From an uncultured Erysipelotrichaceae bacterium (GTDB lineage Bacteria > Bacillota_I > Bacilli_A > RFN20 > CAG-826), in assembly GCA_902800025.1 (NCBI GenBank), contig CADCDA010000001.1, forward strand, positions 152,288 to 216,287: DNA of 64,000 nt. Reading direction: 5' to 3'. Every line of letters starts with the position of its first letter. Position 1 is the stretch's first letter. Of the stretch, positions 1-64,000 are shown in pieces. The notes under the pieces are model-generated. The model had not been told where the DNA came from, did not search any database, and worked only from the letters and a program-made list of their open reading frames with translations. The position numbers were made by a program, and so were the translations under genes.

Positions 1-3000
1 TACCACCATTAATTCTAATTGTGTAGTGAACTTCTAAGTTCCAATATACATTGTAGTTATGAGCGGTGAATGGGTGTAAGAGTTCGAATTTAGTTTCTTC
101 GTCTTTTGCCTTTTCAGCAGCCTTTTCAAGATCATTACCTTCAACTAAGTACTGATTGATTTGAGCACCGAGTGTATCGGAAATGGTAATAACGAATTTA
201 CCATTTTGTAAGGAAACAGGTAATGTAATTGTTCCATAACCAACTAAGTATAGTTGAACACTTGTGATTTCAAATTCAACTGATGTTGGATCGACATCAA
301 CAAAGTCAAATGGAACTTCGAATGAACCACCTTCATATAATTTATCAGTGGTTAATTTACTACCATCGATGTAGCAGTTGTTGACTGGGTTCTTGTCTTT
401 ACCATCGGTAACGACAGTTCCGTGGTCAGCAGCAGCCCATAAAGCGTCGAATGACCACGCTCTATCATCATAGATGATTGGGTTGAGTTCATCGACAACA
501 CCAGTGTCAGTACCCCAGTTAAGAGTAAAGCCAGAGGAGTTATTGCTCTTTAAGACTTCTAAGAAGTTTAATGGGTTATAAGAGTTACCACTAATAGCAC
601 CAAAGCCAAGGTCATATTTACCAACCATGAGGTAGTCGTTATAGACTTTATCCCATTGTGTAACTGCGCCTTGATCAACGATTAATTCATATTTGTTACT
701 AGCAACAGAAGCAGATGCAGCGTTAAATGCAGTCTTGAAGTAACCACCGATTTCTTCACCATAGTCACGGATATCAGTTTGATACATCCATTCGATGGAG
801 ATATGTAATTGAAGTTTTCCGTTAGAACCACGTGTTAAGTAGTCGGAGATTTCATTTAATTTACCTGCTTCTTCAAGTTCGGAGATTGCATCTTCGAAAG
901 CTTTCTTAGCGGTGTCAATGTTATAACCATAGTTATCTTTTGTTTCGCCGGTTGTTGGGTCTTGATATAAGTCATGGAACTTACTAACCGCATTAATGTG
1001 TTCTTCTGTTGTGTTATAAGAAACACCATTTTCTGGGTCAGACATGTATGAGCCTGCGAAATAGTTAATAGAAGGAGTAACACCACGCGCCTTAGCGAAG
1101 TTTTCTCTATTGATGGACCAATATAAGCCCTTCAAGAAGTTTTTGTTACTCATCCATGGCTTACAAATGTAAGCGTTATCTTTTTGTTGCTTAACACTAC
1201 CATTGTCACCGAACATCTTATTCCATTGTTCTTGTGTACAAGAGTTAACGTTAAGTTTGAATGTGGAGTCTCCACCAGACTTTCTTTCCTTAGTTAAGTC
1301 AACTTCTGATAACTTATCTTTTGGAATATTGGTGGAATCTAATTCGAAGTTGCCGAAGTGTTGCCACATCGCGTTAGGATTTTCAGTCATATCAGATAAG
1401 ACTTGGATTCTAACACCTGGAATGTGATAACGGTCTCCACCAGCTGGTTCTGTTTCATACCAACTATCATTTCTAGCAAAGATTGTTTCCTTATTCTTTG
1501 TCCAACCTTTCAAATAGAATGGTCCAAGGCATAAGGTGTAATCAAGAATGTTACTAGTGGCTGATGGGAATGTTCCGTAAAGGATAGCACCATCGGTATA
1601 GTCACCATTACCAACTTTTTGGATAAATGATTTTGGAATTGGTGTGTATAAGTTACTTGATAAGGTATACATTGCTGTGAATTCATCGATTGGGTTGATG
1701 AGTTCGATTTCAATATAGGAACCGTTAACTGGATCAACACCAGTCTTAATACCGAGTTCACCATCATCTTTCATTTGTTTCCATAAAGCATCTAATTTAG
1801 CGTTATCTTTAACGTTTTTAGATTTACGGAAGAAAGCTTGTCCACCTTTAATACCATAAGAGGTATCTCCAGCGAGTTCGCTACCACGAACGACTTGGCT
1901 TCTTTCGGATAATAACATTTGATAGACGAATTCATAGTCTTCAAGTTTAACACCTAAATTATCGTAAGCACTGTTAGCGGATGAAGCGGTACGATATTTG
2001 ATACCTTCTTCATCGCCAGTTTTAACGTAAATTCTCCACTTTTTGTAGAGGTTAGTTGGGTTATCTTCTTCCATATGAATTGGACGTTTGAAATCAACCA
2101 TATTGCCGTTCTTGTCTTGGATCTTATCTTTAGCAAGAACAGGATACCATTCATAGGAATCAGTACCTTTCATTTTGGTTCCCCAATAAGAGGAAGAAAT
2201 ATAACCGTTTAAGTCACTGACTTGGCTACCAGTCGCGTCCCAAGCATTGATTGATAATGGGTCACTAGAAGTAGCGGATTGTAAGTATGTTGGTTCAACT
2301 GTAACGTTAGCGAGTGTTCCATTTAAACTGCCTTCGCTTAAAATACCCCAACCATAGCCGGTGATATATTCAGTAGCTGGAACTTCAACACGGCTAGAAT
2401 ATCTAACATAACCACCGTTTTCAAATAAGGTGATACCTGTTAAATAGTTTTCCATCGCATATTGTTCGAGCTTGCTAAGAATCTCTAATCTTGCTTTTTT
2501 ATCAGCTGCATAGTTATAGCCAGCGTTAGCGTGGTCAACGTATTCGATAATGCTGACATTTGTACGTTTTGGAGTCTTGACTGATTTTTCTTTAACAGAA
2601 ATTGTAATTTTACGTTCAGTGTCATCTTTCTTGGTTAAAGCCTTAGGAGTGATGGTAAACGCTTTTTCTGCCGCATCAAAAGTAGCAGAGATGTAGTTGC
2701 TAACTGGATCACTATCATCAAATCCACTTCCAGAGAAGCTAATTGTGTAGGTGTATTCAGTTCCTGCAACAGCATTCTTTTCGGTAATCTTAAGTTTGTC
2801 TTGGCGACCGACTAAAATATCTGGGTTATTTGGATCTCTTTCCATGTAGAGGATGTTGTTACTTCCACTAGCAAGAGCGACTGAGAAGTCAAACTTACCT
2901 GTAGGAGTAGAGCCACCGCCACCACCTTGTTGACATCCGGCCAAGGCAACAAGAGCCATTGACGCTAATGCGCCAAAGATAATTGTATAGTTACTCTTTT

Positions 3001-3004
3001 TCAT
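1..3004 (-). CDS. Peptide ABC transporter substrate-binding lipoprotein, 3' end outside window
   Basis: The reading frame is open from an ATG at 3004 down to base 1, so at least 1001 residues are present and the C-terminus is missing. The N-terminus is a lipoprotein signal ending in LAGC with Cys24 as the lipidation site, followed by a Gly-rich linker. Residues of about 30-130 look like a beta-sandwich. The rest resembles family 5 (OppA/DppA-type) solute-binding proteins, for example the stretch around NAMWQHFGNFEL and the long alternating aromatic segments. It should sit on the outer face of the membrane and capture oligopeptides. An AGGAGG lies 11 bases before the ATG, and the gene starts one base after the upstream subtilase stop, which links protein digestion to peptide capture. 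It is longer than the usual 550-600 residues of the family. No permease genes are visible here. Confidence 0.8.
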   Translation of the reverse strand, partial: MKKSNYTIIFGALASMALVALAGCQQGGGGGSTPTGKFDFSVALASGSNNILYMERDPNNPDILVGRQDKLKITEKNAVAGTEYTYTISFSGSGFDDSDPVSNYISATFDAAEKAFTITPKALTKKDDTERKITISVKEKSVKTPKRTNVSIIEYVDHANAGYNYAADKKARLEILSKLEQYAMENYLTGITLFENGGYVRYSSRVEVPATEYITGYGWGILSEGSLNGTLANVTVEPTYLQSATSSDPLSINAWDATGSQVSDLNGYISSSYWGTKMKGTDSYEWYPVLAKDKIQDKNGNMVDFKRPIHMEEDNPTNLYKKWRIYVKTGDEEGIKYRTASSANSAYDNLGVKLEDYEFVYQMLLSERSQVVRGSELAGDTSYGIKGGQAFFRKSKNVKDNAKLDALWKQMKDDGELGIKTGVDPVNGSYIEIELINPIDEFTAMYTLSSNLYTPIPKSFIQKVGNGDYTDGAILYGTFPSATSNILDYTLCLGPFYLKGWTKNKETIFARNDSWYETEPAGGDRYHIPGVRIQVLSDMTENPNAMWQHFGNFELDSTNIPKDKLSEVDLTKERKSGGDSTFKLNVNSCTQEQWNKMFGDNGSVKQQKDNAYICKPWMSNKNFLKGLYWSINRENFAKARGVTPSINYFAGSYMSDPENGVSYNTTEEHINAVSKFHDLYQDPTTGETKDNYGYNIDTAKKAFEDAISELEEAGKLNEISDYLTRGSNGKLQLHISIEWMYQTDIRDYGEEIGGYFKTAFNAASASVASNKYELIVDQGAVTQWDKVYNDYLMVGKYDLGFGAISGNSYNPLNFLEVLKSNNSSGFTLNWGTDTGVVDELNPIIYDDRAWSFDALWAAADHGTVVTDGKDKNPVNNCYIDGSKLTTDKLYEGGSFEVPFDFVDVDPTSVEFEITSVQLYLVGYGTITLPVSLQNGKFVITISDTLGAQINQYLVEGNDLEKAAEKAKDEETKFELLHPFTAHNYNVYWNLEVHYTIRINGG

Positions 3005-3005
3005 A

Positions 3006-6000
3006 TTAGTCATTACCTCCTAATTCTTTTCTATGGATTTTGTTAAATGCCACTCCAACAAGGGCAATTAACGCGAGTGCGGATAATAAGATACTTGTTG
3101 TCGTGATATTACCACCACAACCATTGGTTGTAACTGTAATTGTATTCACGACTGGTCCTCTACTAATAAGGACATAACCTTCTAAATCATCCACTGGTGT
3201 TTCTGAAGATGTTCCGCTGTTGTATTTAACGATTTGGACGTTAACACCATCATCTTCGAAGTCGTGTTGTAGTGTTAATTCATGATGTTCGACCATGACG
3301 TACTTACTCCAAACGATTTCATCATTATCATCGTATTCGAATCTAACGATAACACCCATGCTACCGTATGCAGCGTCTTTCATTCTAATAATGAGACGTC
3401 CACTACCTTGATAGTAGTTCATACGATCAGCAATATATTGCTCGACTTTTTCTTTTGAAAGTTCGATATAGCAATTTTCTTCATCGACTGTGACAAATCC
3501 AGATTCTGGTTTGGTGATATCAATAAGATCTTTATCAACAGAGAGAGACACTAAGTTTCTTTCTTTCATATTGATGCGGATGTTATCACCATTTTCAGTG
3601 ATTGAGCTCACTTCTGGAGCGTCGCTATCGATGTGTAAGTTATATGAGTAGTCAACCCATTCACCGGTACCAGCGAGTAAGTAGTTAAATGTCACTTCAT
3701 ATTCGCCGGATTCATATGGAATACCATTTTCATCATATAAAGGAATAATCGCATACGCTCTATGTGAGACATATCCAGCACCGAGATAGCTATCATCGAT
3801 GTGGGATTTGTATAAGGCGTATCTTCCAAAGTCATCAGCGCCAAAGAGCATATCTTCTAAAGATGACTTGTAGACGACATTACCATTTGTTTTATTTGTA
3901 ATGGTGAAATAGTTATTCGCTGCAGAACGTAACATGAATTGTTGGACAATCATCGTATTGGTGTAATAACTGCTACCAACATATAAGTTATGTTCTGGGC
4001 TTTCATAGAAGCTTTCGGTATTTGGATTTGTACCAATTTGATGGAATCCAGTTAAGTTAGCGAAGTTGTCATCGTTAGCAAGAATATCGTTAATATTAAC
4101 GCTATCGCCTTCTCTGACATAGCCAGCAACCCACATACTTCCCATATCGGCTTTATCTTTACCAATTAATGATTTGGCAATGTCATTGACTAAATCACTT
4201 GGATAAACAGTTGTGCTGTCTTTTTCAAAAGCGAATGGTTCGTAAACTGGAGCGTCGTTATAATCTTTTCCTTCACCAGCATAGAAGCCCATGAATGGAA
4301 GTGAGAGATTTGCGCTTGTTCCATCTTTATCAGTTAATGAGACATAGCCTTCAATGTAACAACCATAATCATAGAAAGCACTAATAGCAGCCTTTTGTTC
4401 TGCTGTTAAGGTGTATTTTTCTAATTGAATGGTCTTATCACCTGGGGCGACTGTAATATCTTCTAAATCGATAGTAGCAAGAACGACATCATAAACTGAT
4501 TGATAATCTTTTCCTGGTAATGGTTTCCAATCTGGTTGAGTTGATGTACCAGCGTTGTAATATCTATTTTTAGGAATAGTGGTTTTTCTATCGGCTTTGC
4601 AATCTTCTGCAGTAGCGTAGTATTCGATATCACGCGTGACATTATAAACATCTAAATGTTCAGCAACACCGAAGGATTCGTTTCTGGTTGGTTCTTGTCC
4701 AGGAACAGAGTTCTTAATGTAATAAACATATCCTGGGAATCCACTGATCGCATCGACTTCGCCTTTGTAATTATATTCTTTTGTGACGATGTCGTTCGCA
4801 TTAGCGATTGCAGGTCTCATAACTGTGAGATTAACACTATAGGTGTGTGTGGTTTCACTTTCATTATGAGCAACGAATTTCAAATCAACGATACCTTTAT
4901 TGATGTTTTCACTATTTCTTAAAGCAATCTTGCCTTTCTTGGTTGGATTACCTTGTAAATCTAAACCTTCAAGGTAAACATCAGTTCTATATGCATCACC
5001 TAAATCGACCATACCAGCACCTTGTTTACGTGGTGAGGTAAATGAAACTTCATTAGTTTCTGGGTTAGGTTTGAGATCATGCATTGGTTCAGCGGTGGAT
5101 TGAAGTCTCATATCCACTGTTGCACGTTTTGCTTCAAATTCTTTTAATGCAGCGTTTTTAGCAACTGTCTTTTGGTTAGCATCTAAAGTGCTGTCGTTAT
5201 CAATTCGTTTAACTTCTGCAACGTAGTCTTTAGCGAATTTTGATAAGACGACTGATTGAGCGCCTGCGTGGTTAGGAGCAGACATTGAAGTACCTGATAA
5301 GAATTCGTAAACTTTATATTTTCTTTCTTCAGTTCTATCTTCGGTCTTTTGTGGTGGAACAGCACCTTTAATCAAATCACCTGGAGCGGTAATTTCTGGT
5401 TTTAAATCAAGGTCAAATGTTGCACCATCAGAAGAGAATGTTGAAACTGAATAAGCCTTATCATTTTCTAATAACTTTTTAGAAATAATACCTAATGTGC
5501 CTTCTTTACTAATAGAGAATCTTTCCTTGTCTTTATAAAGGACTAAAACACATGGCATAGATGGTCTAAAGTCATCACCAAAGCTCATATGGAAGTTGAA
5601 GTCATTGCTTGTTGGGTCATTATTAATAACGACTAGAGCAATCGCACCTTTAGATTTAGCAACAGCGTATTTATCAGCGAAGGATGTGCTACCACGATTG
5701 ACAGCAACGATCTTTCCGTCGACTTCAAGATTGCCATAATCTGCAGATGTACCAAATCCTGGGACATAAATCCATGGATAATTTCCGCCGTACTCTGGAT
5801 ACTTTTCAGCTAAGGTTTCGGCCAACTTGTATTCTTTTTCATATTCATCACCGTAATACTCACGATTAACGATTTGATCATCATAAGCGACGATGTCTTC
5901 GCCCATTTGGAACGCAGCGTCGTAGAATACTTTAGTTGGTTGTCCACTAGCAACTGTAGTTGCAAGAGGATCATTGGAATAACCAGATAAGATACCTGTT

Positions 6001-7181
6001 TCAACCATATCACTTGTCCAGTTGGCATAGCCACCTGTGGTTGAATAAGAAGTTTTACCTGAGTTACCAGCACTGATAGAGGTAAGAATACCTTTACTAG
6101 CGAGTTTGTTTAAGGTTTTGCAAGTGATTGTGTCACTGTCAAAATCGTTAAGGTTGCTACCTAATGACATGTTGATGCCATCGACTTTAAGCTTAATGCA
6201 GTCTTCGAGAGCGTTCATGATTGGGATATCATAAGCACCAGTAGAACTTGAATAGCCTAAGAGTTTGCCAATACCGGTTGCCTTGAAGTTTGTGAAAACC
6301 TTCATACAAACGAGTTGGGCTTTAGGAGCAATACCTTTATAAGTTGGAGCGTTACCAGCAGTAATACTAGCAACATGGCTTCCGTGGTAAGTAAGTTCAC
6401 TAGAAACGTCTAAGTCGTCTTTATACTTAACTGAATAGTCAGATCTTTCTCCGCCGTAATCATAGTAATAAGGAATCTTTCTATTAAAGTAGAGAGAACC
6501 TTCTTTACCTAAATCAGTATCTGCTTCTTTGATTTCACCACGAGCCTTGGCTTGTTTATAACCATAAGTTGTTTTCCAAGAAGCTGGGTGTCCATCAAAT
6601 CTAACAGAAACGCTTGAATCTAAGTCAGAGAATGTTTCGTGATTCCAAGTTGCGACAACAGCGTTACCCTCTTTGTGTTCTGCTCTGAAATAAAATTCAT
6701 TATCAAGGATAGCGACAACTGTGCCTTCACCATCGTTAGTGTCATCACTCTTTTTCATTGTTTCAGCAGAGATGTTATCACTTCCACCATATTCGTCTTC
6801 TGGTTCTGGATCAGGAAGTCTTGAATACTCCTGAGTAGTAGTTTCCCAGTGAATTTGGTTAAGCGTCACACTCTTGACGCCAGGAACTTTCTTAATAAGT
6901 TCAATATTGTTGCTGTTAACAGAGATAGCAAATGCATTAGCGACTTCAGAATATGTAGAGATAACTTTGAAATTGCTTGTAGCGTAATTTCTAATGTTAT
7001 TCATGACAATATTTTGAGTATTAGCAATGCCTTCTTTAGTTAACGATTCATTGTCGCGGTCAACTTCGACGATAATCTCAGCGTCTCTTTCTGCTAGTGG
7101 ACTAACACGTGTAGAGGCGGCGATATTCGTACCCATTGCAATACCGGCAATAAGGGAAGCAAGCATTGTAACTTTTAACAT
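3006..7181 (-). CDS. Cell-surface S8 family serine peptidase (subtilase), membrane anchored
   Basis: This is a 1391-residue secreted subtilisin-like protease of the lactocepin/C5a-peptidase type. Visible parts are a signal peptide (about 1-22), an I9-like propeptide (35-110), the catalytic Asp in VVAILDNEF (Asp160), the catalytic His in YHGSHVAS (His266), the oxyanion Asn in ISAGNSG (Asn373), a PA-domain insertion (about 465-560), and the catalytic Ser in SGTSMSAPN (Ser632). Several beta-sandwich, Fn3-like domains follow. The C-terminus carries GCGG (1354-1357), one hydrophobic span (about 1363-1380) and a short basic tail. No LPxTG motif is present, so it is either a plain membrane anchor or an unrecognised sorting signal. 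It is first in an operon with the peptide-binding lipoprotein. GAAAGGAAGG precedes the ATG. Confidence 0.93.
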   Translation of the reverse strand: MLKVTMLASLIAGIAMGTNIAASTRVSPLAERDAEIIVEVDRDNESLTKEGIANTQNIVMNNIRNYATSNFKVISTYSEVANAFAISVNSNNIELIKKVPGVKSVTLNQIHWETTTQEYSRLPDPEPEDEYGGSDNISAETMKKSDDTNDGEGTVVAILDNEFYFRAEHKEGNAVVATWNHETFSDLDSSVSVRFDGHPASWKTTYGYKQAKARGEIKEADTDLGKEGSLYFNRKIPYYYDYGGERSDYSVKYKDDLDVSSELTYHGSHVASITAGNAPTYKGIAPKAQLVCMKVFTNFKATGIGKLLGYSSSTGAYDIPIMNALEDCIKLKVDGINMSLGSNLNDFDSDTITCKTLNKLASKGILTSISAGNSGKTSYSTTGGYANWTSDMVETGILSGYSNDPLATTVASGQPTKVFYDAAFQMGEDIVAYDDQIVNREYYGDEYEKEYKLAETLAEKYPEYGGNYPWIYVPGFGTSADYGNLEVDGKIVAVNRGSTSFADKYAVAKSKGAIALVVINNDPTSNDFNFHMSFGDDFRPSMPCVLVLYKDKERFSISKEGTLGIISKKLLENDKAYSVSTFSSDGATFDLDLKPEITAPGDLIKGAVPPQKTEDRTEERKYKVYEFLSGTSMSAPNHAGAQSVVLSKFAKDYVAEVKRIDNDSTLDANQKTVAKNAALKEFEAKRATVDMRLQSTAEPMHDLKPNPETNEVSFTSPRKQGAGMVDLGDAYRTDVYLEGLDLQGNPTKKGKIALRNSENINKGIVDLKFVAHNESETTHTYSVNLTVMRPAIANANDIVTKEYNYKGEVDAISGFPGYVYYIKNSVPGQEPTRNESFGVAEHLDVYNVTRDIEYYATAEDCKADRKTTIPKNRYYNAGTSTQPDWKPLPGKDYQSVYDVVLATIDLEDITVAPGDKTIQLEKYTLTAEQKAAISAFYDYGCYIEGYVSLTDKDGTSANLSLPFMGFYAGEGKDYNDAPVYEPFAFEKDSTTVYPSDLVNDIAKSLIGKDKADMGSMWVAGYVREGDSVNINDILANDDNFANLTGFHQIGTNPNTESFYESPEHNLYVGSSYYTNTMIVQQFMLRSAANNYFTITNKTNGNVVYKSSLEDMLFGADDFGRYALYKSHIDDSYLGAGYVSHRAYAIIPLYDENGIPYESGEYEVTFNYLLAGTGEWVDYSYNLHIDSDAPEVSSITENGDNIRINMKERNLVSLSVDKDLIDITKPESGFVTVDEENCYIELSKEKVEQYIADRMNYYQGSGRLIIRMKDAAYGSMGVIVRFEYDDNDEIVWSKYVMVEHHELTLQHDFEDDGVNVQIVKYNSGTSSETPVDDLEGYVLISRGPVVNTITVTTNGCGGNITTTSILLSALALIALVGVAFNKIHRKELGGND

Positions 7182-7238
7182 AAGAATACCTTCCTTTCTC
7201 GTGCATATATGAGCACGTAAATTGTATTTGTGTAATAC

Positions 7239-7266
7239 TATATAATAACGCGCATATAAAATGCAA
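7239..7266 (-). promoter_or_regulatory. Probable promoter of the subtilase operon
   Basis: On the minus strand TTGCAT (7266-7261) is followed after 16 bases by TATATA (7244-7239); TATAGT with an 18-base spacer is an alternative register. The leader then contains a small hairpin with arms CGTGC/GCACG (7217-7200) before the ribosome site. Confidence 0.5.
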
Positions 7267-7337
7267 ACCCTTTTTTGAAAAAATAAAAGATTTCATCTCC
7301 AAAATCTCTTATTAAAAATTTAAAGTTATTAATTATA

Positions 7338-7754
7338 TTAATAAAGTTGTGTCTTATATATTTCTAAAATCGCAAAAGCAATGAAAAAAAGTAGAGATAC
7401 AATCATCATAACGACGTAATAATAGGATGAAGATTCGCGTTTCACTCTTTTCTCTTCTTTATATTCCGACATGTCATTATACTTATTGGCTTCTTTTGCA
7501 AACATACTCGCAAACATTTGTTTAAAGCCGTAGCTCATCGTATCATAAGCACCAAATCGACCGAGTAGGCAAAGTATTCCTACACCAAGTAAGATAACTC
7601 CTGCCATCGTCACTCCATCAATCGCCGCGATAATTGTTCGATCTCTTAAGAAATAGTAAAGGCAAAAGATTCCCACTCCAACCGCTAAAGAGATAAGCGC
7701 GGTAATGAGATACACTTTTAAGTACTTTCTTATATGATAAATGAACTTTCCCAT
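7338..7754 (-). CDS. DUF3899 family membrane protein
   Basis: The 138-residue product has two membrane segments near the N-terminus (about 12-36 and 42-64), a conserved-looking cytoplasmic stretch with FGAYDTMSYGF and YNDMSEYKEEKR, and a final membrane span (about 113-134). This layout matches the DUF3899 family found in Bacilli, whose function is unknown. It begins 5 bases after the ispD-like gene and is therefore probably its co-transcribed neighbour. No enzymatic motif is visible. Confidence 0.65.
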   Translation of the reverse strand: MGKFIYHIRKYLKVYLITALISLAVGVGIFCLYYFLRDRTIIAAIDGVTMAGVILLGVGILCLLGRFGAYDTMSYGFKQMFASMFAKEANKYNDMSEYKEEKRVKRESSSYYYVVMMIVSLLFFIAFAILEIYKTQLY

Positions 7755-7759
7755 AGGCT

Positions 7760-8419
7760 TTACATTATACTTTTTATTAACGTTAAATCAATATCTGTTG
7801 TGACTTTAAAATTGAACGGACTACCTTTGACATAACAGACATCATAATCTTTTTCCACTAATCCGATATCATCTGAAAATTGTTCGTTTTCTTTTAGTTT
7901 GTGATATTTCTTAATAAGTCCATATCTAAAAGATTGAGGTGTTTGAACATCAATATCTCGATCGCCAAGTTTTTTACATCTTCCTAAATTAGAAGCGCTT
8001 TTTAAAGCGTCTTGATGATATATAAAAGTGCACACTGCATTATATTCTTTTAATAAATCGATATTATTCTTGATGATATTGTCATCGACAAGTGGTCGAT
8101 CACCATCATGAATAAGAATAATGTCATCATCGTTATATCGTGATTTTTCTAATCCTTTTTTCACTGATTCTTGTCTAGTTTCTCCACCTTGGATGATATA
8201 TCTAACTTTGCTTAAATTATGATAAATTACCAAATCTTTGACATAGTCAATATAGTCTTTATGGGTCACTAAAATAATCTCGTCAATATATCGACTATTC
8301 TCAAACTTTTCTATCGTATAGACCACTAGGTCTTTTTCGTTTATTTTGATAAATTGTTTTGGAATAGGAGAATTGATACGAGTTCCCTTACCAGCGAAAA
8401 CGATTAAAGCGACATTCAT
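7760..8419 (-). CDS. IspD/TarI-type cytidylyltransferase
   Basis: This 219-residue protein belongs to the family that makes CDP-methylerythritol (IspD, isoprenoid MEP pathway) or CDP-ribitol (TarI, teichoic acid). The nucleotide loop is VFAGKGTRI with a downstream Lys in PKQF. QGGETRQESV, IHDGDRPLV, TPQSF and the end motif KVTTDIDL all fit the fold. The loop has FAGKG where the family normally has LAGGxG, and DGDRP replaces the usual DAARP, so it is a divergent member and may not be catalytically typical. No IspF or TarJ is adjacent, so the substrate cannot be settled. It has its own promoter and probably leads a two-gene operon with the DUF3899 gene. Confidence 0.75.
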   Translation of the reverse strand: MNVALIVFAGKGTRINSPIPKQFIKINEKDLVVYTIEKFENSRYIDEIILVTHKDYIDYVKDLVIYHNLSKVRYIIQGGETRQESVKKGLEKSRYNDDDIILIHDGDRPLVDDNIIKNNIDLLKEYNAVCTFIYHQDALKSASNLGRCKKLGDRDIDVQTPQSFRYGLIKKYHKLKENEQFSDDIGLVEKDYDVCYVKGSPFNFKVTTDIDLTLIKSIM

Positions 8420-8428
8420 ACAATAATT

Positions 8429-8457
8429 ATTCTATATTTATTAATAATGTTTAGCAA
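8429..8457 (-). promoter_or_regulatory. Promoter of ispD-like gene
   Basis: Minus-strand TTGCTA (8457-8452), 17-base spacer, TAGAAT (8434-8429). It lies back to back with the ferredoxin promoter. Confidence 0.65.
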
Positions 8458-8474
8458 AATGGATGTTATTGATA

Positions 8475-8501
8475 TATAATTTAGTCAATAAACCCAGGAG
8501 G
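8475..8501 (+). promoter_or_regulatory. Ferredoxin -10 box and ribosome binding site
   Basis: A perfect TATAAT lies at 8475-8480 and AGGAGG at 8496-8501, 9 bases before the ATG. The hexamer 17 bases upstream (8452-8457) is a poor -35 and is the same DNA as the -35 of the divergent gene. Confidence 0.55.
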
Positions 8502-8510
8502 TAAATATCG

Positions 8511-8690
8511 ATGGCTAAAAAGAGAGTCAAAGTCGATCAAAGCTTATGCATTGGTTGCGGATGTTGTGCAGGAACATACCCAGATGATTTTGCTATCGGC
8601 GACAGCGGATTAGCAGAAGCAGTTACTGGTGAAGGCGAAGAAGAAGCCGTTAGTGTCTGCCCAGTTGGTGCAATCTCTGTTGAAGAGTAA
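8511..8690 (+). CDS. Ferredoxin, 59 residues
   Basis: A small acidic electron-transfer protein. The cluster ligands are visible as CIGCGCC near residues 13-19 and CPVGAI near 50-55, the pattern of a single-cluster 4Fe-4S ferredoxin in which the second site has been lost. The two extra cysteines of the second cluster are absent and the middle is rich in Glu and Asp. It is monocistronic: its own -10 box and AGGAGG lie upstream and a strong terminator follows at once. The redox partner cannot be told from the neighbours. Confidence 0.93.
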   Translation: MAKKRVKVDQSLCIGCGCCAGTYPDDFAIGDSGLAEAVTGEGEEEAVSVCPVGAISVEE

Positions 8691-8700
8691 AAATATAAGA

Positions 8701-8734
8701 AAACCAGGTCAACGATTTCCGACCTGGTTTTTTT
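8701..8734. terminator. Bidirectional rho-independent terminator
   Basis: A 10-bp perfect stem (AAACCAGGTC/GACCTGGTTT) with a 10-base loop is followed by a T run on the plus strand. On the minus strand the hairpin is followed by TTTTCTTA, so it can also end ribU transcription. Confidence 0.9.
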
Positions 8735-8743
8735 GTGCTTTCT

Positions 8744-9514
8744 TTATTCTTTTCTAATATTATCTTCTACTGGTTTTTCTTCATTTGAGGCGGTCTCTTC
8801 CGCTTTTTTAGTGAAAATATTACCGACAAACCATTTTTGGAAGAACTCTGATTTTCTCATAAAAACGAAGATTAATCTATTGAATAGTAATTCGTAAATG
8901 AGACAACACACTCCCGCTTTCATCAAGTTAAATGGCATATATATCGCTGAGATAATTCCAATATAAATCCAACCATTAACTTCAATTTCTTTATTACCAG
9001 TTAAATATGCGGATGTACTTTGAATAACACCCGGTTCAAAGCAAGTTGAGAAATGAGCATTAGGTCCAAACACTGATAAATATGAAGGAGTGATAATAAT
9101 CGCATTTAAGGTAGTCATCATAATTGAAACTAACGCAGTTATAAACACATAGGATAGAATCCTAAAACCAATTCCTTTTTTAAACCATTTAAAGACATGG
9201 CTAGTAAGAAAGAGGCCTAAAATAAACATACAAGATGTAATAAACGCTGTTAAATCACCAATTCCTAATCCAACTGGTCCATGAACCGCTAGATTTAAAG
9301 ATGTTTTAATTGCAGCAACCGCTAATCCACCTGGAAGTCCATATAAGGCATAGCCAATAATGGTGACTAGTTCACTAATCTCAATCTTAAGCCAAGGCGC
9401 AAAAGGATATGGGAATTGAGCAAACGCCATCAAAACAAATCCTAATGCTGATAGCATGGCGATTGTGGTAATTCTTGTAATTGTTTCACTGACAGATCTT
9501 CTTTGTTTTTTCAT
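8744..9514 (-). CDS. ribU: Riboflavin ECF transporter substrate-binding subunit RibU
   Basis: The 256-residue product is an integral membrane protein with about six hydrophobic spans. Its N-terminal part (QFPYPFAPWLKIEISE, then a Gly-Pro-rich loop and a conserved Lys) matches S-components of energy-coupling-factor vitamin transporters. An FMN riboswitch directly upstream identifies riboflavin as the likely cargo. It would work with a shared EcfA1/A2/T module that is not in this window. The C-terminal 40 residues are a charged, Glu/Lys-rich cytoplasmic tail. The start is fixed by GAGGG (9528-9524), 9 bases before the ATG and inside the terminator hairpin. Confidence 0.9.
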   Translation of the reverse strand: MKKQRRSVSETITRITTIAMLSALGFVLMAFAQFPYPFAPWLKIEISELVTIIGYALYGLPGGLAVAAIKTSLNLAVHGPVGLGIGDLTAFITSCMFILGLFLTSHVFKWFKKGIGFRILSYVFITALVSIMMTTLNAIIITPSYLSVFGPNAHFSTCFEPGVIQSTSAYLTGNKEIEVNGWIYIGIISAIYMPFNLMKAGVCCLIYELLFNRLIFVFMRKSEFFQKWFVGNIFTKKAEETASNEEKPVEDNIRKE

Positions 9515-9542
9515 AAAAAATAGCCCTCTACTTCAGGGGCTA
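9515..9542 (-). terminator. Riboswitch-controlled terminator that also holds the ribU SD
   Basis: Minus-strand stem TAGCCC (9542-9537) / GGGCTA (9526-9521), 10-base loop, then six T (9520-9515) directly followed by the ribU ATG. The Shine-Dalgarno GAGGG (9528-9524) spans the loop end and the 3' arm. Bases 9538-9530 are complementary over 9 bases to the riboswitch P1 5' strand (9674-9666), giving an antiterminator. Confidence 0.85.
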
Positions 9543-9567
9543 CACATTAAGAAATAAAAATTTCTTA

Positions 9568-9675
9568 TACTTCTACCATCCAGACTTTACTGTCGCCACT
9601 TGAATTTCACAAGTTCATGCATTTTACTGCTCGCGGGGTTTACCGCCGGTCGCGTTAATTCGCTGCCCTGAAGTA
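9568..9675 (-). ncRNA. FMN riboswitch (RFN element)
   Basis: Read on the minus strand, the conserved RFN blocks are present: a P1 strand ACTTCAGGGCAGCG, then GACCGGCGGTAAACCCCGCG, a variable arm, then GTGGCGACAGTAAAGTC, TGGATGG and the closing P1 strand GAAGTA. P1 pairs TACTTC (9675-9670) with GAAGTA (9573-9568). In this family FMN binding stabilises P1. Here that would free the terminator arm and stop ribU expression. Confidence 0.95.
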
Positions 9676-9704
9676 TTTATATTTTATATAATAATTTAAC
9701 TTAA

Positions 9705-10397
9705 TTAAAGAGGTTTATTCACAATATCTTTATATTCACGCGGATATTTCTTTGGAGTCTTCTTTATTTTCTTAATAAGAATATTTATTCTTACTTCATT
9801 AGATTCTGGAAGAGTGACTTCATTAATTTGAATAACTTCTCCTCCTAATTCTTTTAAAGCGTTTTTCGCTTCTTCAATTTCTTCTTTTCCTTTTGGACCT
9901 TTCATTGCGATAAAATATCCACCTTCTTTAATTAAAGGTAAACCGATTTCTAAAAGGATATTTAAAGAAGAAACCGCTCTAGCGATTCCAACATCATATT
10001 CTTCTCTATGACTAGAAGCATATTCTTCCGCTCTAGCGGAAACTGTTTTAACATTATTTATTTTTAAGTTAGAAACAAATTCATTTATTTGATCAATTTT
10101 CTTTTTAGTGGAATCAAGTAAAGTGAACTCTCCATAAGAAGCAATCGCTAAAGGAAGACCCGGGTAACCAGCCCCTGTACCAATATCGATAACTTTCTTA
10201 TCATCAAAGCACATTAAATTTAAAGGAAGTAGACTATCAAGAATCATTAATTCTCTAAACTTCTCTTCATCTTTAATTGCGGTTAGATTAAATTTCTCAT
10301 TCACCGAAAGAGTGTGTTTTAAAAGCAATTCAAAAGAGTTAACTTTATCGTTTAATTTTAAATGGTTTAATTCTCTTTCTAATTCTTTTTTATTCAT
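9705..10397 (-). CDS. rsmG: 16S rRNA (guanine-527 N7) methyltransferase RsmG
   Basis: The 230-residue product has the class I SAM-dependent methyltransferase core with VIDIGTGAGYPGLPLAI (about 65-81), SARAEEYA and the GIARAVSSL segment typical of RsmG (GidB). It methylates N7 of G527 in 16S rRNA; loss in other bacteria gives low-level streptomycin resistance. The start overlaps the mnmG stop by 8 bases, so translation is probably coupled. mnmG-rsmG is a classic pairing, but here it trails the suf operon rather than lying near an origin. Confidence 0.96.
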   Translation of the reverse strand: MNKKELERELNHLKLNDKVNSFELLLKHTLSVNEKFNLTAIKDEEKFRELMILDSLLPLNLMCFDDKKVIDIGTGAGYPGLPLAIASYGEFTLLDSTKKKIDQINEFVSNLKINNVKTVSARAEEYASSHREEYDVGIARAVSSLNILLEIGLPLIKEGGYFIAMKGPKGKEEIEEAKNALKELGGEVIQINEVTLPESNEVRINILIKKIKKTPKKYPREYKDIVNKPL

Positions 10398-12264
10398 GGT
10401 TCAATAGCTTCTTAATATTTAATATTAAGGCACTGACATCCGCTGGGTTAACCCCGCTTACTCTAGAAGCTTGTCCAACAGTTAATGGTCGAACTTTATT
10501 TAGTTTTTCTCGAGCTTCCAGTCTAATTCCGTCCATATGAATATAGTCTATATCGCTAGGTATTTTCAACTCTTCTAATTTAATTGAGTTAATCATATCT
10601 CTCTTTTGCTTTGCAATATAGCCTTCATATTTCTCAATAATTTCAATTTCTTCAATGGTTTGTTCATCTAAATCATATTTATCTAACTCAGGAATAAATC
10701 TAGAAACATCACTATATTTAATAGTAGGACGTTTAAGTAATTCTGAAGCCAATACCCCACCTTTTAGTTCATTAAACCCTAAAGAAACCACGTATTCGTC
10801 AATTTCTTTCTTCTTTCCTAGGTGTGTAGATTCTAAGATTTTTGTGACTTCTTCAATATTCTTTTTCTTCTTTAAAAAGTAATCATATCTTTCATCACTA
10901 ATGAGTCCGATATTTCTTCCTATCTCTGTTAAACGCAAATCAGCGTTATCGTGTCTAAGTAATAAACGGTACTCCGCTCTTGAAGAGAGAAGTCGATATG
11001 GTTCCTCAGTTCCTTTAGTGACTAAGTCATCAATCATAACTCCAATATAGGATTGATCTCTTCTTAAAATAAGAGGCTCTTTCCCTTGAATTTTTAAAGA
11101 AGCATTGATACCCGCCATTAAGCCTAAGCCTGCTGCTTCTTCATATCCAGAAGTACCACAAATTTGGCCAGCAATATATAATCCAGGCCATTTCTTTAGC
11201 TCTAATGTTGGTTTATACTCTTCGGTTTTAATCGCATCATATTCAATCGCATAAGCATATTTTAAAAACACTGCATGCTCAAACCCTGGTAAAGATCTAA
11301 CCATTAATTCTTGGACTTCTTTACTCATAGATGTTGAGAAGCCTTGTAAATAAATAGAATCAGTGTATCGACTTTCTGGTTCAAGGAAGAGTTGATGTCT
11401 TTCTTTATCTTTAAAAGTCATAATCTTTGATTCAATAGATGGACAATATCTTGGGCCTACCCCAACGATATTTCCAGAAAACAACGCTGTTTCATCAAGA
11501 TGTTCTTTAATAATATCGTGAGTAGTCTTATTTGTATAAATAAGGTAACAAAGTTCTTGCTCTTCTAAAGGAATAAATTCTTTAGTCATAAAAGAGAACG
11601 CTAAATGGCCAGGAGTACCTGGCTCAATCTTAGCTTTAGAAAAATCAATTGAATCTCTTTTAATCCTTGGAGGAGTTCCTGTTTTTAATCTATAGGTTTC
11701 AACGCCCATATCTCTTAAACACTTAGATAAACCAATAGATGGTCTTTGACCATCAGGTCCTTCAGAAGTCTTATCGTGACCTCTAAAGATATAACTCTCC
11801 ATATATGTGCCTGTTGAAAGAATAACTGCTTCACTAGTAAAAGACTCTCCGTTTTCTAAAATAACACCCGTAACTTTGTTATCATCATGGAGTAAGCCAG
11901 TCACATGTCCTTCTTTAACAGTTAAATTTTTAGTGGATAACGCTAATTTTTGTAAATAATCTGGGTATTCTAATTTATCTTGTTGTGCCCTTAAGCATTG
12001 AACGCCAGGTCCTTTACCGGTATTTAGCATTTTCATTTGTAAATAATGATGATCAGCTGCAATACCCATCATGCCACCTAAAGCATCAATTTCTCTAACA
12101 ACAATACCTTTTGCGGACCCTCCAATAGAAGGATTACAAGGCATATTGCCCATCATTTTTATATTTAAGGATATTAATAAGGTATTCATGCCCATATGCG
12201 CACTACTAAAAGCAGCTTCTAGTCCAGCATGACCACCACCAACCACTATTACTTGGTAATCCAT
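10390..12264 (-). CDS. mnmG: tRNA uridine 5-carboxymethylaminomethyl modification enzyme MnmG
   Basis: This 624-residue FAD protein (GidA) acts with MnmE to modify wobble uridine 34 of several tRNAs. The N-terminal dinucleotide-binding motif VGGGHAGLEAA, the NPSIGG signature, the LKTGTPPR block, the GQICGTSGYEEAA segment and the C-terminal helical tRNA/MnmE domain are all present. Length is normal for the family. It starts 4 bases after the sufB stop, placing it in the same message. mnmE is not in the window. Confidence 0.97.
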   Translation of the reverse strand: MDYQVIVVGGGHAGLEAAFSSAHMGMNTLLISLNIKMMGNMPCNPSIGGSAKGIVVREIDALGGMMGIAADHHYLQMKMLNTGKGPGVQCLRAQQDKLEYPDYLQKLALSTKNLTVKEGHVTGLLHDDNKVTGVILENGESFTSEAVILSTGTYMESYIFRGHDKTSEGPDGQRPSIGLSKCLRDMGVETYRLKTGTPPRIKRDSIDFSKAKIEPGTPGHLAFSFMTKEFIPLEEQELCYLIYTNKTTHDIIKEHLDETALFSGNIVGVGPRYCPSIESKIMTFKDKERHQLFLEPESRYTDSIYLQGFSTSMSKEVQELMVRSLPGFEHAVFLKYAYAIEYDAIKTEEYKPTLELKKWPGLYIAGQICGTSGYEEAAGLGLMAGINASLKIQGKEPLILRRDQSYIGVMIDDLVTKGTEEPYRLLSSRAEYRLLLRHDNADLRLTEIGRNIGLISDERYDYFLKKKKNIEEVTKILESTHLGKKKEIDEYVVSLGFNELKGGVLASELLKRPTIKYSDVSRFIPELDKYDLDEQTIEEIEIIEKYEGYIAKQKRDMINSIKLEELKIPSDIDYIHMDGIRLEAREKLNKVRPLTVGQASRVSGVNPADVSALILNIKKLLNHE

Positions 12265-12268
12265 ATTT

Positions 12269-13669
12269 CTATCCTACACTACCTTCCATATCCATCTTGA
12301 TTAATTGATTTAATTCGACGGCATATTCCATTGGTAGTTCTCTACTAAATGGTTCAATAAATCCCATAATAATCATTTGAGTTGCATCTTTTTCAGAAAT
12401 GCCTCTACTCATTAAATAGAAAAGTTGATCTTCGTTAATTTTACTAACTGTAGCTTCATGTTCTATATAGGATGTATTATTTCTCACATCATTATTTGGA
12501 ATGGTATCACTCTTAGATAAATGATCCAAAATTAAGGTGTCACATTCAACGTGTGAACGACAGTTTTTAGCACCTTCTTTATGTCTAACTGTTCCGCGAT
12601 AATTTGCAACTCCACCATTTTTCACAATAGACTTAGAAATGATGGTGCTTGTTGTATCATCACCCTCATGAATCATACGGGCTCCAGCATCTTGGAATTG
12701 GCCTCTACCAGCAACCGCAATTGAGATACAAGTTCCCTTAGCGCCACGGCCTTTTAAAATACAGGCTGGATACTTCATATTTACTTGGCTTCCGATGTTA
12801 CCATCAATCCATTCCATTTGAGCATTTTCAAAACAAACTGCCCGTTTTGTCACTAAATTTACAATATTCGTTGACCAATTTTGCACAGTTGAGTATCTGC
12901 ATTTGCCACCGGCTAAAACAATGATTTCAACCACTGCAGCGTGTAAAGATTCCTTTGAATAAGTAGGGGCGGTACAGCCTTCAACATAATGGACATCCGC
13001 ACCTTCATCAACAATGATTAATGTACGTTCAAATTGGCCGCTTTTTTCATTATTAATTCTAAAGTAACTTTGTAGTGGTTTATCAAGATGAACACCTTTA
13101 GGAACATAGATAAATGATCCACCACTCCACACCGCTCCATTTAGAGCAGAAAACTTGTTATCAGCAATAGGAACAACTGTGCCAAAATACTTTTTAAATA
13201 AATCAGGATAAAGCTTTAACGCCATATCGGTAGAAAGGAAGATAACTCCCTTGTCTTCGATTTCTTTAAGCATGTTATGATAAACCACTTCTGATTCATA
13301 TTGAGTGGAAACACCACTTAAATATTTTTGTTCTGCTTCAGGAATACCTAAACGATTAAATGTGTTTTTAATTGTCTCAGGAACTTCATCCCAATTCTTA
13401 ACCTCTTTTTCAGAAGGTCTAGTGAAATATGTATAGGTATCAAATTCTAAACCGGTTAAATCTGGTCCATAATTTGGTAAAGGCATAGCGTTAAACGCTT
13501 TCAGGGCCTTTAAACGGAATTCAAGCATCCATTCTGGTTCGTTTTTGTACGCTGAAATTTGACGAACTGTTTCTTCTGTTAAACCTTTTTCGGTTTTTAA
13601 AATAGAAACGTCTTCATCTTTAAATCCGTATTTATAATCTTCTTGGAATTTGATATCTTCTGGTACCAT
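12269..13669 (-). CDS. sufB: Fe-S cluster assembly scaffold SufB
   Basis: The 466-residue SufB is the core of the SufBCD cluster-assembly complex. The family-defining beta-helix region is present with [19 protein letters not shown], the EGCTAPTYS and NWSTNIVNL blocks, and the end motif [12 protein letters not shown]. The gene is the last suf gene, starting one base after sufU, and runs straight into mnmG. Length is normal. Confidence 0.97.
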
Positions 13670-13670
13670 C

Positions 13671-14102
13671 TTACTTGTCCTTTAAAATTGAATTAGCAGC
13701 GTTCCAGCCAATAGTGGCACATCTAATACGTGCGGCTTGTTTACTTGTATTAACAAAAACAACTGCTTCATCTAATACTTCGTCATCAAATGGTTCTTCG
13801 TGCATCATATGTTGATATTGTTCAATCATATAACGTGCTTTTTCTATAGTTTTGCCTTTCATTAAATCACACATAATATCAGTGCTACTTAATGAAATCG
13901 TACAGGCTACACCTTCAAAACATGCATCCACTACGATTCCATTTTCAACTTTTAGATATATATCTAAATCATCGATGCAGTTATCAGAATGCATATGTTC
14001 TTTTTCATATCCTTCTTTTGAAGGAACATGTTTATTAGTTGGATTAGAGGAGTGATCCATAATAATCGCTCTCATCATTTCGTTAGTTAAGGAAATAGGC
14101 AT
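13671..14102 (-). CDS. sufU: SufU, zinc-dependent sulfur-transfer partner of SufS
   Basis: A 143-residue IscU-fold protein. The expected zinc ligands of SufU are visible: a Cys and Asp in NCIDD, a Cys in EGVACTIS and a Cys in RIRCATIGW, together with the insert typical of SufU over IscU. In Bacilli, SufU accepts persulfide sulfur from SufS rather than acting as a cluster scaffold. Its start lies inside the 3' end of sufS (20-base overlap), which suggests coupled translation of the two partners. Confidence 0.95.
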
Positions 14103-15318
14103 CTAAAATATCTCCTCCATTAATTAAATTTTCTACAAATATATCAATTTCTTCTTTAGAAGTATATAGATAAGTTGACATTCTTACTGTTGCGATATCA
14201 CCAACAACATCATTAATCATTTTCGCGCAGTGTTGTCCACTTCTAACTGCAATACCTTTAGAATTAAGTAAAGTCGCTTCATCTTGAGCGAAAACTCCTT
14301 TAACGTTAAAGGCAATAATTCCGTTATTAGAGTCTTTATTATAAATAATAACTTTATCTGACTTTTCTAATTTAGAAATAGCGTATTTAAATAATTCTTC
14401 ATCATGCTTATGAATATTATCCATTCCTAAAGCGTTTAAATACTCTACTGCTGCTTTAAAGCCCATAATCGCTGATAAGTTTAAAGTACCAGCTTCGAAC
14501 TTCGCTGGAGCGTCTAAAGGAATGACTTCACCTTGCTTATTAAACTTAACGTTCATTCCTCCGCCAGTATGGAAGGTAGCCATCTTTTGAAGTAGCTCAT
14601 ATTTACCAACTAAGCATCCAATTCCAGTAGGTCCACACATCTTATGTGCTGAAAAAGTCAAAAAATCAGCATCTAGATCTTTAAAATCAACAGGAATATG
14701 TGGAACAGATTGAGCACCATCTAAAACCAAAATAGCGCCGTTATTATGAGCAATTGAGGCAATTTCTTTCGCGTTAATTGTATATCCTAATACATTTCCT
14801 GTATGCGCAAGAGCAACAATCTTAATATTCTTATTCTCTTTAAAAGCTTTCTTAACACCTTCGACAGTGACTTTTTTATCTTCGATATCAACAAAGCACA
14901 TCTTCGCGCCTGTTAATTCGCAAATTCTAAACCATGGTAAAGTATTTGAAGCATGTTCAATCTCACTAATAAGAATTTGATCACCTGGTTTTAAGAATTC
15001 TAAGGCGTAGCCATAGGCTACTAGATTAAGAGCTTCCGTATCTCCAGAAGTAAAAACAACTTCATTTGTTTCGGAATTTATAAATCTAGCAATAGTTTCA
15101 CGTGATTTTTGAATCTCAACATCCATGTTATAACAAAGATCATAGTCACCACGATGAGAATTAGCGTTCATTTCTAGATAATACTTATTCATAGCATCAA
15201 TAACAGACTGTGGTTTGAATGTAGTTGAAGCATTATCTAAAAACACAAGCGGCTTACCTTGCATCTTTTTATTATTTAACATTGGGAAATCAGCGCGTAC
15301 TTTATTAATATCGTACAT
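14083..15318 (-). CDS. sufS: Cysteine desulfurase SufS
   Basis: A 411-residue class V aminotransferase-fold enzyme that takes sulfur from L-cysteine. The PLP-binding Lys is Lys226 in SAHKMCGPTG and the persulfide-forming Cys is Cys364 in RSGQHCAK. This RxGxHCA arrangement marks group II (SufS) desulfurases. It sits between sufD (1-base gap) and sufU (overlapping), the usual Bacilli order. A GGAG-type ribosome site lies within the end of sufD. Confidence 0.97.
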   Translation of the reverse strand: MYDINKVRADFPMLNNKKMQGKPLVFLDNASTTFKPQSVIDAMNKYYLEMNANSHRGDYDLCYNMDVEIQKSRETIARFINSETNEVVFTSGDTEALNLVAYGYALEFLKPGDQILISEIEHASNTLPWFRICELTGAKMCFVDIEDKKVTVEGVKKAFKENKNIKIVALAHTGNVLGYTINAKEIASIAHNNGAILVLDGAQSVPHIPVDFKDLDADFLTFSAHKMCGPTGIGCLVGKYELLQKMATFHTGGGMNVKFNKQGEVIPLDAPAKFEAGTLNLSAIMGFKAAVEYLNALGMDNIHKHDEELFKYAISKLEKSDKVIIYNKDSNNGIIAFNVKGVFAQDEATLLNSKGIAVRSGQHCAKMINDVVGDIATVRMSTYLYTSKEEIDIFVENLINGGDILDAYFLN

Positions 15319-15319
15319 C

Positions 15320-16087
15320 TTATAATCTCCCTTCTATGAGAGAATCAATCTCACTAGCGGTTTCTTCATTGAAACCTTTCAAAATTGGTTTTAAATAACC
15401 AAGAGTAATAAGTAATTTAGCTTCATCAATAGATAACCCTCTAGAGGTTAAATAGAAAATGTGTTCATCGCTTACTTTACCGACCACTGCAGCGTGGCTA
15501 GCTTCAATATCGTTCTCATCAATTTTTAAAATTGGTTTAGCAATCGCTTTACAACCATCATCAAAAACAACGATCTTTGCGTTTTGATGAGACGTGCTTT
15601 GATGACATCCTTTTTCAATATGAGAAATGCCAGAGAAAACAAGAGTGGAATTATCTTTACACACTCCATAATTATCGATTCTTCCATGAGTGTTAGGAGA
15701 GTTATGATAAATTGAAACTGCGATTTGTTTGTCGTCTTTTTGACTAGACAAACTTGCGAGATGCCACTCGCATTCCGCGTTATCTTTATTTAAATTAATA
15801 GACGCGTTAAGATGATTTCTCTCAACACTGAAATCAGCAAAATAGACGATAATTCTCGCATTTTCTCCAACATTTGCGGTGAAATTAATGTTTTTCACGA
15901 TTTTTTGAGCAAATATAGATAGAAACAAAGTTGAATTATCTTTGACTTCAAAATTGATTTTTTCTACCTCTTCAATGTTTTTTAAATAAACGCTGACTTG
16001 TTTATTTTGAGTAACTTCAAAAGATAGACTATCGCTAGAGTCTAAGCAGTCATATTGTAAATCAGTAACGACATCTATTTTTTTCAT
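15320..16087 (-). CDS. sufD: SufD, short form
   Basis: This 255-residue protein is recognisable as SufD by its position and by its C-terminal half, where EASHAAVVGKVSDEHIFYLTS resembles the conserved SufB/SufD block with the His needed for cluster building. It is much shorter than the roughly 430 residues of Bacillus SufD; the N-terminal helical domain is reduced and the beta-helix shortened. Compact SufD proteins are known in streamlined Firmicutes, so this may be normal for the lineage. It lies between sufC (5-base gap) and sufS. Confidence 0.88.
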   Translation of the reverse strand: MKKIDVVTDLQYDCLDSSDSLSFEVTQNKQVSVYLKNIEEVEKINFEVKDNSTLFLSIFAQKIVKNINFTANVGENARIIVYFADFSVERNHLNASINLNKDNAECEWHLASLSSQKDDKQIAVSIYHNSPNTHGRIDNYGVCKDNSTLVFSGISHIEKGCHQSTSHQNAKIVVFDDGCKAIAKPILKIDENDIEASHAAVVGKVSDEHIFYLTSRGLSIDEAKLLITLGYLKPILKGFNEETASEIDSLIEGRL

Positions 16088-16092
16088 ATTTC

Positions 16093-16911
16093 TTATTTAA
16101 TTGTTTCTTTAACTGCACAGGTACCAATAGACACTGTATTCATATCAGCTTGTTCTTTTTCAATTTCGATTCCAAGCTCGGTTTTGATAAATTCATAACC
16201 TGTTTGATCGATTCTCTTAATTAAAGAAGTATCGCCATCTAAAACAATTCTTCCGTTAATCATAACAATCGCTCTTGTAGGTTTAATTAAATCAAATAAT
16301 CTAGCGTAGTGAGAAATGACTAAAAAGCCTCTTCCTTTTTCTTCTTCTTTTTTAATTACATCGGCGACAATTTGAATCGCATCGACATCTAAACCAGAGT
16401 CAATTTCATCTAACATTGCGATTTTTGGTTCAAGTAAAAGAAGTTGAAGAATCTCATTTCTTTTCTTTTCTCCACCACTAAAACCTTCATTTAAACTTCT
16501 AGTTGCTAAATCAAAAGGCATCTTGAGTTCTTTAGTCGCATTATCAAGCATTTTATAGAATTTATATGTTGATATTTTTTCATCTCTAGTCGCATTAACC
16601 GCGGCTCTTAAGAAATCGGAGTTTATAACTCCAGGAACTTCTGCAGGATTTTGTAAGGCTAAAAATAAACCAGCTTTGGCTCTTTCATCTGTGGTCATCT
16701 CTGTAATATCTAAATCATCTAAATATATAGAACCACTCGTGATTTTATAACGTGGGTGTCCCATGATGACATTTAATAAAGTTGATTTACCATGTCCATT
16801 TGGACCGAGTAAGGCAACTGTTTCACCTTCGCTAATATTGGTAGTTACACCTTTAAGGATTTCTTTTCCTTCAACTTCAACATGAAGATCTTTGATTTTT
16901 AATGTAGCCAT
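16093..16911 (-). CDS. sufC: Fe-S assembly ATPase SufC
   Basis: A 272-residue ABC-type ATPase that powers SufBCD. It has Walker A GPNGHGKS (36-43), the Q-loop near LFLALQNP, the signature FSGGEKKR, and Walker B MLDEIDSGLD. The C-terminus is about 20 residues longer than usual and ends in a Cys-containing tail. First gene of the suf operon, with a promoter about 24 bases upstream and a GAGG ribosome site. Confidence 0.97.
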   Translation of the reverse strand: MATLKIKDLHVEVEGKEILKGVTTNISEGETVALLGPNGHGKSTLLNVIMGHPRYKITSGSIYLDDLDITEMTTDERAKAGLFLALQNPAEVPGVINSDFLRAAVNATRDEKISTYKFYKMLDNATKELKMPFDLATRSLNEGFSGGEKKRNEILQLLLLEPKIAMLDEIDSGLDVDAIQIVADVIKKEEEKGRGFLVISHYARLFDLIKPTRAIVMINGRIVLDGDTSLIKRIDQTGYEFIKTELGIEIEKEQADMNTVSIGTCAVKETIK

Positions 16912-16934
16912 ACGTTTTTCCTCAATGCCGTATT

Positions 16935-16964
16935 ATTTTAGTGCTAATAGGTTATTTATATCAA
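16935..16964 (-). promoter_or_regulatory. suf operon promoter
   Basis: Minus-strand TTGATA (16964-16959), 18-base spacer, TAAAAT (16940-16935). No clear regulator site was seen. Confidence 0.6.
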
Positions 16965-17028
16965 ACAAAACGATAAGAAAATTTGCTCGTATATGCGTAT
17001 CACCTATATGAAATAATTAAAATTATTC

Positions 17029-17057
17029 TTGCACGCGTATTCTTATATAAGTAAAAT
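17029..17057 (+). promoter_or_regulatory. Promoter of the lipoprotein pair
   Basis: TTGCAC (17029-17034), 17-base spacer, TAAAAT (17052-17057). It diverges from the suf promoter. AGGAG at 17081-17085 serves the ATG at 17094. Confidence 0.65.
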
Positions 17058-17093
17058 ATTCTCGCTATGTATTTTAGAAAAGGAGACTAAAAG

Positions 17094-19094
17094 ATGAAAA
17101 AAAGTAAACTATCACTCGGATTAGTTACTAGCTTCATCGGTGCACTCGCATTAACTTCTTGTAACACTACAGCAACTGTTACATCAAGTGATAAGTCGAT
17201 TGTCGATTTTATCGGATACAATAATGAAGACGAAAAATTAGAAATCGATATTGATCAATTCTATAGCGAGTACGGCGATAGCGATGAAGGCACAACTTTG
17301 TTCTATAATGCAGTTCTCGAAGCTTTAATCAGATACGAATACAAAGGATTAAGCGAAGAAGATCCAACATTAAAAGCTTATGATACTTTAGTTAAAGAAG
17401 CAGAAGACAAAGTTGAAGCACAAAAACAAACTGCCCAAGATAACGCGAACTCTAGTGGCAAAACATACGCAGAAGAATGGCAATCAATTCTTGATTCCCA
17501 TGACTGTGATGATGCAGATGATTTAAAAGAGTACTTCTTATATGAATTAGAGAAGGAAGCCATCAATGACTGGTATTACAGTGCAAAGCAAACCACATTA
17601 AAGAATCAATACATTGGTATTGGAACAGATTGGAATGCTTTACCAACTTCACCAACTCATGAATACGAATCAGTATTCCCATATCACATCCTTCACGTCT
17701 TAGTGAAATTAGGCGCAGATGCAACTGATTACTCAAGAGCAACCATTACTGCTTCTGAAGCTGAAAAATTATGGAATGTTGTTCGTAAACTCATGGATGG
17801 CAGCTATTCATTCGAAGAAGTTGCATATTCTGAAAGTGACGATAGTTCCAACACCGCTTATGGTGATGTTGGCATTATGTCCACTCAAACAAGTTTCTAT
17901 AACGAATTCAAATTAGGTGTTTACGCTTATGACGCGTTATTAAGCGGAGTTAACACCCAAGACGCTAACAACAGAACCATTTACAAAGCATTTGGTGTTG
18001 ATGATGAAGCACAAGTCGTCACCGAAACCAAATACGATGCAACTACTGGTGTTACCGAAGTCAAAGAAAATGTTGTCAACTTAATCGACGAACAAATGAT
18101 TGGCAATGTTGCTAACGCTGTCACTGGATATAACTATGACGACGCAACACACACATATGGTTACACAAATATCCCAACCATCCCATACGATGTCTTTAGA
18201 CAAATCGGATTAAATAAAGATGAGGAAAAGATGGGAACAGTTGAACCAGAAGCGGGTGCAGTCAGCTATCCACGTAACGTTTTATTTAACCAATTCTTAA
18301 ACTTCCGTTCACCATTTGTTATCACTGCTGAAGATATCACAATTGCTGACGGCCAAGATAAGGTTGCAACAGCACCTCATAACTTTGAAACTGGTGATTT
18401 CAAATTAAAAGACCACAACTTTGTTGGTCACACCGCTGATAATGCTATCCCAGACATTGGTAAGGAAGTCCTTACTGATGGTGAAGGCAACGTCATTATC
18501 GGTGTCCGTAGCACTGCTGGTATTCACTTCATGGTGATGAGAAAATCCGTTTTCAAGAACACCAACTTAAAGACTGCTACAAGCTTAACAAGCACCAAAG
18601 CGGATGTTACACTCCAAGATTACTACACAACAGAAATCCCAGGTGGTGACAACTATCCAGCTGAAACTTACGTCAACATGACCAAATCCGATGATTCTTC
18701 TTATTATATAAATAGAGCAAATACTATTAAGAACAAACTCAAAGGACAAGATTCTTCAGATGTCTTTGACGCTGCATATGATTATCGTATCTATCAAATG
18801 CTCTTTGATCGCGTCGAAGACAAAATCAAATTCTTTGATGAAGATGACACTACTACAAGTACTGTCAAAGCCAATATCGAAAGAAAGATTAAACTCTTAA
18901 GAGAAGGCAAATACCTCAGCAACATTGATGCAATCAATGATGCTTGGGAATCCTACTTAGCACAATTAAGACATCAAAACACCATTAGAGCGTATAAAGG
19001 TATGCTCTCAACTGGCTGTGTCTTTAAGTGGGGAAGAGCCAGCGCTGCTGACTTAAAAGAATTCGAAAAAGGAGGATCCTGCTATGTCAAATAA
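17094..19094 (+). CDS. PrsA/SurA-like parvulin lipoprotein
   Basis: This 666-residue exported lipoprotein begins with a signal peptide ending in LTSC (lipidated Cys23). A parvulin-like peptidyl-prolyl isomerase block is visible around residues 195-280: HILHVLVKLG, then GSYSFEEVAYSESDDSS, GDVGIMS and the closing EF segment. Acidic helical regions flank it, as in SurA_N-type chaperone domains. PrsA-like proteins help exported proteins fold outside the membrane. It is about twice the length of Bacillus PrsA and very acidic. Its last 11 bases overlap the next gene, a second lipoprotein. Confidence 0.72.
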   Translation: MKKSKLSLGLVTSFIGALALTSCNTTATVTSSDKSIVDFIGYNNEDEKLEIDIDQFYSEYGDSDEGTTLFYNAVLEALIRYEYKGLSEEDPTLKAYDTLVKEAEDKVEAQKQTAQDNANSSGKTYAEEWQSILDSHDCDDADDLKEYFLYELEKEAINDWYYSAKQTTLKNQYIGIGTDWNALPTSPTHEYESVFPYHILHVLVKLGADATDYSRATITASEAEKLWNVVRKLMDGSYSFEEVAYSESDDSSNTAYGDVGIMSTQTSFYNEFKLGVYAYDALLSGVNTQDANNRTIYKAFGVDDEAQVVTETKYDATTGVTEVKENVVNLIDEQMIGNVANAVTGYNYDDATHTYGYTNIPTIPYDVFRQIGLNKDEEKMGTVEPEAGAVSYPRNVLFNQFLNFRSPFVITAEDITIADGQDKVATAPHNFETGDFKLKDHNFVGHTADNAIPDIGKEVLTDGEGNVIIGVRSTAGIHFMVMRKSVFKNTNLKTATSLTSTKADVTLQDYYTTEIPGGDNYPAETYVNMTKSDDSSYYINRANTIKNKLKGQDSSDVFDAAYDYRIYQMLFDRVEDKIKFFDEDDTTTSTVKANIERKIKLLREGKYLSNIDAINDAWESYLAQLRHQNTIRAYKGMLSTGCVFKWGRASAADLKEFEKGGSCYVK

Positions 19095-21012
19095 TAAAAG
19101 ATTTACAAAAGTAGCGGTCCTATCCGTATTAGGAATGCTCGCCTTAACAGGTTGTAACAATTCCTCTAGCGAAATTTACGCTAAACCAAGTAATTATGAA
19201 GATCCAATCGTTACCTTTGATGGTAATGAAGATAAGATTCATAATGACATCTTAGAAATCATTTATGATTCTATGCATGATGGTTCTGCTCCATCAAAAG
19301 TCTTAGAGAAAGTTCTCTATAGATATGCAGAAAGCATCTTCGGTGTTTATAATGACGTCACTGCCAAAGGCAGAGAAGAAATCACTTTAAAAGAAGCTGC
19401 TACTGCTAATGAACAAAGCATAAACAAAACCAATGAATTCATCAAAAAGCATAAAGCCTTCTGGCTCTATGACGAAGACGGCAAACACGTCAATGATGAA
19501 GGCCAAGAAGTCACTGGTGAAGATTGGACACCATGTGCCACTGAAAGACTTAATGTCCAAGCTAGATGGGCAACCATTGAAACTCGTATCAGTGAAGCAA
19601 TGTATTCCAAAGCCACAGGTGGTAGTTACACAAAGAAACATTTCTTTAGTGAATTAGACTTTGTTGAAGCTTTATATAAAGACAACAAGAAAGTCAACTA
19701 CACTGCCGCTAAAGCAGCGGGCTTAAAGCCACTCTTAATCGACTACAAGCTCGAAAAAGATGATACATTCATCACAGTCGCTAATCCTGAAGGATTCCTT
19801 CATAGAGATTACTATCAATCAGGTGAATTCACCTATATTGAAGATGAAATCATCCCATCAATCTATAACGATCTTCTCGTTGAACAATACTTATTAGACG
19901 AAGAATTAGCCGCTGTTAGAAATAACCGTGCTAGAAAGATCAATGTTATTAAGATTGAAAAATATTCCAGCTTCACTAATAACGCTGACGCCTTAGTCAA
20001 AGACTTAGTGGAAGCCATCTATAGCAACGCTCCAGCAGCCAATCAACACGTTAGAACAAGTACTGCAGAAATCGAAAACTACTATGATGTATTATTCGAT
20101 ACCTACGCTACTGTTTCTAAAGGTTTATATGATGAAATCGCTGCTGATGCCGATGCAAGTGCAATCGTTGCTAGACTTCAAACAATCGCTAGTGATATTT
20201 ATGAAGTAAAAACATATGATACTTTCAATTATTACAATAACACTCAATATGGCGATTTAATTAAAGACTACGAGAAATTCAATTCTGCAACTAACTTCGA
20301 AGAACTTGATATGTCTTTATATAACAAGTTCACTTCAAGTGGAACAACCACCGCAGAAGAAGGCCTCAATCAATTAACAATTGATATCGACCAAACCAAG
20401 ACTATCTTCAAAGATTGGTACATTCAAAGTTCACAACCTTCCTTAGATAGTAATGGAAAGATTAATGAACGTTTATTCACCGTCTCTGTTGCTAATAGCA
20501 AGAAAGAAGTCGGTGGAGAACTCGATACCAGTGGTACCGATCCAGAATTAATCGAAAAGAACTTAAAAGATCTCGAAGAACTCGATAGATTCGAAAAGAT
20601 CGGTGATGAAACATCCTGGATTTGGGAATTAAGAGAAAAACCATCCGAAAAGGAAAACAAATTCATTTGTTCCATCAATGGTGCTTACTTCCTTAAGTTC
20701 GAAGGTAAATATTCACAAGCCAATCCACTTTACGACATCGTTTACGATGATGGCAGTGCCTATTACATCGTTAACGTCTTAGAAGCCGCGATTGATAACA
20801 AACTCAAGGCTAAGGGTGATTACAGTTACTCCAAAGTCAGAGGAACCAAGTTCTTAAATACTGTTATCGATGAAATCTCTAAGAAAGTCGCTGAAACTGG
20901 TAGCTATGCTTCTTTAAGTAAAGAATATTGGTTAAAGAAGATGGATATCACCTATCACGATCAAAAAGTCTACGATTACTTCAAAGACAACTATCCAGAT
21001 TTATTTGATTAA
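19084..21012 (+). CDS. Acidic lipoprotein, probable partner of the PrsA-like protein
   Basis: A 642-residue lipoprotein with a signal ending in LTGC (Cys24). Its early region (a helical segment after a short acidic beta stretch) and overall composition resemble the preceding lipoprotein, and the two may be ancient duplicates. No HVLVK or GDxG isomerase signature was found, so it could be a chaperone without isomerase activity. It starts within the end of the previous gene behind GGAGG, and a strong terminator follows. No assigned function. Confidence 0.7.
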   Translation: MSNNKRFTKVAVLSVLGMLALTGCNNSSSEIYAKPSNYEDPIVTFDGNEDKIHNDILEIIYDSMHDGSAPSKVLEKVLYRYAESIFGVYNDVTAKGREEITLKEAATANEQSINKTNEFIKKHKAFWLYDEDGKHVNDEGQEVTGEDWTPCATERLNVQARWATIETRISEAMYSKATGGSYTKKHFFSELDFVEALYKDNKKVNYTAAKAAGLKPLLIDYKLEKDDTFITVANPEGFLHRDYYQSGEFTYIEDEIIPSIYNDLLVEQYLLDEELAAVRNNRARKINVIKIEKYSSFTNNADALVKDLVEAIYSNAPAANQHVRTSTAEIENYYDVLFDTYATVSKGLYDEIAADADASAIVARLQTIASDIYEVKTYDTFNYYNNTQYGDLIKDYEKFNSATNFEELDMSLYNKFTSSGTTTAEEGLNQLTIDIDQTKTIFKDWYIQSSQPSLDSNGKINERLFTVSVANSKKEVGGELDTSGTDPELIEKNLKDLEELDRFEKIGDETSWIWELREKPSEKENKFICSINGAYFLKFEGKYSQANPLYDIVYDDGSAYYIVNVLEAAIDNKLKAKGDYSYSKVRGTKFLNTVIDEISKKVAETGSYASLSKEYWLKKMDITYHDQKVYDYFKDNYPDLFD

Positions 21013-21022
21013 TCTAACAATC

Positions 21023-21048
21023 AACCAGACATCGCTGTCTGGTTTTTT
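21023..21048 (+). terminator. Terminator of the lipoprotein pair
   Basis: 9-bp stem AACCAGACA/TGTCTGGTT with loop TCGC, followed by a T run. Confidence 0.92.
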
Positions 21049-21060
21049 GTTGCCTATTTA

Positions 21061-21089
21061 TTGAAATAAATAAAAGAGGTTCCTATAAT
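21061..21089 (+). promoter_or_regulatory. hinT promoter
   Basis: TTGAAA (21061-21066), 17-base spacer, perfect TATAAT (21084-21089). AAAGGAG follows before the ATG. Confidence 0.85.
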
Positions 21090-21123
21090 TGAAAGTGAAT
21101 AGAAAAGGAGATAGTCTCTAACT

Positions 21124-21537
21124 ATGGAAAAAGATATTTTTTGTAAAATCGTTAATGGTGAGATCCCTTGCCATAAATTATATGAAGATGAAGATGTCCT
21201 TGCTTTTTTAGATATCAGTCAAGTCACTAAAGGACATGCGCTTGTTATTTCTAAAAAACATTACGACAACTTCTTAACCATTCCTCAAGAAGAAATGCAT
21301 AAGGTTATGGATGTCGCTCAAAGGATTGGACAAGTCGCTATTAAGTATTTAGGAGCGAAAGGTGTTAATATCCTCTCTAACTGTTATGAAGCTGCTGGAC
21401 AATCTGTGATGCACTTCCATGTCCACGTTATTCCTAGATATGAAGACAAGGAAGGATTCATCCTTGAGATGAAGAATAATTCTGAAGGACTTAATCTTCC
21501 AGCGATTGCTAAACAAATTGAAAAAGAACTCAAATAA
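21124..21537 (+). CDS. hinT: HIT family nucleotide-binding hydrolase
   Basis: A 137-residue histidine-triad protein. The triad is in MHFHVHVIPR near the C-terminal third, and the N-terminus has the usual FCKIVNGEIP start. HinT-type enzymes hydrolyse nucleoside phosphoramidates such as adenylated intermediates. It is monocistronic, with its own consensus promoter and terminator. Confidence 0.94.
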   Translation: MEKDIFCKIVNGEIPCHKLYEDEDVLAFLDISQVTKGHALVISKKHYDNFLTIPQEEMHKVMDVAQRIGQVAIKYLGAKGVNILSNCYEAAGQSVMHFHVHVIPRYEDKEGFILEMKNNSEGLNLPAIAKQIEKELK

Positions 21538-21544
21538 GAAAATG

Positions 21545-21580
21545 AACCTCTTAGAAACAAAGCCTAAGAGGTTTTATTAT
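21545..21580 (+). terminator. hinT terminator
   Basis: 10-bp stem AACCTCTTAG (21545-21554) / CTAAGAGGTT (21564-21573) and a T-rich tail. It faces the end of the convergent XRE gene. Confidence 0.85.
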
Positions 21581-22042
21581 TTATAATAAGCTGATAGAGA
21601 CACTTTTCCCAAGAGCCTTGAATAATTTATTAATTTTCCCAATTGTGGGATTACCAAGCCCTTTTTCAATCTTAGAAATATCTCCTTGATCAATATGCGA
21701 TCTTTTTGATAATTCAACCTGGGTGATGTTCATTTCTTGTCTAGCCTGTTCAAGCAAGATTCCAATTTGATAATTGATGCTCGTATCTTCCTGGCAAATA
21801 AACTCACCATCTTCATAAACACTTTGAGCGTCGAAATCTAATTCATCGTTCCAGATAACACCATATCCACCTGGATCAAGGTGACCGCTTTCAAACAACT
21901 TACGATTATTTTGCAATTCTTTTAATTGAGGATATTTAGAAAACATTTTAGATAAGTCATATCTCATCACTTTTCCATCAATAAAGGTCATCTCAAGAGT
22001 GACACCTTCTAAGAATTTAACTTTTAATGCATTCATGAACAT
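21581..22042 (-). CDS. DUF2442 plus XRE helix-turn-helix protein
   Basis: This 153-residue protein joins an N-terminal DUF2442-like domain (1-85, with DGKVMRYDLSKMF and a DPGGYGVIWNDELD block) to a C-terminal Cro/C1-type helix-turn-helix (about 93-150, ITQVELSKRSHIDQGDISKIE). Proteins of this type are commonly paired with DUF4160 proteins, as here; the pair behaves like a small toxin-antitoxin or regulatory module, though its activity is not established. It starts just after the DUF4160 stop. An operator-like palindrome lies in the shared promoter. Confidence 0.85.
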   Translation of the reverse strand: MFMNALKVKFLEGVTLEMTFIDGKVMRYDLSKMFSKYPQLKELQNNRKLFESGHLDPGGYGVIWNDELDFDAQSVYEDGEFICQEDTSINYQIGILLEQARQEMNITQVELSKRSHIDQGDISKIEKGLGNPTIGKINKLFKALGKSVSISLL

Positions 22043-22043
22043 A

Positions 22044-22298
22044 TTAATCTAGTCCTTTCAATTTTATATATTTCTCGGTTTCCCACATTTCTAACAATTC
22101 TTTTTGATATTTGAGAATAAACTCTTTTACCATTTGTGACGCTCTATTCGGAAGATGCCCTTCAAGTAGTTCTCCGTTTGATATAGCAAACACCCCAACA
22201 TCATTTCCATAAAAAGCGTGAATATGAGGCGGATTATGTTCTTTGTTTCTTAAATACATCATAATAGTAATTCCATAAAATACGCAGATAGTTGGCAT
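22044..22298 (-). CDS. DUF4160 domain protein
   Basis: An 84-residue protein with the DUF4160 pattern: MPTICVFYGITI, NPPHIHAFYG and a later EGHLPNRA. I place the start at the ATG at 22298 because GGTGGAG lies 10 bases upstream; a TTG at 22307 would be too close to it. It is translated first, followed by the DUF2442-XRE gene. The function of DUF4160 is unknown; the HxH motif might bind metal. Confidence 0.85.
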   Translation of the reverse strand: MPTICVFYGITIMMYLRNKEHNPPHIHAFYGNDVGVFAISNGELLEGHLPNRASQMVKEFILKYQKELLEMWETEKYIKLKGLD

Positions 22299-22318
22299 GC
22301 AATTCAATCTCCACCATT

Positions 22319-22347
22319 ATTCTATGGTATATACACCATAATTTCAA
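22319..22347 (-). promoter_or_regulatory. Promoter with operator in the spacer
   Basis: Minus-strand TTGAAA (22347-22342), 17-base spacer, TAGAAT (22324-22319). The palindrome TATGGT-6-ACCATA (22323-22340) fills the spacer, a natural site for repression by the XRE protein of the operon. Confidence 0.7.
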
Positions 22348-22398
22348 GAAAAAGAAAAAATATTTATCTTATAGATAATAATAAAATAGCCAAAATAA

Positions 22399-22420
22399 AA
22401 GGCGAAATCTCTTCCGCCTT
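22399..22420 (-). terminator. yhaM operon terminator
   Basis: On the minus strand AAGGCG (22420-22415) pairs with CGCCTT (22404-22399), followed by TTATTTT. Confidence 0.75.
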
Positions 22421-22440
22421 GAGTTTATTCGTTTTTGTGA

Positions 22441-23370
22441 TTATTTCGCCTTATAGAAGCTTCTATTGTCTAAAGAATAGATTTTCTGAGTGAACTCACC
22501 TTTACCAACATCTTCATATGCTTTGTCTAAGACAAGCATTCTGCTATCAAGATTATCAATCATTGATATTAATAAGGCTTCTCTAGTTAAAGGCATGATT
22601 GGTGAGCCAAACTCTAATTGTCCGTGATGAGAAAGAATAATATGTTCTAATAATAGAGGAATCTCACTAGTGATTCCTAATTCCTTTTGAGCAATTCTTA
22701 ATTCTCCACACATAATTGATATATGGCCTAATAACTTTCCTTCAACGGAATAGCGGTACACTGCTGGTCCTTCTAGTTCAATCATCTTACCAAAATCATG
22801 GATAAGCGCACCAGTAACGATTAAGTCACGATTAATATCTTTATAATATTTAGAGAAATAATCTGCGTGTTCTGCTAAAGAGACACTATGCATAAGTAAA
22901 CCGCTACCGAATTCGTGATGAACGCTAATTGCGGCGGGCGCGTCATATATCTTTTGACCAAATTTCTTAATGAAATAATCTAATATGGCTTTACAGTCTT
23001 TATCTTTAATAGAATTCACTAATTTATTAAATCTTTCAATTAATTCCTCTTTAGCGACAGGAGGGGTTTTAATAAATCTAGTAACATCAACTTCATCAAC
23101 TGATAAAGATTTCGCTCTAATAATTTTTCCTTGTAAAGAATCATTATATGTAATGATTTCAATCATTACTTCAACGATATTGCCGCTAACAAAGATATCT
23201 TTATCTTCATCATCGATTTCCCATTTCTTAGAAGGTAAACTTCCAGAAGAATCTCTTAGTTCAACATTTAAATATGGAGTGCCACTTTTATTTGTCCCTT
23301 GAGAAGTTTGTCCCACTAAAGCTTGTAAAATAAGACGATCCCCATCAACGAGTTCTTTAATTAATTTCAT
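22441..23370 (-). CDS. yhaM: 3'-5' exoribonuclease YhaM
   Basis: A 309-residue protein with an N-terminal OB-fold nucleic-acid-binding domain (about 15-90) and a C-terminal HD phosphohydrolase domain: AISVHHEFGSGLLMHSVSLA, GALIHDFGKM and ILSHHGQLEFGSP hold the metal ligands. YhaM trims RNA from the 3' end in Gram-positives. The length matches the family. Its ATG overlaps the recX stop by 4 bases. Confidence 0.95.
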   Translation of the reverse strand: MKLIKELVDGDRLILQALVGQTSQGTNKSGTPYLNVELRDSSGSLPSKKWEIDDEDKDIFVSGNIVEVMIEIITYNDSLQGKIIRAKSLSVDEVDVTRFIKTPPVAKEELIERFNKLVNSIKDKDCKAILDYFIKKFGQKIYDAPAAISVHHEFGSGLLMHSVSLAEHADYFSKYYKDINRDLIVTGALIHDFGKMIELEGPAVYRYSVEGKLLGHISIMCGELRIAQKELGITSEIPLLLEHIILSHHGQLEFGSPIMPLTREALLISMIDNLDSRMLVLDKAYEDVGKGEFTQKIYSLDNRSFYKAK

Positions 23371-24143
23371 TTCATTTTCCTTTCTAGAACACTTATCACA
23401 TCATTCATCTTGTATCCTTTTTGTAATAAGGACTGCATGATTTTTTGTTTAAGTTCTTTCTTTTGGTTTTTTCTTGAAAGCCTTATACAAGCTTTCTCAT
23501 AATCTTTTTCTAACTTCTTAAGTTCTTCTTTGTTATTAAGAGGTTCTTTTAAAGTATTAGTCATCTCTAAAGCGATATCTTTATCAAATCCATTAGAGAT
23601 TAATCCGTTATAGATATGTTGCTTCTTTAAAGAATAACTATATTTATCATATTTCTTCTCTAATTTAGGAAGTAAGGCTTTAGCCTTCTTTCTTTCAACA
23701 TTAATAGGGAAGTTAATCTTAGATAATTTATCATCAAAGATTCCTTTATCTTTGAGTTTATTAATAATCTTATTCTTCCCATAGTTAAGTGAATTACAGT
23801 ATTCAACATAATCTTCGATAAACGCTTTATCGTCGATTAAGTCATATCCTTTCATAATCGATATCACTTTATCAACTTCTACTTTACTCGCTTCTTTGTT
23901 ATATAGTTTTTCTCTAATTTGATATTCTGTATAAATCGCTTTAGATCTAATCTTCATCGCATATTTTAAATATGACGAGACATTATTAAATTCTTTAATC
24001 TTGTTATATTCTTTCTTATCAATATCTTTTCCTTCGTATAGATAAAAGTTTGGATAGACTTCTTTATCTAATTCCAACTTTTCATTATCAAAAGTAACGA
24101 CAACTTTATTCTTGAGGATTTTGATCTTCTTGATTTTCATCAA
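23367..24143 (-). CDS. recX: Recombination regulator RecX
   Basis: This 258-residue protein has three-helix repeats of the RecX family (for example RSKAIYTEYQIREKLYNK and DKGIFDDKL). RecX binds RecA and modulates its filament. The extra N-terminal 55 residues form a beta-rich segment, as in Bacillus-type long RecX. It lies between a flippase-like gene (38-base overlap) and yhaM (4-base overlap), so all three are one transcript. The very high Lys content reflects the AT-rich genome. Confidence 0.9.
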   Translation of the reverse strand: MMKIKKIKILKNKVVVTFDNEKLELDKEVYPNFYLYEGKDIDKKEYNKIKEFNNVSSYLKYAMKIRSKAIYTEYQIREKLYNKEASKVEVDKVISIMKGYDLIDDKAFIEDYVEYCNSLNYGKNKIINKLKDKGIFDDKLSKINFPINVERKKAKALLPKLEKKYDKYSYSLKKQHIYNGLISNGFDKDIALEMTNTLKEPLNNKEELKKLEKDYEKACIRLSRKNQKKELKQKIMQSLLQKGYKMNDVISVLERKMK

Positions 24144-25245
24144 TATTCTTTCTCTTTCTAGGACGATATATAACTGTAAATAAACAAGCGATAATAAGCG
24201 GGAAGATAAACATTAAGCTTCTCCATAATAGAAGTGACGCTCTTGCGATTTCTTCAGTGTCAAAGAAATTAGGACCGCTACTAGGATAAAATAATCTTAA
24301 GAAAAATAATTCAGATAAAAGAGAATTACCAGGAATAGGAATAATACAAGTTACCATTTGATGGAAATTACTTAATAACACACTATCCCAGAAATTCGCA
24401 TAAGGTGATGTATTTCCTAAGGAAAGCCCACAAAAATATGGAACTGAATAAGAAATAGTAATATAAGCGAATAAAGCAACTGCAGTAATAAGTAACACAG
24501 GAACATTCTTTAATAGTAACTTTAAGTTACTTCTAAAATTAGTAATTGCGGCGTCTAACTTTTCATTATATTGTTCTTTATCTTTTACAATACGGACTTT
24601 TCTTAATAAGTTACCAAATGGTCCTTTAACGAATTTATAAAAACCGTTTGAGTAGGACACTAAATAGATAAGGCCAATCGCTAAAACATTAAAAGTAAAT
24701 CCAATCGCAATTAATACCCATAAAGGAACACTCGCAGTTCCAGCGTTACTAAAAGAGATAGATACATAACCAATCTCATTCACTAGTTGATGTTTACAAA
24801 TAATCGTAATAAGACCATAAATAATAAGCACTAATTGATAAACGATTGAATACATCGCTATAACACTTAAAGCGTCACTAATCTTGACCCCTTGTTTTTT
24901 ATAAGTATAGGTTTCCATAAAATGTCCACCTAAACCAGCTGGAGTCACCATACGATAAAGCGCTCCTACTTGATCAATAGCGATCGCTCTATGAAAAAAA
25001 TATTTCTTTTCAAATAATCTTGTTAAAACAAAAATAGCAATTGATCTAAATAGGATACATCCTAACACTATCGCTAAGATAGCGATAATATACCAAACAT
25101 TCGCTTTTTGAAGTGTTTCAAAAATCGTAGTAACGTTATTACCAACAGTTAAATAAAACGCTAGAGCGGTAAGCCCTAAAACAAAGATGATATAAATAAC
25201 GTATCTAATAATTTGATTACGAATTTCTTTACTAACTTGAGTCAT
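24106..25245 (-). CDS. Flippase-like membrane protein (LPG synthase transmembrane / UPF0104 family)
   Basis: The 379-residue protein has about eight hydrophobic spans, and the family block GLGGHFMETYTYKKQGVKIS is present. It matches the transmembrane half of MprF-type proteins (UPF0104), which flip lipids, but has no synthase domain. The substrate is unknown. The 3' end overlaps recX. The C-terminal tail is Arg/Lys-rich, then acidic. Confidence 0.85.
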   Translation of the reverse strand: MTQVSKEIRNQIIRYVIYIIFVLGLTALAFYLTVGNNVTTIFETLQKANVWYIIAILAIVLGCILFRSIAIFVLTRLFEKKYFFHRAIAIDQVGALYRMVTPAGLGGHFMETYTYKKQGVKISDALSVIAMYSIVYQLVLIIYGLITIICKHQLVNEIGYVSISFSNAGTASVPLWVLIAIGFTFNVLAIGLIYLVSYSNGFYKFVKGPFGNLLRKVRIVKDKEQYNEKLDAAITNFRSNLKLLLKNVPVLLITAVALFAYITISYSVPYFCGLSLGNTSPYANFWDSVLLSNFHQMVTCIIPIPGNSLLSELFFLRLFYPSSGPNFFDTEEIARASLLLWRSLMFIFPLIIACLFTVIYRPRKRKNIDENQEDQNPQE

Positions 25246-25254
25246 CGTTTACCC

Positions 25255-25297
25255 ATTATAGCATACATACATATTTTTATGAGCAAATTGTTCATAA
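25255..25297 (-). promoter_or_regulatory. Extended -10 promoter with palindromic operator candidate
   Basis: Minus-strand TGCTATAAT gives an extended -10 (TATAAT at 25260-25255). A 21-base imperfect palindrome with arms TTATGAGCAA/TTGTTCATAA (25277-25297, one mismatch) covers the -35 region. The binding factor is unknown. Confidence 0.5.
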
Positions 25298-25324
25298 AAA
25301 GTAAGATGTATATATCAAATCTTG

Positions 25325-25346
25325 AAAAAAAGGGAGTCCAACTCCC
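25325..25346 (-). terminator. pckA-aspAT terminator
   Basis: Minus-strand GGGAGT (25346-25341) / ACTCCC (25337-25332) with loop TGG and a T7 tail. Confidence 0.9.
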
Positions 25347-25410
25347 ATTTTTACGTAAAATTTAAATAGTTGTGTTCTTGTCACATTGCTTATTATACTA
25401 TGTATAATAT

Positions 25411-26607
25411 TTATTTGTGTTCCATCTTGACTGCAACGCAAAGAACCTCCATTGCAGTCTTTAAATCTTCATCGCTTAATGAAGAAGGCGCAATTCTAAT
25501 ATATGAATTAGATGGATCTTTATGATAAGGATGTGTTGCTCCTGCGGCTGTTAACGCTACTCCGCATTCCTTACAACGTTCCACTACTTGAGAGGCTATT
25601 CCTTTAACTTCTAGCAAAACAAAATATCCACCTTTTGGATGACTCCATTTCGCTAATCCACTTAGGTTCCTACTTAAAATCGATTCAACAATATCAAATT
25701 TTCGTTTTAAAATCTCTCCATGTTTTTTCATATGTTTTTTAAGTTCATCGATGGTCTTAAAAAACCTTATATGCCTAAGCTGATTTATCTTATCATATCC
25801 AATTGTTTGAATGGTTAAATGACTCTTAATATCGTTAATATTATTATCACTAGCCCCAATTAAAGATATTCCGCTTCCTGGGAAAGTAACTTTAGAAGTT
25901 GAGGTAAAGATATAAACAATATCTTCGTTATTATTCTTCTTTGCTTCTTCATAAATATTTAATAGTTTTTCTTCCTTATTAAAATCATGAATCGCATAAG
26001 CATAATCCCAATAGATTCTAAAGTCTTTTGCTTTAGGAGATAATCCCGCTAAACGTTTAACTACTTCATCACTATAAGTGATGCCGCTAGGATTTGAATA
26101 TTTAGGAACACACCATAAGCCTTTCACTGATTCATCAGAAATATATTTTTCAACTTCATCAACATCTGGACCATTTTCATTCATATGGATTGGTATCATT
26201 TCAATACCGAAATGTTCTAATATTGCAAAATGTCGATCATATCCAGGAACAGGGCATAACCACTTAATCTTTTCTATCTTTGACCAAGGAGTAGAACCAC
26301 AAACACCAAAAAGCATACTTCTGCTAATTTGGTCATACATAATATTGATAGAAGAATTACCCATAATAATGATGTTATTAGAAGGAACTCCTATTATAGG
26401 AGAGAATAAATCTCGACATTCTTTTAATCCTTCTAGGCATCCATAATTTCTTGTATCGATTCCATTAGAAAGATAATCACTACTAGAAGATAAAATATCC
26501 ATCATTGGTAAAGATAAATCTAATTGTTCTTTAGATGGCCTTCCTCTAGAAAGATCAATATGTAAGCCTTTATTCTTATATAATTCAAATTCTTCTTTAA
26601 TATTCAT
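25411..26607 (-). CDS. Aspartate aminotransferase, Rv3722c-like (Asp_aminotransf) family
   Basis: A 398-residue PLP enzyme of the distinctive family that includes the major mycobacterial aspartate aminotransferase. Family blocks include RNYGCLEGL, IIMGNSSINIMYD, WLCPVPGYDRHF, GLWCVPKYSNPSG and the Lys239 Schiff-base site in TSTSKVTFPG. It interconverts aspartate and 2-oxoglutarate with oxaloacetate and glutamate. It begins 2 bases after pckA, which consumes or makes oxaloacetate, so the pair joins nitrogen and C4 metabolism. Confidence 0.92.
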   Translation of the reverse strand: MNIKEEFELYKNKGLHIDLSRGRPSKEQLDLSLPMMDILSSSSDYLSNGIDTRNYGCLEGLKECRDLFSPIIGVPSNNIIIMGNSSINIMYDQISRSMLFGVCGSTPWSKIEKIKWLCPVPGYDRHFAILEHFGIEMIPIHMNENGPDVDEVEKYISDESVKGLWCVPKYSNPSGITYSDEVVKRLAGLSPKAKDFRIYWDYAYAIHDFNKEEKLLNIYEEAKKNNNEDIVYIFTSTSKVTFPGSGISLIGASDNNINDIKSHLTIQTIGYDKINQLRHIRFFKTIDELKKHMKKHGEILKRKFDIVESILSRNLSGLAKWSHPKGGYFVLLEVKGIASQVVERCKECGVALTAAGATHPYHKDPSNSYIRIAPSSLSDEDLKTAMEVLCVAVKMEHK

Positions 26608-26609
26608 TT

Positions 26610-28208
26610 TTATAATTTTGGACCGTGTTCTTTTAATTCTTTTCCTCTACTGGAATATTCATATTTATGGAAGTTATTAATAAATCTAGACGCTAAATCG
26701 ATAGCTTTCTTATTCCATTCAGACTTATCAATATATGTATCTCTAGGATCTAAGATATTACTATCAACACCTGGTAAAGAAGTTGGTACTTCTAAATTAA
26801 AGATTGGAATAACTTTAGTAGATGCTTTATTAACATCTCCATTTAATATCGCATCAATAATACCTCTCGTGTCTTTAATAGAAATACGTTTACCACTACC
26901 ATTCCATCCAGTATTTACTAAATAGGCTTTAGCTCCTGTGATTTTCATATGTCTAACCAATTCTAACGCGTATTTAGTTGGATGTAATTCAAGGAATGGT
27001 TGACCAAAGCAGCTAGAAAATGTTGGAGTTGGTTCTTTAATTCCTCTTTCAGTGCCTGCAACTTTAGATGTATAACCACTTAAGAAATAATATTCAACTT
27101 GTTCAGGAGTTAATATTGATACAGGTGGTAATACTCCAAAAGCGTCACAGCTTAAAAAGATAACATTTTTCGCATGTGGACCATGAGATATTGGTTTAAC
27201 GATATTTTTAATATGATAGATTGGATAAGACACTCTTGTGTTTTCAGTTACTGACTTATCAGTAAAATCAATCTTTCCATCTTTACTAACAGTGACATTT
27301 TCTAAAAATGCATTTCTTTTAATTGCATTATAAATATCTGGTTCGTTGTCTTTATCAAGATTAATGACTTTCGCGTAACATCCACCTTCAAGATTAAAGA
27401 CTCCATTATCATCCCAACCGTGTTCATCATCACCAATAAGTAATCTTTTTGGATCGGTAGATAAAGTGGTTTTACCTGTTCCACTTAAGCCAAAGAATAT
27501 AGCGGTGTTTTCTCCATTCATATCAGTATTTGCAGAACAGTGCATACTCGCTATACCTTTAAGTGGTAAATAGTAGTTCATCATAGAGAACATCCCTTTT
27601 TTCATTTCTCCACCATACCAGGTATTAAGAATAATTTGTTCTTTACTTGTAAGATTAAAGATAATCGCGGTTTCACTATTTAAACCAAGTTCTTGATAAT
27701 TATTTACTTTTGCTTTAGAAGCAGCGTATACGATAAAATCAGGCTTAAAGTTTTCTAATTCTTCTTTAGAAGGTCTAATAAACATATTAGTGACAAAGTG
27801 AGCTTGCCAGGCGACTTCCATAATAAAACGAACCGCCATTCTGGTATCTTTATTCGCTCCACAATAAGCATCAACAACATATAAGTCTTTGTTTGATAAT
27901 TGTTCTAAGGCAACTTTTTTACATTCATCCCACGCTTTCTTACTAGCTGGATGGTTATCATTTGGATATTCGGGAGATGTCCACCACACAGTGTCCCTAC
28001 TCACATCATCCATAACAATAAATTTATCTTTAGGAGATCTACCTGTATAAACACCAGTCATCACATTAATCGCATCTAATTCGGTTAGTTGTCCTTTTTC
28101 ATAACCAGTTAATGATTCTTTTGTTTCATGTTCAAAAAGAAGTTCATAAGATGGATTATGATAAATGTTATTTGGTTTAATACCTAATCTAGATAAATAG
28201 TTTTTCAT
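26610..28208 (-). CDS. pckA: Phosphoenolpyruvate carboxykinase (ATP)
   Basis: A 532-residue enzyme that converts oxaloacetate and ATP to PEP, CO2 and ADP, or runs in reverse in fermenters. Visible are the substrate-binding [12 protein letters not shown] (52-63), the kinase loop GLSGTGKT (240-247), LIGDDEHGW (about 257-265) and the RISIKDTRG block. The length is normal for ATP-type PckA. A TATAAT on the minus strand just inside the end of the preceding toxin gene could give it its own promoter. Confidence 0.97.
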
Positions 28209-28230
28209 ATATTTAATACCTGCTGCTATA

Positions 28231-29133
28231 TTATAAGCCCTTTTCTTTTAAGAAATCAGCAATTCTTCTAATCGAAATTATACAGTCATTATATTCAGCG
28301 TGATCGTATAACAATGGATATGTTCTTTCATTATAATCGTTTAAATAAGTTTTTTGTTTTATCAGCTCATATAAAAGTGTTGATACTCTCATTTCTTCTT
28401 TAGCAGAATAGCAAGTATCTAGATTTACTCTATATTCTCTAACTTTTAGGAATAATTCGATAAATGAATCATTCAGTTGAACATAGTTCAATAATTGATG
28501 AATGTCATAAATGTGACGTGATTGTCTCTCTAGTTTCTTAGAAATATGATAATCACAAATAGCAAATATCTTATCTACCATTGTCCTTTCTTTGGTGATT
28601 GTTTTGACTTTAAACGATCCAAGATTATATTTTTCGATTAAGTCAAAACGTCCGTTTTTTTCAAGGTATCGACCAATAATAGTTTGGGCAGTTTTTTCTT
28701 CTATTGGGAATGAAGGAGTCTGGGTTGCCCACTCCACTATTACTACATCGTCTGAACCAATTAAAGAATTATATGGACAAACATATCTATTAAACACTCT
28801 TCTACTTCTAATATTTTCTGGATGACTAACTTCTAAAGAAACTGCTTCAATTGAATCAAAGAATGACTGTTTAATTCTTTTTCTTGTTCCAACAGTTATT
28901 GTTTCATCTGCATAAGAAACATCGATATCTTCAGAAAAACGATTAATAACTTTTTGGCAAACGCTTAAACTAGTTCCGCCTTTGAATACAAATTTGTCAT
29001 TTCTCGAAACGAGTTCTTTTAAAATTGAGATTGCATAAAAATCTTTTTCGATATAGTTTGAAGCTATTCCTTCATCGCTCGTTATACTTTTTAATAAATC
29101 ACTAAACAGTTCTTTATCATTCGACAAAAGCAT
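28231..29133 (-). CDS. AbiEii/AbiGii-type nucleotidyltransferase toxin
   Basis: A 300-residue protein with the minimal nucleotidyltransferase motif [11 protein letters not shown] (about 50-60) and SEDIDVSY (about 68-75), diagnostic of AbiEii toxins of type IV toxin-antitoxin and abortive-infection systems. Characterised relatives (MenT, AbiEii) inactivate tRNA or cause growth arrest. The start overlaps its antitoxin by 17 bases, ensuring coupling. The operon sits directly in front of pckA. Confidence 0.9.
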
Positions 29134-29752
29134 CGATTATTCCTCCTTCCACAATTTTCTTTATAGTGTCTGTTCCATAAAACTTAATATATTGTTGGAA
29201 CTGGTACTTACTTAAGTGATTGTTTTGTATGTATTCTCTAATTAGTTTTCTATATCTTTTTACTTCGTTCATAGTAACAAAATGGAACATATCTAAGAAC
29301 TGAAGCATTTTGTAGTTTTGAAAAGTTATTTCTGTTCTTGATTTACGGATAACTGCCACTCTTTTTCCAACTACGAAATATCTTTTTTTGCTACTTGTAT
29401 TATTGGAAGTAACTTCTAATATCGCAGGAACTTGTTGTGATATTCCAATCTGGTTTACAAATGATAATCCAGAATAATAACCACTAACAAATAGTTGTTC
29501 AAAACCTGGAGCGCAATCAGAATGAATGAATTTGCTATCTAATATTTCTTCAAAAGTAATAACGTTTCCAAACTCTTTATTGCTTTTTAAATAATAGATT
29601 CCGTTTTTTTCTCTTGTTAATCTTCCTTCTTTCGTTGCACGATAAAACTCTTCTCTAATTGCAGATTTGCTCTTTCGGCCAATTCTTACATCCTTTAAGA
29701 AGATCGGTGTGTCGTATCCATAAATGTTTGAAAGGTAATTAACGATATCCAT
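29117..29752 (-). CDS. AbiEi-like antitoxin
   Basis: A 211-residue protein with an N-terminal winged helix (about 1-60: DVRIGRKSKSAIREEFYRA, then TREKNGIYYLK) and an AbiEi-like central domain. AbiEi antitoxins bind inverted repeats in their own promoter. I choose the ATG at 29752 rather than the one at 29758. The -10 box abuts 29758, so transcription should begin at or near the second ATG, giving a leaderless mRNA. No ribosome site exists for either. Confidence 0.82.
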   Translation of the reverse strand: MDIVNYLSNIYGYDTPIFLKDVRIGRKSKSAIREEFYRATKEGRLTREKNGIYYLKSNKEFGNVITFEEILDSKFIHSDCAPGFEQLFVSGYYSGLSFVNQIGISQQVPAILEVTSNNTSSKKRYFVVGKRVAVIRKSRTEITFQNYKMLQFLDMFHFVTMNEVKRYRKLIREYIQNNHLSKYQFQQYIKFYGTDTIKKIVEGGIIDAFVE

Positions 29753-29758
29753 GTTCAT

Positions 29759-29786
29759 ATTATAGCATATCTATGCTTTAAGTCAA
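29759..29786 (-). promoter_or_regulatory. AbiE promoter, leaderless, with spacer palindrome
   Basis: Minus-strand TTGACT (29786-29781), 16-base spacer, TATAAT (29764-29759) directly adjoining an ATG. The spacer holds AGCATA-GA-TATGCT (29764-29777 on the plus strand). Confidence 0.8.
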
Positions 29787-29805
29787 TTTTTGTAATAAAT
29801 AAATG

Positions 29806-29822
29806 TTATACCATGGGTATAA
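29806..29822. promoter_or_regulatory. Inverted repeat upstream of AbiE promoter
   Basis: Perfect arms TTATACC/GGTATAA with a 3-base spacer. A candidate second AbiEi operator. Confidence 0.5.
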
Positions 29823-29859
29823 AAATGTAACATAATTAAAAATTTTGTTCTATTATAAA

Positions 29860-29881
29860 CAAAAAGCCTTTAAAAGGCTCT
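29860..29881 (-). terminator. Terminator of the glycosylase transcript
   Basis: Minus-strand AGCCTT/AAGGCT hairpin followed by TTTTTGTTT, just beyond the glycosylase stop. Confidence 0.75.
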
Positions 29882-29905
29882 TAAAGTTAATCTCACTAGC
29901 GGCTT

Positions 29906-30397
29906 TTACTCAAACAAAGCTCTATATTCTTCCACTAATTCTTCAATAGACATCTTCGCATTCGCTGGAGATGTCGATGGAAGATAATATACTTCTACAC
30001 CTTCTTTAACATATTGTCTTAAATACTTTTCAAATAAGGAAGATGCTTTCTTTCCTGTAACCCCAATCCTTTTGATATTTGGATAATCACTAAGAATCTT
30101 TTTAATATCAATAGGAACAACGTTTCTAATTGATGAATCACTACTGTTAACTATCTCACACCTTTCAATAACATCATATAAAGCGATTAAATGCCTTTTT
30201 AAGAAGCCTTTTCTATCTTTGATAGATAAAGGGACATCTTCATTAAAAATAACGCTTAAAACAGAAAAGAAGCGATTTTGTTTATGTGAATAATAAAATC
30301 CTAGTTCTCTACTTTTAATGCTTGGAAAAGACCCAAGTATCAGAATCTTTGAACTAGGATCAATAAATATCGGTAAAGATGAATGATCAACGATCAT
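29906..30397 (-). CDS. DNA-deoxyinosine glycosylase (UDG superfamily)
   Basis: A 163-residue protein matching the hypoxanthine-DNA glycosylase group of the uracil-DNA glycosylase fold: ILGSFPSIKSRELGFYYSH, NRFFSVL, GVTGKKASSLF and the closing LPSTSPANAKMS. It should remove deaminated adenine from DNA. It follows a membrane protein gene by 3 bases; that association has no obvious meaning. Confidence 0.88.
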   Translation of the reverse strand: MIVDHSSLPIFIDPSSKILILGSFPSIKSRELGFYYSHKQNRFFSVLSVIFNEDVPLSIKDRKGFLKRHLIALYDVIERCEIVNSSDSSIRNVVPIDIKKILSDYPNIKRIGVTGKKASSLFEKYLRQYVKEGVEVYYLPSTSPANAKMSIEELVEEYRALFE

Positions 30398-30400
30398 ATA

Positions 30401-31153
30401 TTAATTTTTCTTTTGTGTTTGTTTATAGATAAAGCCAACGACAAACATAACGATTGATAACACCATAAAGATAAGAACAAACCAGTTAATCTCTTCTTTC
30501 CATCTTAAAACAATTAATATCGTATCTAATATAGTCATAACAATAACTGGAATAAACATAAATAAATTATCTTCGTTATGGAATAAAAGTATCATCATAA
30601 AAGTAAATAGAGTCACTAAAGAGATAGAGGCTACTGCTTCAGTTATATGAAATAAAATAGAATATTCAATATAAGAACGATACATCACTGGTATCGCCAT
30701 TGAAAAACACACTAAATAGATAAATGATAACCATTTTAAAGCACCTTTGTTAGGCATAAGTATCACTTGATGTAATATACCAATAATTAATATTCCATAA
30801 GATATGAATTGAAGAATTGATATCGTATATTCAGTATGCACCATACCAGATAACAACAATATCCCACTAGCGATACATAAGTCTTTAAAAGGAATTGCAC
30901 TTAATGTGTCTTCGTTTATAACGAATAACGCTTTAAAAGCGGGTCTACATCTAATGGCAAGATAGACTAGCCAAGCTGTAATAGATACGAATACAAGCAT
31001 ATATACATATCCATTAAATCCATCAGAGAAGATATTAACTCCATTAGCGAAAGATAATGAAACACTCACTATCCTTTCAACTAGTAAGAGTAAGAAATAT
31101 AAGAAAAAGGTGAGATTAATAATATATGTAATAACTCTTTTCATTTTTCCCAT
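30401..31153 (-). CDS. Uncharacterised multi-pass membrane protein
   Basis: The 250-residue product is almost wholly hydrophobic, with roughly seven to eight predicted spans separated by short charged loops and a Lys-rich end. I do not recognise the family. AGAGG lies 8 bases before the ATG. It may be co-transcribed with the exported protein upstream and the glycosylase downstream. Confidence 0.7.
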   Translation of the reverse strand: MGKMKRVITYIINLTFFLYFLLLLVERIVSVSLSFANGVNIFSDGFNGYVYMLVFVSITAWLVYLAIRCRPAFKALFVINEDTLSAIPFKDLCIASGILLLSGMVHTEYTISILQFISYGILIIGILHQVILMPNKGALKWLSFIYLVCFSMAIPVMYRSYIEYSILFHITEAVASISLVTLFTFMMILLFHNEDNLFMFIPVIVMTILDTILIVLRWKEEINWFVLIFMVLSIVMFVVGFIYKQTQKKN

Positions 31154-31167
31154 AATAGTTACCTCTA

Positions 31168-32067
31168 TTATTGATTAGCTTTCTTCTTTTTAATAACTAA
31201 GAAAATAGCGAATCCTACAATACCTAAAATAGCAATACCACCAACGATGATAACTACTTTATTTTGTTTAATCCATTCTAAGAAATCATTTCTATCTAAT
31301 CCAGTATTAGGATCAATACCAGCTTGAGAACACATCGTGTTCCATTTCTCATTAATAGAGAAATAGGCATTCTTTTCTAACCCTTCATATGAGTTACCAT
31401 TAGCAGCGTAACCAGTATAATCTAATATCTTCGTGTTCTTTAATTCATCTTTAGATGCTTTCTTATTACTAAACCACGTTGAATATAAAGCTTTAACAGT
31501 GCTCTTTGTAGTTCCATTAGAGTCATCTTTGCCATATGTTAGATATGATTCAACCACTCGCGCTAATATATTGGCATCCGCATTTAATACAGAAGATATT
31601 CTGATATTTGAATAATCTTCTAAAGAACTTGTTCCAGCATAATAACAAATTCCATAACTCAAATAATCAATATTTGCTTCTTGATATATTCTATATAAAC
31701 GATCTTCACTACCAGATATTCTTAAAAAAGATGCACTCCTTACTTGATAAGGAATATCCGCATAATAATACTTTCTTGAATCAGAAGTATTAATTACCGA
31801 TTCCATCTCTATCACATAATAACTATTATCAATAGAGTATCTAATCGCATTATTACAAGGAACACCCCATTCATCGTTATCATAGAAATATGTATTTTCA
31901 TTATTAAGCCACACTCTTTGGGTGCGATATGTCGCTCCTGGGTTATCAATCTTTTCTCCATAAATAAAATCACCATCTGCGTTCACTCTTTGATATGTGC
32001 TATTCATAGAAAGAGTAATTGTAGATAGTAATAATCCAGATAAAAGCAATAGTCCCTTTAATTTCAT
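31168..32067 (-). CDS. Exported protein with C-terminal membrane anchor, unknown function
   Basis: From the ATG at 32067 the 299-residue product has a signal peptide (about 1-30, cleavage likely after VNA), a polar extracellular domain rich in Tyr, Ser and Asn, and a C-terminal hydrophobic span followed by KKKKANQ. The frame extends upstream to a TTG at 32124. A hairpin (AATGCTT/AAGCATT, 32091-32106) would fall in that extension, so the signal-peptide ATG is preferred. Neither start has a clear ribosome site. Family not recognised. Confidence 0.65.
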   Translation of the reverse strand: MKLKGLLLLSGLLLSTITLSMNSTYQRVNADGDFIYGEKIDNPGATYRTQRVWLNNENTYFYDNDEWGVPCNNAIRYSIDNSYYVIEMESVINTSDSRKYYYADIPYQVRSASFLRISGSEDRLYRIYQEANIDYLSYGICYYAGTSSLEDYSNIRISSVLNADANILARVVESYLTYGKDDSNGTTKSTVKALYSTWFSNKKASKDELKNTKILDYTGYAANGNSYEGLEKNAYFSINEKWNTMCSQAGIDPNTGLDRNDFLEWIKQNKVVIIVGGIAILGIVGFAIFLVIKKKKANQ

Positions 32068-32132
32068 AGTAAATATATTGTAAGTCAGTAAATGCTTAAA
32101 AGCATTAATAATCTTATAAATCAATAAGAGCT

Positions 32133-32978
32133 TTATGGTTTGAGTTCCTTTTCAATTTTTGTTTTTATTACGTTTAATATATCGCTCACGATACCTAAAA
32201 GAGGGATGGACGAAAAATACAACTCATTATACGCAATAGTTTTGGTAAACCCATGCCCTTCAAACGGTCTATTTTCACCAATTCTAGGATATGAATAATT
32301 TCCGTCCAAATAAGAAAATATCGTTCTGTTTAAATAGTTAAAAGCCTTGTGAATGGGTCCAGATTTTTTCGCGATATCTTCTTGAATCCGAACATCATGA
32401 ATAATATCCCTTAAATCATAGTCAGAAGGTATATTACTATCTCCAACTTTTGCATATGTTAAATATAGGTCCCAAATATAAACGCTAATCTCTTCTTCGT
32501 TATCGTGTGTTTTGAAAAAACTATTAAAATACATCGGCGTTCCGTATTTCAATAAATCAATTAATCGTTTCTCTTTATATTCAAAATATGACAAAGACTG
32601 TAAGTATCTATCAATAACATATATAGAAAACGCAAGGCAACTCTTAAACATATATTGTTTAGTTTGCTTTTTTGGTTTGAAATCTTCTTTTGTAGTTTCT
32701 TCAAAATAAGCATACAAAGTTATTGATAAACCATATAATAGTTGATCAATTAATTTGATAGTTGGATAAGTATTTTCTAAAAACTCAGAGTCGTTCTCAA
32801 TAGCAAAACTCTCTGCATAGCTTTCGTCAATTTGAATAGCGTTCAAAATCTCTGATTGGTCAATGCTACGCGGAGCACTCCAGTATCCATCTACAATCTC
32901 TCTTACTGGTTTCCAACCATCCAATCTAAAAACTCTTCCAAACTTTGTTAAAACATATCTAAAATCATAGTTAAGCAT
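32133..32978 (-). CDS. Uncharacterised protein, 281 residues
   Basis: A soluble, mostly helical protein rich in Tyr, Phe, Asp and Glu, with no signal peptide or clear membrane span. Features include FRLDGWKPVREIV near the start, a hydrophobic helix pair around residues 75-135, and an Arg/His-containing segment near SGPIHKAFNYLNRTIF. I do not recognise the family. It is unrelated to the flanking genes, and its isolated position suggests accessory DNA. Confidence 0.55.
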   Translation of the reverse strand: MLNYDFRYVLTKFGRVFRLDGWKPVREIVDGYWSAPRSIDQSEILNAIQIDESYAESFAIENDSEFLENTYPTIKLIDQLLYGLSITLYAYFEETTKEDFKPKKQTKQYMFKSCLAFSIYVIDRYLQSLSYFEYKEKRLIDLLKYGTPMYFNSFFKTHDNEEEISVYIWDLYLTYAKVGDSNIPSDYDLRDIIHDVRIQEDIAKKSGPIHKAFNYLNRTIFSYLDGNYSYPRIGENRPFEGHGFTKTIAYNELYFSSIPLLGIVSDILNVIKTKIEKELKP

Positions 32979-33009
32979 ATATTTATGATATCACATTGAA
33001 TTTGAATTA

Positions 33010-33807
33010 CTATTTGTCAAAGACATATTCAAATGATGCATATGGATATGTATAGTCCACGATAACATCATCTTTCTTTTTTAATATATATCTAATCTTC
33101 ATAGAAGGACATTCATGGATAGTTCTTACCATATCTCCCATCTTAGGAGCTTTTAATCCATGTCCTGATTTATCATCTAATATAAATACTTCTAAAATAT
33201 ATCTACCTTTCTTAATGACAATATGTTCTCTACTTATCTTTTTCGCAGTAGCAAAGTTATATGTTCCAAACCTATATTGTTTATCATTATGGACCAATAA
33301 AGATAACACTCCTTTAAAATGAAATAACCCAAAAGGTATATCTGCAACCGCTAAAGTGAGAGAATCATTCTTACTAGAAGCATTAAGCCATAAATACTCT
33401 TTAGGAAAACTTCTTCCTTTATCTCCTTCTATATATCCATTTCCATCAGTAAAATCTAGTGTCTTTCCATTTAATATAACTGATCCACTTAAAGTGTGGT
33501 TCATAGAATATATATCATGCTTACATTCAATAGGAAGAAATCTAAAATAAGACATCACATGTTTCTTAGTCTTTAATAACTCTCCATATGATATATGTCC
33601 TTCTAAGTCTATATCATCTTGATGAATAGATAGCTCTATTCCTTTAAAAGACGCTTTTACACTATTAATATCTTTTATATTCCAACTTTGATCATTCGCC
33701 ACTACTTGTACCATATCAATTCCATTAGAAGTAGATATAATAATAGCTAAAACATAACCATCCCTGGTTTGATGTTTATAATAAATACCAAAGAATCCTT
33801 TTCTCAT
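33010..33807 (-). CDS. Tocopherol cyclase-like family protein
   Basis: A 265-residue all-beta protein that resembles the tocopherol cyclase-like family (PF14249-type). Family-like blocks are the N-terminal GFFGIYYKHQ, CKHDIYSMNHTLSG, the strong GNGYIEGDKGRSFPKEYLWL and the later YRFGTYN. In plants and cyanobacteria these proteins cyclise tocopherol precursors. Bacterial relatives in Firmicutes have no known substrate, and no quinone pathway is near. A hydrophobic-ligand-binding role is plausible but unproven. Confidence 0.72.
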   Translation of the reverse strand: MRKGFFGIYYKHQTRDGYVLAIIISTSNGIDMVQVVANDQSWNIKDINSVKASFKGIELSIHQDDIDLEGHISYGELLKTKKHVMSYFRFLPIECKHDIYSMNHTLSGSVILNGKTLDFTDGNGYIEGDKGRSFPKEYLWLNASSKNDSLTLAVADIPFGLFHFKGVLSLLVHNDKQYRFGTYNFATAKKISREHIVIKKGRYILEVFILDDKSGHGLKAPKMGDMVRTIHECPSMKIRYILKKKDDVIVDYTYPYASFEYVFDK

Positions 33808-33867
33808 ATAAGAAAGATTACATTAAATCTAGTAAAAACGAAAAGGATATACGTTATAAAAAACAAA

Positions 33868-33885
33868 GAGCGGGATATCCCGCTC
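33868..33885 (-). terminator. Terminator of the toxin-antitoxin-chaperone operon
   Basis: Perfect 18-base palindrome GAGCGGGATATCCCGCTC, followed on the minus strand by TTTGTTTTTTA. Its stem sequence recurs in the terminator at 47879-47897. Confidence 0.85.
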
Positions 33886-33904
33886 ATTTGCGATAATATT
33901 ATTT

Positions 33905-34858
33905 TTACTTATCTTCACTCGTTTCCTTATTAAACAAAACATATGTGTTCATAATTGGTAAAACAAATGCTTTGCCCAACGATTGAGTGGTTATATTACT
34001 AATCAGCTCTCTTAAATATGGGAACAATATAGTAGTTGTGTTTTCTAGCATCACGAATTGTGATTCCTTCGTAGATTCCCAGTTTTTTGATTCAAAGATG
34101 CCATTAATCTCTATGCAGATATCGAATGGATGAGTCGAATCAGATTTGTGAACGAATTTTAATGTTATAAGTGCCGCATCACTACCGTTTTTTCCTACCT
34201 TCTTTTCAAAATGACAGTTCATATTTTTATAATCAAGTTCTGAGGTATTGATAATGGCTTTGCTCTTATTAACAAAGGAATAATTAGTGACAAAGTATTT
34301 GATTAGTTTAGTTCTATATTCATGTTTAACTTCCTCCTTGCTATAACTGAATCCGTTATCTATATCGCAATCCATTATCCACCTTACCTTGCCTTCATCC
34401 ACAAAATTTCCGAAGAATTGCTTAATGTCAAACATTGGGGCGTCTAAATTTTGTATTTGCCTAATTGTGTAATACGAATCGTCTTTATCAACAAGCCTAA
34501 TTAAAAGATCAAATGCCCTATCTTGAATAGTGCCATTTTCGTATCTAGTAATATTCTTTTCACCACAATTGATTAGTTTTGCTAACTGTGCTTGAGACAA
34601 GTGTCTCTTTTCTCTAATGGCCTTTATTTCTTTGCTTGTTAAAAGACCTTCTAGTCTTCTGTATTCATCAAAAATGATGATGTCGTTTGCTTTTGCAATA
34701 GAGTCAGGAAAAACTTGCTCCCCACATTTTTTGCAATAGGCATTAGTTATTTCAACATCAAAAACTCTTCCTCTAACATTGACTGTCTTTTTTTCTTTTT
34801 TTGTAACGTATTCAACTTCTTCTTCGCAATTAACGCAATAAATCTTATTAATATCCAT
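33905..34858 (-). CDS. MqsA-type zinc-finger/XRE antitoxin fused to a SecB-like chaperone domain
   Basis: From the ATG at 34858 (317 residues) three parts are visible: a zinc finger with CVNC (8-11) and CKKC (42-45) as in MqsA; an XRE helix-turn-helix (about 70-125, LSQAQLAKLINCGEKNITRY); and a C-terminal domain (about 200-312). In the last, ENTTTILFPYLRELISNIT and FVLPIMNTYVLF resemble the end of SecB. In toxin-antitoxin-chaperone systems SecB is normally a separate gene that shields an unstable antitoxin. A TTG start at 34900 is possible but lacks a ribosome site. The toxin precedes it. Confidence 0.8.
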   Translation of the reverse strand: MDINKIYCVNCEEEVEYVTKKEKKTVNVRGRVFDVEITNAYCKKCGEQVFPDSIAKANDIIIFDEYRRLEGLLTSKEIKAIREKRHLSQAQLAKLINCGEKNITRYENGTIQDRAFDLLIRLVDKDDSYYTIRQIQNLDAPMFDIKQFFGNFVDEGKVRWIMDCDIDNGFSYSKEEVKHEYRTKLIKYFVTNYSFVNKSKAIINTSELDYKNMNCHFEKKVGKNGSDAALITLKFVHKSDSTHPFDICIEINGIFESKNWESTKESQFVMLENTTTILFPYLRELISNITTQSLGKAFVLPIMNTYVLFNKETSEDK

Positions 34859-34865
34859 TTTACGA

Positions 34866-35198
34866 CTAACTGTATTCGTCTTCGTGAAGACTAATAACAA
34901 TTGTAACCTTCCCTTTATTTATAATTTTTATTTTTATATAACATCGATGACCAAATCCATTTTTCTTAAATATCCAAACAGGGTGTTTCCTCTCTGGATT
35001 ATCATCAGGAACGGGGCCTTTGTCCAAATCACTTTTATTTAAAGACCTTATAAAGTCTTTTGCATCAGCGGTTGTGATATTGTTGTACAAAAGAAACTGT
35101 TCGTTTTTTTCTCGATTAAGTAATATCTGAATTTGCTCATCGCTACTATGAGAGACTATATCAATAATCTCATCAATAGTTAACGAATCAACATCCAT
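34866..35198 (-). CDS. MqsR-family-like toxin
   Basis: A 110-residue protein whose second half (DAKDFIRSLNKSDLDKGP, NPERKHPVWIFKK, RCYIKIKI, ISLHEDE) resembles MqsR-type mRNA interferases of type II toxin-antitoxin systems. The N-terminal 30 residues are an added helical segment. The toxin gene comes first, as usual for mqsRA. It ends 7 bases before the preferred antitoxin start. AAAGGAGG precedes the ATG by only 3 bases. Confidence 0.75.
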   Translation of the reverse strand: MDVDSLTIDEIIDIVSHSSDEQIQILLNREKNEQFLLYNNITTADAKDFIRSLNKSDLDKGPVPDDNPERKHPVWIFKKNGFGHRCYIKIKIINKGKVTIVISLHEDEYS

Positions 35199-35236
35199 AG
35201 GCCTCCTTTCCTATTTTATAATAAAATATCATTTTT

Positions 35237-35250
35237 GTATCATATGATAC
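35237..35250. promoter_or_regulatory. Operator candidate of the toxin-antitoxin operon
   Basis: A 14-base perfect palindrome GTATCATATGATAC lies about 40 bases upstream of the toxin ATG, next to an AT-rich promoter region. A likely site for the XRE antitoxin. Confidence 0.55.
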
Positions 35251-35362
35251 CATTTTAGATGAATTTATGTCTGTGTCAAGAACATAATGAAAATAATAGG
35301 AGGAGAAACGTTTACTTATAAACGTGCAACAAACATACCGGGGAACCATCCAGTGTTCTATT

Positions 35363-35833
35363 TTAAAATTTTACTCCTGCAGCATTGTATTTTAATATAG
35401 CATCGTCAAGCTCTTTATCTGGTCTATTGAAATCATCATATTTTTTGCACGCAATCGTAGTTTCAATTTCATTGTCAATTTCAATAAATCCTATAAGAAA
35501 TATGGTGTGAAAAGAATATTTATACGCATATAGCAACATAAGCACCTCACAATAATCCCAGAACTCTTGTTTGCTATACGACTTTGGTTTAACAACAAGA
35601 AGCAAGCCAAAATCATCTTTGCGAGATAAGGCAGGCGAATATGCGTTATCATCTTCCTTACATTTTTTTAAACAAAAATCCCAATGCGTCGCAAACTTGT
35701 AAGCATTGTTAATGTCAACACTATTTATAAAAGAGAAAAAATCTTTTTTTAGTTTTACGTCAGAGCATTCAACTTCCAGCGAATTTCTAATATGATTTGA
35801 AATACAATTAAATAGTGCTAGCTTTTCTTCAAT
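35363..35833 (-). pseudogene. Open frame of about 156 codons without a normal start
   Basis: The frame is open for about 160 codons down to a TAA at 35363, but has no ATG or GTG near its 5' end. Directly upstream in the same frame is a TAA (35848-35846), beyond which the frame is open again for about 40 codons towards the previous gene. The protein is hydrophilic, then has a hydrophobic strand region (YAYKYSFHTIFLIGFIEID). A nonsense mutation, an ATT start at 35833, or a late TTG at 35605 are all possible. It trails the PHP-ATPase operon and may be its third gene. Family unknown. Confidence 0.4.
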
Positions 35834-35973
35834 GGTAGTTTTTGATTAATTTTTATTGTTATAGCGTTTTTGATTGATTTCATCGTCGTTATTATCAATA
35901 AATATAGCAATGGCGCTGTTTCTTTCAGCGCCACAAATCACTATTAACAAAAGAGCATGCTTAACAAATTCTA

Positions 35974-36318
35974 TTATTGTTCTTTTGTCTCTTGGGTTTC
36001 TTTCAACTTTGTAAAGCAATCCTCAATGGTGTTGTTACATATAGAAATTATATCATTTATTAATTCAAGCAGTTTTGAAAAAGAATCTTCAGAATAAAAC
36101 GTTTGGTTCTTTATATCGTCATCATTTAAATTAATCAAATCTTTTTCTTTCTTTAAAAGTGACTCTATCAGCTTCTTTTGAAAAAAATCATGTAAATTTA
36201 ATGTATTATGGTTCTCGATGTCAATTGTCACATAATCAGTAATTGTATTATCAAAAGATTCACCTTCAAACAAATAACACTTTTTCTCCTCTTTGTTATA
36301 AAAAGATTTAATTTTCAT
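35974..36318 (-). CDS. Small protein coupled to the PHP-ATPase
   Basis: A 114-residue acidic protein, beta-rich at the start (FYNKEEKKCYLFEGESFD) and helical from residue 60. No family is recognised. Its ATG lies inside the last codons of the PHP-ATPase gene (11-base overlap), which implies coupled translation and a functional partnership, for example an accessory subunit or inhibitor. Confidence 0.65.
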   Translation of the reverse strand: MKIKSFYNKEEKKCYLFEGESFDNTITDYVTIDIENHNTLNLHDFFQKKLIESLLKKEKDLINLNDDDIKNQTFYSEDSFSKLLELINDIISICNNTIEDCFTKLKETQETKEQ

Positions 36319-38716
36319 TTTCAGTCACCTTCTTTATAATATTTATTCCATATTTTGAAGTTCTTTTTATCATAGCTTCTTTGCCGCCTTCTAAGATGTC
36401 GCAAACTTCTTTTATAAATGACGTATTCTCAATGCATCCAGATTGATAGTCAAAATACTTTTTATTGTTTTCCAATATCCTATCACTTGCAATAAAAATG
36501 TTTTCAGAATCAATACCTATTCCAACATTTCCATTATGAGTAATGATGATGCACTGAAAAAGCACAGATTTCTTTTTTAATTCAGTAATCTTTTTTGTAA
36601 TTGTGTTATAAATGTTTTTGTTGTCTATATCGTTTTCAGGCTGATCTAAAAACAGCACAATAGATTTGTTGTTAGCAATATCATTATCAATTAAGTCAAA
36701 CAACAGATTCATAAACAAGGACGCTTTTTCACCCGATGATTTTTTCAACAAACTATTACTACCCTTGTAGATGTCATATTTTGCATTCTCTTTCTTAAAT
36801 AGTCCGTTAACTTTTTCAATATAATTATCTAAACACTTTGCAAAGGTATTTTTATTTCTAAATACTTCACCATAATATTCAATAAATAAAATGGTTTTAA
36901 ACAAATCGTCTTTCTTGCAGTTACCACTTGAAAATGTATCAACAACGGAAGGATACGAATCGTTACTCTCATATGTTCTTTCTATCTTGTAATCGCCAAA
37001 TAACGATTCAGTTGTTGGCTTAATCATTTCATCATATTTGCTCTTTTTAAGTGTTGAAGAAAGCAGGCAAGCTTGCTCGCAAAAACTACTAATCGTATTA
37101 CACTTTTTTTCAAAATCTTTTAAAAGAGTATCAGCTTTTTTCTTTTCTTCATTATTAATATATGCTTCGATATAAGCTTTTATTAGTTCAATAACTTTTT
37201 CATATGCTGAGGATTTTTGATAAAAGTTCAAAATATCAATCTTGTTTTTAATTATACTGTTGGCTTTTTTTAAAACATCAGTTTCTTCTTTATTAAAAAT
37301 ATAGACATCAGCAACTTTGATGTTATCAATTGAATCTAAATTGCTGTTTGAAATAGTATCGATGACGTATTGGATGTCATAATTTTCCCCGTTCAAAACA
37401 CTATAATAGTTTTCGTTTCTAAAGGCTTTTTGGTAATCAAGGTTATTTACAGATGATTTATCACTAAGCATCTTTTTTAAAGCCTCGTATGCCTTGATAA
37501 TGTCATCTTTGTTAAAGATGAATGAAATATCTTCAGCACATTTATAAGATATCTTAAGTTTTTTAAACAACGAATCAACTTCTTTAAATCCAAAACACGA
37601 TTTGTAAGAATATTCTTCCTTTTGTGCAAGTTCATACCATTTTAATAATTCACCACTATTCTCAACTGAATCATATAGGGAGCCGTTAATCTTAATTTTA
37701 AACAATGGTTGGTCATTGTAAAAATCCTTGTAATGATCATTTTCCTTAAGCCCTTTGTTGCCACTTATTATTCTTTTGAGCAGCAAAGTCTTTCCGCTTC
37801 CAAATCTTCCGATAACTGTATTGCAATAAGGAGAAAGAATGTACTCGTTGTTATCTAAATAAAACGATTCAATGTATTTATTATTCAACTCAGTTTTCCT
37901 AACTCCAAATACACCATCAAGAGATATTCTTAACCTCGGCTCTTCAAAAGCAGTCTTAATTGAATTAAATGGGAATTCGATATTGCTCAGCATGTAGCAT
38001 TTAGTGCTTTTATCATTTTCGTTTTTACCTTCAGGATATTTTTCCAAATTATGATTATCTGAAAATGCAACAAAAGGAAAATCGCAGTTACAATTTATAT
38101 AGCACTTCAGTGATTTACTTAATAATGCAACATTATTACTATCTTCATAAGCATTAAAACAAAGACGATTAAGCTCGTTCAATAATTTGTCTGTGTCTTG
38201 ATTTTTGTATGATATGCCTTTATGCTTATCACGATAATGCGGAATTAAAATTATGTTTTTAATTTCATTTTTATTAAGGGTGGTAAAGACATCATTTATT
38301 GAAGGATATAGTGTTTTATCATTTCTTTTTGATTCTTCAAAATTATCAAACAATTCCGAAACCGCAGAATTAACTAAATCATAATCTTTGGTGTCGAATA
38401 GAACAAGGCAATGAAAGGTATCTTTGTCATAAATATTTGGATCATTTATGTCTAATTCAACACCTATAACAAAATTAATTCTATTAATATATTTATCCGA
38501 TTTAATCAACGAACACAAATCTTTATAAAGAGGGGTATTAATAGAATTATGATCTGTTATTGAAAAAATTCTAATGTCATGTTCAAGCAGTGTGTCCAAT
38601 AATTCAGACGCAGAAAAAGAGGTGCCTTCATAGTCGTTAGGCTTAACCTCGTTACTTTTTGGCGAGTGTATATGCAAATCAACGCCATTCCATGTAGAAA
38701 ATTTCATATTATTCAT
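36308..38716 (-). CDS. PHP-domain/ABC-type ATPase fusion (TrlF-like), probable defence protein
   Basis: An 802-residue protein. Residues 10-225 form a PHP phosphoesterase domain with metal-site motifs VDLHIHSP (His15, His17), TDHN (Asp55, His56), GVE (Glu87), IPHY (His160) and SDNH (220-223). Residues 290-800 form an SMC/ABC-like ATPase: Walker A GRFGSGKT (303-310), a long helical middle, the signature-like SSGEKAS, Walker B VLFLDQPEND (Asp691) and ITHN. This is the layout of ATP-gated nucleases used in phage defence and tRNA or nucleotide attack. It resembles proteins named TrlF-like. A small coupled gene follows. Confidence 0.85.
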   Translation of the reverse strand: MNNMKFSTWNGVDLHIHSPKSNEVKPNDYEGTSFSASELLDTLLEHDIRIFSITDHNSINTPLYKDLCSLIKSDKYINRINFVIGVELDINDPNIYDKDTFHCLVLFDTKDYDLVNSAVSELFDNFEESKRNDKTLYPSINDVFTTLNKNEIKNIILIPHYRDKHKGISYKNQDTDKLLNELNRLCFNAYEDSNNVALLSKSLKCYINCNCDFPFVAFSDNHNLEKYPEGKNENDKSTKCYMLSNIEFPFNSIKTAFEEPRLRISLDGVFGVRKTELNNKYIESFYLDNNEYILSPYCNTVIGRFGSGKTLLLKRIISGNKGLKENDHYKDFYNDQPLFKIKINGSLYDSVENSGELLKWYELAQKEEYSYKSCFGFKEVDSLFKKLKISYKCAEDISFIFNKDDIIKAYEALKKMLSDKSSVNNLDYQKAFRNENYYSVLNGENYDIQYVIDTISNSNLDSIDNIKVADVYIFNKEETDVLKKANSIIKNKIDILNFYQKSSAYEKVIELIKAYIEAYINNEEKKKADTLLKDFEKKCNTISSFCEQACLLSSTLKKSKYDEMIKPTTESLFGDYKIERTYESNDSYPSVVDTFSSGNCKKDDLFKTILFIEYYGEVFRNKNTFAKCLDNYIEKVNGLFKKENAKYDIYKGSNSLLKKSSGEKASLFMNLLFDLIDNDIANNKSIVLFLDQPENDIDNKNIYNTITKKITELKKKSVLFQCIIITHNGNVGIGIDSENIFIASDRILENNKKYFDYQSGCIENTSFIKEVCDILEGGKEAMIKRTSKYGINIIKKVTENEN

Positions 38717-38797
38717 TTAATAACTAATTCAATATATTCCGTTATCTTTTAACATCATTTTTACAAAATCCATAGAATTTTTATAATCCGTTTATAA

Positions 38798-39109
38798 TCA
38801 ATTCTTCCACTCTTGATACTCTTTGCCTTCAAGTATATCTGCTATTCTCTTACAGGCATTACCATCACCATAAGGATTAACAGCTTTTGCCATCTTGGCA
38901 TAAGCTTGTTTATCATTAAGTAATCTAGAGAATTCATTATATATAACTCCTTCACTAGTACCTACTAGTTTTAAGGTACCTGCTTCAACACCTTCTGGTC
39001 TTTCAGTAGTGTCTCTCATAACTAATACCGGAACACCATAAGCAGGCGCTTCTTCTTGAATGCCACCACTATCGATGAAGATTAAATATGTTTTTGGTCT
39101 AAATAAATT
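38798..39109 (-). pseudogene. 3' fragment of UDP-N-acetylglucosamine 2-epimerase
   Basis: About 103 codons match the C-terminal quarter of WecB/MnaA: YLIFIDSGGIQEEAPAYG, VLVMRDTTERPEGVEAG and the final helix. A TGA immediately precedes the matching part at 39112-39110, and no N-terminal part of the enzyme is found nearby. The complete enzyme is about 370 residues, so this is a remnant left when the rest was replaced or deleted next to rmlB. An internal ATG at 39019 could still give a 73-residue peptide. Confidence 0.8.
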
Positions 39110-39145
39110 TCAATCACTTTTACCAGATCGGTGTGATTGATTACG

Positions 39146-40180
39146 CTACTTTCTATTTTTGTAGTTCTTCTCCAACCACTCCTGGTTTTGTTTCATACAT
39201 TCTTCTAACCAAGTAGAACCTTTTGGAGATAGATACCACTCTATCGTTTTCTTGATACCTACTTCAAAAGTAGTAATTGGATCCCAATCTAATTCAACAT
39301 TAGCCTTATGTGGATCAATCGCATATCTTTGGTCATGGCCATGTCTATCTGCTACAAATTCAATAAGTGATTCTGGTTTACCAAGTTCAGAAAGAATACG
39401 TTTAACAATATATAAATTGTTTCTTTCGTTATGGCCACCTAAGTTATATACTTCTCCCACTCTTCCTTTTTCTAGAACTGCTAAAATACCTCTACAGTGA
39501 TCTTCGACATATAGCCAATCTCTAACATTAATACCTTGTCCATATACAGGAAGTTTTTGATCATGACTTGCTTTATAAATCATTAATGGTATTAATTTCT
39601 CTGGGAATTGATATGGTCCATAGTTATTGCTACATCTAGAGATGGTTACTGGCAATCCATACGTTCTATAGTAAGCAAGAACTAATAAGTCCGCGCTTGC
39701 TTTAGAAGTGCTATATGGACTAGATGTATGTAATGGAGTATCTTCATGGAAGAATAAATCTAGTCTGTCTAATGGAAGATCGCCATATACTTCATCAGTG
39801 GACACTTGATGATATCTTTCGATACCATATTTTCTACATGCGTCCATTAATACTTCTGTTCCAATAATATTGGTGGTTAAGAAAGACTCAGGATCCAAAA
39901 TGCTTCTATCAACATGTGATTCCGCTGCAAAATTAACAACGATATTTGGTTTCTCAACTTCAAATATCTTTTCTATCTCTGCTCTATTACGGATGTCCGT
40001 TTTATAGAACTTATAATTTGGATTATTAAGTTCTTCTTTAATTGTATTTGGATTAGCGGCGTACGTTAAAGAATCAACGTTCACTACTTTCCATTCTTTT
40101 CTTTCATTTAATAATAATTTGCAGAAGCAGTTACCAATAAAGCCCGCTCCACCTGTTACTAAGACTGTTTTGCTAATCAT
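39146..40180 (-). CDS. rmlB: dTDP-glucose 4,6-dehydratase RmlB
   Basis: A 344-residue short-chain dehydrogenase-fold enzyme for the second step of dTDP-L-rhamnose synthesis. It has the NAD motif VTGGAGFIG, the AAESHVDRS block, the catalytic Thr-Asp-Glu in STDEVYGD, the YSTSK active-site pair and the NNYGPYQFPEKL segment. The start is the ATG at 40180 because GGAGG lies 7 bases before it; an upstream ATG at 40198 has none. rmlC lies upstream, separated by an unrelated gene. Confidence 0.97.
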   Translation of the reverse strand: MISKTVLVTGGAGFIGNCFCKLLLNERKEWKVVNVDSLTYAANPNTIKEELNNPNYKFYKTDIRNRAEIEKIFEVEKPNIVVNFAAESHVDRSILDPESFLTTNIIGTEVLMDACRKYGIERYHQVSTDEVYGDLPLDRLDLFFHEDTPLHTSSPYSTSKASADLLVLAYYRTYGLPVTISRCSNNYGPYQFPEKLIPLMIYKASHDQKLPVYGQGINVRDWLYVEDHCRGILAVLEKGRVGEVYNLGGHNERNNLYIVKRILSELGKPESLIEFVADRHGHDQRYAIDPHKANVELDWDPITTFEVGIKKTIEWYLSPKGSTWLEECMKQNQEWLEKNYKNRK

Positions 40181-40197
40181 ATAAACCTCCACGCACA

Positions 40198-40911
40198 TTA
40201 AATAAACAAATAGACTAAACTATCTGTTGCAAATTTTATATTGTTTCTCCTTTTAATAACCTTGTCATTGGAATAATCTTCTTCTATATTCAAAATAACT
40301 GGTTCATCCATTATCTCTTTATTGTTTAAAATTTCTTCAAATTGTTCTTTGCTAATTGGTTCAATTTTTTGAAGAATTTGATTAAAGCTTGTCTTTTCTA
40401 TTTTATTTTCTTCCCTCGAACATTGTCTAGCATCACTATTATCAAAAGTTACGTAATGATGACCAGAATATAAGCAAGTCGTCGGTATAAAAAACTCCGA
40501 ATCCGCGATAATGGCGGAGTTCCTAACTTTGTTAAGAAAGTCTTTATATAATATGAATCTAGGAGCAGCGTAAACACCAGCCACACTTGATCCGTACAAA
40601 TTGAATCTACACAATTTGTTGTGTTGGCGAAATGGATTTCCTATATCGTTTGATTTATAAATTTCGAATTTATAGTGTTTATGCGGTTGTTTTTTAGTGT
40701 ATGCCTCGGATGTTTTAAATTGAATAAGCATTACTTTTCTATTTAATGGATTGCCACTTTCGTCTACAAAAAGGGCATCATATCCAAGTCGTTTTTCTAC
40801 AACTTGCGATGGAATATAAAATGGGGTTGTTTTGGCTTTGGCAAATTGAGTCAATAACTCATGCATAAACATTGATTCATATGCCTTTTCAGGAAACTCG
40901 CTTCTTTTCAT
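40198..40911 (-). CDS. Possible PD-(D/E)xK-like nuclease wedged between rmlC and rmlB
   Basis: A 237-residue soluble protein from the ATG at 40911; a TTG at 40929 inside the rmlC end is an alternative. The stretch LGYDALFVD, then a loop and KVMLIQFKTSE, resembles the Asp and Gln-x-Lys active-site strand pair of restriction-endonuclease-like folds. The C-terminal half has no match I can name. It has nothing obvious to do with rhamnose, yet its stop is tightly joined to rmlB. The nuclease reading rests on a weak motif. Confidence 0.5.
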   Translation of the reverse strand: MKRSEFPEKAYESMFMHELLTQFAKAKTTPFYIPSQVVEKRLGYDALFVDESGNPLNRKVMLIQFKTSEAYTKKQPHKHYKFEIYKSNDIGNPFRQHNKLCRFNLYGSSVAGVYAAPRFILYKDFLNKVRNSAIIADSEFFIPTTCLYSGHHYVTFDNSDARQCSREENKIEKTSFNQILQKIEPISKEQFEEILNNKEIMDEPVILNIEEDYSNDKVIKRRNNIKFATDSLVYLFI

Positions 40912-40921
40912 ACAAAAATAA

Positions 40922-41476
40922 TTATTCAAGCAACTCTCTTAAAAATGGATGCTTTTTATCTTTCTCGCTCAAAAGTATTTCACCGACATCCGGCCACTCT
41001 ATTCCAATATCTGGATCATTCCAAATGATACCGCCTTCATCTTCTGGATGATATAGTTCATCACATTTGTAGCAAAATGTTGCAGTTTCACTCAGCACAA
41101 CAAACCCGTGAGCGAAGCCTCTAGGAATCATAAATTGATTGCCTTTTTCGGCAGAAAGCACTATGCCTTCCCATTTGCCATAAGTTGGGCTTCCCTTTCT
41201 TAAATCAACACATACATCAAATACTTCGCCTTCAATGCATCTTACAAGTTTTGCTTGTGGATAAGTCTTTTGAAAATGAAGCCCTCTAAGCACTCCTCTT
41301 TTTGATTTTGATTGATTGTCTTGAATGAATTTATAATTAAGTCCAGCTTCTTTAAAATCGGGTTCCTTATATGTTTCCATGAAGTAACCACGATTATCAC
41401 CGTATTTCTTTGGTTCAATAATATATACATCTTTAATAGATGTTTCTATAAACGTAAAGTTGCCAATTGTCTTCAT
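40922..41476 (-). CDS. rmlC: dTDP-4-dehydrorhamnose 3,5-epimerase RmlC
   Basis: A 184-residue cupin enzyme for the third step of dTDP-rhamnose synthesis. It shows YGDNRGYFMETY, FIQDNQSKSKRGVLRGLHFQ with the catalytic His, VFDVCVDLRKGSPTYGKW, and IPRGFAHGFVVLSE. The length is typical. It is the first gene after the retron, 50 bases downstream of the reverse transcriptase stop, and depends on read-through or a promoter I could not define. Confidence 0.97.
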   Translation of the reverse strand: MKTIGNFTFIETSIKDVYIIEPKKYGDNRGYFMETYKEPDFKEAGLNYKFIQDNQSKSKRGVLRGLHFQKTYPQAKLVRCIEGEVFDVCVDLRKGSPTYGKWEGIVLSAEKGNQFMIPRGFAHGFVVLSETATFCYKCDELYHPEDEGGIIWNDPDIGIEWPDVGEILLSEKDKKHPFLRELLE

Positions 41477-41526
41477 ATTAATTCCTTTTTTTGTGTTCTT
41501 ATGATTTGTTTGATTAAACTAATTGA

Positions 41527-42468
41527 TCAGCTATTATTGGCGTTCTTTTCTAAGTCTTTGACCCTGTCTAACATTAGAACACCATCTCGCTCATATTTGT
41601 TTTGTAAATAGTTAAAATAGAGGGGATCGCACATTAATAAATAATAAATATACCCATATAAAACATTGTAATTACATTTTTCTTTCTTTTCCAAGGCATA
41701 ATATATTAATCTTTTAATTATTTTCTTAATAGTTGTTGGAATTGTTAATCTATTATCTTTGGTAATTGATATCCCAACAATTGTTGCTTTATCAAGCACG
41801 TTGAAAAATTCGATTTTAGAGTAGTTCAATCTTAATTTATATTTTTTTAGAGCAAGTCTTATATAATCAATAATTTCAGAGCCAATTCTTGTTGTTGAAC
41901 TAATAACAATATCATCAGAATATCTAGTATATTTACCATTTGGAACGTTTTTAGACACATACGATTCAATCAATTCATCAAATTCAACTAAATATAAATC
42001 TGAGATGTATGGAGATGTAACGCTACCTTGTCTAAAACGATTCCTAAATGTCAAAATCATCTTTATTATGATTGGGTCTTTTTCATTCAAAATTAAAGAC
42101 ATTTTCGTGTCAGGGTATTTTGTCAATACGATGTTTTTAAAAACATCCCAATCCATGCTGTCAAAATAATGTTTTATATCTAAATGTAGAAAATAATTAT
42201 TGTTTAAATGTTGTTCCGCCATTAAAACGGTTGATTTTCCTTTTAAATATGAGAAACAACATTTGTGAGGAGTTAATTCGCACAAATAATGATCTAGCAC
42301 ATATCTCTGAGCCATTTTGACTATTCTTGAAGGAACATAAATAACCCTTTCTTTGTCTTTGTTCTTCAAAACGACTCTCTTATGGCTTCTAGGAGATTGA
42401 ATAACTTTTTGAAAACGAGTCAACGAGGAAAGCAAGCATCCTTCAGCAATCTCTTTAATAATATCCAT
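41527..42468 (-). CDS. Retron reverse transcriptase
   Basis: A 313-residue RNA-directed DNA polymerase of retron type. Motifs are VIYVPSRIVKMAQRYVLD (RT1), LHLDIKHYFDSMD with Asp97 (RT3/A), RQGSVTSPYISDLYL (RT4/B), RYSDDIVIS with Asp185-Asp186 (RT5/C; YSDD instead of YADD) and ATIVGISI (RT7, replacing the usual VTG). Size fits retron enzymes rather than group II introns, and no maturase domain is present. Its ATG overlaps the effector stop by 14 bases. With the upstream effector and msr-msd RNA it completes a retron. Confidence 0.95.
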   Translation of the reverse strand: MDIIKEIAEGCLLSSLTRFQKVIQSPRSHKRVVLKNKDKERVIYVPSRIVKMAQRYVLDHYLCELTPHKCCFSYLKGKSTVLMAEQHLNNNYFLHLDIKHYFDSMDWDVFKNIVLTKYPDTKMSLILNEKDPIIIKMILTFRNRFRQGSVTSPYISDLYLVEFDELIESYVSKNVPNGKYTRYSDDIVISSTTRIGSEIIDYIRLALKKYKLRLNYSKIEFFNVLDKATIVGISITKDNRLTIPTTIKKIIKRLIYYALEKKEKCNYNVLYGYIYYLLMCDPLYFNYLQNKYERDGVLMLDRVKDLEKNANNS

Positions 42469-43489
42469 TTTGCTCTATTTTCCTCTTATACTCTTGACAT
42501 ACGGATTTAATAATTAAATACTCGTCTGTTCTAGTAAATTTCACAGTGAAAAGAATTCTTCCAATCCATCTGTCTTTTGTTTTGGCGTCATTCATTACAA
42601 GTTTAGATTCATCAACCAAATATAAATCTCCACTCTTTTTCAAAAAGCCAATACTGTGAAGTATATTAAGCAACGACAGTATCACATCAGGAAAAGCACG
42701 TTCATCACAATCTAATGTGCCTGTTTTGACGTTTAACGAATCTGCACCTGTTAATCTACGAAAAAAACTAACAATAAAATCAACATTAACAAAGCCAACT
42801 AAACATGCCAAATCAACAATTGCAACAAAAAAGGAAAATAGGTCAGTAATACTTACGGTTGTGCCTTCTAACTCACCATAATACTTTACTATCTTGTTTT
42901 CTGTTGACAACAATGAGTGTTTATAAAGTGATTTTATACTTGAATTAACACATAAATAAGATTTCCCGGTTCGTTGTAAAAACGTCGCAGTATAAACCCT
43001 ATCATCGCCAATGTTTCTAAGATATTCAATGGGACCGTAGTTAATAAATGAATTGTCTTTTGATTTGGTCTTATCAAGAATTGCCACAACCTTATTATCG
43101 CTTTCCTTCATTCTAGTAAAGGCCCCAAGTTCACAAGCTGTCCCAAAACTCTCGATAGGTATCAAAATCATTTTAGATATCGCTTCAAGAACACCTTCAA
43201 AAACAAGTAGATTTAGATTCCCTTTATAGTTGGCCAAGTCTTCACTAATAATTATTTTGATATCACTGTTCTTTTCTAAAATATTAGTTAATGTGTTTCT
43301 TGATTTATGCGTATTTCTATTACCGCCACAAAGAAAAACAAAGCTAAAAAACGAGCTATTAATTCGGCCAAGACCCTCTCTTCTAAAACCACCATAATTC
43401 TCTAGTGAAGCTTTTTCAGTCATTTCAAAAATAAGATCTGTAATAGAATTAAAAGTAGATTTTATATTAACGATATTAAAGCGTTTCAT
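42455..43489 (-). CDS. Retron effector, nucleoside deoxyribosyltransferase-like plus winged helix
   Basis: A 344-residue protein of the effector type found in type II-A retrons such as Eco1 (Ec86). The N-terminal domain (about 45-160) has FVFLCGG, LLVFEGVLEAI, IPIESFGTACELGAF (Glu113 and Glu120 are candidate catalytic and substrate residues) and SFINYGPIEYL, the pattern of nucleoside deoxyribosyltransferase-like enzymes. The C-terminal part (about 210-335) looks like a DNA-binding winged helix. In Eco1 the effector is held inactive by the RT-msDNA complex. It starts right at the end of the msr-msd RNA. Confidence 0.87.
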   Translation of the reverse strand: MKRFNIVNIKSTFNSITDLIFEMTEKASLENYGGFRREGLGRINSSFFSFVFLCGGNRNTHKSRNTLTNILEKNSDIKIIISEDLANYKGNLNLLVFEGVLEAISKMILIPIESFGTACELGAFTRMKESDNKVVAILDKTKSKDNSFINYGPIEYLRNIGDDRVYTATFLQRTGKSYLCVNSSIKSLYKHSLLSTENKIVKYYGELEGTTVSITDLFSFFVAIVDLACLVGFVNVDFIVSFFRRLTGADSLNVKTGTLDCDERAFPDVILSLLNILHSIGFLKKSGDLYLVDESKLVMNDAKTKDRWIGRILFTVKFTRTDEYLIIKSVCQEYKRKIEQNGYY

Positions 43490-43498
43490 TTAAAATAG

Positions 43499-43737
43499 TG
43501 AGCCCTACCGTTGATAGCAACCATTTTATGAAATAAGTCAATTATTTCTTATTAAGTCGATATCGGAATTAGATGATTACGGATCAATCACATAGAGAAG
43601 ATACATAATTATCGAATTGTGATATGGGCATAATAGGCGACACCTATATGCGTCAATTGAAAGTGAATATCCACTTCTTGTTTGCTTACACAAACTCAAA
43701 TCATCACGTTTAACGCTAAGATTATTACTAGGGCTCA
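43499..43737 (-). ncRNA. Predicted retron msr-msd RNA
   Basis: The 354-base space between cap3 and the effector is not coding. On the minus strand it is bounded by a 9-base complementary pair: a1 TGAGCCCTA (43737-43729) and a2 TAGGGCTCA (43507-43499). Thirteen bases after a1 is TTAGC, whose G (43716) is the expected 2'-5' branch point, as in Ec86. Two hairpins typical of msr follow: GTTTG-6-CAAAC (43695-43680) and AAGTG-6-CACTT (43676-43661). The msd part contains stems at 43651-43628 (GCATA/TATGC with TAGG/CCTA) and 43548-43530 (GAAATAA/TTATTTC). Confidence 0.85.
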
Positions 43738-43742
43738 TTAGT

Positions 43743-43771
43743 ATTAAATATCTTATTTAAAATAGTGTCAA
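43743..43771 (-). promoter_or_regulatory. Retron promoter
   Basis: Minus-strand perfect -35 TTGACA (43771-43766), 17-base spacer, TTTAAT (43748-43743). Initiation would fall at the start of the a1 repeat. Confidence 0.85.
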
Positions 43772-43843
43772 GCAATAATAATAGGCATACAATTTGCTTT
43801 GATGAATACTTGATACTCCATAGGGAAAAGTCAGTAAGTACTA

Positions 43844-44302
43844 TTAATAATGAATAATTAGTTCACACTCAGCAAGTTCGGAATTTTTATTGCAAAAATA
43901 GCATCTACCAGTTAATTTGCCATTTTCATCTTTTACAATTAATTGTATTAAAAACAAGGCATTAGATTTTGCTAGCTCATCTTTAATTTCTTTTTTATCA
44001 TAATTTGACGGCACACATTCAAAAAGAGGATGCGAATGCCAATCTCCAATGTAATTATGATTTAAATAATCATATTTATGTTTTTTAAAATATCTTTTTT
44101 CAAATCTTTTATAAGTAACATTATTTACTAAATTTGAAAAAATATGAGTGCCACATTTTTGGCTAATATATACATCGTCTATTTGAAAACACTCGTCGAA
44201 CAACCGTTCTGCAAACAAAGCGCCTTTAATTTCATTTGGAGATGACTCCATAACAGCGTTATGTATTTTGCTTGTTATCTCTTGTGGAACAATAATCTTC
44301 AT
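43844..44302 (-). CDS. CBASS Cap3, JAMM-family deconjugating protease
   Basis: A 152-residue MPN/JAB protein. The metalloprotease motif is intact: Glu24 in NEIKGALF and GDWHSHPLFECVPSNYD with His89, His91, Ser99 and Asp102. In type II CBASS, Cap3 cleaves the conjugate that Cap2 forms on the CD-NTase. Its start lies inside the 3' end of cap2 (44-base overlap). It is the last gene of the operon, and the retron promoter begins about 70 bases after its stop. Confidence 0.93.
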   Translation of the reverse strand: MKIIVPQEITSKIHNAVMESSPNEIKGALFAERLFDECFQIDDVYISQKCGTHIFSNLVNNVTYKRFEKRYFKKHKYDYLNHNYIGDWHSHPLFECVPSNYDKKEIKDELAKSNALFLIQLIVKDENGKLTGRCYFCNKNSELAECELIIHY

Positions 44303-45848
44303 AGATTTTATTCCCCTTTTCTATAAGCTTTTCATCATAATTGTCTTCTTTTTTTATCACTTCATTAGCATTTACTTTAAATGCACGATAAAACTCGCTT
44401 AAATCATAATAATCACTCGTTGAGAAAACATTGATGTTAGACACCAAATCACTCCTACCCGACAATAAGTCAATTGTTATTTTTCCAATTAATCCGCTTA
44501 ATATTGAACAATCAGACATTGTTGCGGTATAAGTTTGATCATTGCTTGCTGATGAATAATCATTAATTCTTTCAGCGAATATTCTTTTATTGTTTGCCCA
44601 ACAATAATAAGAAGACAAAATAGATTCTAAATCAATGTCTTTTTGTTTTTTGACAAGAATTATGTTTCCAAACCCACCTGGAATTACTGTACCACTAATT
44701 ACAGGAATATTATTGTCTGCTGTTAATTTGTTAAGCGTCAATAGCACAGAATCACATCCAGTGCAATCAATTATGATAGAGGAATCCTCACAATTATTTA
44801 GGAACCTATTGGTGGAAGAAGATGACTCTTGGCCAGTCATTGCAAGTGTTGATGTTTCAATTTTTATTTCATTATTAATATAGTTATTAATGAACTCTTT
44901 TAATTTGACAACCTTATAATCTCCAAAGTCGCGTGAAGTTAACTCGTGTCTTACAATATTGTGTGGAAGAAAAATATCATCATCCACAAAATAGAAATTG
45001 TTAAATCCAGCTCTAGCAAGGTCAACCGCCACTCTTGATCCAATGGAGCCAAGACCGATAATGGTAATCTTTTTATTAAGGATTTCCTCTTTGATGTTTA
45101 TTCTATTACCAACATCATAATGAAATGTTAGACAATCCATTTTTATAGAATCGTCATCTTTTCCGTTTAAGAAAATGCACTTTTCGTTTGGAAAAATAAC
45201 AAAGGCATTCTTGCTTTTATCTAAATTGAGCTTAGTTCTTATTTCATTATCACACTCGTTGTTATATGGATCAGATGAAACAACATATGAACTTTCTTTT
45301 CCACAATTAGTTTTATAATAGTTATTTTCATTAATGGAAGTTACAAAAAGAATGCCAGTATCTTTATTTAAATTATATTTGATAGCCCCTGTTTTTTTAT
45401 CTAGTTCACTATACTTAATCGGCAACAATAAAGTTAGTTCTTTTGAATTTCTAAATACCTGACCAAGTGTAAAATGGTCACCGCTCGGAGCGTCGTCGTG
45501 CTTTTTCCCAAGAGGATTCTCAATATATAACAATTCATATAAATCATCTATAAGATCGATGAGTGTAATATCTATATTCCAATTATCTTGCCCATGTTTT
45601 AAACACATTGCACCATTTTTATACATATGACTGGTGCGAAATGTTGTTTTAGCAATAATCTCAATAGGCTGATATGGGAAATACTTATTGAAAATTACAT
45701 TAAAAACATAGTCATGTCGCTTAACATTCAACGTTATTTCCAATGAAAGAGGATCGTCGCTAATAATGTCGTATTCTTTAACAAACTTATGGCTCTCTTT
45801 AAATTCATCAAGCAAAGCAAGTTCACAAAGAAGCCTATTATTAAGCAT
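44259..45848 (-). CDS. CBASS Cap2, E2-E1 ubiquitin-like ligase
   Basis: A 529-residue fusion. Residues 1-110 form an E2-like domain with the Cys82 site in NGAMCLKHG. Residues 255-500 form a ThiF/E1 domain with the adenylation loop ITIIGLGSIGS (261-271), the VDDDIFLPHNIVRH block and a candidate E1 catalytic Cys447 in ATMSDCS. Cap2 primes the CD-NTase by attaching its C-terminus to a target, raising second-messenger output. It overlaps the CD-NTase gene by 8 bases and cap3 by 44. Confidence 0.93.
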   Translation of the reverse strand: MLNNRLLCELALLDEFKESHKFVKEYDIISDDPLSLEITLNVKRHDYVFNVIFNKYFPYQPIEIIAKTTFRTSHMYKNGAMCLKHGQDNWNIDITLIDLIDDLYELLYIENPLGKKHDDAPSGDHFTLGQVFRNSKELTLLLPIKYSELDKKTGAIKYNLNKDTGILFVTSINENNYYKTNCGKESSYVVSSDPYNNECDNEIRTKLNLDKSKNAFVIFPNEKCIFLNGKDDDSIKMDCLTFHYDVGNRINIKEEILNKKITIIGLGSIGSRVAVDLARAGFNNFYFVDDDIFLPHNIVRHELTSRDFGDYKVVKLKEFINNYINNEIKIETSTLAMTGQESSSSTNRFLNNCEDSSIIIDCTGCDSVLLTLNKLTADNNIPVISGTVIPGGFGNIILVKKQKDIDLESILSSYYCWANNKRIFAERINDYSSASNDQTYTATMSDCSILSGLIGKITIDLLSGRSDLVSNINVFSTSDYYDLSEFYRAFKVNANEVIKKEDNYDEKLIEKGNKIYEDYCSTRDNKQNT

Positions 45849-46941
45849 TTCCCCTCTCCTTTTTGTTTATTGTAACTTGTTCATTAGGAAAAACGTTGTC
45901 TTTCGTAATATTAGATGTTTTTTTCCAAAATGAATCATATCTAGTTTCATTATAAATATCATCAATAGGACTTTGGCCAAACAACTCAGTAAACGCCCTC
46001 TTTGGATCATTAGAGCTAGCAAGGTTCCTAATTCTTGAATCTGCAAAATATATAAAATCACGATAGTTCTTATAATATTCAATATGCCGTGGCCATTTTT
46101 CGGTAAATACTTCGCTTGGGTAACTTGGATTAGGAATCATAAAACGATTATTGTTATCGTATAATTGTTTCATTTTTCTAGCAACATTAAGCAAAGCATC
46201 ATAAACAGAGAATTCTCCATTATAATACTTTGCCGCTAGTGTGGTGATGACAATACTTTGTGGTTCTCTTTCTCCTTTATAATCTCTAAAAAAGACATCT
46301 TTTATTCTTTTTAGCAACTGAACAGTTCGAATAAGCGTTGGTGTCATTTCATATGGAGCTGGCTTTTTTAATGGGGTTACTTCGCTTTCCATAATGATTC
46401 TTCTATTATCAAATGTTTTAACTTTATATCCTTGAATCTTTTTTGTTTGGTTATTAAACCATTCAATAAAAGTTTTTGGAGACCTAATTACCCAATCTCT
46501 TCTTTTAGCATCTGGAACAGATAACGCAAGTGAATTATTTCTTAAAGGAACAGAAGGCATAATGTCAAAATGGTAGTTGCTATTATAATCCAACCTGACA
46601 TTGTTTCTATACTTTTCGAGCATATCTTTATATCTTCCAGTGCTAAATGTTTCATAAAACATATTATAGAATTCACTTGCCGACATATCTCTTTTTGAAC
46701 TATCGAATTCCACCACCATATCTAAATCAAAATCATCTCCACGAAGGGGTTTGATTATAGTGTTAATCGCAAAAGAACCTTGATAATAGATGTTACAATC
46801 TGCATCTTGGGCTAATTCGTTGTTATTGGATATATACTCAGAAATCGCTTCATAACTATTTTTAATTTCATCATATTTGTTATCTGGCAATTGAATCTTA
46901 TATCCTATCATATTTAGATATTTGTCAATTTCATAATGCAT
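45841..46941 (-). CDS. CBASS CD-NTase cyclic-nucleotide synthase
   Basis: A 366-residue cGAS/DncV-like nucleotidyltransferase. The polymerase-beta core shows QGSFAINT (Gly55-Ser56), DDFDLDMVVEF (Asp72, Asp74) and the third metal Asp126 in HFDIMPS. The protein ends in a short tail, NKKERGNA; in type II systems the last residue is joined by Cap2 to a target, and a small residue such as this Ala fits. The clade, and so the exact cyclic oligonucleotide, cannot be read from motifs alone. Confidence 0.93.
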   Translation of the reverse strand: MHYEIDKYLNMIGYKIQLPDNKYDEIKNSYEAISEYISNNNELAQDADCNIYYQGSFAINTIIKPLRGDDFDLDMVVEFDSSKRDMSASEFYNMFYETFSTGRYKDMLEKYRNNVRLDYNSNYHFDIMPSVPLRNNSLALSVPDAKRRDWVIRSPKTFIEWFNNQTKKIQGYKVKTFDNRRIIMESEVTPLKKPAPYEMTPTLIRTVQLLKRIKDVFFRDYKGEREPQSIVITTLAAKYYNGEFSVYDALLNVARKMKQLYDNNNRFMIPNPSYPSEVFTEKWPRHIEYYKNYRDFIYFADSRIRNLASSNDPKRAFTELFGQSPIDDIYNETRYDSFWKKTSNITKDNVFPNEQVTINKKERGNA

Positions 46942-46944
46942 AAT

Positions 46945-47781
46945 CTAATCCTCCAAAATATATGGTGTCTGTGTTCCAATAATTCTTTTGTCGTTGTCGT
47001 TTGTAATTCCCAAAGATTCAATCTCTTCTCTAGTAAACAACGTGATTGATTTGATTTTTTTAACATTGTTTTCTATATATTTAATCTGGTCATCATTCAA
47101 TACTAGTTCATAAATATCAAACCTTAATAATTCGTTTATCTGATAAAATTCACTATAAGATATTCCTTTGTATTTCGTTCCCAAAAAATTGAATGACGGG
47201 TCATCAAATAATTGGCTAGGTAGAATGCCTGAATTTAGCAACTCTTCTTGATATTCTCTATCAGGATTTGTCTCACGATTCTTTTTGCAATCAAACCACT
47301 TAACAAAGGCTTTAATATTCTTTCCTAATATTGTCCCTCTGACATCTTGTTCATCCCCTGGTGTTGAGTCTCGCGAAAAACCAAGTTCATTATATACATA
47401 ATCAACGTGTTCGATGTGATACACACCACCTACAGGTCCAAACAAGCTTCTTTTATGTCCGCTTTTAACAAGAAGATATCTATTGTTAACTTTGATTCTA
47501 ATTAAATACGCAAAAGACAATCTGATTTTTTCATTATTGTATTTTGAATTGTAATTGTACGGCCTGACATTCTTAAGCTTTATAAATGTATTTTTTGTTA
47601 GTGAAAAAACTGTGGTTAAAACAAATAATAAAAATTCAATAGAAAGCGTAATTATGAGTGTGTTCCAAAATTCAAATCCATAATGCTTGTTTAAAAGATA
47701 GATAATAAGAAAAGAAGCTAATCCAAGCAGTAGATAAGATATAACAAGAATTATGATGGTTTGTGCTATTTTTCTTTTCAT
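46945..47781 (-). CDS. CBASS effector, two-TM plus NUDIX (Cap16-like)
   Basis: A 278-residue protein with two membrane helices (about 5-30 and 39-61) and a cytoplasmic domain of the SMODS-associated NUDIX type, including KSGHKRSLFGPVGGVY and a NUDIX-box-like REYQEELLNSGI (175-186). Cap16-type effectors are thought to damage the membrane when the cyclic nucleotide binds. It is the first gene of the CBASS operon, with AAGGAGG 11 bases before the ATG and a TATAAT upstream. Confidence 0.88.
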   Translation of the reverse strand: MKRKIAQTIIILVISYLLLGLASFLIIYLLNKHYGFEFWNTLIITLSIEFLLFVLTTVFSLTKNTFIKLKNVRPYNYNSKYNNEKIRLSFAYLIRIKVNNRYLLVKSGHKRSLFGPVGGVYHIEHVDYVYNELGFSRDSTPGDEQDVRGTILGKNIKAFVKWFDCKKNRETNPDREYQEELLNSGILPSQLFDDPSFNFLGTKYKGISYSEFYQINELLRFDIYELVLNDDQIKYIENNVKKIKSITLFTREEIESLGITNDNDKRIIGTQTPYILED

Positions 47782-47878
47782 TGTTTATTTTGCCTCCTTG
47801 TTATACAAATTGCTCGCATCACTATTATATAATCAAATCATACATATATGCATAAACGATATACAAATAAATACAAAT

Positions 47879-47897
47879 GAGCGGGATAAGCCCGCTC
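47879..47897 (-). terminator. Terminator between cpsD-like gene and CBASS
   Basis: Stem GAGCGGG/CCCGCTC with a short loop and a T-rich tail on the minus strand. A CBASS promoter with TATAAT lies in the following 80 bases. Confidence 0.7.
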
Positions 47898-47927
47898 ATA
47901 TTGATTTTTTATTGATTACAGATGTAC

Positions 47928-48554
47928 CTATTTAATCACTACTGTTTTCGCTAATGGCAATTCATTTTCTCTAAGATATTGAATCGCATAATAGATATGT
48001 TCTTTTAATGTAACATTCTTTTGTGAAATAAGAATAATAGAATCAATAACATCTTTTAACAAAGATATTTCTTTATGTTCCTTGATTGAAGGAACAATAA
48101 GAATAAAATGATCATATTTATCTTTATTGTCATTAATGGTCTTTTGAATAACACCACTCTTATAGACAGTACTTGGATAGATTTCATTATCCAAACACCA
48201 TGCTTCTGTGTTCTTGTCTACAAATAAGAATTGTTTTTCTTTTCCTTCTTCTTTTGCTTCAACACTATCATCACCACCAATAATTGTTTTCAATTTTTGG
48301 TTATATAGATTAGCGTCAATAATTAAGGAAGTAGAACCGTTAGCACTATAAGCATCAGCAAATGCTTTAGCGAAATACGCTGCTAATTCATCATCTTTAA
48401 TACCAGCTATCGCTACTACTTTAGTAGGAAAAGATACACACATTTCATTTTGAAGTGTAGTTAATGCTTTAATCTTGTCTTCTTTATCTTTAGAAGTAAG
48501 TAAGCCATTTAACAAATTATTTCTTTTTTCTTCTTTACTCATAAAAAGTTTCAT
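47928..48554 (-). CDS. CpsD/CapB-like protein with degenerate P-loop
   Basis: A 208-residue protein in the place where a bacterial tyrosine autokinase (CpsD, Wze) normally follows Wzz. The fold is suggested by KVVAIAGIKDDELAAYFAKA, SLIIDANLYNQ and DHFILIVPS, which mirror Walker A, A' and B strands. The GKT/S of Walker A is missing, the Walker A' Asp is followed by ANLY rather than DxRxP, and there is no Tyr-rich tail. It is probably a non-catalytic relative that still partners Wzz. The gene begins about 15 bases after wzz behind GGAGG. Confidence 0.65.
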   Translation of the reverse strand: MKLFMSKEEKRNNLLNGLLTSKDKEDKIKALTTLQNEMCVSFPTKVVAIAGIKDDELAAYFAKAFADAYSANGSTSLIIDANLYNQKLKTIIGGDDSVEAKEEGKEKQFLFVDKNTEAWCLDNEIYPSTVYKSGVIQKTINDNKDKYDHFILIVPSIKEHKEISLLKDVIDSIILISQKNVTLKEHIYYAIQYLRENELPLAKTVVIK

Positions 48555-48569
48555 AATTCATATACCTCC

Positions 48570-49229
48570 TTACTTACTAACGGTGAAATCAAATCCACCG
48601 CAGCCAAGATTATCAATGTCTGATTTATCATACACTTCATCAGAGATGATTTCATAGACAAAGGCAAAGCCTAACGCTAGGACAAGTCCGGCGCCTAGCC
48701 CAATAAGAAGATATGTGTTCTCTTTACTGTTTTTTGCCGGTTCAGAAGCATGAGAAGAAATTGTTGTTCCTGATAATGTAGCATTAATAGTAGGAAGTGC
48801 AACATTAGCAACTTCTTCTAAAACAACCTTACAAATCGCTTTATCGCTTGATTGAAATGTAAATGATACAGTGCCGGTTGTTGAAGAAATAGAAGAGGTA
48901 ATAGATAAACCATTTAAGATTTCGCTAGCAGTTATCTCACTGCCATTGCTATGCTTAATGACTGGGTCTGCTGATTTTAAATTGTCCGCAACTGTTTGAA
49001 CTGTTTCACTACTTTTAATTGTGGAAGGAATAATAGGATATTGTGCCGATGTTATTCCGCCAGAACGATAGTAAGATACAGAACTTTGATAAGTCTTTGT
49101 TATAAAGAATTGAGTATAAACGACCGTTGCTAATGCAATAGGTAAAAAGACAGCAAAAATGACTAAGAAACGCCTAATAATTGTTAGCCAAACTGTTTTT
49201 AATCCTATAATTTTTTCGTATTTTTCCAT
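48570..49229 (-). CDS. Wzz/CapA-type polysaccharide chain-length regulator
   Basis: A 219-residue protein with an N-terminal membrane span (about 15-40), an extracellular domain with the YQSSVSYY strand early on, and a second span near the C-terminus (LLIGLGAGLVLALGFAFVYE). This is the topology of Gram-positive CpsC/CapA co-polymerases that set chain length. The start is the ATG at 49229; a TTG three codons upstream is less likely. It pairs with the CpsD-like gene downstream. Confidence 0.85.
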   Translation of the reverse strand: MEKYEKIIGLKTVWLTIIRRFLVIFAVFLPIALATVVYTQFFITKTYQSSVSYYRSGGITSAQYPIIPSTIKSSETVQTVADNLKSADPVIKHSNGSEITASEILNGLSITSSISSTTGTVSFTFQSSDKAICKVVLEEVANVALPTINATLSGTTISSHASEPAKNSKENTYLLIGLGAGLVLALGFAFVYEIISDEVYDKSDIDNLGCGGFDFTVSK

Positions 49230-49295
49230 TCTAATCAACTCTTTTCAATAAAGATTATCTCATAAATCTTTAATTTTGTAATCTAATATGTTTTG

Positions 49296-50438
49296 CTACA
49301 ATAGCTTCTTAAGCACCTCAACAAATACCTTTAGCTTTTCCATACTAGTCGCATAGCTAATTCTAATATATCCTTCTCCGCTATCACCAAAGGCAGTGCC
49401 TGGCACAACTAGTACTCCATGTTCATGTAGCATCTTCAAAGAAAACTCTCGAGATGTCATATTAAACTTTTTAATAGATGGGAATAAATAGAAAGCTCCT
49501 TTTGCTTCAAAGCAATCCATTCCTAATTCCTTGAAGGAAGATAATAGATATTGCCTTCTTCTATCATATTCCTTAACCATATCTTCCATATCAGGAATAC
49601 AATAGTCTAACGCTGCTATAGCACCATACTGTGCCATAGTAGGGGCGCTAAGCATAATATATTGTTGTATCTTCAATATTTGATCCAATATCTCCTTAGG
49701 AGCACACACATATCCTAATCTCCATCCAGTCATAGCAAAAGATTTAGAGAATCCATTAATAAGTATTGTTCTTTCTTTAAATCCTTCAAATGATGCAATT
49801 GAACAATGTTTGCTACCATATGTTAATTCAGCATATATTTCATCAGTAATTACATATAAATCATTCTTTAGAATGATAGGCGCTATTTCTTCTAAATCTT
49901 CTTTAGTCATAATAGCCCCTGTTGGGTTATTAGGAAAAGATAAGAAAACTGCTTTGGTCTTATCTGTAATATGAGATTCTAACTCTTCTTTAGTTAATTT
50001 AAATTCGTTCTCTGCCTTTAAAGGAATTACTACTGCTTTACCACCACACATTTCGATATCAGGGATATAACATATGTATGTTGGTTCAGTAACTATAATT
50101 TCGTCTCCTGGATTAATGATTGCCATTAGGGCTGCTAGTATTCCTTGGGAACTACCTGCAGTTAATATCATTTCATCTTTAGAATAATCAACGTCGCATC
50201 TTTCTCTTAAATATTTAATTATTTTTTCTCTTAATATGGGCAATCCTTGATTGGATGTATAGAAGGTCTTTCCTTCGTCCAAACTCCTTTTAGCTGCTTC
50301 CACTATTTTACTTGGTGTTGTGAAATCAGGTTCGCCAACACCTAATGACACGATGTCTGGCCTTTCAGAAGCATAATTAAAGAATTCTCTGATACCAGAG
50401 GGTTTCATTTTAATAATCAATTTTGATAATTCTTTCAT
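49296..50438 (-). CDS. Class I/II PLP aminotransferase
   Basis: A 380-residue fold-type I aminotransferase of the aspartate/aromatic group: SLGVGEPDFTTP, LTAGSSQGI, FPNNPTGA, the PLP Lys in INGFSKSFAMTGWRLGY, and an Arg near SGEGYIRISYA for the substrate carboxylate. These features fit an amino-acid aminotransferase (PatA/AspC-like) rather than a sugar aminotransferase. It lies between rmlD and wzz, so a cell-wall or surface role is possible but not shown. Confidence 0.9.
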   Translation of the reverse strand: MKELSKLIIKMKPSGIREFFNYASERPDIVSLGVGEPDFTTPSKIVEAAKRSLDEGKTFYTSNQGLPILREKIIKYLRERCDVDYSKDEMILTAGSSQGILAALMAIINPGDEIIVTEPTYICYIPDIEMCGGKAVVIPLKAENEFKLTKEELESHITDKTKAVFLSFPNNPTGAIMTKEDLEEIAPIILKNDLYVITDEIYAELTYGSKHCSIASFEGFKERTILINGFSKSFAMTGWRLGYVCAPKEILDQILKIQQYIMLSAPTMAQYGAIAALDYCIPDMEDMVKEYDRRRQYLLSSFKELGMDCFEAKGAFYLFPSIKKFNMTSREFSLKMLHEHGVLVVPGTAFGDSGEGYIRISYATSMEKLKVFVEVLKKLL

Positions 50439-50494
50439 ATATGTTTCTAAATTCCCCTGAGCATTAATTTTATAAAACTTTTTATAACATTGAA

Positions 50495-51400
50495 TTAATA
50501 AATTTCTTTTAAATAATTATATAAAGCAATCCTCCAATCAGGAAGTTGCTCAAATCCGTTTTCAACTAATTTGCTTTTATCTAGTCTTGAATTAAATGGT
50601 CTTTTTGCAACAGAAACTCCATATTCAGAAGTCATAATTCTTTTAACTATTATATCCTTTTTGGCTTGTTTAAATATCTCTTCAGCAAAATCTGCCCATG
50701 ATATATATCCACCTTCGTTGGTTGCGTGATAATATCCATATTTTTCTGTTTGAATCATATCAACCAGCAAACGAGCCAAATCATAAGTATATGTAGGCGT
50801 TCCTATTTGATCATCAACAACTCTTAATTCCTTATATCCTCTGTCTGCCAGGTTTAACATAGTTTTTATAAAATTTTTGCCATTAAAGCCAAAAACCCAA
50901 GCTATTCTAACAATAAAATAGTTTTTTAGTTGTGATGAAACCGATAACTCACCTTGTAGTTTTGTTTCTCCGTAATAATTTAATGGGGCATAATTTTTAT
51001 CGTCTGGTTTCCAAGGCCTTGTTCCTTCCCCGTTAAATACATAATCAGTGGAAATATATAAGAATTTAGCACCAATAGTTTTTGCTGACTTTACCAAATT
51101 ATCAGTTCCATTAACATTTATTTTTTTAACTAAAGGCCTATTATTTGAGTCTTCGGCGCCATCAACATTCGTCCAAGCAGCACAATGAATAATCGCATCT
51201 GGTTTGATTATTTTAATAACTTCATCAACGCTTGTTTTGTCGGTAATGTCTAGTTGAATATATTTATTCCAATTCGCTTTATTAACCATTTCGCTTTCTT
51301 GGCGAATATCAGTACCAATAGCAATAATTTCTCTTTTTTTTAGCTCATTAATTACATCATATCCAAGTTGACCTGCAACGCCTGTTACTAACACTTTCAT
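50495..51400 (-). CDS. rmlD: dTDP-4-dehydrorhamnose reductase RmlD
   Basis: A 301-residue NAD(P)H-dependent reductase for the last step of dTDP-L-rhamnose synthesis. It shows VTGVAGQLGYDV, IHCAAWTNVDGAE, ISTDYVFNGEG, YGETKLQGE with the catalytic Tyr and Lys, and RIAWVFGFNGKNF. Thirteen bases separate it from rmlA upstream. The companion rmlC and rmlB are more than 10 kb further on. Confidence 0.97.
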   Translation of the reverse strand: MKVLVTGVAGQLGYDVINELKKREIIAIGTDIRQESEMVNKANWNKYIQLDITDKTSVDEVIKIIKPDAIIHCAAWTNVDGAEDSNNRPLVKKINVNGTDNLVKSAKTIGAKFLYISTDYVFNGEGTRPWKPDDKNYAPLNYYGETKLQGELSVSSQLKNYFIVRIAWVFGFNGKNFIKTMLNLADRGYKELRVVDDQIGTPTYTYDLARLLVDMIQTEKYGYYHATNEGGYISWADFAEEIFKQAKKDIIVKRIMTSEYGVSVAKRPFNSRLDKSKLVENGFEQLPDWRIALYNYLKEIY

Positions 51401-51413
51401 TGCTCGTTTACCA

Positions 51414-52301
51414 TTAATATTTTATTTTACCATTAGCAACATTAATTAAATGTTGCCCGTATTGATTCTTTTTCATGGGCTCAGCCGCTTCTATTAATTG
51501 CTCTTTAGTAATCCAACCATTATTAAATGCTATCTCCTCAATGCAAGAAACTTTTAATCCTTGATGTTCTTCAATCATTCGAACAAATGCTGTAGCATCT
51601 GCCATAGATTCATGCGTGCCCGTATCTAGCCAAGTAAAGCCTCTGCCGAATGTAATAACGTCTAGTAATCCGTTTTGCAAATACATTTGATTTAAGGTGG
51701 TTATTTCGAGTTCGCCTCTACCTGATGGTTTAACTTGATGTGCACTTTTAGAAACGCCTTTTGGGTAAAAATATAATCCTACAACAGCATAATTTGATTT
51801 TGGTTGTTTTGGCTTTTCTTCAATTGAAATAGCTTTACCGTTTTTATCAAATTCTACAACACCAAATCGTTCTGGATCGTTAACAAAGTATCCAAACACA
51901 GTGCTTCTACCTTTGCTTGCATTATCAACAGCATTTGCCAAGGCCTTCTTTAATCCATTTCCATAGAAAATGTTGTCTCCCAACACCATGCAACAATCAT
52001 CATCGCCAATAAACTCCTCGCCTATAATAAATGCTTGCGCCAAACCGTCTGGAGATGGTTGAACTTTATACGATAAGTTGATGCCAAATCTACTGCCGTT
52101 GCCTAATAACGCTTCAAATTTTGGAGTATCATCTGGAGTAGAAATAATTAATATATCCTTGATTCCTGCCAACATGAGTGTGGACAAAGGATAATAAATC
52201 ATTGGTTTATCATAAACAGGCAACAATTGTTTAGATGTTACCATTGTTAATGGGTAAAGACGTGTTCCACTACCACCAGCTAAAATAATACCTTTAATCA
52301 T
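51414..52301 (-). CDS. rmlA: Glucose-1-phosphate thymidylyltransferase RmlA
   Basis: A 295-residue enzyme that starts dTDP-rhamnose synthesis. It shows [20 protein letters not shown] with the catalytic Arg and Lys, [28 protein letters not shown] and [10 protein letters not shown]. The length is normal. It has its own promoter, separating the rml half-operon from the glycerol genes upstream. Confidence 0.97.
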
Positions 52302-52430
52302 AATTCAATTTGGTTGTTATATCATTGCCTTCTATATAATAAAGCCAACTATTTAAACTATACTTTTTTGAGTTAAATATTGGTTTTACCAATCTAATTA
52401 ATCGTCATATCCATTATAAATTAAACAACA

Positions 52431-52459
52431 ATTATACTGAGTAAGCTAAAAATGTTCAA
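52431..52459 (-). promoter_or_regulatory. rmlA promoter
   Basis: Minus-strand TTGAAC (52459-52454), 17-base spacer, TATAAT (52436-52431). The leader of about 125 bases contains a 6-bp hairpin ATTGGT/ACCAAT (52379-52393), not followed by a T run. Confidence 0.8.
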
Positions 52460-52480
52460 CGTTTAGTACAAGCAAATATG

Positions 52481-53305
52481 TTATTCAAGAACTCCATTTG
52501 TAATAATTGAAGCAACTGAATCAAAAACAAAATCAGGCTTAAAAAGGCTTTTGTTTATTTCATTAATAGTTGCTTCGCCACTTAATACACACACAGAACA
52601 AACACCGGCATTTAACCCAGCCGCTATGTCTGTATATAGCCTATCCCCAATTACTATAGTTTCGCTTTTTGAATTACCAAACTTTTTTCTAACTACATCG
52701 ACCATTGTTGCTTCTGGTTTGCCAACATAAATTGGCTTCTTACCGGTGGCGTTAAAAAGTATTTGGCAAATAGACCCACAATCAGGAATAAATCCAAAAT
52801 ATGTCGGGCAAACTAAGTCAGGATTGGTTGCATAATATGGTAAATCTCTGTTTAATATTTCACAAGTATTTCTAAGTTTTTGACTCGTTAACTCTGTGTC
52901 AAAACCAACAAGAATCAAATCAACATCGTCCTCTATTTCTTCGGTTGTATCAATTCCATTATTTTTTAATTCATCAATTAATGAGCGAGTACCTTGACAA
53001 TATACTTTAGCCCCAGGATACTTTTCCTTTAGCAAAATGATTGTTGCCTCTGAAGATGTAAAAAAATTTGTTCTAGAGGCTTTTATTCCGAGACAATTTA
53101 CCTTTTTAATATAATCTTCAACAGATTTCGAAGAGTTGTTTGTAACGAAAACATATTCACCACCATTGTTTTTTATATAATCAAGTAGCTGAATAACCCC
53201 AGGAAAAAGAAAATTATCCTTATAAATGGTTCCGTCCATATCAAAGAGCCATAGTTTTTTATTTAAAACTTCACTTGCGTTTTTTCCAAATAGATCTTTC
53301 AACAT
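52481..53305 (-). CDS. HAD-IIA family phosphatase/phosphotransferase (Gtp3-like by context)
   Basis: A 274-residue NagD-type haloacid dehalogenase. It has the nucleophile motif WLFDMDGTIYKD, VFVTNNSSKS, KPIYVGKPE and VIGDRLYTDIAAG. It follows a nucleotidyltransferase and an iron-ADH-like dehydrogenase, overlapping the former by 7 bases. The same trio next to rml genes occurs in pneumococcal capsule loci as gtp1-gtp2-gtp3, where Gtp3 makes glycerol-2-phosphate. The assignment here is by neighbourhood. Confidence 0.82.
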   Translation of the reverse strand: MLKDLFGKNASEVLNKKLWLFDMDGTIYKDNFLFPGVIQLLDYIKNNGGEYVFVTNNSSKSVEDYIKKVNCLGIKASRTNFFTSSEATIILLKEKYPGAKVYCQGTRSLIDELKNNGIDTTEEIEDDVDLILVGFDTELTSQKLRNTCEILNRDLPYYATNPDLVCPTYFGFIPDCGSICQILFNATGKKPIYVGKPEATMVDVVRKKFGNSKSETIVIGDRLYTDIAAGLNAGVCSVCVLSGEATINEINKSLFKPDFVFDSVASIITNGVLE

Positions 53306-54021
53306 ACAATCTCTCTTTTAAACAACTTTTCAGCAAATGATAGATCATCATGATTATCTATTTCAAACCATCTGCCAATTAAAGGACACGCTTCGAATTT
53401 TACTTCGCAAAGGATATCATTTAAAGCAACTTCACTCCATTTTTTTAGTTCTTTTTTATTCTCGATATACTCTTTGCATTTATTAAAAAATGCCTTTGCA
53501 CCATCTTGACCAAACTTATAAACATCAATAGAAACACCATATGCATCTTCTTTAGATATCTGTTTTGATATTGCAACCAATCTATCGTTTTTCTTAATGA
53601 CTTTCATAGATTCTTCTAAATAATTACCGATATCAGTAACAATAGCGTTTTCCCCTGGATAAGCAAGCAATCCAGCAATTACAGAACAATCAAAAAAAAC
53701 ATCGGCATTCATCATCAAGAACCCATCTTCTGTACCAATTTGTTTGATTCCCAAATATGCAGAATACATATTATTCGTCAGAGCATAATCTGCAGATTCA
53801 ATAATATGTATACCTTTATATTTTTTTTCAACTTCTCTTTTCAAAACATCCGCTTTGTATCCAGAGATAATATAGATATCATTAACACCATTTTTTATTA
53901 GATTATCAATTTGCTTAAATAAAATAGGTTGGCCATTCACTGGTACCAAAGATTTTGGAACTTCATTTGTAATAGGCGCAAGTCTTGTGCCAAGGCCAGC
54001 AGCCAAAATTAATGCTTTCAT
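53299..54021 (-). CDS. Sugar/polyol-phosphate nucleotidyltransferase (Gtp2-like by context)
   Basis: A 240-residue nucleotidyltransferase with LILAAGLGTRLAPITNEVPKS (activating loop; Lys for phosphate), YIISGYKAD, LMMNADVFFD and RWFEIDNHDDL. It belongs to the broad phosphocholine/sugar-phosphate cytidylyl- or nucleotidyltransferase group. Placed between a glycerol-type dehydrogenase and a HAD enzyme, and near a CDP-glycerol-type transferase, it probably makes CDP-glycerol of some isomer. Confidence 0.82.
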   Translation of the reverse strand: MKALILAAGLGTRLAPITNEVPKSLVPVNGQPILFKQIDNLIKNGVNDIYIISGYKADVLKREVEKKYKGIHIIESADYALTNNMYSAYLGIKQIGTEDGFLMMNADVFFDCSVIAGLLAYPGENAIVTDIGNYLEESMKVIKKNDRLVAISKQISKEDAYGVSIDVYKFGQDGAKAFFNKCKEYIENKKELKKWSEVALNDILCEVKFEACPLIGRWFEIDNHDDLSFAEKLFKREIVC

Positions 54022-54022
54022 T

Positions 54023-55054
54023 TTATAATTCCTCCACCAATTCTTTGTATATCAATCTAAGTCGTTTTTCACTTAGATCTGCGTCATTCAAATATGTAAA
54101 TCTCCCAGCTCTCATCGATGTTGCTTTTTGCATACACAAAACAAACATATCTTCGCTTATGTTTAAATGAGATGGATTAATATCAACTTCGAATTTTTTT
54201 AGATAAGTTAAAACATCCAAATAATCTTCATTAATAATTTTTAAAACAGCAATGGTTCCAAGAGCAACCTGAATACCGTGAAGATTTTGATAACTATTAT
54301 AATAATCTAAAGCATGGGAAAATAAGTGCTCTGATCCACTAACTGGTCTCGAACTACCAGCGTAATCCATTGCCAAACCAGACAAAACCAAACTATTAGC
54401 CAATACTGAAATAAATGCCGAACAAATATGGTTAAACTTTGTTTTCATTAACGCATCTAACGAGTTCTGGCTCATCAAATATGCATAGCCATTCATTGTA
54501 TCTTGATTCTTTTCAACAGCATATTTCCAATCCTTTAAAGCCATGTAGTTCGAAATAGTATCGCCAATTCCGGCTTTAATTAAGTCGATAGGGGAATTCA
54601 TGATTAAGCTAGTATCAAGTAAGAGAACCGTTGGCATTTCGCAGCCCAAACTTTTTGGCTTGTTATCTTGGCGTTTTAAAACTGCTATTGGCGAGCATAT
54701 ACCATCGTTCGCCATAGTTGTTGGAATAGAAACAAACAATCTTTTTGATACATAGGCGGCATATTTACAAACATCCAAAACTTTGCCGCCACCAAGGCCA
54801 ACAATACAAGTCACATCAGTTGCGATACAACGTTCCGCTAAATTCATAGCATATGAAATGCTATTATTATCAACCATTTCAACTTTTAAAACACCAATTT
54901 GTTCTATTTGTTTTTTTACAATATCACCATACAAAGAATCAACGATTGGGTCTGATACATATAAAATCTTCCCGGAAATCATATTTCTTTTTAGTTCTTT
55001 CAACAAAAAATAAATAGCGTTTTTTTCAATGATAAGTGAATTAATCTTAGCCAT
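54023..55054 (-). CDS. Iron-ADH-fold glycerol(-1-phosphate) dehydrogenase-like enzyme (Gtp1-like by context)
   Basis: A 343-residue dehydrogenase of the glycerol-1-phosphate/glycerol dehydrogenase group. It has the NAD-binding GLGGGKVLDVCKY, FVSIPTTMANDGICSP, GIGDTISNYMA with a metal Asp, and SGSEHLFSHALDYY and HGIQVALG with metal His residues. It could reduce dihydroxyacetone phosphate to sn-glycerol-1-phosphate or dihydroxyacetone to glycerol. The downstream genes favour a role in nucleotide-activated glycerol. It starts a tight three-gene group. Confidence 0.85.
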   Translation of the reverse strand: MAKINSLIIEKNAIYFLLKELKRNMISGKILYVSDPIVDSLYGDIVKKQIEQIGVLKVEMVDNNSISYAMNLAERCIATDVTCIVGLGGGKVLDVCKYAAYVSKRLFVSIPTTMANDGICSPIAVLKRQDNKPKSLGCEMPTVLLLDTSLIMNSPIDLIKAGIGDTISNYMALKDWKYAVEKNQDTMNGYAYLMSQNSLDALMKTKFNHICSAFISVLANSLVLSGLAMDYAGSSRPVSGSEHLFSHALDYYNSYQNLHGIQVALGTIAVLKIINEDYLDVLTYLKKFEVDINPSHLNISEDMFVLCMQKATSMRAGRFTYLNDADLSEKRLRLIYKELVEEL

Positions 55055-55332
55055 TCGTTTTCCTCATAGATTACAATATTACAACTAAATTTAAATTAGT
55101 TTATTCATTTTTACAAAAAATAAACATAAACGTGCAAAACAATTATTGTTTTATTTGATTTACAACATAAATAGGTTTGAATCTATTTTTTCTCGCTTTT
55201 CTTTTTTATAATTACTAATGCATAAAAATTATTAACTACAGCAAACATTGCTTTGATAAAGTATGGCAACAATTAGAACAGTTTTATTTAGTAACATTTA
55301 TGTGGCTTTCAAATTATCAAATACAAAAAACA
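55055..55332 (-). other. 278-base AT-rich spacer, promoter likely
   Basis: No gene was found. A minus-strand TTGCAC about 18 bases before TAAAAA (near 55133 and 55110) is a weak promoter candidate for the glycerol genes. A palindrome AAACAATTATTGTTT lies near 55137-55151. Confidence 0.35.
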
Positions 55333-56562
55333 CTAAACATGTTTTCTAATCTTGGCCGTTAAAACAATTGTATCGCAGACATCTTTAATTGACCATTCTT
55401 TATTTCCGACAAGAAAGGACCTGACTCTTTTAAACCTTTCTAATTCAAGAGGGTTAAGATTTATAGAACGATTAATTTCTTTGAACAAGTTAGATGGTTC
55501 AATTATTGTATCACATACGTGATAAAGAGAAAAATCATTAACAAAGCCTCTATCGTTATTGTTGTAGAAATCAAAGTCAGGGCAATACTCAAGGGACATT
55601 TTATTCTTTGCTATTGCATCAGAAGAGGCAGACGAATAATCTGTAATCAACAAATCAATAAAGTCATATAGAACATTTATATCAAATTTTGCATCCAAAT
55701 TTATTACGCAATCTCCATCTTCAAGTCTTCCTAAATTTACATCGGCAGAATGCTTTTTTTGTATCCAAATATAGTGTTCGGATTTTAAAAAGGAATAAAA
55801 ACCTTGAATTTGTTCTGGAAGAATATAATTTGATGAATCGTTACGAAATGTTGGTAAAAAAAGAATTAATTTATAATTTTTTTTTAAATCTAACAATTTA
55901 TTGATAAGAGCCTTTTCGTTTTTAAAAAGCACCTGATTGGGACAATTTCTAGGATAATATGCTAATATTACTTTTTTTGGCATTATTGCATAATCTTGAA
56001 TAACAACCCTTTTGTTTTCTTCGCTTGTTGCTAAATGATAACATCTGCCCCACATCCCAGGTTGGCCATAGCGATTGACAAAAGAATAGTAAACACTGGC
56101 CCATATGGTTTTTGGATTTTTTAATTTTAGCCTTCCACAGGCCTTAATTCCAACGCCGTGCCATAGTTGTATTTTTGTGGCGCCAAAAGATAAATAAGTG
56201 TTAATATCGTGCTTATATCCAGAAAATGATGCATTGTTACAAACAATGTGAACAGCGCTTTTTAAATGATAAAATAATCCTTTAAACGAATTAATCTGCA
56301 CTACATCATAATTAAGGTTTTTCATGATGGAATAAGTTTCCTTGCTTCTCGTCATCCAAATCGCCCTTTTTATTTTGTATCTATCTTTATTTGCGAAAAC
56401 ATACTGGTATAAAAAGCGAGAATTATCTGAAAAATTCTCTCCAAACCACGACCCGAAAATCCAAATCTTTTTCGTTCTCCAAATAAATATATTTAAAATC
56501 GCAACTAAAAAATTAATTAAATTATTTATAAAAAAATTTAATATGCATTTGATTAATTTCAT
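55333..56562 (-). CDS. CDP-glycerol glycerophosphotransferase-family protein
   Basis: A 409-residue peripheral membrane transferase of the TagF/TagB type. It has an N-terminal hydrophobic region, IWIFGSWFGENFSDN, KIQLWHGVGIKACG, the LFLPTFRND motif, WIQKKHSAD and LLITDYSSASSDA. These enzymes transfer glycerol phosphate from CDP-glycerol. The ATG at 56562 is used, with GGAAGGA 5 bases upstream; the frame extends to a TTG at 56586. It is a natural acceptor for the nucleotide-activated glycerol made by the next three genes. Confidence 0.9.
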   Translation of the reverse strand: MKLIKCILNFFINNLINFLVAILNIFIWRTKKIWIFGSWFGENFSDNSRFLYQYVFANKDRYKIKRAIWMTRSKETYSIMKNLNYDVVQINSFKGLFYHLKSAVHIVCNNASFSGYKHDINTYLSFGATKIQLWHGVGIKACGRLKLKNPKTIWASVYYSFVNRYGQPGMWGRCYHLATSEENKRVVIQDYAIMPKKVILAYYPRNCPNQVLFKNEKALINKLLDLKKNYKLILFLPTFRNDSSNYILPEQIQGFYSFLKSEHYIWIQKKHSADVNLGRLEDGDCVINLDAKFDINVLYDFIDLLITDYSSASSDAIAKNKMSLEYCPDFDFYNNNDRGFVNDFSLYHVCDTIIEPSNLFKEINRSINLNPLELERFKRVRSFLVGNKEWSIKDVCDTIVLTAKIRKHV

Positions 56563-56593
56563 AATAATCCTTCCAAGAGATTTCAAAAGTGTT

Positions 56594-57757
56594 TTAGGCC
56601 CCTATGATATCAAGTATTTTTGCGACAATAGATCCCCAATTATAATTGTTCAATATATTGTTCTTTGCATTCATTTTTACGATTGATGTATACTTATCAT
56701 CCTCAAAATACTTAAACACAGAATTTGCCCAAACATCTGGATCAAATTCCTTAATTATCTGACCATATTCATTGTTTTTAATCAAACTAGTTGCTCCACC
56801 ATTAAAACTCGAAACAACAGGTGCGCCAAAATACATTGCCTCCAGCAAAACCATTCCAAATATTTCAAAAATAGATGGTAATAAAAATGCACTTGCTTTT
56901 GAGTAGAGAAACTGAAGTTGACTATTATCAATAGACTCAATGTGGATAATATTATTAATCAAAAGTTTGGAATGTTTTCTTAACATATGTTTTAGGTAAG
57001 CATCATTTGTTTTATGTAATATCCTATTAACAATTGATTGCTCGCACTTTCCAACGACAACCAATTTAGTATCGGGGTATTTAACAAGAACCTTCTCAAA
57101 AACATCTAATAAAAAGTCAGTATTCTTGTTCTTATCAATTCTTCCAACATATAATAAATACCTCGCATTAGCTAAGATGTTCATAATTTCTTTCGTTTCT
57201 TTGTACATTGAGACATTTTTATAACCTTCGAATTCAAGGCCAACACCGATATCAAAAACGTTCGAATACCCTTTTTTCTCTAAAAATTCTTTAGCTAGCG
57301 AAGACTTGACAAATTTATATTTAATTCTGTTATTGATCTTTTTTGTAAAAATCAAATCAAATAAAGTCGATGAAATTTTTGTATGAAAAAGATTCCAATA
57401 AGGACCACTGTACATAATAGTATTAGGAAATTTTTTTGATAAAAGGTAGGTCATTATTTGATAATATTCCTGCGAAATAATCAAATCGTATTGATTCAAA
57501 AAATTCTTATTTAATACTTTCTTGCTTATTCCCCATCTGAATAGTTTAAAACGCGGAGTTTCAATTACCGTGCACTTGTGGCCATTTTTTTCATAGGCAG
57601 TCCAAGTGCTACAATTTTTTTTCTTAAAAGTGACAAAGTCAAAATCAATACCTATATCACAAAATGCTTTTCCCATTCCAATTTGTTGGACATTATATTT
57701 TCCAAATCTATAATCATATGGAGGGGTCCTAACAAATAGCACTCGTTTAATTTGCAT
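56594..57757 (-). CDS. Glycosyltransferase family 4
   Basis: A 387-residue GT-B fold enzyme. The C-terminal donor half shows YLLYVGRIDKNKNTDFLLDV, an EIFGMVLLEAMYFGAPVV block with the two family Glu residues, and a KNNEYGQIIKEF loop. The sugar donor and acceptor cannot be told. It lies between wzx and the glycerophosphotransferase, so it acts on the repeat unit. Confidence 0.92.
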   Translation of the reverse strand: MQIKRVLFVRTPPYDYRFGKYNVQQIGMGKAFCDIGIDFDFVTFKKKNCSTWTAYEKNGHKCTVIETPRFKLFRWGISKKVLNKNFLNQYDLIISQEYYQIMTYLLSKKFPNTIMYSGPYWNLFHTKISSTLFDLIFTKKINNRIKYKFVKSSLAKEFLEKKGYSNVFDIGVGLEFEGYKNVSMYKETKEIMNILANARYLLYVGRIDKNKNTDFLLDVFEKVLVKYPDTKLVVVGKCEQSIVNRILHKTNDAYLKHMLRKHSKLLINNIIHIESIDNSQLQFLYSKASAFLLPSIFEIFGMVLLEAMYFGAPVVSSFNGGATSLIKNNEYGQIIKEFDPDVWANSVFKYFEDDKYTSIVKMNAKNNILNNYNWGSIVAKILDIIGA

Positions 57758-57931
57758 GTAAATAATCTCCTATCAAGAAAGAAAGGGTTGGTGTTTGGCT
57801 GATAGACAGCTTATCAATTTGGTACCTTCAAGATTGATATAATATTTGATTTCAATAGGCAGAGCCATTGCTTACTTCGAAATATGATATAGGTCGGTCA
57901 CTTTAAAAAATTACTTTTTAATAATTTTCGT

Positions 57932-59365
57932 TTAATATACAATTCCCTTAATTTGTTTACCTCTTTTTTTCTTTGCATAGAATAAAAACGGAAACGCGAA
58001 AATAATATAAGAAATTGACCCAATCAATATTTGAATTAAAAAGAGTCCCAAACCATCAAATTTTAAAAAGCTAGAAACAAGAACAACCGTTAAATACATT
58101 AAAAAACCAAATAATATAAATGGAAGACCAAGTAAGTAACTTTTAACGTTTTTATACTCTTTGAAAACGAAAACAAATTGATAAATAGCTACGACTGCGT
58201 TTGCAACAACGGTTCCAATCGCCGCGCCAATTCCATCTAAAGCAGGAATAAGAATGGCATTGATAATTAGATTAACACATGCCCCACAGATAACGGAGCC
58301 AATATAGATTTTGTCTTTGTTTTTTGGTATTAAATACTGTGTTCTTAAAACACTAGCTAATGAAGCAAAAGCAAAAGATATGCATAATATTTTTAAGATA
58401 TTAGATGAATAGAAAAAATCTTGCCCATAATATAATGGAATAAAGACGTCAGAGACGGCTAAAACCCCAAAGGCCATAGGGAAGCAAATAAACTCCACAA
58501 AAAAAACCGAATTTCTAAATAAAATATCAAATTTTCTTTCTTCGTTAGATGACAACACACTTGTCATGCGTGGGAGCATAGATATGCCCAAAGCTGTAGT
58601 AATTGTACCAGGAACACTTATGATTTGCTCTGCATTTTCGTAATAACCAACTTGATTGTTTGAAGATAGAAAACCCAACATGATTTTATCCATTATTCTG
58701 TAAAGAGAAACAGCTAAAACAGGTACAAAAAGAATTATAAGTCCTTTTAAGTGTTTCCAAAACTGGCTTGTATCAGGTTTAACTAATTTTTCTGTTTTAA
58801 GAAAAGAAAACCACATTATTATTTGAGTTAATAATGCTGCTAATGAAATAATCAAACAATAAATCCAAACATCTTCTTTTTTGCTTATTAATAAAAAAAC
58901 AAAGAAAATTAAAAATATTTTAACAATACAATTTCTTATTGTTGTGACAGCAAATCTTTCGGTGCCAAAAAAGAACCAGTTTATATCTAATAATCCCGAT
59001 ATAACATATGGAACAAAGCACAATGCAACAACAAATTTCGATCCAGTCAAACTAAATAAATAAAGTGCATAAATCAACACAACAAATAGTGATACCATGA
59101 GCTGGGTGTAATAAACATTTGAAAACGTCTGGTGTCTTTCTTCTCTTGTTTGGCACTTTGCTATTTCCCTTACTCCGTAATTATTTATGCCAAGCAAGCA
59201 AAAATAAACAAAATATGTCGCAATAGAATAGTTAAACGAATAAAGGCCAACGCCCTCAGGCCCAAATACCCTTGAAATATAAGGCGCCGTAACAAGAGGA
59301 GTTATCAAAATAAATAACTGATAAAGCAAATTATACGCAAAATTTTTTTTGCTATTTCCTTTCAT
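57932..59365 (-). CDS. Wzx-type oligosaccharide flippase
   Basis: A 477-residue MATE/PST-superfamily membrane protein with about 12-14 spans. The N-terminus NLLYQLFILITPLVTAPYI and the RVFGPEGVGLYSFNYS segment are typical of polysaccharide exporters (PF01943). It would flip lipid-linked repeat units across the membrane. It overlaps wzy by 14 bases. The 174-base gap after it contains only a 31-codon frame with no ribosome site. Confidence 0.93.
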   Translation of the reverse strand: MKGNSKKNFAYNLLYQLFILITPLVTAPYISRVFGPEGVGLYSFNYSIATYFVYFCLLGINNYGVREIAKCQTREERHQTFSNVYYTQLMVSLFVVLIYALYLFSLTGSKFVVALCFVPYVISGLLDINWFFFGTERFAVTTIRNCIVKIFLIFFVFLLISKKEDVWIYCLIISLAALLTQIIMWFSFLKTEKLVKPDTSQFWKHLKGLIILFVPVLAVSLYRIMDKIMLGFLSSNNQVGYYENAEQIISVPGTITTALGISMLPRMTSVLSSNEERKFDILFRNSVFFVEFICFPMAFGVLAVSDVFIPLYYGQDFFYSSNILKILCISFAFASLASVLRTQYLIPKNKDKIYIGSVICGACVNLIINAILIPALDGIGAAIGTVVANAVVAIYQFVFVFKEYKNVKSYLLGLPFILFGFLMYLTVVLVSSFLKFDGLGLFLIQILIGSISYIIFAFPFLFYAKKKRGKQIKGIVY

Positions 59366-60581
59366 TTAAGAAAGTACCTCTCTTTGAAACAATAACGATT
59401 CCCATGGCAATGCAGCACCAAAAAAATGTCTCGTACCAAAACGAATTTGAAACAAGTAGCCTTCCAAAGGAAAAAGACCAAAACATAATGAATATCAGTT
59501 TTGCCTCTAAAGAAACGTTTTTTTTGAAAAATACACGCAAAGATAGCAAGGCAATTAACACTAACATAAGGATTCCGGGAACTTTGCCAAACGTTATGAT
59601 CATCTCATAAAAAATATTGTGGCTATATTTTCCAACACCCAAAAATCCTTGGTCTGCCAAAAGACCATACCCAAAGAAAGGGGCATTTGATAAATAAGGG
59701 CTTAAATCTTGTAAAATAATTTGCCTGCCCGAATCTGTTGCGGTTGAAAAATAATCACTGTTAATCACATAAAGAATAGATCGAGGAAGGAAAGATAAAT
59801 CAAGAAGCGGAATAACAAATTTATATATCGCCACAGTAAATAAAACGATAATAGAAATAATAATAATTATCGATATTTTTTTATCACTAGTTGCCTTTTT
59901 CAAATAAACAAATAAAAAATATAAAATCAAAAAAATAGCAACACACAAAATAGGTCCTCTAGACCCAAAAAAAAGCACAAACAAAAAACAAATTATTGAA
60001 ATAAGCAAATATGTTTTTTTCTTATTTAAAAAATAAAAAACTAGGAAACAAAGCAATGGAAACAAAAGAGTATATCCAAAATTCATATCATAACCATTAT
60101 TAACAAACTCATTTCCTCTGATGGTAACAAAGAAGAATCTAAAAATGCATATTAATAAATTAATATATGCTGCAATAAGCATACCTTTTTTTAGATTATT
60201 TATGCAGTATCTTATTCCAAAAAAAAGTAATCCGAATATAGAAGATGTAAAGGTTAATATTCTGGCGCTAACACCATTTGTTTCGCTATTATAAACTTCA
60301 CGAAAATCTACTAGGCCTTTAAAACAACAAATTACATATACAAAGGCAATTAAAAACAAAAGAAAGCACAATAAATTTATTTTAATTGTTCCATTGATAA
60401 CTCCAAAGACTAGAGGAATATATAAAATAATAGCGATTGTAATATTAAGAACAAAAGAAGGGATATTGTAATTTGACAAAAAAGAGAGCAAAGAAGGCAA
60501 CGACAAAAATGCAACAATCAAATAAGATTGTAGCTCTAACGATTTAGTGCGCGAACCAGTAAGCCTCAAAGAATACACCAT
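59352..60581 (-). CDS. Wzy-type polysaccharide polymerase
   Basis: A 409-residue membrane protein with about ten to eleven spans and a large extracellular loop (about residues 270-325, containing RQIILQDLSPYLSNAPFFGYG), the layout of O-antigen/capsule polymerases. Sequence identity in this group is always low, so the call rests on topology and position next to wzx. It starts 6 bases after the glycosyltransferase. Confidence 0.82.
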   Translation of the reverse strand: MVYSLRLTGSRTKSLELQSYLIVAFLSLPSLLSFLSNYNIPSFVLNITIAIILYIPLVFGVINGTIKINLLCFLLFLIAFVYVICCFKGLVDFREVYNSETNGVSARILTFTSSIFGLLFFGIRYCINNLKKGMLIAAYINLLICIFRFFFVTIRGNEFVNNGYDMNFGYTLLFPLLCFLVFYFLNKKKTYLLISIICFLFVLFFGSRGPILCVAIFLILYFLFVYLKKATSDKKISIIIIISIIVLFTVAIYKFVIPLLDLSFLPRSILYVINSDYFSTATDSGRQIILQDLSPYLSNAPFFGYGLLADQGFLGVGKYSHNIFYEMIITFGKVPGILMLVLIALLSLRVFFKKNVSLEAKLIFIMFWSFSFGRLLVSNSFWYETFFWCCIAMGIVIVSKRGTFLNERK

Positions 60582-60586
60582 TTCTA

Positions 60587-61771
60587 TTATTTTTTTATAA
60601 CCTCACTAAATATATTTTCATATTTACGAGCAATATCTTGCCAAGAATAAAGAAGCCTCATTCTGGTTTTTGCATTTTGCTTAAATCTATCAACATCAAC
60701 TGTATTTAAACTCTCAGCAAAAGAAATAACAGAAGACAAAGACTTTTCGTTCGAATCATCAAAATACAAGGCACAATCGTCACATACTTCTCTCGCAAAA
60801 ACACAATCTCTAGCAATAACAAAACCAGTAGTTGACATTGCTTCAAGCAATCCTGGGTTCGTCCCGCCTACAGTATGTCCGTTAAAATACGCAAAAGCAT
60901 CATGCCTAATATAAGCCAAAATGCTTTTATCATAAGTTGTACCAACGAATTTAATTCTGTTATCTTTATCGAATCTAAGTTTCTTCTTTAATTTGTTATA
61001 ATATTTAAACTCCTTATCTATGTTCGAGATAATAATGAAATCCTTAGAAGTATCAGATATCAAATACTGTTTTAATATTAGCTCCCAACTATTTTCTGGC
61101 ATAAATCGATTAATAATTAGGTAATAATTATTCTCTTTAATCGAAAATTTTTCGTAAAACTCTTTTACAGCATCTGGCTTTTTTTCTTGGAGCTTCACTT
61201 CTGGATAAGCACCATATGCAACAAAAAGTCTTGGATGCTTTTTTGAATTATGGAGCATTTTATTATAAACATCTTTCATAGCCTCACAATCACAAACAAT
61301 ATAATCAGAAGCTATTGCTGTAAAGAGACAGGAAACATACTGATAGAAGCTTCCAATAAGCCCCCATTTTGGTCTTTTCCATTCTAGGCCAGCAGGATTT
61401 TCTAATACAGTAATATTTCTTTTGCGAAGAGAATGCCGCATAATCCATTGTATTGGCCCAATTCTTGCTCCCAAATAAAGAATTATTGGGTTGTCAATTT
61501 TACCACAATCAACAATCTTCTTCACACATTTAAAGGCTTTTATATCTGCAAATATCATCTGGAAGCCGCCTTTTGCTTTTGTAAAAATTCTTATACACTC
61601 AATGCCATCAAGTTCAAAAGTTGTCTCGTCTTGCTTTTTATCTATTACTTCAAAAATATGGTATTTTATATTTTTGTTTATTTGGTTATCAATCAATCCA
61701 TGAACCAACGTTTCCCAACCACCATATTTTTTGGTATATCCTCTTGCACCAATAATAAAAACATTAATCAT
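60587..61771 (-). CDS. DUF1972/GT4 glycosyltransferase, probable rhamnosyltransferase
   Basis: A 394-residue enzyme with the DUF1972 N-terminus GARGYTKKYGGWETLVHGL and a donor half with GGTNPGLLEAMSTTGFVIA. In streptococcal capsule loci such proteins (WchF-type) add rhamnose to the first sugar. The full rml pathway in this window makes rhamnose transfer likely. It begins 3 bases after the nucleotide-sugar dehydrogenase. Confidence 0.88.
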   Translation of the reverse strand: MINVFIIGARGYTKKYGGWETLVHGLIDNQINKNIKYHIFEVIDKKQDETTFELDGIECIRIFTKAKGGFQMIFADIKAFKCVKKIVDCGKIDNPIILYLGARIGPIQWIMRHSLRKRNITVLENPAGLEWKRPKWGLIGSFYQYVSCLFTAIASDYIVCDCEAMKDVYNKMLHNSKKHPRLFVAYGAYPEVKLQEKKPDAVKEFYEKFSIKENNYYLIINRFMPENSWELILKQYLISDTSKDFIIISNIDKEFKYYNKLKKKLRFDKDNRIKFVGTTYDKSILAYIRHDAFAYFNGHTVGGTNPGLLEAMSTTGFVIARDCVFAREVCDDCALYFDDSNEKSLSSVISFAESLNTVDVDRFKQNAKTRMRLLYSWQDIARKYENIFSEVIKK

Positions 61772-61774
61772 GCT

Positions 61775-63091
61775 TTATAATCTCCACCATATCATTCCAG
61801 ATGTTTGTAATTCTTTAATGTTATACAACCCTTTAACATCAATTAGAACTCTCTCAGTGTCTTGCCTATATAGTTTTTTTAGATCATCGATGGAGAGAGA
61901 CTTGAATTCATTATGCGCGACAGCAACAATAATGCAGTCCACATCACAAACATCTTCTAATTTAGTCAGAGTAACTCCATATTCATTCATCGCATCTCTT
62001 TCACTTGCCCATGGATCAACAACTATTGGTTTAATGTCAAATTCATTTAATCTTTTAATAATGTCATCAACTTTTGAATTTCTTGTATCTGGACAATTCT
62101 CTTTAAAAGTTAAGCCTAAAATAGCCACCTTTGAATTTTTAGGTGCCTTCCCAGCCAAAATCATTTTCTTAATCGTTGCATCAGCAACATATTTTCCCAT
62201 GTTGTCGTTGACAATTCGGCCATTAAGGATGATTTGAGAATGATAGCCAAGTTTTTCTGCCTGATATGTAAAATAATATGGATCTACACCAATACAATGT
62301 CCACCAACCAAACCAGGCCTAAAGCCAAGGGCATTCCACTTTGTATTCATACCATCAACAACTTCATTGGTATCAATATTCATTTTGTCAAACACCATAG
62401 CTAATTCATTCATAAACGCAATGTTAATATCTCTTTGAGAATTCTCAACAACTTTAATCGCTTCTGCCGTTCTAATGTTTGATACAGGATGAGTGCCAAC
62501 TTCAATAACAATGTTATAAACATCTTTAATTTCTTTTAAAGTCTCTTCATCCATCCCAGAAACAATCTTGTGAATATTCTGAAGTCTATGAATTTTATCG
62601 CCTGGGTTTATTCTCTCTGGAGAGTAGCCTACTTTAAAATCCACGCCGCATTTTAATCCAGATTCTTTTTCAAGAATTGGAACACAAATATCTTCGGTAC
62701 ATCCTGGATAGACTGTTGACTCATAAACAACAATAGAACCTTTTGTTAGATTACGTCCAAGTATTTTAGACGCACCTATTACAGGATTCAAATCCGGCGT
62801 ATGATCCGTGTTAACCGGAGTAGGAACGGCTACTATATGGAACTTTGCGCGTTGTAATTCTTTTTCATCAGAAGTAAACATAACAGTTGATTCTTTAATA
62901 GCTTTGTCACCAACCTCCTTGGTTGGATCAACACCTTTTTTATATAGCTCGATTTTACTCTTGTTAAGATCAAACCCTATTACAGCAAGCCCTTTTTTTG
63001 CAAATTCCACAGCAATAGGCATACCGACATATCCTAAGCCGACAAGAGAAAGATTTTCTTCTTTCTTTAATAATTTTTCATAAATTGACAT
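61775..63091 (-). CDS. Nucleotide-sugar 6-dehydrogenase (UDP-HexNAc type)
   Basis: A 438-residue UDP-sugar dehydrogenase. It has NAD motif VGLGYVGMP (17-25), AVPTPVN, ESTVYPG, GYSPERINPGD and the catalytic Cys266 in GGHCIGVDPYY. The YSPERINPGD form resembles TviB/WbpO UDP-N-acetylgalactosamine or -glucosamine dehydrogenases more than UDP-glucose dehydrogenase. It supplies a uronic acid donor for the polymer. AGGAGG precedes the ATG. Confidence 0.9.
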   Translation of the reverse strand: MSIYEKLLKKEENLSLVGLGYVGMPIAVEFAKKGLAVIGFDLNKSKIELYKKGVDPTKEVGDKAIKESTVMFTSDEKELQRAKFHIVAVPTPVNTDHTPDLNPVIGASKILGRNLTKGSIVVYESTVYPGCTEDICVPILEKESGLKCGVDFKVGYSPERINPGDKIHRLQNIHKIVSGMDEETLKEIKDVYNIVIEVGTHPVSNIRTAEAIKVVENSQRDINIAFMNELAMVFDKMNIDTNEVVDGMNTKWNALGFRPGLVGGHCIGVDPYYFTYQAEKLGYHSQIILNGRIVNDNMGKYVADATIKKMILAGKAPKNSKVAILGLTFKENCPDTRNSKVDDIIKRLNEFDIKPIVVDPWASERDAMNEYGVTLTKLEDVCDVDCIIVAVAHNEFKSLSIDDLKKLYRQDTERVLIDVKGLYNIKELQTSGMIWWRL

Positions 63092-63110
63092 AAGTAAAAA
63101 CCTCCTTTTT

Positions 63111-63998
63111 TTAATTCATATGCACTAATGACGCATTTTCTAAACTTATATTTGCAAAACTATCATTTTGACTAATCAACTGGTATTCAAAACCATATTT
63201 GCTCATTTCGGGAACATAATAAAAATCAGCAAACATTTTATTTATGGATTTTAAAAAGGGTGAACTAATATAAACAAAAAGGTTTAACCATTTCCAAACA
63301 TGTAAATTATGACCATTTTGTTTTGCGAAGGATTTTACTATTTCCACAGTATCTGCCAATTCCGCATTTTGTGGATAAAACGTTCCATCTAGTTCTCTCA
63401 ATATGATTTGTTTTACAAACTCGGATAAATTATCAACGAACAACATACTTCTTTTGTTGTGAAAAGCCGGAAAAATTGGTGTAATAGTTCCTAATTTAGC
63501 TAATCGCATAAAATTACCTTTGCAATTAGGCCCATATATCATAGGAGGCCTTAAAATTGCAATTTTAAACGATTTGTCTTCTAATTTATGTAATCCTATT
63601 TCTGCCTGTAATTTGCTGTCTCCATAAAAACCATTTGGATTAGGGACTGTCTCTGGCGTTATTACATTCGCTTTTAATGACTTTGATTCCCTATATACAA
63701 TTCCTGATGACATAAAAATGAAATGTTTCACTCCATGATTTTTTGCATAATTTGCAATTTCAATTGTCAAATCAGTATTAACTTTTCTATATAGTGGCTC
63801 CATTTTTTTCTTTGCATCAACATGGGCAATGCCTGCAACATGAAACACAACATCATATTTTGAGAAGTCAGCCTTTTTCCACTCATCATTAAAAGTCGAA
63901 ACGGTATCTACTTCAAATAATTCAGGATTCTTGAGTAACCATTTCTCGACATTTGTTCCTACATAACTATTTGCACCAGTAATCAAAACTCGTTTCAC
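63111..63998 (-). CDS. NAD-dependent epimerase/reductase of the polysaccharide locus
   Basis: A 295-residue extended short-chain dehydrogenase. It has VLITGANSYVGTN, FHVAGIAHVDA, FMSSGIVY and YGDSKLQAE with the Tyr-xxx-Lys pair, and ILRPPMIYGP. The start is a GTG at 63998, two bases from the window end; an earlier start outside cannot be excluded. It may be a 4-epimerase or reductase for a UDP-HexNAc, as such genes often accompany the dehydrogenase that follows. Confidence 0.85.
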   Translation of the reverse strand: MKRVLITGANSYVGTNVEKWLLKNPELFEVDTVSTFNDEWKKADFSKYDVVFHVAGIAHVDAKKKMEPLYRKVNTDLTIEIANYAKNHGVKHFIFMSSGIVYRESKSLKANVITPETVPNPNGFYGDSKLQAEIGLHKLEDKSFKIAILRPPMIYGPNCKGNFMRLAKLGTITPIFPAFHNKRSMLFVDNLSEFVKQIILRELDGTFYPQNAELADTVEIVKSFAKQNGHNLHVWKWLNLFVYISSPFLKSINKMFADFYYVPEMSKYGFEYQLISQNDSFANISLENASLVHMN

Positions 63999-64000
63999 TA

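What the first reader, a model, noticed from the sequence alone, without database searches (positions are those of the whole stretch)
33868..35250. Toxin-antitoxin-chaperone system with SecB fused to the antitoxin
The antitoxin has an MqsA-like zinc finger (Cys8, 11, 42, 45), an XRE domain and a C-terminus with ILFPYLREL and LPIMNT that looks like SecB. Known TAC modules encode SecB separately and use a C-terminal antitoxin tail to bind it. A covalent fusion would make the chaperone part of the antitoxin and could tie toxin release to export stress or phage takeover. The toxin is MqsR-like and the operon has a 14-base palindromic operator.
Basis: partly seen in the sequence, partly recalled or inferred. 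Interest (0 to 1): 0.7.

Follow-up and report, generated by a model that had tools for sequence, protein, structure and literature searches.

The report
Antitoxin fused to its own chaperone
A gut-type bacterium carries a toxin-antitoxin switch in which the antitoxin and the folding helper it normally needs as a separate protein have become one protein, apparently through a tiny recent DNA change, which makes it a natural test of how such anti-virus switches are triggered.

Summary
Window 33905-34858(-) encodes one 317-aa protein: an MqsA-type zinc finger plus XRE domain (Pfam MqsA 37.2 bits, TIGR03830 98.8 bits), a ~50-residue tail, and a full SecB domain (PF02556 35.1 bits, cutoff 26; AlphaFold pLDDT about 90; the top 23 Foldseek PDB hits are all SecB or SecB-like). 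The partner 34866-35198(-) has an MqsR fold (best PDB match MqsR 3hi2). The 14-nt palindrome is real: GTATCA-N2-TGATAC sits at or near the toxin start in about 36 of 41 related loci and occurs once in this genome. About 19 distinct split relatives (mqsR-mqsA-secB, MqsRAC-type TACs) were found; in most, secB starts inside the end of mqsA in a shifted frame. None is fused. At the window junction a perfect Shine-Dalgarno (AAGGAGG) and ATG remain, out of frame, where SecB begins: apparently the old secB start. So this is a TAC whose last two genes were joined, probably recently, by a small indel. Not shown: that the fusion is fixed in the species rather than a strain mutation or assembly error, and that it works. 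Export-stress claims have no support; phage sensing is plausible by analogy to MqsRAC and CmdTAC.

The parts
35252..35279 (-). promoter-like site TTGACA-16-TAAAAT (11 of 12 matches)
35237..35250 (.). operator GTATCATATGATAC, conserved as GTATCA-N2-TGATAC at or near the toxin start in about 36 of 41 related toxin loci
34866..35198 (-). MqsR-family toxin, 110 aa, preceded by AAGGAGG
34478..34858 (-). MqsA-type antitoxin part of the fused gene (residues 1-127: zinc finger C8/C11/C42/C45 plus XRE HTH)
34325..34477 (-). tail (residues 128-178), in the place of the chaperone-addiction tail of split TAC antitoxins
34333..34339 (-). AAGGAGG, apparent leftover Shine-Dalgarno of the ancestral secB
34303..34323 (-). 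apparent leftover secB start, ATG in the shifted frame (MNIELN then stop)
33908..34321 (-). SecB domain of the fused gene (residues 180-317)
33868..33885 (-). intrinsic terminator (GAGCGGGATATCCCGCTC then TTTGTTTTTT)

Best explanation
An MqsR-MqsA-SecB toxin-antitoxin-chaperone module (MqsRAC type) in which mqsA and secB have become one reading frame through a small indel (net one base lost or two gained) just after the old secB start codon. Shown from sequence: the three domains, the conserved operator, the split relatives and a start-like site at the junction. Inferred: the N-terminal part neutralises MqsR and, as a dimer, represses the operon at GTATCA-N2-TGATAC; the tail is held by the SecB domain of the same or a neighbouring chain, so the antitoxin carries its own chaperone at a fixed 1:1 ratio; an unfolded client such as a phage structural protein that occupies the SecB groove displaces the tail and exposes the antitoxin to unfolding or proteolysis, freeing MqsR to cut mRNA and stop the infection, without loss of a separate chaperone subunit.
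For: SecB and MqsA domains in one ORF; SecB fold; MqsR fold; about 19 distinct split mqsR-mqsA-secB loci with the same order, about 16 with overlapping mqsA/secB frames; AAGGAGG-N9-ATG at the junction is the only one of six such sites in the window not at a gene start, and it lies where SecB begins; its ATG phase (+1) is the commonest phase in split relatives; tail length fits TAC antitoxins and exceeds that of two-gene relatives; conserved operator; SecB domain scores within the range of split relatives, so no clear sign of decay. MqsRAC and CmdTAC are experimentally shown anti-phage TACs; in CmdTAC capsid protein displaces the antitoxin from the SecB-like chaperone (PMC9519451, PMC11618068).
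Against: Only one genome shows the fusion; no other SecB hit or related TAC locus was fused. The intact leftover ribosome site suggests the joining is recent, so it may be a strain mutation; an assembly error of one base cannot be excluded. A junction site of this kind arises by codon choice alone in 3.6% of trials. The mechanism (neutralisation, trigger) is by analogy only. The SecB loop that grips the antitoxin tail in M. tuberculosis (Leu-Pro-Pro-Leu) reads Gly-Lys-Ala-Phe here, so tail binding may differ.
Confidence: 0.72

Rival explanations
1. Strain-level mutation: the joining is a recent chance indel that locks or weakens the module (antitoxin can no longer be parted from its chaperone), not a selected architecture.
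For: Unique to one genome; Shine-Dalgarno and ATG at the junction still perfect; the free C-terminal end of the antitoxin tail, a protease signal in CmdTAC (PMC11618068), is lost.
Against: Toxin keeps the MqsR fold and SecB domain shows no clear decay; operator and promoter intact.
Confidence: 0.25
2. Assembly or sequencing error: the real genome has split mqsA and secB and one base is missing in this draft contig.
For: Draft genome in 26 contigs; a single base could separate split from fused; all relatives are split.
Against: No long homopolymer at the junction; base-level indel errors are rare in short-read assemblies (general knowledge; the sequencing method here is unknown).
Confidence: 0.15
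3. An MqsA antitoxin with an unrelated C-terminal sensor domain, such as Panacea (PanA).
For: MqsA-Panacea fusions exist among relatives (L079) and are known TAs (PMC10440598).
Against: C-terminal domain hits SecB above cutoff by sequence and matches it by fold; no Panacea hit.
Confidence: 0.01

Closest known systems
MqsRAC TAC of E. coli C496_10 (Vassallo et al. 2022, PMC9519451)
   Same: MqsR toxin, MqsA antitoxin, SecB-like chaperone in one operon
   Different: There the chaperone is a separate protein that can be supplied in trans; here it is the C-terminal domain of the antitoxin
Split MqsRA-SecB loci of Bacilli and Clostridia (e.g. L017, L058, L071, L090)
   Same: Homologous toxin, antitoxin and SecB in the same order; same operator; overlapping mqsA/secB frames in most
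   Different: Two reading frames instead of one
MqsR:PanA (MqsA-Panacea antitoxin, PMC10440598)
   Same: MqsA zinc finger and HTH followed by a C-terminal globular domain in one chain; that domain is proposed to be a sensor
   Different: Panacea instead of SecB
M. tuberculosis HigBA1-SecB(TA) (PMC5105189, PMC6377645)
   Same: Antitoxin tail addicted to a SecB-like chaperone; fold match of the SecB domain to 5mtw
   Different: HigA antitoxin family, separate chaperone
CmdTAC (PMC11618068)
   Same: SecB-like chaperone guards the antitoxin
   Different: Unrelated toxin and antitoxin, separate chaperone displaced by phage capsid protein

Membership tests
Toxin-antitoxin-chaperone (TAC), MqsRAC type | MqsR-family toxin as first gene | tested here: met
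   Fold match to MqsR 3hi2, prob 1.00, E 5e-3; Pfam MqsR 21.2 bits, below the 26.2 cutoff for this protein, but 17 of 23 aligned family members match at E <= 0.01
Toxin-antitoxin-chaperone (TAC), MqsRAC type | MqsA zinc-finger/XRE antitoxin | tested here: met
   PF15731 37.2 bits, TIGR03830 98.8 bits, both above cutoff
Toxin-antitoxin-chaperone (TAC), MqsRAC type | C-terminal chaperone-addiction extension on the antitoxin | tested here: inconclusive
   An extension of matching length is present, but its sequence is not conserved and its binding was not testable
Toxin-antitoxin-chaperone (TAC), MqsRAC type | SecB-like chaperone encoded in the operon | tested here: met
   PF02556 35.1 bits vs cutoff 26; SecB fold
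Toxin-antitoxin-chaperone (TAC), MqsRAC type | Chaperone is a separate third gene | tested here: not met
   One continuous frame 33905-34858, no in-frame start of its own near the SecB domain
Toxin-antitoxin-chaperone (TAC), MqsRAC type | Antitoxin needs the chaperone to neutralise the toxin | not testable with these tools
   needs growth assays
SecB family | SecB fold and profile | tested here: met
SecB family | Homotetramer; export function with SecA | not testable with these tools
   no complex prediction or assay available
PanA (MqsA-Panacea) | Panacea (PF13274) domain | tested here: not met
   no hit; the relative L079 does have it

The most novel reading that the evidence does not exclude
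A working two-gene TAC in which the chaperone is a built-in sensor domain of the antitoxin, so that the toxin is released by an in-chain conformational change rather than by loss of a separate chaperone.
Probability: 0.35. Interest if true: 0.7.

Novelty: new variant of a known kind. Interest (0 to 1): 0.52.

Why it matters
How TAC toxins are released has been worked out in detail for CmdTAC, where the chaperone leaves the antitoxin. A natural fusion tests whether dissociation is required at all. It also shows how overlapping antitoxin and chaperone frames can merge, and gives a simple two-part version for structure work. The conserved operator gives a handle for finding and classifying this MqsRA clade.

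Tried and rejected
First GTDB contig scan with P0001 alone found no relatives; an alignment that included concatenated split pairs as a search query did. Phage and plasmid collections gave only matches over the antitoxin part. The exact junction DNA is absent from IMG/VR. Mixed full-length protein alignments misaligned antitoxin and SecB rows, so structure prediction used SecB rows only; the antitoxin part and the tail of that model are low confidence. Faster evolution of SecB after fusion was tested and not clearly seen: its SecB/antitoxin score ratio is third lowest of 19 but in range. Export-stress sensing was considered and dropped for lack of evidence. Translation of a free SecB from the leftover ATG was considered and rejected: it stops after six codons. 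No paper describing an antitoxin-SecB fusion was found in the library searched, which lacks most subscription journals.

Full report
What is there. On the minus strand of the window, a promoter-like site (35279-35252) and a perfect 14-nt palindrome (35237-35250) precede a 110-aa ORF (35198-34866) and, 7 nt further on, a 317-aa ORF (34858-33905), closed by an intrinsic terminator (33885-33868). The 317-aa protein matches MqsA (Pfam 37.2 bits; TIGR03830 98.8 bits) over residues 8-131 and SecB (PF02556, 35.1 bits, cutoff 26) over 182-313. The best PADLOC model for it is PD-T4-9_C, over residues 189-308; PD-T4-9 is the SecB-bearing system later named CmdTAC (PMC9519451). AlphaFold with SecB-only rows gives pLDDT of about 90 for most of the C-terminal domain and low confidence for residues 99-177. 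All 23 PDB matches at E <= 0.001 are SecB (1fx3, 1qyn, 1ozb, 5jtl), the M. tuberculosis TAC chaperone (5mtw) or two streptococcal proteins of unknown function that share the fold (2o2a, 2hng); the next hit is at E 0.08. The toxin model (pLDDT 89) matches MqsR best (3hi2, prob 1.00, E 5e-3), then RelE-type toxins.

Relatives. The genome (1.57 Mb, 26 contigs, apparently an uncultured gut Bacilli lineage, judged from named contigs of the same family) has no other SecB. In 224 genomes of its family, 24 carry a similar antitoxin, mostly two-gene MqsRA with antitoxins of about 140-170 aa. G218 has a split mqsR-mqsA-secB, G217 probably another with a very divergent SecB, and G119 a three-gene locus laid out like CmdTAC with SecB. 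Searches of GTDB contigs, IMG/VR and about 1000 Bacillota genomes gave about 19 distinct split mqsR-mqsA-secB loci, mainly in Bacilli and Clostridia, two of them on predicted viral contigs, and none fused. These scans are limited by their patterns and sampling.

How the fusion arose. In about 16 of the 19 split loci secB begins inside the end of mqsA in another frame. In the window gene, at the same place, AAGGAGG (34339-34333) and ATG (34323) are found, with the ATG in the +1 frame and a stop after six codons. AAGGAGG-N5-10-ATG occurs six times on both strands of the window; the other five are at gene starts. With codons redrawn from local usage, an AGGAGG-N4-11-ATG appears at this junction in 3.6% of trials. 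The SecB domain starts within a few residues of that ATG. The simplest history is a split TAC whose frames were joined by a small indel within about 20 nt of the old secB start. The intact leftover site in an A+T-rich genome suggests the event is recent (inference). There is no in-frame start from which a free SecB could be made near the domain start.

Operator. GTATCA-N2-TGATAC with at most one mismatch lies within -130 to +20 of the predicted toxin start in 27 of 41 non-redundant toxin loci, and in 9 more just inside predicted starts that look over-extended; it occurs once in this genome. Loci lacking it are MqsA antitoxins with long C-terminal extensions of the Panacea kind. I recall that E. 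coli mqsRA uses a different palindrome (own knowledge). No paper pairing this sequence with MqsA was found.

Mechanism. MqsRAC of E. coli C496_10 protects against phage T2 and needs MqsC for neutralisation; extra MqsC inhibits defence (PMC9519451). In CmdTAC the T4 capsid protein takes the chaperone away from the antitoxin, which ClpP then degrades (PMC11618068). In M. tuberculosis the antitoxin tail binds a SecB groove including Leu154-Pro155-Pro156-Leu157 (PMC6377645); by alignment those positions read Gly-Lys-Ala-Phe in the fusion, and G218 also departs there. A covalent chaperone cannot be titrated away, so either client binding displaces the tail within the complex (preferred, though with well under even odds) or the module is locked. 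MqsA-Panacea antitoxins are a precedent for an MqsA with a fused globular domain proposed to sense a trigger without dissociation (PMC10440598).

Limits. One genome, no reads, no complex modelling, no experiment; literature search confined to openly licensed papers.

Noticed in passing
35237-35250; L003-L090 toxin upstream regions: GTATCA-N2-TGATAC is a conserved operator of a large MqsRA clade across Bacilli, Clostridia, Fusobacteriaceae and WOR-3 loci, in both two-gene and TAC forms.
   Followed up: yes
36308-38716 and 35974-36318: 802-aa PHP-like plus ATPase-like protein with a weak PADLOC Ppl match (E 1.1e-6) next to a 114-aa ORF: a candidate defence gene beside the TA module.
   Followed up: partly
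35363-35860: Long open stretch on the minus strand with no ordinary start codon at its 5' end (only an internal TTG at 35605), possibly a gene that has lost its start.
   Followed up: partly
L022 (G119, same family) 475-1710: Three-gene locus (175 aa, 88 aa ending in LVA, SecB 155 aa) resembling CmdTAC in layout.
   Followed up: partly
L013 (G217, same family) 744-1938: Probable split TAC with a 247-aa antitoxin and a SecB-like protein so divergent that Pfam misses it.
   Followed up: partly
L074, L077, L079, L080, L082-L088: MqsA antitoxins of about 300-344 aa that look like MqsA-Panacea fusions; L079 confirmed by Pfam (73.5 bits).
   Followed up: partly
33010-33807: Protein with a tocopherol-cyclase domain hit above cutoff (32.8 bits), unexpected in this genome.
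   Followed up: no
L026, L029, L045, L047: SecB genes downstream of HigB/HigA-like pairs: apparent HigBA-type TACs in Bacilli.
   Followed up: no
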